Notes under the pieces: generated by a model
The model's database searches: none
What the model was told of the DNA's origin: nothing
Seen by the model: only the letters and a program-made list of their open reading frames with translations
Part shown: positions 1 through 39,854 of the stretch, piece by piece
Layout: each line of letters begins with the position of its first letter
How positions within the stretch are numbered: the stretch's first letter is position 1
DNA from: Oscillospiraceae bacterium
GTDB lineage: Bacteria; Bacillota; Clostridia; Oscillospirales; Oscillospiraceae
Direction of reading: 5' to 3'
Assembly: GCA_017621795.1 (NCBI GenBank)
Contig: JAGASJ010000067.1
Location: 1 to 39,854 of the forward strand
DNA: 39,854 bases
Position numbers and translations under genes: made by a program

Positions 1-1
1 C

Positions 2-3000
2 TGGCTGTATGAATATAACACTGCAGGCGGCAAGATCCGCAATCTGCCTGTCACCCGGTTCTTCGCAAACGGATCCGAGGATTGGGTAGATTTTACCTAT
101 GAATATATCCCCAACGCAAATGTTGGTTCTGTCCAGTTCCATATTCAGACCAACGAGGGTCAAAATAAGGGCGGCAGTATCCAGTGGGAATACGTGAAGG
201 TGGAGCTGAAGGAAGAAGAGCCCACCGAGCCCGAAACCACCGAGCCCGAAACCACCGAGCCCGAAACCACCGAGCCGGAGACCACCGAGCCCGAGACTAC
301 CGAGCCGGAAACCACCGAACCGCCCGCTGCAGTTGACCCCGATTTTGCACTGGATGTGCAATTCGGCGCAGAGGAAACACTGCCCTGGAAGCTGTGGAGC
401 GGCGCAAAAGTGGCAGACGGGGTGCTGACCCAATCTGCCGATTCTAACGGCTATGCCGAAAGTCTTCTGTACTATACCGTAGTACCCGGCAAGACCTACG
501 AAATGGCCGCCCGCATTCAGGCAAACGGTCGCGCACAGGCGATCTACTGGATTTGGGAGTTTGATGCTTCCGGAAAACAGCTGGGCACCAAGCCCTTTGT
601 AAAGTTCTATAATGCCGGCTCTGCCGGTTGGGTGGATTTCGTAGCGGAATATACCCCCAGTGCCAATGCAGCAAAGGTGCAGTTCCATCTGCAGACCAAC
701 GAGGGTCAGAACAAGGGCGGCACGGTGCAGTGGGACTGGGTGACCGTCAAGGAAAAGCAGGTCACACCGGTCGTACCCGATACCTGCGTACCTCCCAACG
801 GCAATTTTGAGCAGGGAGACCAAAAGTGGGACTTCCTGACCCAAGGCACCGGCAGCTACAGCATCCAAACCGATGCCAACGGCAAGTATGTGAAAACCAC
901 CCTGGGCAATGGCGGGCAGGTTTATGCCTATAGCCAGCAAGTACCCGTAAAGCCCAACTATATTTATACCATTTCCTATAAGGTGAACATTGTTCCCGAT
1001 AACCCTGAAAGCCTGGCAGCCTACGGCGCCGTTATCAACATTCAGGAGTTCTCCGGCGGCAAGGCTACCGGCTATGCCCAAAACAGCACAGCCCGCAATC
1101 AGACAAACGGCTGGGAAACGGTAACCTTTGAATTTATTACCTCCTCCAGTGCCGAGGCAATCCGAATCGATTTTATGTATGCCAACAATCCCGGCACCTG
1201 TCTGTGGGATGACTTCTCCATTACGGAGAAGCAGGCCTACGAGCTAGTACTGTTGGATGCGGCGTATGACCACGGTGGCACGGAAAATACCGCCAGCCCC
1301 GATAACATTATCCCCAACAGCACCTTCGACGGCGGTAAGATTCAAGGCTGGAGTCCCAAAGAGGGCATTGCGGCCTTCCGTACCGCCAATGAAAACGGCG
1401 GCGTGGTGCGGTTTGTTGCCAAGCCCGGCAGCTATCTGCAAAGCAATGAGATGGTAGTGCAAGGCTCCAGCGAATACGAGCTTACCTACTATGTAAAAGT
1501 AGAAGATGCCGAGAATCTGGAATTTATCTCCTATTTCTTCACCAGCCCCAGCAGCGGCTGGAAGGATTTCCTCACCAGTCGGGTTACGGCCAATACCGAC
1601 GGTCAGTGGCAGGAGGTGAAGGTCCGGTTTGCTACACCGGAGCTGCCGGAGGGCGCGAAGGGCTTTGTGGGCCTTAAGTCCGTTCATACCCAGACCTGCC
1701 GGACACAGCTGACCGGTCAGGATGCGGACTGTACTTGTAACGGCAAGGCAGTCGTCTATCTGGACGATATCTCCCTGATTCGTTTGGGCGAGGTAGAGGA
1801 TGTGGGCGACGGAAAGACCTCCGAGGATAGTGTGCTGTATAACGGCACCTTTGACCGTTACTATTCCGACCCCAAGACGGTAGACGGTTGGAGTATGAAT
1901 CCCTTAAATCCCAACCACGATACATTCATTCAAAGCGAAATTGCCCACAATGGCAATGCCATCTCGATGAATGCCACCGGTCACAGCTATATTTACGCGG
2001 CGGACTTCACCGTAGAGCCGGGCAATATCTACCTTCTGACCTATTGGGTGCGGGTAGACGAGGCCAACGGACTGAAATTTGCCCCTTATATGAACGACGG
2101 CAACTATAAGGGCGGCTGGTGGCTGGATGATGCGGCACAGCCTTTGTATGATGTTACCGATGGCTGGGTGAAAATCACCGGCGCGGTAAGCATCCCCGAG
2201 AGTGTAGGCAACAACGACAGAAACCCGGAAAAGAAGGTACAGCTGGGCTTCCAGGTCTATGAGGGAAGCGGTGTCATTTATTTGGATGATATCTCTTTTG
2301 TCAAGACCGATGTGGATGCCAATAACGCCAATTTGAATTTTGCGTTGTCCGGCGAAGTGCTTTATAACTGGTCCTCTGCCAGCTACGGCGGCAAGGGCTC
2401 GGTGAAGCCCTCCGGCCAGTCCAGACCCGGCGGTGACGGTATTTCCGCAATGGTCCACAATGCTTCCAGCGCGGGCAACACCTTATTGATGTCCAAAAAG
2501 CTTCCCGTTCAGCCCAATACCACTTATGAATTCAGCTATTGGGTGAAAACAAGCGGCAACTACGACATTTTGGTTTCCAACTATTTCCGGCAGCTGGGTG
2601 CAGACGGCGTCAGCAAGGCCACCAGCCTGGCCTGGGATGGCAACAACATGGTTACCACCTGGTCGGATATCATCTCCCCGTACTGGCATTATCAGGTGCA
2701 GGGAGAGGTTGGCTGGCGGCAGGTGACCATGTCGGTGACTACCGGTAAAGGCACCCACTTCCTGGAGCTGCGGTTTAGTGTCAATGGCGCCAATACCTAT
2801 GCTTGGATCGATGATGTAAGCCTGCGCAGAACGGCACAGGACGTGAATTTGGACTTTGAGACCACATCCTCGGTTACCGGTGCGCCGATCAACTGGCATC
2901 TGTCCACGGCCCGTTCCCACAATGTTTTCGCCGAAGCGGACAGGGAAGTGTACCATTCCGGTAAGCAGTCCTATCATCTGTATAAGGACTCCTTGCTGGA

Positions 3001-6000
3001 AAGCTCCATCATCGATGGTAGCGGCTTTGTTCCGGTCAGTCCTGATAACACCTATGAATTTTCCTTCTGGGTAAGCTCCCGAAATTGTTCGCCCACGGCG
3101 ACCATTCGGATGAATATGCAGCTTTATCGGGCTGATGGCACCCGCATTTACCAGGCGGACGGCAACTATCAGACCATGCAGGGCACGGTGGTGGATCTGA
3201 ACAGCGGTGCAGAGCGCAGCGAATGGACAAAGGTCGTCACCCGTGCTAAGCCTGCAGACGGTGCCGCCTATGCCACCTTCAGCTTCCTGATCACCCGCGG
3301 TGATGCCGAGGTTTGGATCGATGACATCTTCTTCAATGTGGTAGAGGATGGCACCGATTGCGTGATCTACTATGATGATTTCCACGCAGTGGATCAGGAT
3401 GGTAAGACCGGGCAGTGGGCGTTGGAGACCCTTTCCGGTGAAGCATCCTTCACTGCCGGCAATTCCGGCGTACTGAAGACGGATGGTGAAGCTTATATCT
3501 ACAACGAGATGAAGCAGATCGCCACTGATTATACCTATACCATCCGTGGCAATTACACCGCCGATATCGGCGGAACGGCGGAACTTCGATTCTACGATTA
3601 TCAGCATAACGAGATCGAGGATACCCGGGTAACGGTACCGATCCTTTCCGATACGGAAGAATTTGTCATCAGCTTTACAGCCCCCAGCAATTCCTACACA
3701 CGGCTGTATTTAGGCTCCGATCAGGCCGGTACGATCACCTTTAAGGACGTTACGGTCTATATGATCGCCAAGTCCTCCAAGAGTGCGGACTGGGATGGCT
3801 TCTGGGTCTGGTATCCGGAAAATCCCGTGCATGACGCGGTGGAGGAATATCGCTTCTTCCGATATACGTTCTATTTGGATGAGGAAGCGGAATATGCCCC
3901 CTTCCAGCTGACGGTCGACGACAAGTATGCCTTCTATCTCAACGGCGAGCTGATCGACGAAAACTGGAATGTGGGTCAGGACTCCTGGGCCAATGTGGCA
4001 TCCTACGATTTGACCAACAAAGTAAAAAAGGGTAAAAACGTCATTGCCCTGAAGTGCTATAACCTGGTTTCTGAGGCGGCAGTGCTGTTTGACGGCAAGT
4101 TTACGCTGAAGAATCAAAGCACAGCCATCGTGGCCTCCAATAACACCGTGCGTTCCACAAAGACGGTGAACGAAAACACCATGGATTGGGTCACTATGGA
4201 TTATGACGATTCCGGCTGGATCGGCTGTAAGGAATATGGCCAGCCGCCCTGCTCACCCTGGGGCCCGGTGTTCTACAACAACACCCTCTACATCAATAAC
4301 GTGGCAGAGGTGCTCGGCACTTCTGTGCCGGATGCAGTAACTGCGGGCAGAGATCTGGAATTTACTGTCAAGCTGCGGCTGGATAGTGCCATCGAAGCAA
4401 ACTTTACGCCCACTGTGACGGTATATCGCCGTAACTCCATCAACAAGATCACCTCCATTCCGCTGACCTTTGTGACCTACGAAAAGCCTTTGGATTGGCC
4501 TGTAGGCGAAGAATTTGAGGTACAGTGCCGGGTATCCATTCCGGACTACTTTGAATCCGGCAAGTATACCTTGCAGATGGATGAAAATATGCTGCTTCTG
4601 ACCGGTGACGATATCTACGAAAACAAATTCCTGGATTTCAAGGCGATCGCCACCGACTCCGGCAGAGAAAATGTGGAATCCTCCATTGAGATCTATAATG
4701 GCGCGCCGACTCTGATGATCGACGGTCAGCCCATGGCATCCCACTTCTATCTGCGGCCGGACCTGAATGTTTATTTACAGACCGATGCGGAGACTCGTAT
4801 CTATAAATCCGGTCTGGAGCTGTACATCACCTACGGCGGCAACCTGTATAAGGGTGGCTGTGATCCTATTTGGCTGGAGGACGGCACGATTGACTACGAC
4901 GCCTTCGACGAAGTGATATACGACGTTTTGGCGGCAAACAATGATGCCCTTGTTATGGTGCAGATCGGTATGTTCGCACCGCCCTGGTGGATCGAGCAGA
5001 ATCCGGATCATGAGCTGCTGTGCGACAACGGCTCTCAGTATATAGCCATTAGCAACGAGGTATCTCTTGCATCGGAAAAATTCCGAGAGGAAGCAGGTGA
5101 GGTACTGCGTTTGCTGCTTCGGCACATGAAAGAGCAGTCCTATTATAACCGGGTGTTCGGCCTGAAGATCGGCGGCGGTCAATCCTACGAATGGATGATC
5201 CGCGGCACCGGATCCAATCAGGGCCCGGACTACAGCCCCGTTTCCAGAGAGGGCTTCAAGAAATACTTAAAGAAGGTATACGGCACCAATGAGGCTCTGC
5301 AGGAGGCCTGGGGCGACAAAAATGTCACCTTTGAAACTGCCGAGGCTCCCGGCTGGAAGGAACGCAATTCTTCAACCAATGTCTATACCGGCGATGCGGA
5401 TACCGGCAAGCTCTCCCGCAATATTGTAGACTGGAACTTGTGGCTCAACGAAGCTTCTGCCGACAGCTTCCTGTACTACTGCCAGATCGCCAAGGAAGAG
5501 ACCGACGGCAAGATCGTCGTCGGCGGCTACAACGGCTACCTGTGGACCAGCAACTCCTACGACTCTCAGGGTATGGCCCATACAGCTGCCGAAAGAGTGC
5601 TCGATAGCGAGTATGTGGACTGGATCGCATCTCCCATCTCCTATAACGAGCGTATTTTGGGTCAGTCCAATACTTATATGGCACTGATCGACTCCGTACA
5701 GGAGCACGGCAAGCTTTATATTGCCGAGCAGGACAACCGTACTTACCTGTCCAGCTCCTATGCCGGCGCACCCTGGGATGCCAACTGGGACTTCTCCATT
5801 GGTCAGACCAGAACTGTTGCCGACACGATCTTACAGCAAAAGCGTGACTTTGCCAACGCGATGATCAACGGCGCCGGCCTGTGGCAGTACGATATGTACG
5901 GCGGCTGGCTGGACGACGATCAGATCTATCAGTATTTGCGGGATGCCAAGGCGGAATACGATTTCTCTGTATTCCTGGATCGGGATGTGCGCAACGAGGT

Positions 6001-7234
6001 TGCGATCTTTGTGGGTGACGAGACCTATGCCTATATGCGTGCAGGTCAGCCCAATATGGTATATACCCTGATGGAGCCCATGCTGATGCAGCAGCGTAAG
6101 CATCTGTCCAAGATGGGCACCGGATACGATACCTACACCCTGTCCTCACTGATGGATGGCAAGGTAGAGCCCCATAAGCTGAACATCATCTTCTCGCCTT
6201 TTGAGATCACACCGGAAATGAACGAGGCCATTGACAAGCACTTAAAGTGCAACGGTCAGTATGTGGTTTGGGTTTATTTGCCGGGTCTGTCCGATGGCGA
6301 CACCCTGAGCGCGGAGCACATCAAACGTGTTACCGGTTTTGATGTGGGCATTTCCGAAGGAAAGGCCGGCCTGCAGGTGAAGCTGACCGACAGCGGCACG
6401 GTAGTAACAGAGGGCATAGAGGGCTTGGTTTACGGCAACTCTACGCCCAATGCGGTGTCTCCGCTGGTCTACATCAGGGATACCACCGATGTGACAGTGC
6501 TGGGCTACAATATGGACGGTGCAAAAAAGCCCGGCTTCGGTATGAAGAATATGGGCGACTGGACATCCATCTATTCCTCTGCACCCTGTTTGGATGTGCG
6601 GCTTTTGCGGAATCTGCTGGAGCTGGCGGGCTGTCACATTTACTCCGAAAACAGCGAAGACGTGATCTATTCCAACAATCACTATGTGGCACTGCACAGC
6701 AATGCATCCGGGGAGAAGACCATTACACTGCCCGGAAATTATGCAGTGTACGATGTATTTGAGAAACAGTTTGTTTCTATGAATACGAATACCATTACAT
6801 TCCAAAACGCGGCCAACGATACCCACATTTTCCGCCTGACAACACCGAATACCTATGCAGTCACCGCAAGACTGAAATCCGGCAAGGGTACACTGTCGGC
6901 ACCCGGTCTGACCGAGGTTTCCCCGGGACAGAGCTACAGCCTGACAATTACCCCGGAGGAAAAATATGAGGTGGCAAGCGTATTGGTCAACGGACAGCTG
7001 GCAGAACTTCAGGACGGTGTGCTTTCCATTGACGCAGTCAATGAAAACACCGTGATCGAAGTGAAATTCAATAAGATGCCGGAGATGGTGGCGGTCACCG
7101 AATATGTGGAAGAACTGGTGATCCTGCCCTGGCCTGCGGCCATCGGCATTTTGGCGGTGCTGGTTGTAGCCATTTGGGGCATTACCCGTGGCGTAAAGGC
7201 AATTCGCCGCAAATTTGAGGAAGGAGGATACTAA
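2..7234 (+). CDS. Giant multi-module GH42-like glycosidase, membrane-anchored (5' partial)
   Basis: The frame is open from nt 2 through the left edge, so the true start lies outside the window; the GTG at 194 is internal. About 2410 residues are visible. In order: end of a carbohydrate-binding-like module; a PETTE-repeat linker (nt 224-321); about seven beta-sandwich modules of the CBM4/9 or CenC kind (nt 345-3780, recurring 'NGxF...' starts and 'xxIDDxxx' ends); a lectin-like domain (nt 3795-4290); an Ig-like stretch; a clan GH-A, GH42-like barrel (nt 4680-5980); a trimerisation-like domain (nt 5985-6650); an InlB-type repeat (nt 6850-7075); and a C-terminal membrane helix (nt 7110-7190) followed by Arg/Lys. 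Candidate catalytic Glu residues are E1730 in QSYEWM and E1909 in YIAEQDN, counted from nt 2, 179 apart as expected for GH42-type enzymes. The Asn normally preceding the acid/base is absent. It probably cleaves a beta-galactoside-like bond at the cell surface; family assignment is uncertain. The next gene starts 1 nt after the stop. Confidence 0.8.
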   Translation, partial: WLYEYNTAGGKIRNLPVTRFFANGSEDWVDFTYEYIPNANVGSVQFHIQTNEGQNKGGSIQWEYVKVELKEEEPTEPETTEPETTEPETTEPETTEPETTEPETTEPPAAVDPDFALDVQFGAEETLPWKLWSGAKVADGVLTQSADSNGYAESLLYYTVVPGKTYEMAARIQANGRAQAIYWIWEFDASGKQLGTKPFVKFYNAGSAGWVDFVAEYTPSANAAKVQFHLQTNEGQNKGGTVQWDWVTVKEKQVTPVVPDTCVPPNGNFEQGDQKWDFLTQGTGSYSIQTDANGKYVKTTLGNGGQVYAYSQQVPVKPNYIYTISYKVNIVPDNPESLAAYGAVINIQEFSGGKATGYAQNSTARNQTNGWETVTFEFITSSSAEAIRIDFMYANNPGTCLWDDFSITEKQAYELVLLDAAYDHGGTENTASPDNIIPNSTFDGGKIQGWSPKEGIAAFRTANENGGVVRFVAKPGSYLQSNEMVVQGSSEYELTYYVKVEDAENLEFISYFFTSPSSGWKDFLTSRVTANTDGQWQEVKVRFATPELPEGAKGFVGLKSVHTQTCRTQLTGQDADCTCNGKAVVYLDDISLIRLGEVEDVGDGKTSEDSVLYNGTFDRYYSDPKTVDGWSMNPLNPNHDTFIQSEIAHNGNAISMNATGHSYIYAADFTVEPGNIYLLTYWVRVDEANGLKFAPYMNDGNYKGGWWLDDAAQPLYDVTDGWVKITGAVSIPESVGNNDRNPEKKVQLGFQVYEGSGVIYLDDISFVKTDVDANNANLNFALSGEVLYNWSSASYGGKGSVKPSGQSRPGGDGISAMVHNASSAGNTLLMSKKLPVQPNTTYEFSYWVKTSGNYDILVSNYFRQLGADGVSKATSLAWDGNNMVTTWSDIISPYWHYQVQGEVGWRQVTMSVTTGKGTHFLELRFSVNGANTYAWIDDVSLRRTAQDVNLDFETTSSVTGAPINWHLSTARSHNVFAEADREVYHSGKQSYHLYKDSLLESSIIDGSGFVPVSPDNTYEFSFWVSSRNCSPTATIRMNMQLYRADGTRIYQADGNYQTMQGTVVDLNSGAERSEWTKVVTRAKPADGAAYATFSFLITRGDAEVWIDDIFFNVVEDGTDCVIYYDDFHAVDQDGKTGQWALETLSGEASFTAGNSGVLKTDGEAYIYNEMKQIATDYTYTIRGNYTADIGGTAELRFYDYQHNEIEDTRVTVPILSDTEEFVISFTAPSNSYTRLYLGSDQAGTITFKDVTVYMIAKSSKSADWDGFWVWYPENPVHDAVEEYRFFRYTFYLDEEAEYAPFQLTVDDKYAFYLNGELIDENWNVGQDSWANVASYDLTNKVKKGKNVIALKCYNLVSEAAVLFDGKFTLKNQSTAIVASNNTVRSTKTVNENTMDWVTMDYDDSGWIGCKEYGQPPCSPWGPVFYNNTLYINNVAEVLGTSVPDAVTAGRDLEFTVKLRLDSAIEANFTPTVTVYRRNSINKITSIPLTFVTYEKPLDWPVGEEFEVQCRVSIPDYFESGKYTLQMDENMLLLTGDDIYENKFLDFKAIATDSGRENVESSIEIYNGAPTLMIDGQPMASHFYLRPDLNVYLQTDAETRIYKSGLELYITYGGNLYKGGCDPIWLEDGTIDYDAFDEVIYDVLAANNDALVMVQIGMFAPPWWIEQNPDHELLCDNGSQYIAISNEVSLASEKFREEAGEVLRLLLRHMKEQSYYNRVFGLKIGGGQSYEWMIRGTGSNQGPDYSPVSREGFKKYLKKVYGTNEALQEAWGDKNVTFETAEAPGWKERNSSTNVYTGDADTGKLSRNIVDWNLWLNEASADSFLYYCQIAKEETDGKIVVGGYNGYLWTSNSYDSQGMAHTAAERVLDSEYVDWIASPISYNERILGQSNTYMALIDSVQEHGKLYIAEQDNRTYLSSSYAGAPWDANWDFSIGQTRTVADTILQQKRDFANAMINGAGLWQYDMYGGWLDDDQIYQYLRDAKAEYDFSVFLDRDVRNEVAIFVGDETYAYMRAGQPNMVYTLMEPMLMQQRKHLSKMGTGYDTYTLSSLMDGKVEPHKLNIIFSPFEITPEMNEAIDKHLKCNGQYVVWVYLPGLSDGDTLSAEHIKRVTGFDVGISEGKAGLQVKLTDSGTVVTEGIEGLVYGNSTPNAVSPLVYIRDTTDVTVLGYNMDGAKKPGFGMKNMGDWTSIYSSAPCLDVRLLRNLLELAGCHIYSENSEDVIYSNNHYVALHSNASGEKTITLPGNYAVYDVFEKQFVSMNTNTITFQNAANDTHIFRLTTPNTYAVTARLKSGKGTLSAPGLTEVSPGQSYSLTITPEEKYEVASVLVNGQLAELQDGVLSIDAVNENTVIEVKFNKMPEMVAVTEYVEELVILPWPAAIGILAVLVVAIWGITRGVKAIRRKFEEGGY
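224..321 (+). repeat. 15-nt tandem repeat encoding PETTE linker
   Basis: The unit accgagcccgaaacc recurs at 224, 239, 254, 269, 284 and 299, with a partial copy at 314 and only third-position drift. It encodes (TEPET)n, an acidic, proline-rich spacer between two similar binding modules. Such linkers are common in secreted clostridial glycosidases. The repeat number is likely variable by slippage. Confidence 0.9.
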
Positions 7235-7235
7235 A

Positions 7236-8615
7236 ATGAATAAGATGATGAAAATTGCTGTATGTATCCTCTGTGTTGTTTCTATGGTGCTTGGTCTTGG
7301 GGGCTGTCAGATCGTTATGGGCGTTCGCAAGGTCGCTGTGACCAAGTATGTAGAAAAATCCACCCTGTCAGACGAAGAGGCGTTGGGTACCGGACTGGGC
7401 GCAGCCGGTGCCCAGCAGGTGGAAGAGCCCAAGCTTTCCGGCACTCTGAAAATGCAGGTATTTACCAATGAATCCGGCGCCCATAGTGAGGCATGGACCA
7501 ATGTGGTCACCGCCTTTGAGGAACAAACCGGTATCAAGGTGACCCTGATCATGGGTTCCCAGGTCAATACCCAGTATTCTGCCGCCTGGCTTGCCGGCGA
7601 ATCTCCTGCTGACATCGTGTGGATCGCTGGTAACGGTATTGCCGACGAGGAGATGGAAAAAAGCGGTATGTTCTACGATCTGACTGCATTCTTGGAGGAA
7701 GCTACTGTTTATGGTACCGATGCCAAGATTACCGACCGGATCAATCAGAATGTCATCACTCCCTATAACGGTGGTATTTACCGTATACCTCTGATGAACT
7801 CCACACAGGGTATGTGGTACGATGCCGGTTTGATCGAAAAAGCACCGGTAAACTTTGATGAGTATATGCAGCTGGCTGAAGAACTGGAAGCAGACGGCAT
7901 TGCAGGTATGACCTATCCCGGTATGTATTCCGACTATCTGATGTGGGCACTCATTATGCCGGCAGTAGCAGCTTATGGCGAAGAATTCTTTGTGCAGGTG
8001 GCCTCCGGTCAGCCGGATGCCTTCCTGGATGAACGCTTCCAGGCAGTTCTGACCCGATATAAGCAGTACTGCGACGCGGGACATCTGATGAAGGGCTCTG
8101 TTTCTGCCGACCATACCACCTCCCAGCTGAACTGGCTGAACAACAAAGCAGGCTTTATTACCAACGGTCTGTGGTTGGAGGCGGAAATGGCAGAGTATAT
8201 CCCTGCTGGCTTCCAAATGCGCTTCTGTGCATCTCCGTTGATCGAAAAGGAACAGAAGCCCACCATGGTGGTCCACGGCAACGATATTGCAGTTTCTGCA
8301 AAGACAGAGAATCTTGAGAATGCATTGGCATTCATTCGGTTTATGTACCGCGAGGATGTGCAGCTGGAATATATGAGCAAGTACAGCTACCTGAGCGCGC
8401 TGAAGGATCTTTCCTATGAGGATGCGGAGCTGACGGATGTCGCCCGCAGCACACTGGATTATTTCTTTAGCGATCAGGTGGATGTGATCAACTGCAATGT
8501 AAACTGGACCAGCCTGCTGAACAATACCTTCAAGCAGGTAATCAACGATCTTGCGTCCGGCAATATGACTGTGGAGCAGGCTTGTCAGGCACTCCACGAC
8601 GATGCAGAAAGGTAG
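7236..8615 (+). CDS. Sugar ABC transporter substrate-binding lipoprotein
   Basis: A 459-residue family 1 extracellular solute-binding protein. The N-terminus is a lipoprotein signal with lipobox LGGC (lipidated C24), so it sits on the outer face of the membrane. The mature part has typical binding-protein signatures, including 'FEEQTGIKVT' and 'SPADIVWI' near the N-lobe and a C-terminal 'ENALAFIRFMYRED' segment. The ATG at 7236 is chosen because AAGGAGGA lies at 7221-7228; an upstream TTG at 7215 would overlap the preceding gene. An unusual linker of about 60 residues separates the lipid anchor from the binding domain. Two permease genes follow, so it should deliver oligosaccharides released by the neighbouring glycosidases. 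The exact ligand cannot be read from sequence. Confidence 0.9.
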   Translation: MNKMMKIAVCILCVVSMVLGLGGCQIVMGVRKVAVTKYVEKSTLSDEEALGTGLGAAGAQQVEEPKLSGTLKMQVFTNESGAHSEAWTNVVTAFEEQTGIKVTLIMGSQVNTQYSAAWLAGESPADIVWIAGNGIADEEMEKSGMFYDLTAFLEEATVYGTDAKITDRINQNVITPYNGGIYRIPLMNSTQGMWYDAGLIEKAPVNFDEYMQLAEELEADGIAGMTYPGMYSDYLMWALIMPAVAAYGEEFFVQVASGQPDAFLDERFQAVLTRYKQYCDAGHLMKGSVSADHTTSQLNWLNNKAGFITNGLWLEAEMAEYIPAGFQMRFCASPLIEKEQKPTMVVHGNDIAVSAKTENLENALAFIRFMYREDVQLEYMSKYSYLSALKDLSYEDAELTDVARSTLDYFFSDQVDVINCNVNWTSLLNNTFKQVINDLASGNMTVEQACQALHDDAER

Positions 8616-8627
8616 GAGGTGTGGCAA

Positions 8628-9512
8628 ATGTCAAATAAACCGTTAAAAAAGCATGGCGGCGCAATGGCAATGAATGCCTCCCGTTGGCGTGTTGCTCTGT
8701 TGGTGGCATTGCCCACATTCCTGCTGTATGTCTACATCTGCATCGTGCCGATGGTAAGCTCGGTAGCCAACAGTGTTTACGACTGGAACGGCTACGGTCC
8801 CAAGACCTTTATCGGCCTTGATAACTACGTAAATATTTTTAAAGACCCCCTGTTTTGGGAGGCGTTTCGCAACGACATTGTGATCGTCCTGTTTAAGGAG
8901 ATCATCATCGTAACCCTGGCAGTGCTGTTTGCGGTGGCGATGACCAACGCCAAGCTTCATAAAAAGGAAGTGGGCTTCTTCCGCTTTCTGTTCTACATTC
9001 CCAACATTCTGTCGGTCATTTTGATCAGCATGGTGTGGAAATACTTCTTCGAGAGCTTGGATACAGTTATCAAGACCCAAAACGGTCTGTGGGTGGATCA
9101 CCCGATGCCCCTGATCATTTTCATCGCAAGCTGGGCCGGTATCGGCTACTATATGATCGTGCTGATCTCTGCCATCAAAAACATTCCCAAAGAGACCTTT
9201 GAGGCCGCGGAAATGGACGGGGCGACCCAGTTCCGTCAGCTTTGGTCTATCACCATTCCCGAAATTTTGCCCCAGATTCGCTATGTGATCGTGATGGTGC
9301 TTTCCGGTTCTCTTGCGGTAAATATGAACCTGATCCTGCCGCTGACCGGCGGTCAGAACCATACCATGGTCATGGGTCTTTATGTTTACAGCTACGGCAC
9401 CGGCCAGCTGAACATGGTAGGCTATGCCTACGCAGCAGCGGTAGTGCTGATGGTCATCAGCTTTGTGCTGAGCCTGACTGTGAACCTCTACCTGAAGCGG
9501 AAGGAGGATTAG
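8628..9512 (+). CDS. Sugar ABC transporter permease, MalF/UgpA type
   Basis: A 294-residue integral membrane protein with about six hydrophobic helices, the first starting at 'VALLVALPTFLLYVYI'. The cytoplasmic EAA loop is clear: EAAEMDGA near residue 192, followed by a 'TIPEILPQIRY' stretch that contacts the ATPase. The start at ATG 8628 fits the AGGAGGT at 8614-8620; a GTG at 8619 would overlap that site. It lies between the binding protein and the second permease with very short gaps, so the three form one transcription unit. No ATPase is encoded nearby, so a shared MsmK/UgpC-type ATPase elsewhere is the likely partner, as is common in Firmicutes. Confidence 0.93.
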   Translation: MSNKPLKKHGGAMAMNASRWRVALLVALPTFLLYVYICIVPMVSSVANSVYDWNGYGPKTFIGLDNYVNIFKDPLFWEAFRNDIVIVLFKEIIIVTLAVLFAVAMTNAKLHKKEVGFFRFLFYIPNILSVILISMVWKYFFESLDTVIKTQNGLWVDHPMPLIIFIASWAGIGYYMIVLISAIKNIPKETFEAAEMDGATQFRQLWSITIPEILPQIRYVIVMVLSGSLAVNMNLILPLTGGQNHTMVMGLYVYSYGTGQLNMVGYAYAAAVVLMVISFVLSLTVNLYLKRKED

Positions 9513-9516
9513 TAAT

Positions 9517-10419
9517 ATGGCGAAGAAAAAGCAATACCGTATTAAACAAGGCCCGGATGCAGCCAATATTATCTTTCGTATTGTGTTGTATTTTTGGGCA
9601 CTGGTGATCATTCTTCCTCTGTTCTGGATGGTGTATACCTCTGTCAAGGAGCGAAGCGAATTTATTGCCGACCGCTTTAAGCTGCCCCAAAATCTTTGGT
9701 TTGCCAACTATCAGACGGCCATTATGGATTCTACTGCAGAGTCCAGCCTGATGCGTTATTTTGGCAACACCTTCATCATTGTGGCACTTTCCACGGTGCT
9801 GATGCTGATTATGGTGTCGGTTACTTCCTATGTGCTGGGCAAGTACCGTTTTGCGGGCAAAAAGCTGTTTGAAGGCTTCTATTTTGCCGCGATGCTGGTT
9901 CCTTCTGTACTGGTGCTGATCCCCCTGTGGTTCCAGCTGCGTCAGCTGGGCAGGGAACTGGTAGGCTCCAACAGTGCCATTACCGACAATATTTTCACAC
10001 TTAGTCTGATTTATGCGGTGCAGGCACTGCCCAGCTATATTTTCCTGCTGGTAGGCTTTATCCGCAAGATCAACGACAGCTTTATTGAAGCCGCGCTGAT
10101 GGATGGCTCCGGGGAGACCCGCATCTTTACAAAGATCGTGCTGCCCCAAATTCGTCCGATGCTGGTATTCATCTCCCTGGGCCACATTATGAATGTGTGG
10201 AACGAGTACACCATGGCGCGCACCTTCCTGGAAAGCGAAAGCAACTATACCATTTCGGTGGGCATTCAAAGTATTCAGAACGCCTTTACCTATAGCTTCA
10301 ATTACGGCGCGCTGTTTGCTTGCCTGGTGCTTTCCATGCTGCCCATTATGATCCTTTACCTGCTGTTCCAAAAGCAGATCCTCAGCGGCACCGATGCCGG
10401 CGAAGGCGTAAAGGGCTAA
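9517..10419 (+). CDS. Sugar ABC transporter permease, MalG/UgpE type
   Basis: A 300-residue inner-membrane permease of the MalG class. It begins with a basic cytoplasmic tail, then 'YFWALVIILPLFWMVYTSVK', typical of the first helix of this family. The EAA loop reads EAALMDGSG at about residue 191, followed by 'IVLPQIRPML'. The ribosome site AAGGAGG is at 9501-9507 and the gene starts 4 nt after the preceding stop, so translation is probably coupled. Together with the upstream permease it forms the heterodimeric channel of a carbohydrate importer. Confidence 0.93.
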   Translation: MAKKKQYRIKQGPDAANIIFRIVLYFWALVIILPLFWMVYTSVKERSEFIADRFKLPQNLWFANYQTAIMDSTAESSLMRYFGNTFIIVALSTVLMLIMVSVTSYVLGKYRFAGKKLFEGFYFAAMLVPSVLVLIPLWFQLRQLGRELVGSNSAITDNIFTLSLIYAVQALPSYIFLLVGFIRKINDSFIEAALMDGSGETRIFTKIVLPQIRPMLVFISLGHIMNVWNEYTMARTFLESESNYTISVGIQSIQNAFTYSFNYGALFACLVLSMLPIMILYLLFQKQILSGTDAGEGVKG

Positions 10420-10429
10420 ATGTATATCC

Positions 10430-10445
10430 GAGAGGGGACCCTCTC
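10430..10445 (+). other. Intercistronic stem-loop
   Basis: GAGAGG-GGAC-CCTCTC is a perfect 6-bp GC-rich stem between the permease stop and the next ribosome site. It lacks a T-run, so it is more likely an mRNA-stabilising or processing hairpin than a terminator. Confidence 0.5.
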
Positions 10446-10469
10446 ACAAAATAATAAGGAGGAAAACAA

Positions 10470-13400
10470 ATGTATAGCACAAGCATGAAAAAGCTCCTGA
10501 GCTTGCTGACTGTTTTTGCATTGGTGTTCGGTATGATCGCTATTGCACGGCCTATGCAGGCAAGCGCAGCCACCGTGGAGATCCCCATTTCCAACGGTGA
10601 CTTTGAAACCGGTGCCTTTGGCGGTGCGGTGGCCGGCTCCAACGGTGCCACCATCGTGGAAAAGGCTACCTATGAGGGCAATTACGCCCTGAAGTTCGAT
10701 GCTACCGGCGAGATTTTGACCGTTACCGGTTATCTTGCGGAAGCAACCACTGCGGAATCCACCGTAACCTTGTCCTTCTGGGCAAAGGTACTGGCAGGCT
10801 CTACACAGAATTCTGTGAATTTCGGCCTGTTTGCCACCAACGAGAGCTGGGGCAACCGCGTACAGAAGTATGGCGCAGGTTATCCCATCGTAGGCGGTGA
10901 CTGGAAGCAGATCAGCCAGGCAATGACCGTTCCTGCAGGAACCAAGATCATCCAGGCACAGATCTACCTGGGTGCTGCGGGTGCTACCGCAATCGTTGAC
11001 AATATTTCCATCACCGACGGAAACGGCAATGAGCTTCTGCAAAGCGGTGGCTTTGAAAAGGGTGCACTGAACGGCGACTTTAATGCGAATGACGCATTGG
11101 AGATCGTGTGCACCCCTGTACACAGCGGTAACTATGCTGCCCACGCCGACAAGTCTTCCGGCAACGGCAACATCTCCACCACGGTTTCCATCGAGCCTTC
11201 TTCTGAGGCCCGTACCGTGACCTTCAGCTACTGGATGTTTGCCCCTACCAGCGTAAACAGCGCCCACAATATGGTGGTTTGCTTCGATACCAGCAGCGGC
11301 GGCTGGACCAATCTGTCTACCAAGTATGGTGCACAGTACGCCACCCCCGGTCAGTGGGTACAGAAGACCATGGAGATCGCAGTGGCTGCCAATACCAACA
11401 CCCTGCAGATCCAGCTGTACGCCCAGGATGCAGGCGCAGATTTCTACATTGACGATCTGACGCTTACTGAGGAAGTGGAAGATGTAGCACTCAATCACGA
11501 TGTGACTCTGAGCTTTGCACAGGTTACTGGTGACGGCACCTGGCAGTTTAGCATCAGCGAAGTACCCGCCAACAAGTACTATAAAGTACCCGCTACCATT
11601 GACGGCGTTGCTTGCAACATCCTGATGGGTGAAAGCGGCGGCATTATGTGCATTTACCCCAGTTTCTTCACCGCTTTGGGTGGTGCAGTTCCCACCCAGC
11701 AGATTATTATTGCTGAAGGCACAGTCCTGAAGGCAGTGGATTCTGCCAACGGCTGGCAGGAAATTGAGGGCGCTGACACACTGACGGTCGCCGAAAAGAT
11801 CGACCTGAGCTACGTAGACGGCGCCTGGAGCAAGACCGTTTATACCACTGATGTTACTTTGGAACTGTCCTCCGTGCAGGCGGACGGCACATGGCAGCTG
11901 ATCCTCAGCCCTGCTGCTGAGAACAAGTACTATAAGGCTCCCGTCATCATCGACGGCACACAGTACAACATTCTGCTTGGCGAAAGCGATGGCTTGCTGT
12001 GCATTTATCCCAACTTCTTTACGGCATTGGGCGGCGCGGTTCCCACTGAAAGCCTGGTGATTCCCGCCGGTACGATTATGAAGCCTGTTGTTTCCGATAA
12101 CGGCTGGAAAGAGATCGACACCGTAAATGCGCTGAAATTAACAAATGATTTCAATATTGAAAACAATCTGGGCTCCTGGCAGGATATGAGCCAGTATGCA
12201 GATGTGACCTTCGAGGAAATCACCGCTGACGATCTGATCGTTTATAAATGGGAAGACCAGGCGGCAAGCAACTACCGTTCTGTTTTGGGCATTTACGCAC
12301 CGAACGCACAGTTTGGCAATGATGCCGGCTGGCACAACTTCACAAAGGTTGCCGGCAAGGTGCTGATCGACGGCGCAGAAGTCAGTGTGGTTTACGGTAT
12401 GGCTCCCAGCGCGGACGATGATTCCTCCTGGGGCGCAAACAATGCGATCTTGCTGTACATCACCGGTGAGGGCTACTGGGACGCTGTTACCACCGCTTCT
12501 TCCGTGACTGTATGTGCAGGCACGATGCTGATTTCCGGCGTGGACAACACCAAGGGCGTTCGTTTCGCTGAAGACTTCGTGATGTACAAAAACTGTGACG
12601 GCTCCTGGGATACCACAGCCGATACCCATGTATACAACCAGCAGAATACCGAGCTGGAAGGCGCACTGGTCAGTGAGGCCACCTGCCAGTCTGCGGCGGT
12701 CTACTACTACAGCTGCGCTTGCGGCGCGCTGAGCAGCGAAACCTTTACTACCGGTGAGCTGGGTGACCACGACTATGTAAACGGCAGCTGTTCTGTTTGC
12801 GGCGCAGTCGCACAGGAGATCACCCTGTCGCTGCAGACCGTCACATCCGATACCTGGCAGCTTGTTCCCAGCGTAGTACCTGCCAATACTTATTACAAGG
12901 CAACCGTATTGATTGATGGCAGCGAGTATGATATACTGATGCAATACAGTGCGGATCTGATGCTGATCTACAACAACTTCTTTACCGCTCTGAACGGCAA
13001 GGTGCCCACAGCATCTTTCGTGATTCCTGCCAATACCGTGCTGAAACCCATGGTGCTTAGCGACGGTTGGACAGAGATCGAGGACGCCGCAGTTCTGCTG
13101 GTCACAGAAGAGCTGAAGATCGAGAAGACCGGCGGTCAGTGGGTCGAGATGAGCAAGTACTCCAATGTGGTATTTAAGGAGATCTATGGCGCGGATCTGG
13201 ACCTGTACTATCAGAACATTATGCGTCTGAGCGATTACAGCGACAGCCAGATCAATACAGGACTGTTGCTGTATCCCGAGTACAGAGAGCTGTATGAGCA
13301 CTATGGCCGCGATGCCAATATGACCACCTTTGGTTTTGTGCCCAACATTCCCACTCTGCAGATCCCCAACGATGCCAACTGGAGCAACTTTACACTGTTG

Positions 13401-14441
13401 GGCACAGTCAGTGTTGCAGGCGCTGAGCCTTGGGAGACCTACGTGATGCAGACACCCGATAGCTCCGACGATGCCGAAACCGCAATGACAAACGGCTTCC
13501 TGGTTCGCTTCTACAACGGTTTTGTAGCCGATCAAGCTACCTCCGTTACCATCGAGCCCGGCACCAAGATCGTCACCAAGGACGGCAGTACAGGCTTTGT
13601 ATTTGTGGACGGCTATACCATTTATCGGGATGCAGACGGCAACTGGTCTGATGTTGCACCTGCCGGCACCAACCCGGTTTCCAGATGGAGCCTGCTCCTG
13701 GCTGACAATATCGGCGTTGTGTTTGAAATGAATACTCTCGAGACCGACACTGTTACCTTCACTGTAAACGGCGCACCCGTTGCCGCACAGAAGGACGGCA
13801 ACACCTACACCGTTTATCTGGCAGCAGCACAGATGACCGATCAGATCGAGATTTTCGTCAATGGTGTGGCAGTGGATAAGACCTACTCTGTCCGTGCCTA
13901 TGCGGATATCATCCTCAGCGGCGGCTACGGCGACCTGGTTGTGAACCTGGTCAAGCAGATGCTGAGCTATGGCGGTGCATCTCAGAGAGTGTTTGGTTAT
14001 AACACCGGAAACTATGCAGATGACGGAATCAATGTTACCGCCGTTGCTCCCACCGGCGACGGTGAGATCCAGGTCTCCGGCAGTGTAAGCGGCATCACCT
14101 TCTACGGCGCATCTCTGCTGCACCGCACCAAGACCGCTGTGCGTATCTACTTCACCGCACAGAGCGTGGAAGATCTGAACTTTACTGTGAACGGCGAACC
14201 CTGCGATCCGTCTCAGAAGGATGGCCTGTTCTATGTAGAGATTGATGGCATCAATCCGCAGGAGCTGGGCAGTGATGTGACGGTGACCGTAACGGACGGT
14301 GCCGACACCCTGAGCATTGCTTACAGCCCCATGGATTACATTGTCAGAATGTATAATAAGGCCGGCGTAGCCGACAATACCAAGGCATTGGTACAGGCGC
14401 TTTACGGCTACTACCTGGCTGCTGTAGATTACACAGCCTAA
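10470..14441 (+). CDS. Secreted modular surface protein of 1323 aa, glycan-binding-like
   Basis: Starts at ATG 10470 behind AAGGAGGA. A signal peptide (about residues 1-33, ending QASAA) is followed by two CBM-like modules (36-187 and 188-342). Next come three copies of a roughly 110-residue module with the core 'CIYPxFFTALGGAVPT' (about 345-455, 460-575 and 782-893), alternating with two longer related modules (576-715 and 895-1058). A short Cys motif (SCACGA ... CSVCGA, about 731-780) sits between them. The C-terminal 250 residues match the C-terminus of the giant protein at 20955-26936. No catalytic barrel, LPXTG motif or membrane helix is seen, so it may be a binding or scaffold protein. 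Its position after the transporter genes argues for a role in capturing or presenting the polysaccharide. Function is inferred from context only. Confidence 0.8.
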   Translation: MYSTSMKKLLSLLTVFALVFGMIAIARPMQASAATVEIPISNGDFETGAFGGAVAGSNGATIVEKATYEGNYALKFDATGEILTVTGYLAEATTAESTVTLSFWAKVLAGSTQNSVNFGLFATNESWGNRVQKYGAGYPIVGGDWKQISQAMTVPAGTKIIQAQIYLGAAGATAIVDNISITDGNGNELLQSGGFEKGALNGDFNANDALEIVCTPVHSGNYAAHADKSSGNGNISTTVSIEPSSEARTVTFSYWMFAPTSVNSAHNMVVCFDTSSGGWTNLSTKYGAQYATPGQWVQKTMEIAVAANTNTLQIQLYAQDAGADFYIDDLTLTEEVEDVALNHDVTLSFAQVTGDGTWQFSISEVPANKYYKVPATIDGVACNILMGESGGIMCIYPSFFTALGGAVPTQQIIIAEGTVLKAVDSANGWQEIEGADTLTVAEKIDLSYVDGAWSKTVYTTDVTLELSSVQADGTWQLILSPAAENKYYKAPVIIDGTQYNILLGESDGLLCIYPNFFTALGGAVPTESLVIPAGTIMKPVVSDNGWKEIDTVNALKLTNDFNIENNLGSWQDMSQYADVTFEEITADDLIVYKWEDQAASNYRSVLGIYAPNAQFGNDAGWHNFTKVAGKVLIDGAEVSVVYGMAPSADDDSSWGANNAILLYITGEGYWDAVTTASSVTVCAGTMLISGVDNTKGVRFAEDFVMYKNCDGSWDTTADTHVYNQQNTELEGALVSEATCQSAAVYYYSCACGALSSETFTTGELGDHDYVNGSCSVCGAVAQEITLSLQTVTSDTWQLVPSVVPANTYYKATVLIDGSEYDILMQYSADLMLIYNNFFTALNGKVPTASFVIPANTVLKPMVLSDGWTEIEDAAVLLVTEELKIEKTGGQWVEMSKYSNVVFKEIYGADLDLYYQNIMRLSDYSDSQINTGLLLYPEYRELYEHYGRDANMTTFGFVPNIPTLQIPNDANWSNFTLLGTVSVAGAEPWETYVMQTPDSSDDAETAMTNGFLVRFYNGFVADQATSVTIEPGTKIVTKDGSTGFVFVDGYTIYRDADGNWSDVAPAGTNPVSRWSLLLADNIGVVFEMNTLETDTVTFTVNGAPVAAQKDGNTYTVYLAAAQMTDQIEIFVNGVAVDKTYSVRAYADIILSGGYGDLVVNLVKQMLSYGGASQRVFGYNTGNYADDGINVTAVAPTGDGEIQVSGSVSGITFYGASLLHRTKTAVRIYFTAQSVEDLNFTVNGEPCDPSQKDGLFYVEIDGINPQELGSDVTVTVTDGADTLSIAYSPMDYIVRMYNKAGVADNTKALVQALYGYYLAAVDYTA

Positions 14442-14453
14442 GAAAGAACTATG

Positions 14454-14477
14454 AGGGAGGGGCATTTGCCCCTCCCT
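14454..14477 (+). other. Strong stem-loop after the 1323-aa gene
   Basis: AGGGAGGGGCA-TT-TGCCCCTCCCT is a perfect 11-bp inverted repeat starting 12 nt past the stop codon. No T-run follows, so it would be a poor intrinsic terminator. It may protect the 3' end of the upstream message or attenuate transcription into the downstream genes. Confidence 0.6.
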
Positions 14478-14499
14478 TACGGGGATATAAAATAAAAGT

Positions 14500-14539
14500 A
14501 TTCCCAACGGCAGGAGATCAGATTCCTGCCGCAGGGAAT
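14500..14539 (+). other. Two-tier stem-loop in the leader of the GH78-like gene
   Basis: ATTCCC pairs with GGGAAT, enclosing CGGCAGGA-GATCAGAT-TCCTGCCG, with a 2-nt internal loop (AA/CA) between the two stems. A small ATGCAT...ATGCAT repeat follows, directly before the AAGGAGG ribosome site. The placement suggests a leader or processing structure; no known riboswitch is recognised. Confidence 0.5.
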
Positions 14540-14570
14540 GCATTTATGCATCATAGAAGGAGGACCTAAA

Positions 14571-16160
14571 ATGAAGGAAATTTGGAAAGATACAGAGCTT
14601 TGCGTGGAAAAGGAGCTGATTGTGCCCATCTGCGTCAAAGACAGTCATAAAATGGAAGATGCGCAGGAATTGCTGATACCCAAGCCTGCCTATATTCCCT
14701 TTACCACAGACGGAGTCGCCCGCTTTACAGGCAAAGGTTCTTATGTGGTGCTGGATTTTGGCAAGGAGATCTGCGGCGGTGTGCGGCTGATCACCCGGGA
14801 TGTAAAAGATATCTACGCCAGGGTGCGGATCACCTTGGGTGAATCCCTTACAGAGGCCTGCAGCAGCATTGACTATAAAAACGCCACAAATCACCACGCC
14901 CCCCGGGATTTTGAAGCGGATATCATCAATATGTCCGACCTGACCCTGGGTCAAAGCGGTTTCCGCTTTGCAAGGATCGAACTGCTGACACAAACGCCTA
15001 TGACGGTGCGCAATATCTACGGTGTGAATACACTGCCCCATTTCGCCCGGGAGGGATACCTGAAGACCGACGACGAAAAGCTGAACGAAGTGATCAAGAC
15101 GGCGGGCTATACCCTGAAGCTTTGCTGTCAGAACGGTCAGATTTGGGATGGCATCAAGCGGGACCGCTTGATCTGGAGCGGTGACCTGAACCCGGAGATC
15201 CTCACCTGCCTGTACCTTTTTGGTGACAACCAAAATATTCCCAATGCCCTGACCGCCCTGCGGCAATCCACACCCGCAGACAGATGGATGAATCGGATCC
15301 CCAGCTACTCTGCCTGGTGGGTACTGAATCTTTGCGATTACTGTCGTTTCACCGGCAATGACCGCTTCTATCAGGAAAATCGGGATTATGCCGCAACGAT
15401 TATGAAGCGGATCAATAGCTTTGTGGCAGAAGATGGCAGTTTTGATTTTAATGAGGATCCTGCCGAATGTATGATCTATTTCCTGGACTGGCCTACCCAC
15501 AGAACGCCGGATGCCCAGGCAGGCACAGCATCTATGCTGATTTACACCGCCAAAGCGATGCTTCAAATGGAAGATCATGAAGACTGTCGGGAGATCTGCA
15601 GAAAGCTTCAGCCCTGGCTGAAGGCGGATGCCATCCACAAGCAGGTCCGTGCCTTCCAGATCCTGGCAGGCAGACGGGAGCCGGGGGATGCGGAATTTTT
15701 GGAAAAGGACGGCGCCAAGGGAATGTCTACCTTTATGGCGTACTATATCCTGAAGGCCGATGCCATTGCCGGCGGCACCAAGCAGATCGAGATGATCAAG
15801 GAGTACTTCGGCGGTATGCTGAGCAGGGGTGCGACCACCTTCTGGGAGGACTTTGATCTTTCCTGGCTGGAGGGCAGCGGCAGAATTGACGAATTCCCGG
15901 AGCCCGGTCAGAAGGACATCCACGGCGACTACGGTGCTTTCTGCTATGTAGGTCTGCGCCACAGCTTCTGCCACGGCTGGGCATCCGGCGTACTGGCGTT
16001 CCTCTATGAGTATCTGCTGGGCGTAAAAATGCTGCCCGGCGGCAAGCATGAAGTCGAACCCTATGCAATGGGTGCGTATCGTGCAGAGGGCGTAGTACCT
16101 GTGCCGGACGGAATGCTGCAGGTGGTTACGCAGAACGGTTTGGTAGAGAAGGAACTTTAA
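14571..16160 (+). CDS. GH78-like alpha-L-rhamnosidase family protein
   Basis: A 529-residue six-hairpin glycosidase without a signal peptide, hence intracellular. The N-terminal half contains a beta-sandwich ending 'SGFRFARIELL', as seen before the catalytic barrel of bacterial rhamnosidases. The barrel opens with WDGIKRDRLIWSGD (residues 192-205), the counterpart of the GH78 motif RDERLGWTGD; here Asp198 stands where the family has the Glu next to Arg. It is much shorter than usual GH78 enzymes (about 900 aa) because the N-terminal accessory domains are missing. The start at ATG 14571 follows AAGGAGG at 14558-14564. It probably removes terminal rhamnose or a similar 6-deoxy sugar from imported oligosaccharides. 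The substrate is uncertain given the motif change. Confidence 0.72.
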   Translation: MKEIWKDTELCVEKELIVPICVKDSHKMEDAQELLIPKPAYIPFTTDGVARFTGKGSYVVLDFGKEICGGVRLITRDVKDIYARVRITLGESLTEACSSIDYKNATNHHAPRDFEADIINMSDLTLGQSGFRFARIELLTQTPMTVRNIYGVNTLPHFAREGYLKTDDEKLNEVIKTAGYTLKLCCQNGQIWDGIKRDRLIWSGDLNPEILTCLYLFGDNQNIPNALTALRQSTPADRWMNRIPSYSAWWVLNLCDYCRFTGNDRFYQENRDYAATIMKRINSFVAEDGSFDFNEDPAECMIYFLDWPTHRTPDAQAGTASMLIYTAKAMLQMEDHEDCREICRKLQPWLKADAIHKQVRAFQILAGRREPGDAEFLEKDGAKGMSTFMAYYILKADAIAGGTKQIEMIKEYFGGMLSRGATTFWEDFDLSWLEGSGRIDEFPEPGQKDIHGDYGAFCYVGLRHSFCHGWASGVLAFLYEYLLGVKMLPGGKHEVEPYAMGAYRAEGVVPVPDGMLQVVTQNGLVEKEL

Positions 16161-16181
16161 AAACAAATCACGGGAAATAAT

Positions 16182-18002
16182 ATGCTTACATACGAAAACG
16201 GACAGTTTTATATGGATGGTGCACCATTTCAAATCCATAGCGGCGCGATCCATTATTTTCGCACATTGCCCCAGCAATGGGAGGACCGGCTGCAAAAGCT
16301 ACGGGACTGCGGTCTGAATACGGTAGAAACCTATTGCTGCTGGAATCTGCATGAGCCCAAACAGGGAGCGTTTTGCTTTGACGGAATGTTGGATGTTTCC
16401 GCTTTCCTATCTTTAGCAGAGAAGCTGGATCTTTATGTCATTGTACGTCCCGGTCCTTATATCTGCGCAGAATGGGAGTTCGGCGGTCTGCCTGCCTGGC
16501 TGCTTGCAGATGACGGCATCCGACTGCGCACCACCGAGGAGCGGTATTTTGCCCACGTTCGCCGCTATATGCAGGCGGTAATGGGGCAGATCCGTCCCCA
16601 TTTGCAGTCTAATGGCGGCAATGTGATCATGCTTGCGGTTGAAAACGAATACGGCTCTTTCGGTAACAGCAGGGACTATATGAACAAGTGCGCCCAATTA
16701 CTGAGGCAATGCGGTGCCGATGTGCCGCTTGTCACCGCCGACGGTCATTTGGACATCTTTTTAAACGGCGGTATGGCCGATGGCATTCTCCCTGCATTGG
16801 ATTTTGGCTACGATCACGATATTTTGCCGGTACATTTTGAGGCGTTGGAAAAGCTTGCGCCGGAAGTGCCTAAATTCCACTTGGAGCACTGGATCGGCGC
16901 ATTTGCCCACTGGGACGCGCCGGTACTGCGGTATCCTGCAGAGGATGCGGCACGGGAGGTGCGCCAACAGTTGGACCGGGGCATCAGCTTCAACCTGTAT
17001 ATGTTCCACGGCGGTACCAATTTCGGCTTTTTAAACGGTGCCAACCATACGGCAGATGATCCCGTAAATCGGATCAAAACCCGTTACGAGCCGGATACTA
17101 CCAGCTATGATTACGGAGCGCCCCTGACAGAGTGGGGAGAGTGTACCCCCAAATATTTTGCCATTCAAAAGGAAATGGAGCGGTATTTGGGAAAAACGCT
17201 TCCCAAGCCGGCACAAGTTCCTTTGCAGAACATTGGAACAGTGCAGTTGACACGGTGCGCGCCCCTGTTTGACAATCTTCCCAATATCGGCCAGCGGTTT
17301 ACAGACTGCCTGCCCCGAAATATGGAAGCCTACGGTCAGTCCTACGGCTACATTCTCTACCGCAATACCATCAGAACGAAACAGAAAATCGACCTTTTGG
17401 CATTTCGGGAGGTCTATGACCGGGTAACCGTATTCTTTAATGGGATCCGCCGTGGCGTAATTTATCGCAACGATCCCAAGCAGTACTTGGAAGTGGACGG
17501 CTGGATGGATGAAGGCGGCGTGCTGGAGCTGCTGGTGGAGAATATGGGGCGGATCAATTTTGGCCCGGATATGTGCAAGGGTGACCGAAAGGGCATCTGC
17601 GACAGCGTCTATATTTCCGTAAAAGACGGCCCACGGCAGATCCTCTGCGATTGGGAGATCTATACACTGCCGATGGATGATCTTGAGAAGCTTTCCTATA
17701 AAGACACGGTGCCTGCAGGTCAGCCCGGATTCTATTGGGGAACCTTCCGGGCGGAGCAGAAGGATTGCTTTGTCCATTTGGATCACTTTACAAAGGGCTT
17801 TGTAACGGTAAACGGCTTTAATTTAGGCCGTTTTTGGAACAAAGGACCGCAAATGTCGTTGTACCTGCCCTGGCCCATTTTAAAGGAAGAAAACGAAATA
17901 ATCGTCTATGGGGAAGACTGCAGCAAGCCCGAGATCGTTATTTCGGGTCAGCATATTCTTACGGGAGGAAAGGAATTTTCCTACCCGGTGACGGTACTAT
18001 AA
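16182..18002 (+). CDS. Beta-galactosidase, GH35
   Basis: A 606-residue GH35 enzyme without a signal peptide. The family signature RPGPYICAEWEFGGLP lies near residues 90-105. The acid/base is E156 in VENEYGS and the likely nucleophile is E235 in FHLEHWIGAF, 79 residues apart as in characterised GH35 enzymes. C-terminal beta domains contain 'GFVTVNGFNLGRFWNKGPQ', also typical of GH35. It should release terminal beta-galactose in the cytoplasm. The ribosome site is weak (only GGGA before ATG 16182) and the gap from the GH78-like gene is 21 nt, so translation may depend on coupling. It is followed 12 nt later by uxaB. Confidence 0.95.
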   Translation: MLTYENGQFYMDGAPFQIHSGAIHYFRTLPQQWEDRLQKLRDCGLNTVETYCCWNLHEPKQGAFCFDGMLDVSAFLSLAEKLDLYVIVRPGPYICAEWEFGGLPAWLLADDGIRLRTTEERYFAHVRRYMQAVMGQIRPHLQSNGGNVIMLAVENEYGSFGNSRDYMNKCAQLLRQCGADVPLVTADGHLDIFLNGGMADGILPALDFGYDHDILPVHFEALEKLAPEVPKFHLEHWIGAFAHWDAPVLRYPAEDAAREVRQQLDRGISFNLYMFHGGTNFGFLNGANHTADDPVNRIKTRYEPDTTSYDYGAPLTEWGECTPKYFAIQKEMERYLGKTLPKPAQVPLQNIGTVQLTRCAPLFDNLPNIGQRFTDCLPRNMEAYGQSYGYILYRNTIRTKQKIDLLAFREVYDRVTVFFNGIRRGVIYRNDPKQYLEVDGWMDEGGVLELLVENMGRINFGPDMCKGDRKGICDSVYISVKDGPRQILCDWEIYTLPMDDLEKLSYKDTVPAGQPGFYWGTFRAEQKDCFVHLDHFTKGFVTVNGFNLGRFWNKGPQMSLYLPWPILKEENEIIVYGEDCSKPEIVISGQHILTGGKEFSYPVTVL

Positions 18003-18014
18003 ATGGAGGACAAT

Positions 18015-19469
18015 ATGAATGATCTAAAAAACATGCCGAAGGAAAAAAGACCCATTCGGGTGGTTCAGTTTGGCGAGGGGAATTTTCTGCGTGCATTTGT
18101 GGATTATATGATCGACATTGCCAACGAAAAGGGTGTTTTTAATGGCAATATTGCCATTGTAAAGCCCATCGCGTTCGGCAGTCTGGAAAATTTCCACAAG
18201 CAGAATAATAATTATACGGTGGTTCTGCGGGGCAAGGAAAACGGGCAGACCGTGGATGAAAAACGGGTGGTCACCTCTGTGGAGCAGGTGGTGGACTGCA
18301 CCGCCGATCCGGAGGGCTTTTTGGAGCTGGCAAAATTGGAAAGCCTGCGGTTTGTGGTGTCCAATACCACCGAGGCGGGCATTACACTGGATGAAAAGGA
18401 CCATTTTGACGGCCTGCCGGAGACTTATCCCGGCAAGCTGACAAAGTTTTTGTATCAGCGGTATCAGACCTTTTCCGGTGCTGCCGACAAGGGTCTGATC
18501 CTACTGCCTGTTGAGCTGATCGAGCATAACGGCAGAAAGCTGAAGCAGTGCGTTTTGGCACTGATCAACATTTGGGATCTGCCGGCGGATTTTGCCCGTT
18601 GGGTGGAAGAAAGCTGTGTATTTTGCTCCACACTGGTGGACCGGATCGTCACCGGCTACCCCCGGGATAAGGCGGCAGAGATCTGTCAGATGCTGGGCTA
18701 TACAGACCTTCTTTTGGATGTATGTGAGCCCTTTGCACTGTGGGTGATCGAAAGTGAAAAGGACATCAGCAAGGAGCTGCCCCTGGATCAGATCGGTCTG
18801 CCGGTGGTGTTCACCGATAACCTGAAGCCCTATCGGGATCGGAAGGTGCGGGTGCTTAACGGCGCCCATACCGGCAGTGTGCTGGCATCCTACCTGTGCG
18901 GACAGAGCATTGTTCGGGATTGTATGCACGATAAACTTTTGGGACAGTTTTTCCGCCGGATCGTACTGGACGAGATCGTTCCTCAGGTGCAGCTGCCAAG
19001 ACAGGAGGTTTTGGACTTTGCCGCTTCGGTCTTTGAGCGCTTTGAAAATCCCTTTATCGACCACGCCCTTTTGTCCATTTCCCTAAATTCCGTTTCCAAG
19101 TGGAAAGCAAGAGTATTGCCCACTTTCCGGGATCATTTTGAAGATTTTAACGCCCTTCCCAAGCTGATCACCTTCTCTTTTGCGGCACTTTTGGCCTTTT
19201 ACCGCAGCAGCGACCTGCGTCAGGACGGACTGTACGCCAAGCGCAGCGACGGCACAGAATATGTGGTCCACGATGATGAGGCGGTATTGTGCTGTTTCGC
19301 GAAAAACAGCCCGCTGGCAGATGCCGATTATGTGAAAAACATTGCCTGCCAAAAGGATTTTTGGGGCGAGGATCTTTCTTTGTACCCCGCGTTTTGTGAG
19401 ACGGTCTGCATGCATCTTGCGGCCATTACCGCCGATCCCGTGAGAGCAATGGAAGAGGTACTGCAGTAA
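18015..19469 (+). CDS. uxaB: Tagaturonate reductase (altronate oxidoreductase)
   Basis: A 484-residue polyol/mannitol dehydrogenase-family enzyme that reduces D-tagaturonate to D-altronate with NADH. The N-terminal Rossmann segment 'RVVQFGEGNFLRAFVDYMID' closely follows the pattern of E. coli UxaB, as do 'SNTTEAGI' and 'FCSTLVDRIVTGYPRD'. The catalytic KxxxxNxxH motif reads KVRVLNGAH with K277, N282 and H285. The start at ATG 18015 is preferred over ATG 18003 because GGAGG (18005-18009) lies between them, 5 nt upstream. The resemblance is to UxaB rather than the fructuronate reductase UxuB, which points to galacturonate. The downstream dehydratase and KDG enzymes (uxaA, kdgK, kdgA) are not in the window. 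Confidence 0.93.
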   Translation: MNDLKNMPKEKRPIRVVQFGEGNFLRAFVDYMIDIANEKGVFNGNIAIVKPIAFGSLENFHKQNNNYTVVLRGKENGQTVDEKRVVTSVEQVVDCTADPEGFLELAKLESLRFVVSNTTEAGITLDEKDHFDGLPETYPGKLTKFLYQRYQTFSGAADKGLILLPVELIEHNGRKLKQCVLALINIWDLPADFARWVEESCVFCSTLVDRIVTGYPRDKAAEICQMLGYTDLLLDVCEPFALWVIESEKDISKELPLDQIGLPVVFTDNLKPYRDRKVRVLNGAHTGSVLASYLCGQSIVRDCMHDKLLGQFFRRIVLDEIVPQVQLPRQEVLDFAASVFERFENPFIDHALLSISLNSVSKWKARVLPTFRDHFEDFNALPKLITFSFAALLAFYRSSDLRQDGLYAKRSDGTEYVVHDDEAVLCCFAKNSPLADADYVKNIACQKDFWGEDLSLYPAFCETVCMHLAAITADPVRAMEEVLQ

Positions 19470-19494
19470 AGCCTGAAGCAGAGGAGATAGGAAT

Positions 19495-20928
19495 ATGAGA
19501 GAATTTATGGATCGGGATTTTTTACTGGAAACCGAAACGGCGAAGCATCTGTTTCACGATTTTGCCGAAAAGCTTCCGATGGTAGACTATCACTGCCATC
19601 TCAATCCCCGGGAGATCTATGAGGACCGTCGGTTTGACAATTTGGTAGAGGTTTGGCTGGGTGGCAAGCAGCCCGACGGCAGTTATTACGGCGACCACTA
19701 CAAGTGGCGCGTGATGCGCTCCAACGGGGTGGACGAGGACTATATCACCGGAGACAAGCCGGCTTTTCAGCGCTTTTTGAAATTTGTGGAGTCCTTGGAG
19801 CTTGCCATCGGCAACCCCATGTACCACTGGTGTCACATGGAGCTGCAGCGGTTTTTTGGGGTTTACGAGCCGCTGACGGTGGAAAGTGCAGAGCGCATTT
19901 GGGCACACTGCAATGAAATGCTGCTTAGTGACCCGGAGATGACAGCCCGTGGACTGATCAAAAGATCCAACGTGGCATTTATCGGTACTACCGATGACCC
20001 GGTGGATGACCTTTGCTGGCACGAAAAGCTTGCGGCAGATCCGACGTTCACCACCACCGTCGCGCCTTCCTTCCGTCCGGATAAGGCCATCAACATTCAT
20101 AAGGACGGCTGGGCGGCGTATATGCAGAAGCTGGCGGCAAGTGTGCATCGGAAGAGCCTTCCCACCCTTAAAGATGTGTTGGACGCACTGACACAGCGCC
20201 TGGAATATTTCTGCGCCCACGGCTGTAAAGCCAGCGACCACGGCCTGGATTATATTCCTTATGTAAATTACACACGACAGCAGGCAGACGCGGTTTATCA
20301 AAAGGCATTGGAAAACAAAGCGCTGACCGCGGAAGAAATTGACGGCTATCAGACGGTGGTGTTACTGCATTTGGGAAAAGAGTATCACCGCCTGAATATT
20401 GCAATGCAGCTGCATTATTCCTGTCTGCGCAACAATAATCACCGCATTTATAAGCTGCAGGGACCGGATACCGGTGTGGATTCCATTGCCCAAAACACCT
20501 GCGGCGGCAATATTGTAAAGCTGCTTTCCGATTTGGACGAGGCGGGCACCTGCCCCAAAACCGTTCTGTATTCCTTAAACCCGGCAGATAATGCCCAGCT
20601 GGGCTCCATTATCGGCTGCTTCCAGGATGGCTCTGTGCCCGGCAAAATGCAGCACGGCTCTGCCTGGTGGTTTAACGACAATAAGACGGGTATGCAGGAG
20701 CAGATGACGGTACTGGCCAATTTGGGCCTTTTGGGGAATTTTATCGGTATGCTCACAGATTCCCGTTCGTTTTTGAGCTACCCGCGGCATGAGTATTTCC
20801 GCCGCATTTTGTGTAATATGTTGGGAAATTGGGTAGAAAACGGGGAATATCCCAATATTGACAGTGCCCTGCGTAAAATTGTGGAGGGCGTTTGCTACAA
20901 AAACGCCAAGCGTTATTTTGACCTGTAA
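19495..20928 (+). CDS. uxaC: Uronate isomerase
   Basis: A 477-residue amidohydrolase-superfamily uronate isomerase converting D-galacturonate to D-tagaturonate (and glucuronate to fructuronate). The metal-binding HxH motif is H33 and H35 in DYHCHLNP. Family segments such as 'GTTDDPVDDLCWH', 'VLYSLNPADN' and 'GMLTDSRSFLSYPRHEYFRR' are intact, and the length is normal. A GAGGAGA ribosome site precedes ATG 19495 and the gap from uxaB is 25 nt. With uxaB it forms the first two steps of galacturonate catabolism, supplied by the glycosidases and transporter encoded upstream. Confidence 0.96.
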   Translation: MREFMDRDFLLETETAKHLFHDFAEKLPMVDYHCHLNPREIYEDRRFDNLVEVWLGGKQPDGSYYGDHYKWRVMRSNGVDEDYITGDKPAFQRFLKFVESLELAIGNPMYHWCHMELQRFFGVYEPLTVESAERIWAHCNEMLLSDPEMTARGLIKRSNVAFIGTTDDPVDDLCWHEKLAADPTFTTTVAPSFRPDKAINIHKDGWAAYMQKLAASVHRKSLPTLKDVLDALTQRLEYFCAHGCKASDHGLDYIPYVNYTRQQADAVYQKALENKALTAEEIDGYQTVVLLHLGKEYHRLNIAMQLHYSCLRNNNHRIYKLQGPDTGVDSIAQNTCGGNIVKLLSDLDEAGTCPKTVLYSLNPADNAQLGSIIGCFQDGSVPGKMQHGSAWWFNDNKTGMQEQMTVLANLGLLGNFIGMLTDSRSFLSYPRHEYFRRILCNMLGNWVENGEYPNIDSALRKIVEGVCYKNAKRYFDL

Positions 20929-20954
20929 TAAAACAAAAAAGGAGGCCGAGGGGA

Positions 20955-23900
20955 TTGAAAAATAAGTTTTTCGCAAGAATTTTGTCGCTGGTGACGGCGG
21001 CGGTGCTTGTGCTCTCCGGCCTGCCGGCGGCAGGAAGACCTGTCCTTGCGGCAGAAAATGAGAATCTTGTTTATAACGGCAGCTTTGATTTGCCCTACAG
21101 CAATGCCCAAACCGTTTCCGGATGGAGCTTAAATACGAAAAATACCAACCATACGGCGGTGATCCAAAGCAGTGTGGTATACGGCGATAGCGGAAATGCG
21201 CTGAAAATTGACGCAACCGGGCAGTCGTATATCTATGCTATGGACTTTTCTGTAGAAGCCGGTGCCACATATATTCTGTCCTACTACATACGGGTAGAGC
21301 AGGCCCAGAGCCTGCAGTACGCGCCCTTTATGAACGACAGCAATTATGCAGGCGGCTGGTGGAAGGATTTTGTTCTGCCGGCAGTCACAGAGGCAAACGG
21401 AGAATGGGTGAAGGTCTCCGGTTCGATCACCATTCCGGAAAGTGTGGGGGCCAATGCAGACAATCCCCAAAGTAAGATTCAGCTGGGCTTCAAGGTCTAT
21501 CAGGGTAGCGGTCTATTCTATTTGGACAGTGTCTCTGTGACCAAGAGCCCCATCAATTCCGATACCCCCAATTTGGATTTTGAACTGCAGGCCTCAGACG
21601 GCGGCGTTGCGAACTGGCAGAGCACCGCCCAGAATATGGTTCTGCAAGGGGACAGCAGTGTGTATCATTCCGGCAGTCGGTCTATGTATATTCGTAAGAC
21701 CTCGCTAAATGAAAAAGACTATGTGGACTCCCTGGCATACATTCCTGTTCAGACGGGAAATGTATATGAATTTTCCTTTTGGATGTGCTCCCGCAATGCC
21801 CAGCCCACAGCCACCGTTCGGTTGAATCTGCAGCCCTTTGCCGCCGATGGAACAAAGCTGATGCAGGATGGGCAGGAAGCGGTCGTATACGGAAGTGTGG
21901 CCGCTTTAAACGGCGGCTCTCAGCGAAGCGGATGGACAAAGGTGACCACCCGTGCCGCGTTGCCGGAAGACACCAAATATGTAACACTGCGCTTTTTACT
22001 GACCCGTGGTGCGGCGGAAGTGTGGATTGACGATCTGTTCTTCCAACCGGTGGAGGACGGAACCGACTGCGTGGTGTATTACGAGGATTTCCACGCAACA
22101 GATGAAAGCGGCAACATCAGCACCTGGAAACAGCAGGGAAGCGGCAGCTTTACCGCCGAAAACGGAGGAAAGCTGGCCTTGACTTCCGGGGAGGGCTTTA
22201 TTTATACCGGCCTTACCTGCCTGATGACCGATTACACCTATTGCATCAAGGGTGATTATACAGCGGATATTGGCGGCACGGTGCAGGTGCGTTTTTACGA
22301 TTATCAAAGGAAGGAATACCTGCAGCAACGGAAAACGGCAGCCATATTGGCAGGGAACACATCCTTTGCGCTTACATTTACAGCGCCCAGTCATACCTAT
22401 GCGGAAATATACATCGGCTCTGATCAAAGCGGAACCATAACCGTCTCCGATGTAACCGTGTATATGACCGCCCAAAAGCCCAAGCCCAACCGCAATTATT
22501 TGGATGCGGATTGGTCTAAAAAAGCAGATCGGGAGAATGTGGTATCCTCTGTGGAAGTTTACAACGGGATCCCCACCCTGATGATCGACGGTCAGCCCAC
22601 TTCTGCATATTTTTATCAGCGGCCGGACCTGGATGCCTATTTGCAGACAGATGCAGAGAGCCGGATCGCAGAATCCGGCATAGAGCTCTTTGTAACCTAT
22701 GGCGGCAACCTGTATAAAGGCGGCTGTGATCCCATTTGGCTGGAGGACGGCAGTATTGATTATGCCGCCTTTGATGCGGTCATCTATGATACCTTGGCGG
22801 CGGATGAAAATGCCCTTGTGATGGTGAACATCGGTATGTTTGCCCCCGTGTGGTGGTTGGAGCAGAATCCGGACCATCGGGCGCAGGCCCACAACGGCAG
22901 CAGCTACATCGCTTTGGACGATGTTTCTTTAGCATCAGAAAAGTTCCGTCGGGAGGCAGGCGAGGTTTTGCGGCAGCTGATCGTCCACATGAAGGAACAA
23001 AACTACTATAATCGGGTATTTGGTCTGAAAATCAGCGGCGGTCAGAGCTACGAGTGGATGCATCTTGGTACCGGTGCCGATCAAGGGCCGGATTATAGTG
23101 CTGTATCCCGGGAAGGCTTCCGCACCTATCTGAAAAATAAATATGGTACGGATGCGGCTTTGCAAGCTGCCTGGGGCAACAACACCGTCACATTGGCTAC
23201 AGCGGCAGCACCCGGTTGGGAAGAAAAATGCGCCTACTCCAATGTATTTGTTGGAGATGTAGAGACGGGCAGTCTTTCAAGAAACATCGTGGACTGGAAC
23301 TTATGGCTGGGCGAAGCCTCGGCTGACAGCTTCCTTTACTACTGTCAGATCGCCAAGGAAGAAACAGACGGTCAAATCATTGTCGGCGGCTACAATGGCT
23401 ATCTTTGGACCAGCAATACCCATGACAGCCAGGGTAAAGCCCATACTGCTATGGACAGAGTGCTCGACAGTGAATATGTGGACTGGATCGCATCTCCCAT
23501 TGCCTACAGCGAACGGCTTTTAGGTCAATCCTCAGCTTATATGGCACTGCTGGACAGTGTGCAAGCACACGGAAAGCTCTATATTGCCGAGCAGGACAAC
23601 CGCACCTGTCTTTCTGATCGCTATGCCGGGGTCTCCTGGGATGCAGATTGGGATTATAAGATCGGACAGACCCGGACGATGGCAGATACGATCTACCAGC
23701 AAAAGCGGGATTTTGCCAATGCCCTTGTTAACGGCGCGGGCTTATGGCAGTTTGATATGTACGGCGGCTGGCTGGATGATGAGCAGATTTATGATTATTT
23801 CCGGGCTGCTAAGACAGAATATGACCTGAGTGTGCATTTGGATAGAAACACTACCAATGAAATTGCGGTATTTGTGGGGGATGAGACCTACGGCTATCTG

Positions 23901-26900
23901 ACTGCGGAAAACAGCAATATGAGCTACACTTTATTGGAGCCAATGCTTATGCAGCAAAGAAAGCACCTGGCATCCATGGGCGCAGGGTATGATACCTACG
24001 CAATGTCCAGCCTTTTGGACGGGAAAGTACCGGGTCATAAGCTCAACATTATTCTTTCTCCCTTTGAGATTACGGAGCAGATGCACAATGCTATTGACAC
24101 CTACCTGAAAACAAACGATCAGGTGGTGGTGTGGGTATACCTGCCGGGCATCTCTAACGGTACAGCCCTTTCCCTTGCCAATGTACAGCGGGCCACAGGC
24201 TTCTCCATTGGCGCAGTGGAGCAAAGATCCACCTTGCAGGTGCAGCTTGCCGATTCCGGCCACAGTCTGACAGAAGGCATTGCGGGACGGATATACGGTA
24301 ACTCCGTAGTAAATTCCGTGTCACCCCTGACCTACATTCAGGATACAGCCGGTGCAACGGTGCTGGGCTATAATACGGCGGGACAAAAGCCCGGCTTGGC
24401 AGTGAAGGATATGGGGGATTGGACCTCGGTATATTCCTCTGCGCCGTGCCTGGACGCACAGCTGCTTCGGAACCTGATGGCATTTGCAGGGTGTCATAGC
24501 TACTGCGAAAATCCCGCGGATATTATTTACAGCAGCAATGCCTATGTAGCACTGCACAGTGGGGCAGAGGGCACAAAAACCATAACACTGCCCGGTAACT
24601 ACAGTGTCTACGATGTATTTGAAGAGAAAATGCTCTCTATGAATACCGATCAGATTCAATATGACCATCAGGCAAACGACACCCATATTTTCCGCCTGAT
24701 GAAGCCCAATACCTACGCGGTCACAGCAAGCATCCAAAGCGGTAAGGGCACATTGTCCGTTCCCGGGCTGACGCAGGTGGCGGCAGGACAAAGCTACACC
24801 CTGAAGGTCCTACCGGAAAGCGGCTATGAAGTTGACACCGTTATGGTCAATGGTGTGCCGACTGCATTGGATGGCAATCATACCCTGCAAATTTCGTCGG
24901 TGAACAAAAATACAGCGATCAAAGTCCGTTTTGTCAAGCAAAACACATCAGACAACTGGGGCTTTGAATGGGGCAGCTTTGGCGGCGGCGTGACCGGCAG
25001 CGGAGCAGCGACCATTGTTTCCGATGAGAATGTGCACAGCGGCACCTATAGCCTGCGGCTGAATCACGACAGCACAGCAAGAGATCTGGTGCAAATATCC
25101 ATCTATATGGATGCCGCCGCACAGGATCGAACCCTGCGCTTATCCTATTGGGCGAAGGTGGCTCCGGGTGCGGTGCGTGCATTGCACAGCGGCGTGCATT
25201 TCTTCACTGCAAACTGGACGACCACCCAAAAATCGTCATACAGTGCGGTGTATCCCAGCAGAACCCAGTGGCAGCAGTATACCCAGGAGCTGACACTGCC
25301 GGCGGGAACGGAGATCGTGGAATACCAGCTCTATGCGGATACAGCCAACGCAGATATTTATGTTGACGATATTTCCGTCACCTGCGACGGTCAGCAGATG
25401 ATGATCAACGGCTCTTTGGAGCGGGGCAATCTCACCGGCAGCTTCGATAAATTTGAAAACACACCGCAGGTGGTTCGTTCTCAATTGGCCCATAGCGGCG
25501 TTTATGGAGCGAAAATAACCGGCAGCGGTGTGGTAACGGCCCAAATGGACCTGCAGACAGAAGAAGACCAGCGCCTTGCGCTGTCTGCCTGGGTGCAGGG
25601 CGCGGCAAAATACCGCATCTTACAGAATGGGACGACCCTCAGTGAAGGAAGTTGGACCGGAGGGGCGCAGTGGAGTCAGCAGACGGCGCAGTGCATCGTG
25701 CCCGCAGGAACAGATGCGGTGCAGATCGAGATCTATCCCGCCAGTACCACTTCTACGGTCTACTTGGACGATATGGAGCTTTCCATTGTGCCTCCGCCCA
25801 CAACAGATCTGCACTTTCAGCAGATTTATTCCGACGGCACGTGGCGTTTTGTGGCAGAAAACCCTGAATTGCTGACAGAAAGCTACTACAAGATCCCCGT
25901 GACCGTTGATGGTCAAGCATCTTTTGTGATCGCCCATCATACGGAAGAGATGCTCTGCATCTATCCCGACTTTTTCCGGGTATACGGCGGTGCGGTGCCG
26001 GTGGCGTGCCTGACTGTACCGGAAAACGCGGTGTTGAAGGCAGTAGACCCGTCCCTGAACTGGGGCGAAAAAACCGACAGCACGCAGGTAAAAATCGGAA
26101 AAGAGCTAACGGTCACATTGGCAGAGGGAAGGGTAGAGGAATGGAATCTGACCCTGGGCGGCGATTTGACTGTGAATTTCCATACCACCTTGCAGGTGCA
26201 GGATCTGAGCAAAGCGCAGGCGGTGATTACCGTCGGAGATCAAACGTATAGCTTTGAGGATGTGCAGGAGCAAAACTGCTTCAGCATTCCTATGGCGGCG
26301 GCGGAAATGACGGATGAGATCCGCGTGCAGCTTTTCTACAGTGGCGTAACGGTATGGGAAGAGCGCTATACCATTCGGCAGTATGCCGACTATGTACTGG
26401 CGGATGAAAGTATGACGCGCTATCACCCGATGGTTCGTCAGATGCTCCATTACGGCGGTGCCGCACAGGTCTACTTTGATTATGGTGCAGACAGGCTTGC
26501 CAATGCGGGCATTTTGAATGCAGATCAGCAGGAGATCCCGACATCGACGGAGCAGGGGATGACAGTAACAGGCTCGTTGGAGAACGTCCGTTTCTACGGC
26601 GCCAGCCTGCTGTTCCAAAACAAAGTGGCTGTTCAGTACTATTTCTCCGTTTCCGACGATTTGGAAAGCCTGACCTTTACAGCCAATGGCATCACATACG
26701 AGCCGGTTTCCAAAAACGGACTATACTGTGTAGAACTTCCCGGCGTCAATCCCCAGGACTGGGACGCACAGCAGGTACTGACCGTCACCGATGAAAACGG
26801 AAACACTTTAGCGGTGGGCTATAGTCCGATGCACTATATTGTCCGCATGAACAAAAAGGGCAACGATACACTGAAGTCCCTTTTGAAGGCAATGTATAAT

Positions 26901-26936
26901 TATCATTTGACGGCAGAGACCATTTGCGCTGAATAA
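20955..26936 (+). CDS. Giant secreted GH42-like glycosidase, paralogue of the locus's first gene
   Basis: A 1993-residue protein starting at TTG 20955, with GGAGG at 20941-20945 and no in-frame ATG upstream; a signal peptide follows at once (residues 1-33). Modules: CBM-like (36-195), a second binding module (200-375), a beta-sandwich (376-510), a GH42-like barrel (525-965), a trimerisation-like domain (965-1190), an InlB-like repeat (1250-1330), two CBM-like modules (1332-1475 and 1485-1610), one 'CIYPDFFRVYGGAVP' module (1617-1710) and the C-terminal domain shared with the 1323-aa protein (1720-1993). Candidate catalytic residues are E700 (QSYEWM) and E879 (YIAEQDN), the same spacing as in the first paralogue. 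It has no membrane helix or LPXTG motif, unlike the first paralogue, so it may be released or retained through its C-terminal domain. The bond cleaved is not certain. Confidence 0.83.
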   Translation: MKNKFFARILSLVTAAVLVLSGLPAAGRPVLAAENENLVYNGSFDLPYSNAQTVSGWSLNTKNTNHTAVIQSSVVYGDSGNALKIDATGQSYIYAMDFSVEAGATYILSYYIRVEQAQSLQYAPFMNDSNYAGGWWKDFVLPAVTEANGEWVKVSGSITIPESVGANADNPQSKIQLGFKVYQGSGLFYLDSVSVTKSPINSDTPNLDFELQASDGGVANWQSTAQNMVLQGDSSVYHSGSRSMYIRKTSLNEKDYVDSLAYIPVQTGNVYEFSFWMCSRNAQPTATVRLNLQPFAADGTKLMQDGQEAVVYGSVAALNGGSQRSGWTKVTTRAALPEDTKYVTLRFLLTRGAAEVWIDDLFFQPVEDGTDCVVYYEDFHATDESGNISTWKQQGSGSFTAENGGKLALTSGEGFIYTGLTCLMTDYTYCIKGDYTADIGGTVQVRFYDYQRKEYLQQRKTAAILAGNTSFALTFTAPSHTYAEIYIGSDQSGTITVSDVTVYMTAQKPKPNRNYLDADWSKKADRENVVSSVEVYNGIPTLMIDGQPTSAYFYQRPDLDAYLQTDAESRIAESGIELFVTYGGNLYKGGCDPIWLEDGSIDYAAFDAVIYDTLAADENALVMVNIGMFAPVWWLEQNPDHRAQAHNGSSYIALDDVSLASEKFRREAGEVLRQLIVHMKEQNYYNRVFGLKISGGQSYEWMHLGTGADQGPDYSAVSREGFRTYLKNKYGTDAALQAAWGNNTVTLATAAAPGWEEKCAYSNVFVGDVETGSLSRNIVDWNLWLGEASADSFLYYCQIAKEETDGQIIVGGYNGYLWTSNTHDSQGKAHTAMDRVLDSEYVDWIASPIAYSERLLGQSSAYMALLDSVQAHGKLYIAEQDNRTCLSDRYAGVSWDADWDYKIGQTRTMADTIYQQKRDFANALVNGAGLWQFDMYGGWLDDEQIYDYFRAAKTEYDLSVHLDRNTTNEIAVFVGDETYGYLTAENSNMSYTLLEPMLMQQRKHLASMGAGYDTYAMSSLLDGKVPGHKLNIILSPFEITEQMHNAIDTYLKTNDQVVVWVYLPGISNGTALSLANVQRATGFSIGAVEQRSTLQVQLADSGHSLTEGIAGRIYGNSVVNSVSPLTYIQDTAGATVLGYNTAGQKPGLAVKDMGDWTSVYSSAPCLDAQLLRNLMAFAGCHSYCENPADIIYSSNAYVALHSGAEGTKTITLPGNYSVYDVFEEKMLSMNTDQIQYDHQANDTHIFRLMKPNTYAVTASIQSGKGTLSVPGLTQVAAGQSYTLKVLPESGYEVDTVMVNGVPTALDGNHTLQISSVNKNTAIKVRFVKQNTSDNWGFEWGSFGGGVTGSGAATIVSDENVHSGTYSLRLNHDSTARDLVQISIYMDAAAQDRTLRLSYWAKVAPGAVRALHSGVHFFTANWTTTQKSSYSAVYPSRTQWQQYTQELTLPAGTEIVEYQLYADTANADIYVDDISVTCDGQQMMINGSLERGNLTGSFDKFENTPQVVRSQLAHSGVYGAKITGSGVVTAQMDLQTEEDQRLALSAWVQGAAKYRILQNGTTLSEGSWTGGAQWSQQTAQCIVPAGTDAVQIEIYPASTTSTVYLDDMELSIVPPPTTDLHFQQIYSDGTWRFVAENPELLTESYYKIPVTVDGQASFVIAHHTEEMLCIYPDFFRVYGGAVPVACLTVPENAVLKAVDPSLNWGEKTDSTQVKIGKELTVTLAEGRVEEWNLTLGGDLTVNFHTTLQVQDLSKAQAVITVGDQTYSFEDVQEQNCFSIPMAAAEMTDEIRVQLFYSGVTVWEERYTIRQYADYVLADESMTRYHPMVRQMLHYGGAAQVYFDYGADRLANAGILNADQQEIPTSTEQGMTVTGSLENVRFYGASLLFQNKVAVQYYFSVSDDLESLTFTANGITYEPVSKNGLYCVELPGVNPQDWDAQQVLTVTDENGNTLAVGYSPMHYIVRMNKKGNDTLKSLLKAMYNYHLTAETICAE

Positions 26937-26951
26937 TGTAAATCCCCAAAA

Positions 26952-26985
26952 AGACCCTCGGTTTGTTGTGGCAAACCGAGGGTCT
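26952..26985. terminator. Bidirectional intrinsic terminator between convergent genes
   Basis: A perfect 14-bp stem (AGACCCTCGGTTTG / CAAACCGAGGGTCT) with a 6-nt loop lies between two convergent genes. On the minus strand it is followed by a clean T5 run; on the plus strand the tail is weaker (ATATTATT). It ends both the polysaccharide locus and the minus-strand lipoprotein gene. Confidence 0.92.
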
Positions 26986-26988
26986 ATA

Positions 26989-27507
26989 TTATTCGTAAAG
27001 CTTTTCATAATCCGGCAATGATGCCCATTCCGCGGTGGCAGTCAACCGATTGCTTATTTCCTCGCATACAGACAGGAAGGCCTGCCCCTTCTCGTCCTCT
27101 GATGTAAAGGAAAGCGCAATATTCGCTGCCCTGATGGTTTTTTGTGTGCCATTGCGGTACACCGTTAAAATAAGGGTCATAGACGGCTTGGACATCCCGT
27201 TTTGCGGGTCATATACTTCCGGGTACGCGTCAATATCCAGTGACGCGATCAAATCATAGATATATGCTTTATCCTGTTCGCTAAGCTGGTAGTAGGTCAC
27301 ATAATCATCGGGATTTGTGGCATCGGTCGTTTTAACCAGCCTGCCCGTTTGACTGTCATAGGAACTGATGCCGTAGCAATTCCAGGTCAGCGCAAATGCA
27401 AAATCTTCAGAAGCAGCAGTAACTTTGTCGTCTGATTGACCTGCGGCACAACCCACAATGGACAACATACAAACCAGTGCGAAAAACACGATCAGCAGCT
27501 TTTTCAT
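26989..27507 (-). CDS. Small hypothetical lipoprotein
   Basis: A 172-residue protein with a lipoprotein signal, lipobox SIVGC (C20). The mature domain is a small alpha/beta protein with the segments 'SYDSQTGRLVKT', 'YQLSEQDKAYIYDLIASLD' and a hydrophobic 'TLILTVYRNGTQKTI' strand, resembling uncharacterised surface lipoproteins of gut Clostridia. I do not recognise a named family. The start is the ATG at 27507-27505, preceded by AAGGGGGGT on the minus strand; an in-frame ATG 21 nt upstream would include that site. It is transcribed alone, converging on the polysaccharide locus and divergent from the amino acid transporter. Confidence 0.8.
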   Translation of the reverse strand: MKKLLIVFFALVCMLSIVGCAAGQSDDKVTAASEDFAFALTWNCYGISSYDSQTGRLVKTTDATNPDDYVTYYQLSEQDKAYIYDLIASLDIDAYPEVYDPQNGMSKPSMTLILTVYRNGTQKTIRAANIALSFTSEDEKGQAFLSVCEEISNRLTATAEWASLPDYEKLYE

Positions 27508-27797
27508 ACAATTACCCCCCTTCATCAATTATACGACCGAGTATAACGAAATTCCTTATTGTGTGATCATAAAAATGTTCCTGCTGGTTGTTTTCAAAGG
27601 GCCAAGGGGTGTTACGATGAAAGGCGGTTCCCTTAAATTGTATAACTTTAACAAACTAAAGCGCTAAAGTGGCGGCGTGTATGTACAGGTATACAAAGTG
27701 TACGATTTTGGTAAAATTTCTCTTTACTTCGCTAAAGTGATGAAGTATAATGAGGCCATCACAAAACACGCCTGCGTGTATGAAAGGAAGCATTATT
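27508..27797. other. Divergent intergenic region with a duplicated 10-mer
   Basis: 290 nt without a credible gene. The 10-mer CGCTAAAGTG occurs at 27662-27671 and again at 27730-27739, the second copy inside the spacer of the transporter promoter, as an operator might be placed. The stretch between is AT-rich with several GTAC-like palindromic steps. Confidence 0.5.
27723..27751 (+). promoter_or_regulatory. SigA-type promoter of the amino acid transporter operon
   Basis: TTTACT at 27723-27728, a 17-nt spacer and a perfect TATAAT at 27746-27751. The predicted transcription start is near 27758, about 40 nt before the start codon. Confidence 0.75.
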
Positions 27798-28583
27798 ATG
27801 AAAAAGTTATTTGCATTGTTGATCGCCGTTTTATTGATGGTTTCTATGGTCGCCTGCGGCGGCAAGGATAGCGGCTCGGATTTGGAGTACATCCAAAAGA
27901 AGGGTAAGCTTGTTGTAGGTATCACCGATTATGAACCCATGGACTACAAGGACGAAAACGGTGAGTGGATCGGCTTCGACGCAGATTTTGCAAAGCTGTT
28001 TGCCGAAGAGCTGGGTGTTGAGTGCGAGTTTTTGGTACTGGCTGACTGGGGTCAGCGCTTCAATGAGCTCAACAGTAAGAACATCGACGTGATCTGGAAC
28101 GGTATGACCATCAGCGACGAAGTGCTTGCCAACTGCTCCTGTTCCGATCCCTACGTGGTGAACGCGCAGGTGGTTGTAATGAAGGCTGACGTGGCCGCAA
28201 ATTATGCCGATAAGGAAAGCGTCATGGACCTGCAGTTTGCAGTGGAAGACGGCTCTGTAGCAGAAGATGTGCTGACCAAGATGGGCATCACCGACTACCT
28301 GAAGCTGCAGGATATGGCAACTGCGTTGCTGGAAGTGACCTCCGGCTCTGCTGATGCCTGTGTTATTGATATTACGATGGCAAACGCAGTGGTCGGCGAA
28401 GGCACCGGCTTCCCCGACCTGGCCGTTGCGGTTGCTCTGACAGAAGAAGAGTACGGTGTCGGTTTCCGTCAGGACTCTGATGTCACCGCAAAGCTCAATG
28501 ACTTTATGAAGAAGCTGATGAACGACGGCACTTTGGATGCACTGGCTGAAACCTACGGCGTTACCTTAGTGAAGGAAAACTAA
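27798..28583 (+). CDS. Polar amino acid ABC transporter substrate-binding lipoprotein
   Basis: A 261-residue family 3 solute-binding lipoprotein (SBP_bac_3). Lipobox MVAC places the lipidated Cys at 20. The mature protein starts the family pattern with 'KKGKLVVGITDYEPMDYKDE', then 'WIGFDADFAKLFAEELG' and 'VIWNGMTISDEV'. Such proteins bind single amino acids (glutamine, cystine, His/Arg class); the specificity is not evident. The start at ATG 27798 follows AAAGGAA at 27783-27789. It is the first gene of a four-gene operon with a cognate permease and ATPase. Confidence 0.93.
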   Translation: MKKLFALLIAVLLMVSMVACGGKDSGSDLEYIQKKGKLVVGITDYEPMDYKDENGEWIGFDADFAKLFAEELGVECEFLVLADWGQRFNELNSKNIDVIWNGMTISDEVLANCSCSDPYVVNAQVVVMKADVAANYADKESVMDLQFAVEDGSVAEDVLTKMGITDYLKLQDMATALLEVTSGSADACVIDITMANAVVGEGTGFPDLAVAVALTEEEYGVGFRQDSDVTAKLNDFMKKLMNDGTLDALAETYGVTLVKEN

Positions 28584-28598
28584 CAGGAGGACGACCCA

Positions 28599-29240
28599 AT
28601 GTTCGCAACTGTCACACTGGAGCTTTTAAAGGGCTTCGTGGAAACATTAAAAATATTTCTGCTGACCGTTGGGTTTTCCGTACCCTTGGGGGTAGTAATA
28701 TGTATGGGCTCGATGCACCGTTTTACGCCCCTGCGTGTTCTGGTCCGCGGACTGGTTTGGGTGATCCGCGGCACACCTCTGATGCTGCAGCTGATCCTGA
28801 TTTTTTACGGACCAAGTCTGCTTTTTGAGGTGCAGGGCTTTGACCGCTTTACTGCTGTGATCGTGGCGTTTTCCCTGAACTATGCCTGCTATTTTTCAGA
28901 GATCTATCGGGGCGGATATAGCTCCATTCCTGTGGGTCAATTTGAGGCAGGTCGGGTGCTGGGGATGTCCAAAACCCAAATTTTCTTCCGCGTGATTTTG
29001 GTGCAGGTGGTCAAAAACGTCCTGGCACCTATGGGCAATGAGTTTATCACCTTGGTGAAGGATACTGCGCTGTCGCGGACCATTGCCATTTACGAGGTGA
29101 CCTATATGGGGCAGTCCTTTATCAAAAAAGGACTGCTGTGGCCTCTGCTGTTCACCGGCGTATTTTATTTGCTGTTCAGTGGCGTACTGACGGTGCTTTT
29201 TTCAAAGCTGGAAAAGAAATTAAGTTATATCAGGAGTTAG
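28599..29240 (+). CDS. Polar amino acid ABC transporter permease
   Basis: A 213-residue membrane protein of the HisM/GlnP class, with about five helices. The family pattern 'LLKGFVETLKIFLLTV' near the start, 'VWVIRGTPLMLQLILIF' in the middle and 'EAGRVLGMSKTQIFFRVILVQ' (the EAA loop) are present. An AGGAGGA ribosome site precedes ATG 28599; the gap from the binding-protein gene is 15 nt. It likely forms a homodimeric channel with the downstream ATPase. Confidence 0.95.
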   Translation: MFATVTLELLKGFVETLKIFLLTVGFSVPLGVVICMGSMHRFTPLRVLVRGLVWVIRGTPLMLQLILIFYGPSLLFEVQGFDRFTAVIVAFSLNYACYFSEIYRGGYSSIPVGQFEAGRVLGMSKTQIFFRVILVQVVKNVLAPMGNEFITLVKDTALSRTIAIYEVTYMGQSFIKKGLLWPLLFTGVFYLLFSGVLTVLFSKLEKKLSYIRS

Positions 29241-29244
29241 TAAG

Positions 29245-29970
29245 ATGGCACTGTTGGAAGTTCGCAATTTGGAAAAAAGCTTCGGGGAAACAAAGGTGCT
29301 CAAGCAGGTGTCCTTTTCTTTGGAGCAGGGCCAGGTGCTGGTGATTATTGGTTCCTCCGGTGGTGGTAAGACCACACTTTTGCGCAGCTTGAATGGGCTG
29401 GAAACGCCGGACAGCGGCGAGATCCTGGTAGGTGGCATCCCCGCAAAGGGCAGAAGTGACGCCTTTGGACTGGTTTTCCAAAATTATAACCTGTTCCCCC
29501 AATACACTGCGCTGCAAAATGTCACACTGGCCCCAACTCTGAAAAAGAAGGGCACGAAGGCGGAGATCCGTCAGCAGGCCACAGAGCTTTTAAATCGTGT
29601 GGGGCTGTCCGACAAGGTAGATCATTATCCCAGCCAGCTTTCCGGCGGACAGCAGCAGCGGGTAGCAATTGCCCGCGCGCTGGCAATGCAGCCTCAGATT
29701 CTCTGCTTTGACGAGCCCACATCGGCATTGGACCCGGAGCTGACAGAGGAAGTTCTGCAAACCATTTTGGATTTGCGGAAGGAAGGGCGTACCATGATCG
29801 TGGTGACCCACGAAATGGGGTTTGCAAAATCCGTTGCAGATGTTATAATGTATATAGCCGACGGCGTTATTGAGGAGATGGGCACACCCGAGCAGCTCTT
29901 CGATCATCCTGAAAGCGAGAAAACCCGCAGCTTTTTACAGCACGCGAAGGTAGAATGGGAGGCTATGTAA
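29245..29970 (+). CDS. Polar amino acid ABC transporter ATPase, GlnQ type
   Basis: A 241-residue ATPase with all motifs: Walker A GSSGGGKTT (36-44), Q-loop in 'VFQNYNLFPQ' (about 77-86), signature LSGGQQQR (132-139), Walker B ILCFDE (152-157) and the switch His in 'VVTHEMGFA'. It powers the importer formed with the two preceding genes. The start lies 4 nt after the permease stop, preceded by AGGAG. Length is normal for GlnQ/HisP. Confidence 0.96.
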   Translation: MALLEVRNLEKSFGETKVLKQVSFSLEQGQVLVIIGSSGGGKTTLLRSLNGLETPDSGEILVGGIPAKGRSDAFGLVFQNYNLFPQYTALQNVTLAPTLKKKGTKAEIRQQATELLNRVGLSDKVDHYPSQLSGGQQQRVAIARALAMQPQILCFDEPTSALDPELTEEVLQTILDLRKEGRTMIVVTHEMGFAKSVADVIMYIADGVIEEMGTPEQLFDHPESEKTRSFLQHAKVEWEAM

Positions 29971-29973
29971 CAA

Positions 29974-30240
29974 ATGCAAAAGGAAGCGTATCTTTTTAAT
30001 ACACTGGCGCAAATCGGAGACCCAAAGCAAATTGAGGCGTTGCTTGCGGACCTGTGCACGAAGAAAGAGCTTTCCAATATGGCAGAACGGCTCTATGCCG
30101 CCAAACTTCTTTTGGAGGGCAAGACCTATAATCAGGTGATGGAGCAGTCCACCATTTCCTCTGCTACACTCAGCCGCGTATCCCGTTGTGTACAGTATGG
30201 TGAAGGCTACTCAGCCATTTTGAAAGAAAACCAATCATAA
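29974..30240 (+). CDS. YerC/YecD-type TrpR-like DNA-binding protein
   Basis: An 88-residue protein of the Firmicutes YerC/YecD family, a distant relative of the tryptophan repressor. The pattern 'LADLCTKKELSNMAERLYAAKLLLEGKTY' followed by a helix-turn-helix (about 51-75, 'ISSATLSRVSRCVQYG') is characteristic. It begins 3 nt after the ATPase stop, so it is the last gene of the amino acid transporter operon, and a strong terminator follows. TrpR-like proteins repress in response to an amino acid; autoregulation of this operon is an attractive inference, but the ligand of this family is not established to my knowledge. Confidence 0.85.
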   Translation: MQKEAYLFNTLAQIGDPKQIEALLADLCTKKELSNMAERLYAAKLLLEGKTYNQVMEQSTISSATLSRVSRCVQYGEGYSAILKENQS

Positions 30241-30249
30241 TTGATCTGT

Positions 30250-30281
30250 GGGCGTGTTGCTTGGCAACGCGCCCATTTTTT
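30250..30281 (+). terminator. Intrinsic terminator of the amino acid transporter operon
   Basis: GGGCGTGTTGC-TTG-GCAACGCGCCC forms an 11-bp stem with one T-G wobble, followed by A and a T6 run, starting 10 nt past the yerC-like stop. Confidence 0.93.
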
Positions 30282-30383
30282 CGCAATACATCACAGGGGC
30301 GACACGACACCCGGCAAAGATCATTGATTCGGTGCAATTTATTGTACAGAATGAGAAATAAGATATAACCACAAAGAAAAACC

Positions 30384-30412
30384 TTGACAAGTACATAATC
30401 AAGTACTATTAT
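30384..30412 (+). promoter_or_regulatory. Consensus SigA promoter of the XRE-ImmA pair
   Basis: TTGACA at 30384-30389, exactly 17 nt, then TATTAT at 30407-30412. The spacer itself carries two AAGTAC copies, so a repressor bound there would block polymerase. Confidence 0.85.
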
Positions 30413-30450
30413 AAAGGTACAAACCATACTTTCGTACACAAAAAGGTACT
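30389..30450. promoter_or_regulatory. GTAC repeat cluster, candidate XRE operators
   Basis: GTAC occurs five times in about 60 nt, at 30391, 30403, 30417, 30434 and 30446. The first two are in AAGTAC repeats 12 nt apart inside the promoter; the last two are also 12 nt apart. Such clustering around the start of a gene for an XRE protein suggests autoregulatory operators. Confidence 0.55.
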
Positions 30451-30517
30451 TTTGCCCATTGTGCAGGAAAGAATAATCAGCGGCGCGCTGCCTCTGCGCC
30501 GCAACGGAGGAACGTTT

Positions 30518-30856
30518 ATGGAAAACCTTTATAACCGTATTGAAGCCCTGTGCAGCGAGCGTAACATCCGTCCCGGCCGCCTTTGTAACGACCTGGGGCT
30601 CAGCCGCGGATTGGTGACGGACCTGAAAATGGGTCGCAAGAAAAGCCTGAACGCAGAAACTGCGCAGAAAATTGCCGCCTATTTCGGCATTTCCGTGGGT
30701 CAGCTTTTGGGACAGGAGGAGCATACGGATGTATTGGATCGGGTAGACGTGGCGTTTTACGGTGATTTTAAGGAACTCAATGAAGAAGAAAAGGAGACCG
30801 TTCGGGATATGGTGCGGCTGATGCGCCAGCGGCGGGCGGCAAATCAGAGGGATTAA
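30518..30856 (+). CDS. XRE-family helix-turn-helix repressor
   Basis: A 112-residue protein with an N-terminal XRE helix-turn-helix (about residues 3-65; 'GRLCNDLGLSRGLVTDLKMG' contains the recognition helix) and a charged C-terminal helix rich in Glu and Arg. The ATG at 30518 is chosen because GGAGG lies at 30506-30510; an in-frame ATG at 30452 would include it. It is followed 2 nt later by an ImmA/IrrE-type peptidase gene, an arrangement in which the peptidase often inactivates the repressor, as in ICEBs1 ImmR/ImmA. No integrase or structural phage gene is nearby. Confidence 0.88.
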   Translation: MENLYNRIEALCSERNIRPGRLCNDLGLSRGLVTDLKMGRKKSLNAETAQKIAAYFGISVGQLLGQEEHTDVLDRVDVAFYGDFKELNEEEKETVRDMVRLMRQRRAANQRD

Positions 30857-30858
30857 AG

Positions 30859-31326
30859 GTGTTTGAGATTTCGGATTTTTATACATATTGCGCGGAGCAC
30901 GGGGTGGACGTCATTCCGTATTTCGGCTGTCCCCAACCCGGTGCGACGGTGCGGGATGAGGGATACTATGCGGTATTTTTAGACTTTTCGAAAATTCAGT
31001 CTACAAGGCTTCTGCGGGGCGTGTGCTGTCACGAGCTGGGGCACGCCGCCACCGGTGCGCTGCACAAGGTAGACAGCCCCTACGAGCTGGCAGAGCGCAG
31101 TGAGTACCGTGCCAACCGCTGGGTCGCGGAGCGCTTTTTAAGCCGGGAGGAGTTTGCTGAGGCCTTTAGAAACGGCTGCAGGGAGCTGTGGCAGCTTGCG
31201 GAATATTTCGATATGCCCCAGGAGGATGTGCAAAAGGCCCTGCATTACTGGACGGAGTGTAAGGGTGTTGATTTCAATCGGCCGGAAAGTGTCGGCGCAA
31301 TGGGCGCAAAAGATGGGCAGAACTAA
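30859..31326 (+). CDS. ImmA/IrrE-family metallopeptidase
   Basis: A 155-residue zinc peptidase with HELGH at residues 58-62 and a likely third ligand Glu in 'ERSEYRANRWVAERFL' about 25 residues later, the classic ImmA/IrrE layout. The start is GTG 30859, two nucleotides after the repressor stop, with GAGGG about 7 nt upstream; translation is probably coupled. Its expected role is cleavage of the adjacent XRE repressor under stress or in response to a signal. A terminator overlaps its stop codon. Confidence 0.9.
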   Translation: MFEISDFYTYCAEHGVDVIPYFGCPQPGATVRDEGYYAVFLDFSKIQSTRLLRGVCCHELGHAATGALHKVDSPYELAERSEYRANRWVAERFLSREEFAEAFRNGCRELWQLAEYFDMPQEDVQKALHYWTECKGVDFNRPESVGAMGAKDGQN

Positions 31327-31346
31327 AATATTTCTGCCCCATTTTT
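31315..31346 (+). terminator. Intrinsic terminator overlapping the ImmA-type stop codon
   Basis: GGGCAGAA pairs with TTCTGCCC (8 bp, 9-nt loop containing the TAA stop), followed by CA and a T5 run. Confidence 0.75.
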
Positions 31347-31356
31347 CCAAAAAGGC

Positions 31357-31385
31357 TTGACAAAAGGGGATTTCTTCTGTATAAT
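31357..31385 (+). promoter_or_regulatory. Consensus promoter of the tRNA gene
   Basis: TTGACA at 31357-31362, 17-nt spacer, TATAAT at 31380-31385: a perfect SigA consensus 13 nt before the mature tRNA 5' end. Confidence 0.92.
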
Positions 31386-31397
31386 CACCCTTGCTTT

Positions 31398-31473
31398 GGA
31401 CGATTAGCTCAGCTGGTAGAGCATGCGCTTGACGTGCGCAGGGTCAGCGGTTCGAGTCCGTTATCGTCCACCA
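31398..31473 (+). tRNA. tRNA-Val (anticodon GAC)
   Basis: A 76-nt cloverleaf with CCA encoded. The acceptor stem GGACGAT pairs with ATCGTCC, the D-loop contains AGCTCAGCTGGTAGAGC, the anticodon loop TTGACGT between TGCGC/GCGCA gives GAC, and the T-arm contains GGTTCGAGTCC. It has its own consensus promoter and terminator. Confidence 0.95.
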
Positions 31474-31527
31474 AAAAAATGCCGCCCTTATGGGCGGCTT
31501 ATTTTTTTGGTGGACGATAACGGACTC
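31454..31527. repeat. Inverted repeat containing the tRNA-Val 3' end
   Basis: Nt 31454-31480 (T-arm to CCA plus A7T) reappear as a perfect 27/27 reverse complement at 31501-31527. Between them lie the terminator stem and two T residues, so the whole 74 nt is nearly one continuous hairpin. Confidence 0.95.
31481..31508 (+). terminator. Intrinsic terminator of tRNA-Val
   Basis: GCCGCCC-TTAT-GGGCGGC followed by TTATTTTTTT, starting 7 nt after the CCA end. Confidence 0.92.
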
Positions 31528-31697
31528 AGTTATATTCGCCTTCGGCGAGTTATATTGCTTCGCAGTTATATTTGGCTTACGCCAAGTTATATTGCCCTAC
31601 GGGCAGTTTTGGGGGCGAATATAATATAACTGCTGCATAGCAGCAATATAACTTTTACGAAGTAAAAATATAACTCCGGCAAAGCCGGAATATAACT
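31528..31697. repeat. Mirror-symmetric array of AGTTATATT 9-mers and variable mini-hairpins
   Basis: AGTTATATT occurs at 31528, 31548, 31564 and 31585, and its exact reverse complement AATATAACT at 31623, 31645, 31667 and 31689. The intervals hold seven short perfect hairpins, all with different stems: CGCC-TTC-GGCG, GC-TTC-GC, TGGC-TTAC-GCCA, GCCC-TAC-GGGC, then GCTGC-ATA-GCAGC, TTTAC-GAA-GTAAA and CCGGC-AAA-GCCGG. The centre (31605-31622) is an asymmetric G-rich stretch. The array starts exactly where the inverted tRNA copy ends and its last base opens the -35 of the next promoter. Confidence 0.95.
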
Positions 31698-31725
31698 TGA
31701 AACTACAGTGCGATACTTGTATAAT
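31697..31725 (+). promoter_or_regulatory. Promoter of the four-helix-bundle gene
   Basis: TTGAAA at 31697-31702, 17-nt spacer, TATAAT at 31720-31725. The -35 overlaps the final base of the hairpin array. A long Shine-Dalgarno, GAGGTGATC, lies at 31732-31740. Confidence 0.85.
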
Positions 31726-31743
31726 GGTGTCGAGGTGATCAAA

Positions 31744-32099
31744 ATGGCAGAAAGTGTATTGAGAGATAAAGCAAAAAACTTTGCGAAAGAAATCGTGTTG
31801 CTTTGCCGTCAGATCAAAGCAACCCACAAGGAAGCTGTACTTACAAACCAACTCTTGCGTTCCGGTACTTCTATCGGCGCAACTTACACGAGGCGCAATA
31901 CGCACAAGGTACAAAGGATTTTATCTCTAAATTTGAGATTGCCCTGAAAGAGTGCCACGAAACCGAATATTGGTTAGAACTATTACACGAAACCGGCTAC
32001 ATCCCGGACGACCAATACAAACCCTTGCAAAACGACTGCGGCTCCATCCGCCGTATGCTGATCGCCTCCATCAACACCATAAAGGAGAGTATAAAATGA
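31744..32099 (+). pseudogene. Four-helix-bundle protein (23S rRNA intervening-sequence type), frameshifted
   Basis: The ATG at 31744 follows an excellent ribosome site. Frame one reads 'AKNFAKEIVLLCRQIK' and 'LRSGTSIGA', then goes out of frame; the continuation 'NLHEAQYAQGTKDFISKFEIALKECHETEYWLELL' is found in the frame beginning at 31881. Both halves are the standard S23/IVP four-helix-bundle family (normal length about 118 aa). A single A appears to be missing near 31880-31882 (GCAAC where GCAAAC is expected), and the first frame stops at 31947. No slippery heptamer is present. The rest shows no decay, so this is either a recent mutation or a sequencing error. The TGA stop overlaps the next gene's ATG (ATGA). 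The family's molecular role is unknown; members sit in 23S rRNA insertions and elsewhere in genomes. Confidence 0.85.
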
Positions 32100-32800
32100 A
32101 GAAGTTTCTGCTGCCTATTATAGCATTTTGTTTATTTTTAGGCCTGTCCGCATGTTCCGATGGATCCTCCAACGATGGAGAGCTTGCGGCATACAAAGCG
32201 AAAATTGAGGAACTGGAGCAGCAGGTACAACAGCTAAAGGCACAGCTGTCCGTATATACCAATGGGGAAATTCCCGTAGGAGACAACACAAACAAGCCCC
32301 AAAGCTCTACTGAGCCCACGACCATCACTTTGGGTCAAACTGTCCGCATTGAGGACGTGCTGGAATTTACCATCACCTCCTGTGCCTGGGAGACGCAGAT
32401 TTTGCCCAGTAATACCAACGGCTCCTATTCGTATAAAGCGGATGTGGAGGACGAAACCTACCTGGTGTTCAGAGGGCAACTTACAAATCTGAATGGCCAG
32501 AGCATATCTGTGGACCACATTCAGGAGTCTGAGATACTGATTAACGGAAAGTATACCTTTTATGTCCGTATGGATGCAGAGGATACCGATGGCGCAGGCT
32601 ATAGTACCTCCACGAAGCCGTTACAGACTGTCAATTTTGTGATTTATGCATCTGTATCGGATGGGGTCAAGGAGATCTTCGAGGAAGCTACTGTGACCCT
32701 TCATCTGTTAAATGATCCCGACCGGACACAGTATTTCTTCGACAAAGAAGATGATTGCAAAAATACATACACCATCCATCTGTCTGCACAGTCATTCTGA
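32096..32800 (+). CDS. Hypothetical lipoprotein with coiled coil
   Basis: A 234-residue lipoprotein with lipobox LSAC (C20). A short coiled coil follows (about 29-56, 'YKAKIEELEQQVQQLKAQL'), then a Ser/Thr/Pro linker and a beta-rich C-terminal domain containing 'FRGQLTNLNGQSISVDHI' and 'VNFVIYASVSDGVKEIFE', a layout like DUF4352-type lipoproteins though I cannot confirm that. The ATG at 32096 overlaps the stop of the four-helix-bundle frame and uses AAAGGAGAG inside it, so translation may be coupled. It is the first of three consecutive lipoprotein genes. Confidence 0.83.
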   Translation: MKKFLLPIIAFCLFLGLSACSDGSSNDGELAAYKAKIEELEQQVQQLKAQLSVYTNGEIPVGDNTNKPQSSTEPTTITLGQTVRIEDVLEFTITSCAWETQILPSNTNGSYSYKADVEDETYLVFRGQLTNLNGQSISVDHIQESEILINGKYTFYVRMDAEDTDGAGYSTSTKPLQTVNFVIYASVSDGVKEIFEEATVTLHLLNDPDRTQYFFDKEDDCKNTYTIHLSAQSF

Positions 32801-32837
32801 GCGGCACATATTTTAAAAACAGAGAGGAAGAGTACAA

Positions 32838-33737
32838 ATGAAAAAAACATTTGCATGGATCCTGGCACTTGTCTTATGTCTCAGCCTGTGCGCTTGCGGC
32901 GGAAAGAAAACCACGCAGGCAGAATCCCCGGATGACTGGGACCGCATTGCTGAAGCCACTGCGACACTGAATAAGTATTACGCTTGTCAAACGGAGGAGG
33001 AATTTAGAGAAGTCCTCCATTCCGGTATTTCCGACAGTACGCTTAAGATGATTATGGACAATTGGCGGAACTTCCGTGAATCGTGGAACATGGATAACGT
33101 AGGCATTTCGGAGCAGTACGTCCGAAAGATCAAGTATATTGAAACATATAAAGGAAATGATCTTTTCATCGTCTCGAATGGCTATGTGATGAAAGACGGA
33201 AGCAGAACACCGGATGAGCCACTCCCGGAAATAAAAGGACCGCTTCAAATTTCACCGGTGATGCAGCAGGGCAGCTTTATTTTACTTACCATAGAAAACG
33301 GAAGATATGTGATTGCAAATGCAGACCAGAATGAATTGCAAAGCTACGTCAGAAAATTTGTACCTTGTAGCTGCGACTTAGGCACTGTGGTGGTTCCCGG
33401 TGATCCCTGCAAAGGGTGCAACGGAGAAGGGTATTTGACCGAGCAACCTGACGCAGATGCAGAAAATGAAGACGGCGGTGTCTGTGAAACCTGTGGCGGA
33501 TACGGGTGGATTGAGAAAACGGACACCGTAGAAGACGTCACTGATCCCAATCAACTGAGCTTGGAACTGGCAATTGTGCCCTGCCCGGATTGTGCACTGG
33601 AGTTTTCAGGCATTGGAATAGTGGGCGGAATGGCCGTATCGAATCCTTGCCCGGATTGCCAGGGCACCGGACTGGAAAACTATACCCACGGCGAATGTCC
33701 GGATTGTGGCGGCATAGGTTACACCACGAACGAATAA
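32838..33737 (+). CDS. Lipoprotein with DnaJ-type CxxCxGxG zinc motifs
   Basis: A 299-residue lipoprotein (lipobox LCAC, C20). The first 180 residues are an unrecognised domain with 'FREVLHSGISDSTLKMIMDN' and 'GPLQISPVMQQGSFILL'. The C-terminal third carries DnaJ-like repeats: CKGCNGEG, CETCGGYG, a CPDC half-motif, CPDCQGTG and CPDCGGIG. In DnaJ such repeats bind two zinc ions and assist client binding; here there is no J domain or client domain and the protein should face outward. The start at ATG 32838 follows GAGAGGAAG. It is 37 nt downstream of the previous lipoprotein gene, probably in the same operon. Function is unknown. Confidence 0.82.
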   Translation: MKKTFAWILALVLCLSLCACGGKKTTQAESPDDWDRIAEATATLNKYYACQTEEEFREVLHSGISDSTLKMIMDNWRNFRESWNMDNVGISEQYVRKIKYIETYKGNDLFIVSNGYVMKDGSRTPDEPLPEIKGPLQISPVMQQGSFILLTIENGRYVIANADQNELQSYVRKFVPCSCDLGTVVVPGDPCKGCNGEGYLTEQPDADAENEDGGVCETCGGYGWIEKTDTVEDVTDPNQLSLELAIVPCPDCALEFSGIGIVGGMAVSNPCPDCQGTGLENYTHGECPDCGGIGYTTNE

Positions 33738-33775
33738 CCCAAAGGATTACGTACATACAGTGAGGAGAATCAAAA

Positions 33776-34432
33776 ATGTTTAAAAAGACCATTGCAATGC
33801 TCCTGTGCCTGATTTTGGTGCTGGGAATGACTGCCTGCGGCACAAAGAAGAAGGCAGCAGGCAACACAGACGCTACACAGGGGAATGTTCCCGGCCCGGC
33901 AGATACCAATACCCCGGAGGAAGTGGCAAAGCGGTTTTACCTGGCCATGGCGGAGCAGGATGTGGATACCATGGCAGAGCTGACACCGCCCTACAGCCAC
34001 GAGGTGCTGGCGTATGTTCTGAACATCCCTATTGAAGAGGGCGTTACAGGCAAGGATGCTGCCAAAGCCGCCTATGCATATATGTTTGGCGATGGCGGAA
34101 TGCTTCTGAAAGTGGACTACGCAAGCATAGAGATCAACACCCGTTTGACCCCGGAAGCAGACATCCCCGGAGATATTCTGCAAGGTATTGAGGAAAGCTA
34201 CGTTCAGCATGAAATGATGGCCCGGGAGACCTTCGAAAGCATCGAAGACACCGCCTGGGTGGATGCAGAATGCATCATCATAAAGGAAGACGGCAGTGAG
34301 GACCGGTCGGATTACGGCGAAGTACGCCTGATCTGCGTCAAGGTGGACGGGAAATGGTATATGGATTTTCTGATGGTGATGACGATGCCTGCTCAAAACG
34401 GCACTGCAGATAAGGCAGAGCCCAATCCCTGA
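33776..34432 (+). CDS. Hypothetical lipoprotein, NTF2/DUF4878-like
   Basis: A 218-residue lipoprotein with lipobox MTAC (C21). After a Thr/Pro-rich linker the segment 'PEEVAKRFYLAMAEQDVDTMAELTPP' and the end 'VRLICVKVDGKWYMDF' resemble small cone-shaped NTF2-like lipoprotein domains common in Firmicutes; this is a pattern-level match only. The ribosome site GAGGAGA precedes ATG 33776, and the gap from the zinc-motif lipoprotein is 38 nt. It is the last of the three-lipoprotein group. Confidence 0.8.
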   Translation: MFKKTIAMLLCLILVLGMTACGTKKKAAGNTDATQGNVPGPADTNTPEEVAKRFYLAMAEQDVDTMAELTPPYSHEVLAYVLNIPIEEGVTGKDAAKAAYAYMFGDGGMLLKVDYASIEINTRLTPEADIPGDILQGIEESYVQHEMMARETFESIEDTAWVDAECIIIKEDGSEDRSDYGEVRLICVKVDGKWYMDFLMVMTMPAQNGTADKAEPNP

Positions 34433-34484
34433 GCAGGGCATCAAGAAACGAAAAAAGCCTGTTAACGATTTGTTCACTTTTATC

Positions 34485-34514
34485 TTGACAAACCATTACA
34501 TAAACCGCTATAAT
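34485..34514 (+). promoter_or_regulatory. SigA promoter of the zinc-ribbon membrane protein
   Basis: TTGACA at 34485-34490, 18-nt spacer, TATAAT at 34509-34514, with AAGGAGG about 25 nt further on. Confidence 0.85.
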
Positions 34515-34553
34515 GTAATTGCTTTATAGCGTATATTTAAGGAGGTTTTTATT

Positions 34554-35144
34554 ATGTTTTGTCCGAAATGTGGCGCCCAGTGCGCTGACGATGCAGTGTT
34601 CTGCGGTTCCTGCGGCAATAGCCTGAAAGCTGACGCTCAGAAGCCCGCTGCTGCTGCCCAGAATGTTGATGTAGCTGCTACCATCAAGAAGAATATGAAC
34701 TATATTATGGTCGCCATTGGCGCCGTTGCTGCCCTGTTGGGTCTGCTGATCATGTTCGGCGTATTCGAGCCCAGCATCACCATTTGGGGTCAGACTGTTA
34801 GCGGCCCGATGTCTGAGATCGATGGCAACTTTATGGGCGTTTTAGGCAACATTCTGTTCGGCCTGATCAACCTAGTGATCGGTGCTGTGGGCATCCTGTA
34901 TTTCCTGAAGAATCAGATGAATATGCCCTACTACGACAATTTTGTTGTGAAGTTCCTGAAGGTCAAAGAGCCTGCATTCCTGATGGGCGTTGCCGGTGCT
35001 GTTGGTGCTTTGGTGCAGTTTGTATGCTACAAGCTGGTTGACGTTGGTCCCACCAGCCTGAACGTGCACTGGATCACTTGGGTACTGCTGGTCGTTTATG
35101 TGGTACTGGCAGTGGTAGACAAGTTTGTTGTCAACAAGAAGTAA
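34554..35144 (+). CDS. Zinc-ribbon membrane protein
   Basis: A 196-residue protein starting with a zinc-ribbon: Cys 3, 6, 17 and 20 in CPKCG...CGSCG. An Ala-rich linker leads to four predicted membrane helices (beginning near 'YIMVAIGAVAALLGLLIMF', 'VLGNILFGLINLVIGAVGIL', 'FLMGVAGAVGALVQFVCY' and 'WITWVLLVVYVVLAVV'). Such proteins are common and uncharacterised in gut Clostridia; the ribbon is cytoplasmic by topology. It has its own promoter and terminator, so it is monocistronic. I cannot assign a function. Confidence 0.85.
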   Translation: MFCPKCGAQCADDAVFCGSCGNSLKADAQKPAAAAQNVDVAATIKKNMNYIMVAIGAVAALLGLLIMFGVFEPSITIWGQTVSGPMSEIDGNFMGVLGNILFGLINLVIGAVGILYFLKNQMNMPYYDNFVVKFLKVKEPAFLMGVAGAVGALVQFVCYKLVDVGPTSLNVHWITWVLLVVYVVLAVVDKFVVNKK

Positions 35145-35162
35145 TTAAATTGTACATCCCCG

Positions 35163-35203
35163 AGCTGTGAGAAAGGATCTCCTTTCTCACAGCTTCTTTA
35201 TTT
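35163..35203 (+). terminator. Intrinsic terminator after the zinc-ribbon gene
   Basis: AGCTGTGAGAAAGGA pairs with TCCTTTCTCACAGCT around a 2-nt turn (effectively about 14 bp), followed by the T-rich TCTTTATTT. Confidence 0.9.
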
Positions 35204-35222
35204 CGTGATGATATTTGACTTT

Positions 35223-35252
35223 TTGACAAAGCTGTATTATATTGTGTATACA
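35223..35252 (+). promoter_or_regulatory. Promoter of the TraX-like gene
   Basis: TTGACA at 35223-35228, 18-nt spacer, TATACA at 35247-35252. The -10 lies inside a 16-bp palindrome. Confidence 0.75.
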
Positions 35253-35256
35253 CAAT
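35241..35256. promoter_or_regulatory. 16-bp perfect palindrome over the -10, candidate operator
   Basis: ATTGTGTATACACAAT is identical to its reverse complement. Its GTGTA...TACAC core resembles operators of the GntR/YtrA class; no such regulator is encoded in the window. Confidence 0.55.
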
Positions 35257-35278
35257 TTGGCTTACAGAGGGATTCGTG

Positions 35279-35971
35279 ATGGACAAAAAGGGGATTACCG
35301 GTAACCAACTGAAAATTTTAGCGGCGCTGTTTATGACGGTGGATCACATCGGGTTAGAGCTGTTTCCTGATATTTCCGTTTTGCGCATTATCGGTCGGCT
35401 GGCGATGCCGATCTTCGCGTGGATGATCGCGGAGGGGTGCACCCATACAAGAAACAAAAGCCGATACCTTTTGACCATGCTTTTGGCAGCCTTAGCTTAT
35501 CAGCTTGTTTTTTGGCTGCAGTTCCGCGCCACGGGTCTTTCGATTTTTGCAACCTTTAGCTTATCCATTGGGCTGATCTATGGACTGGATTATGCCAACA
35601 AGAGAAAAGATGCCCTTTCATTTGCAATACTCGCGGCGGTATTCGTGCTGGTGTGTATACCCTGTGTAATTCTGCCTCAGGTATTTCACCTGAAAAAGTT
35701 TGCAGTGCAGTACGGACTTTGTGGGGTACTTCTTCCGGCGCTGATCTATGTGGGAACGACCAGAGTGGAAAAGCTGTTCTTGGCAGCTTGTGGGATGGCA
35801 ATGATGGCGCTGAGCCTGGGTGATATTCAGTGGTATGCACTGCTGTGCCTGCCTCTTTTGGCGCTGTATAACGGCCAAAGAGGGAAGTGGAGAATGAAAT
35901 ATTTCTTCTACTTGTATTATCCTCTGCACAGAATTGCGATCATTGCCGTAAATGTATTGTTTTTTGATTAA
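35279..35971 (+). CDS. TraX-like membrane acyltransferase
   Basis: A 230-residue polytopic protein of the TraX family (named for the F-pilin acetylase). The N-terminus 'GNQLKILAALFMTVDHIGLEL', then 'LRIIGRLAMPIFAWMIAEGCTHT' and the C-terminal 'YFFYLYYPLHRIAIIA' are the family's three hallmark segments. Chromosomal Firmicutes members without conjugation genes are common and presumably transfer acyl groups to a surface component, but this is not proven. ATG 35279 is preferred to the adjacent GTG 35276 with AGAGGG 8 nt upstream. Confidence 0.88.
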   Translation: MDKKGITGNQLKILAALFMTVDHIGLELFPDISVLRIIGRLAMPIFAWMIAEGCTHTRNKSRYLLTMLLAALAYQLVFWLQFRATGLSIFATFSLSIGLIYGLDYANKRKDALSFAILAAVFVLVCIPCVILPQVFHLKKFAVQYGLCGVLLPALIYVGTTRVEKLFLAACGMAMMALSLGDIQWYALLCLPLLALYNGQRGKWRMKYFFYLYYPLHRIAIIAVNVLFFD

Positions 35972-36019
35972 AAATGGCGGCGGTCAATGCCGGGAATATA
36001 GAAATAAGGAGCGTATGTT

Positions 36020-36949
36020 ATGAGTATTTTGGTAATCGGTGCAACTTTTGTAGACATTAAGGGCTTCCCCTCGGATATGTATATTCCCACAGGCCGAAAC
36101 GTGGGACGTGTGGAATATATCCATGGCGGTGTTGCTCGCAACGTGGTGGAGGATATTGCGAACGTAGAATTGCGTCCCACCTTCCTGGGCATTGTGGACG
36201 ATACTCCGATTGGTGATGCGGTGCTGAAGAAGCTGCAAAACCATAAGGTCAACACCGATTATATGCAGGTGCTCCCCAACGGTATGGGTACGTGGCTTGC
36301 GGTGTTTGATAATAACGGTGATTTGGCAGGCTCTATTTCTATGCGTCCCAATTTGATGCCGATTTTGGACTACCTGGAAAATAAGGGCGACGAAATTTTC
36401 TCCAAGATGAAATCCGTGGTCATTGAGGTAGATATTGATAAAGACATTGTAAAGAAGACCATTGAGCTGGCTGAAAAGTATGACTGCAAGCTGTTTGGTA
36501 TGGTGTCGAATATGAGCATTGCCGCAAAACGCCGTGATTTTCTGCAGAAATTCGATTGCTTTATTTGTAACCAGCAGGAGGCAGGTCAGCTGTTTTTGAA
36601 CGATTATGAGGAATATACCCCGGCGCAGATGGAACTGGAGCTGAAGCAGAAGATCCAGGGCGCGCAGATTGCCTCTATGGTGGTGACCATGGGGGATCAG
36701 GGCGCGGTGTATGCCGATCTGCAGGGCAACAGCGGTTACTGCAAGGCCCGCAATGTGCAGGTGAAGGATACGACCGGAGCAGGCGACGCGTTTTGTGCCG
36801 GTGTGGCCATTGGTATCACCTACGGAAAGACGATGGCCCAGGCCATCGACATTGGCTCTACGTTGGCCGCATCGGTGATCATCTCTACCGAGAATGTATG
36901 TCCCCGCTTCCTGCCCAGTGAATTTGGGCTGGACGTGGAAGTAGAATAA
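36020..36949 (+). CDS. PfkB-family carbohydrate or nucleoside kinase
   Basis: A 309-residue ribokinase-fold kinase. The N-terminus 'ILVIGATFVDIKG' and the C-terminal signature DTTGAGDAFCAG (D250-, catalytic Asp256) are intact. The 'VARNVVEDIANV' segment near residue 40 corresponds to the GGVARNVA motif of ribokinase and pseudouridine-kinase types. The substrate could be a sugar or pseudouridine; no partner gene (psuG or KDPG aldolase) is adjacent to decide, and it is not close to KdgK by eye. TAAGGAG precedes ATG 36020; it lies 48 nt after the TraX-like gene and may be cotranscribed. Confidence 0.87.
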   Translation: MSILVIGATFVDIKGFPSDMYIPTGRNVGRVEYIHGGVARNVVEDIANVELRPTFLGIVDDTPIGDAVLKKLQNHKVNTDYMQVLPNGMGTWLAVFDNNGDLAGSISMRPNLMPILDYLENKGDEIFSKMKSVVIEVDIDKDIVKKTIELAEKYDCKLFGMVSNMSIAAKRRDFLQKFDCFICNQQEAGQLFLNDYEEYTPAQMELELKQKIQGAQIASMVVTMGDQGAVYADLQGNSGYCKARNVQVKDTTGAGDAFCAGVAIGITYGKTMAQAIDIGSTLAASVIISTENVCPRFLPSEFGLDVEVE

Positions 36950-36988
36950 TTCTAAAAAAACTGCTGCATAACCAATATTTACCATTGT

Positions 36989-37168
36989 AAGGAACGGCCT
37001 GTGTGCCAATGCCATTAAGTTCGTGTCATTGCGAACCAGTGACCGTGTCACTGGTGTGGCAATCTCAGTGTACAACGCTATACTTTGAGATTCCCACGCC
37101 AGTGTGCCCACTGGCTCGGAATGACAATAAGGCTTAACCTAATGACATTGGCCTGTGTGCCGTTCCTT
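36989..37168. mobile_element. MITE-like imperfect inverted repeat, 180 bp
   Basis: The outer arms AAGGAACGGC...CCAATGCCATT and the reverse complement of AATGACATTGG...GCCGTTCCTT match except for a 7-nt internal segment and one base. Inner arms 37025-37066 (GTCATTGCGA ... GGCAATCTC) and 37087-37125 are diverged inverted copies around a 20-nt centre; each also has its own hairpin (ACCAGTGA/TCACTGGT and GCCAGTG/CACTGGC). The GTCATTGCGA...GGCAATCTC pattern resembles a widespread dispersed bacterial repeat. No transposase is encoded. Confidence 0.75.
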
Positions 37169-37229
37169 CTTTTATTGTAAAGAAACGGTTAATTTTACGG
37201 TAAAAATCTATGAAATAGGGGAGTATATC

Positions 37230-37258
37230 TTTACATTTTTCCTTTTTTGTGGTATATT
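37230..37258 (+). promoter_or_regulatory. Promoter of the O-acetylation pair
   Basis: TTTACA at 37230-37235, a T-rich 17-nt spacer, TATATT at 37253-37258, about 40 nt before the start codon. Confidence 0.75.
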
Positions 37259-37298
37259 CTCCAACTGGAATGTAAAAAAATAAACGGAGGAAAAAACA

Positions 37299-38786
37299 AT
37301 GCTGTTTTCAAGTATCCCGTTTCTTTACTATTTCCTGCCGGCTGTGATTATTTGCTATTTCCTGATCTCCAAGCTGGTGGGGCTTGCCTTTAAGCCCATG
37401 GGGGAAGAGAAAAGTTATCGGGCATCTATTTTTACAAAGAATTTGATCCTGTTGCTGTTCAGCCTGCTGTTTTATGGCTGGGGAGAACCGCTGTACGTCT
37501 TTTTGATGATCGGTTCCATTTTGATGTTCTGGCTGTGCGGCCTGGCTATCGGAAAGGCACAGACTAAGCGTTGGAAACGGGTTTGGCTGATCGTGTCTGT
37601 TGTGCTCAGCCTGTCTGCACTGGGTGTATTCAAATACGCAGACTTCTTTATTGACAACTTCAATAAGCTGACCGGCTTAAATGTGACGCTGTTGAAGCTG
37701 GCGCTTCCCATTGGCATCAGCTTCTACACCTTCCAGTGCCTCAGCTATACCATTGATGTGTACCGTGGCAATGTGCCCTCACAGAAGGATATTGTGGCCT
37801 TTGGCGCCTATGTTACACTGTTTCCGCAGCTGATCGCCGGTCCCATCGTGCGCTATATTGACGTGGCGCGGGAGCTGGAAAGCCGTACCCACACGCTGGA
37901 AAAAACTTATTTGGGTATGCGCCGTTTCCTGATCGGCTTGGGCAAGAAGATCATCATCGCGGATAATATTGCGCTGATGCTCTCGATTTTCCGTCAATCC
38001 GCAGAGCCTTCTGTGCTGTTCTACTGGATGTATGCCATCGGCTTTATGCTCAATATCTACTTCGATTTCTCCGGCTATTCCGATATGGCCATCGGCTTGG
38101 GTAAGATTTTTGGCTTCAACTTCATTGAAAACTTTAATTACCCCTATATGTCCAAGTCTGTGGCAGAATTTTGGCGCCGTTGGCACATGAGCTTAGGCTC
38201 TTGGTTCAGAGACTATGTGTATATTCCCCTGGGCGGCAACCGTGTCAAGAAGCTGCGCTGGCTGTTTAACACCTTTGTGGTGTGGTTCCTGACCGGTATG
38301 TGGCACGGAGCAAGCTGGAATTTTATACTGTGGGGCGTGCTGTATGCGGTCTGCCTGTTGATTGAAAAGTTCATTCCCGCCATTGGGAAGCTGCCTTCTG
38401 TCCTTCGTCGGTTCTATACCCTTTTTGTGGTGTGCATCGGCTTTGTGCTGTTTAATGCAGACAGTGCCAATATTGACGGACTGAGAAGCTTCAACCCGCT
38501 GAATGCGGCGTGGAACGACTTGCGGTGTATGTTTGGCTTTGGCGGACTGCCCTTTGTGAATGCCACTACACTGTATTACCTGCGCAGCTATTTGGTGGTG
38601 CTGGTGGTGGCGATCATCGGTGCTACACCGCTGATGAAAAATACCGCAAACCGTCTGTCCGAAAGCAAACGTTTCGGCACTGCTACCGCGGTTTTTGGCT
38701 TCGTTTTGATGGCGGCACTGCTGCTGATCTGTACCGCTTATATGGTGGACGGCTCCTTTAGCCCGTTCCTGTATTTCCGTTTCTAA
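37299..38786 (+). CDS. MBOAT O-acyltransferase, AlgI-like
   Basis: A 495-residue polytopic membrane protein of the AlgI/DltB/PatA group, which moves acyl groups across the membrane for polysaccharide acetylation. Hallmarks: 'LPIGISFYTFQCLSYTIDVYRG', 'LFPQLIAGPIVRY', 'YFDFSGYSDMAIGLG', 'EFWRRWHMSLGSWFRDYVYI' and the catalytic His336 in MWHGASWN. The start at ATG 37299 follows CGGAGGA. It is followed 10 nt later by a DHHW/AlgJ-like gene, the usual two-component arrangement for extracellular glycan O-acetylation. The target glycan (capsule, exopolysaccharide or wall polymer) is not evident. Confidence 0.95.
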   Translation: MLFSSIPFLYYFLPAVIICYFLISKLVGLAFKPMGEEKSYRASIFTKNLILLLFSLLFYGWGEPLYVFLMIGSILMFWLCGLAIGKAQTKRWKRVWLIVSVVLSLSALGVFKYADFFIDNFNKLTGLNVTLLKLALPIGISFYTFQCLSYTIDVYRGNVPSQKDIVAFGAYVTLFPQLIAGPIVRYIDVARELESRTHTLEKTYLGMRRFLIGLGKKIIIADNIALMLSIFRQSAEPSVLFYWMYAIGFMLNIYFDFSGYSDMAIGLGKIFGFNFIENFNYPYMSKSVAEFWRRWHMSLGSWFRDYVYIPLGGNRVKKLRWLFNTFVVWFLTGMWHGASWNFILWGVLYAVCLLIEKFIPAIGKLPSVLRRFYTLFVVCIGFVLFNADSANIDGLRSFNPLNAAWNDLRCMFGFGGLPFVNATTLYYLRSYLVVLVVAIIGATPLMKNTANRLSESKRFGTATAVFGFVLMAALLLICTAYMVDGSFSPFLYFRF

Positions 38787-38796
38787 GGAGGGCACG

Positions 38797-39854
38797 ATGA
38801 TGAAGAAGAAAATTCAAATAATTAGTGCGTTCCTGGTAATCGCTCTGTGGTTTTCCCTGGCTTGTGTTGCCTGGCTTCAGCCTGCAAAGAAGATCTCGGC
38901 AGCGGAAAGAAGACCCCTGGCACAGATGCCGTCCTTTGGTGACGGAACAGAGGATAAGCCCTTTACCGACCTGTTCGACAAATATACTCAGGATCAGTTT
39001 CCCCTGCGGGACACCTTCCGTCAGCTCAAATCCCTGTTCCATTTCTACACCATGCAGCAAATGGATAATAACAACTACTATGTATTAGACGGTTATGTGA
39101 CCAAAATGCTCCAAATGGGCAAGAATCAGGAAACCCAGCTGCTGCTGAATTTGGACGTTTTCAATACGGTCTATAACAAGTATGTCCGCCCCTTCGGCTG
39201 TAAGTCCTATGTGGCGATCGTACCGGATAAGGGCTACTATATGTACGAAGAAAGCGGCCATCTGGCACCGGATTACGAGAAGCTGTTCTCCCTGGTGAAG
39301 GAGAAAATGCCCTGGGCGACCCACATTGACCTGACCGAGCTTTTGACTTTGGAGGATTTCTATAAGACCGATACCCACTGGCGTCAGGAAAACCTGGTAA
39401 AGGTGGCAGAGAAGATTGCTGAGGCAATGAAGATGCAGGTCACACCCCTTGAAGAGTACACGATGGAATTGATCGAAAAGCCCTTCTACGGTGTATACTA
39501 CGGCCACGCCGCACTGCCTCTGCCGGCGGAAAAAATGTATCACCTGCATTCGCAGATTTTGGATGAATGCACCGTGGACAAGCTGGAGCCTGTGTTGGAC
39601 GAAAACGGCAAGATGACTATGGAATTTGCCTGGTCTACTACGCCTTCTCCCATTTACGATCTGAAGCAGCTTGATTCCGAGGATATGTATAATTCCTTTA
39701 TTTCGCCCAATACGCTGGGTATGGTTCGCATTAAAAATCCCAATGCGACCACAGGGAAGAGCCTGATCGTGTTCAGAGATTCCTTTGGCAGCAGCATCAG
39801 CCCCTTGCTGGTGGAAAGCTATGCCACAGTTACCTTGGTGGACCTGCGCTATGC
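38797..39854 (+). CDS. DHHW/AlgJ-like SGNH-type O-acetyltransferase partner (3' partial)
   Basis: The frame opens at ATG 38797 behind AAGGAGGG and stays open to the right edge, giving 352 residues without a stop; an in-frame ATG follows directly at 38800. An N-terminal membrane helix ('FLVIALWFSLACVAW') puts the rest outside the cell. The motif D192-T-H-W195 and the segment 'SLIVFRDSFGSSISPLL', with likely nucleophile Ser329, match the DHHW/AlgJ/AlgX family, which receives acetyl groups from an AlgI-type MBOAT and transfers them to polysaccharide. Coupled to the upstream MBOAT gene by a 10-nt gap. Confidence 0.9.
   Translation, partial: MMKKKIQIISAFLVIALWFSLACVAWLQPAKKISAAERRPLAQMPSFGDGTEDKPFTDLFDKYTQDQFPLRDTFRQLKSLFHFYTMQQMDNNNYYVLDGYVTKMLQMGKNQETQLLLNLDVFNTVYNKYVRPFGCKSYVAIVPDKGYYMYEESGHLAPDYEKLFSLVKEKMPWATHIDLTELLTLEDFYKTDTHWRQENLVKVAEKIAEAMKMQVTPLEEYTMELIEKPFYGVYYGHAALPLPAEKMYHLHSQILDECTVDKLEPVLDENGKMTMEFAWSTTPSPIYDLKQLDSEDMYNSFISPNTLGMVRIKNPNATTGKSLIVFRDSFGSSISPLLVESYATVTLVDLRY

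Follow-up and report, generated by a model that had tools for sequence, protein, structure and literature searches.

Proteins of the four-helix-bundle (FHB/S23p) type are widespread, and to our knowledge neither their function nor a catalytic site is known. Genes for such proteins are carried by intervening sequences (IVS), which have been described since 1990 and for which we know of no established mechanism. Among dispersed repeats, the palindromes of REP/BIME elements occur as head-to-head pairs.

The available portions of the literature describe several systems close to the locus considered here. The ORF of IVS has been proposed, without proof, as a mobility component (PMC4990558), and Avd, the accessory protein of diversity-generating retroelements (DGR), is presented as a likely homologue of PF05635 proteins (PMC10053308). 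REP/BIME with RAYT are dispersed short palindromes (PMC3733652), and the heptamer direct repeats of Beggiatoaceae, cyanobacteria and Bacteroidetes are intergenic, patchy and apparently horizontally spread (PMC4679880). Gut-1 is listed as a noncoding RNA found only in the human gut and unaffiliated with mRNAs (Weinberg et al. 2010, PMC2864571).

The locus lies in a window (the whole stretch of 39,854 nucleotides analysed here) from the genome of an Oscillospiraceae bacterium (2.03 Mb, 105 contigs, 89% complete). Its array of short spacers and mini-hairpins probably represents one of the dispersed copies of a terminator-associated, mobile-type DNA element belonging to the FHB/IVS kind.

Layout of the array and its surroundings

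Sequence reading and computed repeats place the left half-array at 31528..31604 of the forward strand, where four AGTTATATT spacers (starting at 31528, 31548, 31564 and 31585) are combined with four mini-hairpins. The computed repeats also define a centre (31605..31624, forward strand), and the right half-array (31623..31697, same strand and methods) consists of four AATATAACT units, which start at 31623, 31645, 31667 and 31689 and are exact reverse complements of AGTTATATT, together with three mini-hairpins. The G-rich centre between the half-arrays reads AGTTTTGGGGGCGAATATAAT. All of the inter-unit stretches form perfect hairpins, namely CGCC-TTC-GGCG, GC-TTC-GC, TGGC-TTAC-GCCA and GCCC-TAC-GGGC in the left half, and GCTGC-ATA-GCAGC, TTTAC-GAA-GTAAA and CCGGC-AAA-GCCGG in the right half. 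The corresponding loop sequences in the orientation of AGTTATATT are TTC, TTC, TTAC, TAC, TAT, TTC and TTT. The first-pass annotation had described four units facing four exact reverse complements across a G-rich centre, seven perfect hairpins with differing stems that pair fully, and pyrimidine-rich loops of 3-4 nt in one orientation; this description is confirmed. Since positions 31614-31624 are the reverse complement of 31530-31540, that is, of the first spacer and the first arm, hairpin 1 can pair either locally or with the centre.

The analysis confirms that the array at 31528-31697 is real and far above chance. The pattern AGTTATATT-N3-30-AGTTATATT has 10 forward and 10 reverse matches on five contigs of the same genome, with none for the reversed control, and the fold of the 170-mer has z-scores of -6.3 as DNA and -6.8 as RNA, equalled by 0 of 200 shuffles. 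A CRISPR identity was rejected, as the variable segments are palindromes and the repeat orientation flips at the centre.

Upstream of the array lies a tRNA-Val (GAC) gene (31398..31473, forward strand; ARAGORN, RF00005). Its 3' end, the terminator hairpin and an inverted copy of the tRNA 3' end form an extended palindrome (31454..31527, forward strand; repeats), whose 27-nt arms (31454-31480 and 31501-31527) are 100% complementary. The 3' arm stops exactly where the array begins (31527/31528), so that the array abuts the extended terminator hairpin of tRNA-Val and does not lie inside an RNA gene. On the opposite side, a sigma70-type promoter match, TTGAAA-17-TATAAT (11/12; 31697..31725, forward strand; sequence reading, promoter scoring), overlaps the last array base. 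Both neighbours named in the initial reading, the inverted tRNA copy on the left and the promoter of the FHB gene on the right, were thus located. The pair of genes for an HTH protein (HTH_26) and an IrrE-like protein (Peptidase_M78) directly upstream of tRNA-Val (30452-31326) is perhaps another mobile element bordering this tRNA.

The FHB gene (PF05635, named '23S rRNA IVP', and TIGR02436; 31744..32099, forward strand; profile matches) has a broken frame. Its N-terminal piece (31744-31881) and C-terminal piece (31884-32096 plus the stop) are separated by a break at about 31881-31884, and they match PF05635 with E-values of 5.7e-6 (below cut-off) and 2e-15, respectively; the second piece also matches TIGR02436 (3.3e-18). 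A profile built from nine relatives matches PDB 2RLD (five chains) with an E-value of 2.6e-35. Because of the broken frame, the window copy is probably no longer autonomous, and as no intact FHB gene of its spacer class was seen in its own genome (89% complete), the AGTTATATT arrays of this genome may be relics. A Shine-Dalgarno-like AAGGAG (32082..32087, forward strand; sequence reading) lies within the 3' end of the FHB gene. It is followed by a 'cargo' ORF of 234 aa (32096..32800, forward strand), lipoprotein-like by eye and with no Pfam match above cut-off, whose ATG overlaps the FHB stop as ATGA.

The position of the window array beside a hairpin is shared by most arrays of the genome. 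Sequence was available for 22 of the 23 arrays detected; in 18 of these the array start coincides with the point where a hairpin 3' arm ends, against 20 of 400 random positions, and 8 of the 22 have a tRNA or tmRNA gene on the same strand within 170 nt. Where 420 nt or more of sequence precede the FHB gene, a tRNA on the same strand is found within that distance at 20 of 35 loci with arrays and at 9 of 38 others; from tRNA density we estimate an expectation of about 0.5%. The linkage differs between sets, adjacency being found at only 13 of 74 named FHB relatives. The hairpins that the element adjoins are strong; most are intrinsic terminators, and these often belong to tRNA genes.

On contigs C37 (the window) and C20 the tRNA 3' end recurs as a perfect inverted copy that lengthens the terminator stem, and on C80 an imperfect copy does so; all three copies end at GGACTC, directly before the array. 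On C79 the inverted tRNA copy is only a few nucleotides long, and at one site in a relative (G029:C95), by eye, it is a coding end whose imperfect inverted copy lengthens the stem. The AGTTTTATT-type arrays C69:18067, C79:2291 and C83:30163 share a near-identical leading hairpin, TGCCCAAGTGTTCT[A/T]AAGGACACTTGGGCA, so that there the hairpin seems to be part of the element. In another FHB group (L084, L095, L125, L127, L130 and L132), mostly beside tRNA genes, the terminator arm and loop seem by eye to recur between pyrimidine-rich short repeats and their reverse complement. Arrays at L081, L083 and L121, some differing in spacer class, lie within about 1 kb of one another, as if sites were used repeatedly.

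Inspection by eye of the 17 tRNA-Leu sites of relatives that were informative (13 taa, 4 caa) gave no array within 230 nt; at 6 of them a different element stands behind an inverted tRNA copy. An eighteenth tRNA-Leu-like site (L169, with no ARAGORN tRNA call) carries a Gut-1 array of another spacer class. No pair of filled and empty sites with near-identical flanks was found, the tRNA-Leu flanks being too diverged to define the ends. The six sites (L153, L154, L158, L159, L162 and L168) consist of terminator, inverted tRNA copy and an element with larger hairpins, and in several the tRNA 3' end is also copied in direct orientation; they form, by eye, a second terminator-linked family of the genus.

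Gut-1 matches, FHB genes and the recurring unit

The left half (31527-31597) scores 49.2 bits (E-value 2.3e-8) against the Gut-1 model RF01706, just below the gathering threshold of 50, so part of the array has already been catalogued, while the right half of the window array is not called by the model. The initial impression that the array belongs to no described class is therefore not supported, FHB proteins being moreover encoded by the ORFs of the known 23S rRNA IVS. Other arrays upstream of FHB genes, in this genome and in others, match Gut-1 despite having other spacers, and in several the two halves match on opposite strands. The genome contains 33 Gut-1 half-matches, 14 of them above the cut-off, which form 23 arrays. 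Gut-1 was found in 30 of 60 relatives, with a maximum of 48 matches in one genome, and at an E-value of 1e-8 in 2 of 101 genomes sampled over the phylum, one of them being the genome of the window; a weak signal also appears in the E. coli control.

The presence of Gut-1 is closely associated with FHB genes. PF05635 (E-value of 0.001 or better) is found in 29 of 30 Gut-1 genomes, in one of these (G032) only below the family cut-off, and in 8 of 30 genomes without Gut-1 (p 7.6e-9). The remaining Gut-1 genome, G049, has no PF05635 match, and 22 of 23 FHB-free genomes lack a Gut-1 match. For a comparison at the level of loci, a protein-based search kept 80 loci of 582, and 6 with less than 350 nt upstream were omitted. 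The loci, assigned to Clostridia and Oscillospiraceae, derive mostly from MAGs of the ruminant gut, and Ruminococcus bromii 5AMG is represented by a unit (L182). A 7-mer present with its reverse complement at least 4 times, together with at least 5 perfect mini-hairpins, occurs at 57 of the 74 nearest FHB relatives and in 9 of 480 background windows of the same loci; this definition, chosen like the spacer labels after inspection of the data, misses diverged arrays. The claim that arrays go with FHB genes is borne out by this comparison. Neither a lack of linkage to FHB genes nor a random distribution, either of which would have spoken against it, was seen, although many arrays, as would be the case for non-autonomous copies, have no adjacent FHB gene.

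From the 103 PF05635 matches in the genome of the window and its relatives, the regions of 80 were taken. Many of these loci share a common plan, in which a tRNA or other gene is followed by a terminator-like hairpin, four hairpins, a centre, three hairpins and the FHB gene. Their spacers vary, including TTATATT, CTAAATT, GTGAAAT, ATGAAAT, GTGATGT, GTGAAGT, TGATATA, AATGATG, ATGAATT and more. On a tree of 67 FHB proteins (13 of 80 with an internal stop or shorter than 85 aa were dropped, and the broken window copy was excluded), the hand-assigned spacer label changes 19 times, against a minimum of 16 and a shuffled mean of 38.8; none of 200 shuffles reached so low a number. Different host families occur together in the spacer clades, which indicates that the spacer follows the FHB protein and not the host. 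We infer from these sequences that the FHB protein may recognise its cognate spacer as a putative binding site.

The ends of the recurring unit were read from all-against-all blastn of the FHB loci. The recurring blocks extend from the terminator hairpin or the array to the FHB stop or a point shortly upstream of it, several alignments of the mirror group stopping 10-50 nt before the stop. Two loci from different host families, L070 (beside tRNA-Gly) and L106 (beside tRNA-Leu), are 89% identical over 622 nt, with ends at -1/+5 relative to the FHB stop. Further blocks are shared by L103/L107 (85% identity, ends 0/0), L068/L069 (82%, +2/+2) and L127/L132, which lie in one genome (82%, +1/+1); in L084/L086 and others the alignment also ends near the array start and the FHB stop. 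The same unit is thus present at unrelated sites, as expected of a mobile element. The 1.8 kb common to L080/L121 includes upstream DNA and points to one shared site and not to transposition, and the L075/L103 match runs to +35 because their cargos are related. Direct copies of array sequence follow the FHB stop at L065 (99 nt, left half and centre, directly after it), L124 (74 nt, left half, directly after it), L108 (73 nt, centre and right half, just after it) and L085 (18 nt, reaching the contig end); to judge from sequence, they would fit a circular or tandem intermediate. The first-pass annotation had proposed that array and gene are one mobile or RNA-based element. The recurrence of the block at different sites supports the mobile part of this proposal, while an RNA-based element is less likely than a DNA element.

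An 11-12/12 promoter match lies between the array and the FHB gene at the window and seven other array loci, which would leave the array outside the FHB mRNA at these eight loci. Matches of at least 9/12 are equally common with and without arrays (23 of 37 array loci and 21 of 41 non-array FHB loci). The start codon of the next gene overlaps the FHB stop as ATGA at 13 of 75 loci, the window included, and at 3 of 73 loci of the named relatives, so that this overlap is a trait of some clades and not general; a Shine-Dalgarno-like motif is present at the FHB end at 25 of 75 loci. The sequence 3' of the FHB stop differs among most loci shown. Pfam domains were recognised in 5 of 10 downstream genes (nine overlapping as ATGA and one 27 nt away), namely two methyltransferases, a GNAT, a nucleotidyltransferase and a DUF2691.

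Two other assignments were considered. A defence system was rejected, PADLOC giving no hit for two FHB proteins or the window cargo; a partial-length match to the mad2 profile was obtained for the cargo methyltransferase of L081 (E-value 9.3e-25). Carriage by phages or plasmids was also rejected, the only instances being one unverified 'Bacteriophage sp.' faecal scaffold and two cyanobacterial plasmid FHB genes. The scaffold (L253, MT835815.1, from human faeces) contains tRNA-Arg, terminator, array and FHB gene, and is possibly bacterial chromosome DNA.

Stem pairing and alternative readings

The AGTTATATT/AGTGATATT class comprises 98 half-arrays with 194 distinct inter-spacer units and 91 distinct stems. 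End-to-end hairpins are formed by 168 of the 194 units, against a mean of 14 and a maximum of 24 after letter shuffling. Among 40 distinct 13-mers, Watson-Crick pairing occurs at the five paired positions in 38, 36, 40, 38 and 38 cases, compared with 12.7, 14.4, 12.6, 12.2 and 32.6 expected from column make-up. The stems therefore differ while pairing is kept, as first proposed for the window alone. The 192 distinct units of 7-18 nt contain 873 Watson-Crick, 8 G-T, 21 A-C and 19 other pairs. Non-compensatory stem changes, named beforehand as contrary evidence, did not emerge as the rule, 154 of the 192 units having no mismatch, although mismatches do occur in 38 of them.

The scarcity of G-T pairs distinguishes these stems from those of tRNAs. 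In the acceptor and T stems of 92 tRNAs there are 1028 Watson-Crick, 66 G-T, 3 A-C and 7 other pairs, so that G-T pairs are about 7-fold rarer in the arrays (8 versus 873 against 66 versus 1028; p 2.3e-10). Selection on RNA would tolerate G-U, and its near-absence favours a DNA-level structure or copying of one arm onto the other; the A-C (21) and other (19) mismatches exceed G-T (8), which indicates that decay occurs too. In E. coli, quasipalindrome template switching perfects imperfect inverted repeats, according to the accessible part of one report (PMC7202029). Such switching would also extend palindromes outward, as in the inverted tRNA copies. The suggestion that a copying mechanism makes the palindromes agrees with both the near-absence of G-U and these copies.

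A structured noncoding RNA or RNA leader, corresponding to the Gut-1 reading, would place the function of the hairpins in RNA and their maintenance in selection on the RNA fold. The RF01706 matches and the RNA fold (z -6.8) are in its favour, as are the loops of the left half, which we take to resemble stable UNCG-type loops. It is nevertheless unlikely, given that, relative to tRNA stems, G-U pairs are depleted about 7-fold, that several arrays carry the motif on opposite strands in their two halves, that a terminator-like hairpin precedes most arrays of the genome, that eight loci have the 11-12/12 promoter match between array and FHB gene, and that the spacer follows the FHB protein. Co-variation of spacer and FHB clade would also be expected if the arrays were DNA operators, with the FHB protein binding the spacers and autoregulating its promoter and the dispersed arrays being the sites of one regulon, and at several loci the array adjoins a -35-like box. 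The joint recurrence of array and FHB gene at different sites makes this improbable, as do the C20 array, which faces the 3' end of a convergent gene and not a promoter, and the 14 of 37 array loci whose promoter match scores below 9/12.

Short hairpins with constant neighbours, in many copies per genome, also recall REP/BIME-like palindromes spread in trans by a Y1 (HUH) transposase or a reverse transcriptase. We consider this very improbable, since PF01797 (Y1_Tnp) has 0 matches in the genome of the window (89% complete) and is missing from 14 of 30 Gut-1 genomes, and PF00078 (RVT_1) is missing from 18 of 30, including the rich G039, G047 and G059, these absences being counted in partly incomplete genomes. 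Dependence on either enzyme was rejected, PF01797 being present in 16 of 30 Gut-1 genomes and 11 of 30 others, with none in the genome of the window, and PF00078 in 12 of 30 and 14 of 30, respectively. Finally, template switching at terminators could by itself make the hairpins in a passive palindrome hotspot, the link to FHB genes being secondary. This agrees with the nearly perfect stems and with the finding that, at sister tRNA-Leu sites, a different element is likewise accompanied by inverted tRNA copies, but the hotspot explains neither the shared 4+3 plan nor the co-variation of spacer and FHB protein, the recurrence of the array-FHB block in different families or the 22 of 23 FHB-free genomes without a Gut-1 match, and it merits very little credence.

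For a mobile element of the FHB/IVS kind, the reading we consider probable, the complete form, as read from the compared loci, is [terminator-like hairpin]-[S h S h S h S h]-[centre]-[S^ h S^ h S^ h S^]-[promoter, some loci]-[FHB ORF]. Here S is a clade-specific 7-9-mer and the presumed binding site of the cognate FHB protein, solved relatives of which are pentamers. The array probably represents the DNA ends of the element, its two halves corresponding to the inverted repeats that flank other FHB genes, and a circular permutation may have brought these ends together upstream of the FHB gene. The stems would diverge and yet stay near-perfect through intrastrand template switching that copies one arm onto the other, and the same process run too far would yield the inverted tRNA copy.

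Relation to known systems

FHB genes of the wider phylum were sampled as 20 loci taken from 37 among the PF05635 matches listed outside the genome of the window (19 from other families and one from its own). An inverted match of at least 10 nt across the FHB flanks occurs at 13 of the 20, against 2 of 60 shifted controls, and the inverted flanks are often short tandem repeats. Of these loci, four are located within 23S rRNA, including a pair of identical copies from a single genome; a further one falls within RNase P RNA, and another adjoins tmRNA. In the bacterial RNase P RNA gene (L291) the FHB gene has inverted short-repeat flanks, and this locus is an intervening sequence outside rRNA. Within the order of the window, inverted flanks are found at 18 of 27 non-mirror FHB genes and 5 of 43 mirror loci (13 of which, L065-L069, L076, L087, L092, L096, L105, L108, L114 and L118, were put in the mirror group by eye), and in 4 of 127 controls. 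A plasmid-borne FHB gene of Nostoc has AATTCGT repeats before it and their reverse complement after it. FHB loci thus have two topologies, A-FHB-A^ and A-A^-FHB; the window shows the latter, which may be a circular permutation of the former, opened at the FHB stop.

Tentatively, FHB/S23p proteins may be the sequence-specific recognition part of a large class of transposase-less elements that have short-repeat arrays as ends, land at hairpins (terminators, 23S rRNA, RNase P RNA) and pass through a circular form, the ends in gut Clostridia being fast-changing mini-hairpins kept by palindrome copying. If so, IVS would gain a recognition code, readable from the FHB clade and the 7-9-mer that changes with it. 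The findings also place the orphan Gut-1 RNA in a genomic context and tie it to rRNA intervening sequences. The many hairpins whose arms change together would be a natural record of palindrome copying. A literature search, with most subscription journals outside its reach, found no link between Gut-1, FHB and short-repeat arrays, which is weak evidence of novelty. Apparently new, in that they were not found in print, are the 4+3-hairpin arrays before many FHB genes with spacers that track the FHB clade, the block recurring from the terminator or array to about the FHB stop with its start site at a hairpin arm, and the phylum FHB genes between inverted short repeats, some in 23S rRNA or RNase P RNA.

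Among the known systems, membership in the DGR was rejected, the only RVT_1 match of the genome being partial and located on another contig (C23). The heptamer repeats share with the window element short intergenic 7-mer arrays and a patchy, apparently horizontal spread; the available text of PMC4679880 contains neither 'four helix' nor 'S23', and the sole link here is the Nostoc plasmid FHB gene with its AATTCGT arrays. Dispersed short palindromes are common to REP/BIME (as described in the accessible part of PMC3733652) and the window element, which differs in having seven different hairpins per unit, a linked FHB gene and a genome without a Y1 match. To Gut-1 the left half is homologous in sequence and structure, at a sub-threshold score. 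In the portion of PMC2864571 available, Gut-1 is a stand-alone noncoding RNA, and neither a mirror half nor an FHB gene, a junction with a terminator or a multitude of spacer classes is mentioned. Its listing there is confined to the human gut, whereas MAGs of ruminant, deer and horse gut origin also contain arrays built on this plan. The 23S rRNA IVS, as the available text of PMC4990558 describes them, have in common with the window element a PF05635/TIGR02436 protein, a small selfish-type element with complementary ends, insertion at a hairpin and a sporadic distribution. The window does carry an ORF of the S23p/FHB family, though with a broken frame. IVS sit in an rRNA helix, whereas the window element lies beside a terminator, and its inverted ends are arrays of spacers and mini-hairpins that are both upstream of the gene. 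As both inverted halves precede the ORF, the window element is best regarded as a variant of the FHB/IVS kind and not as a plain member.
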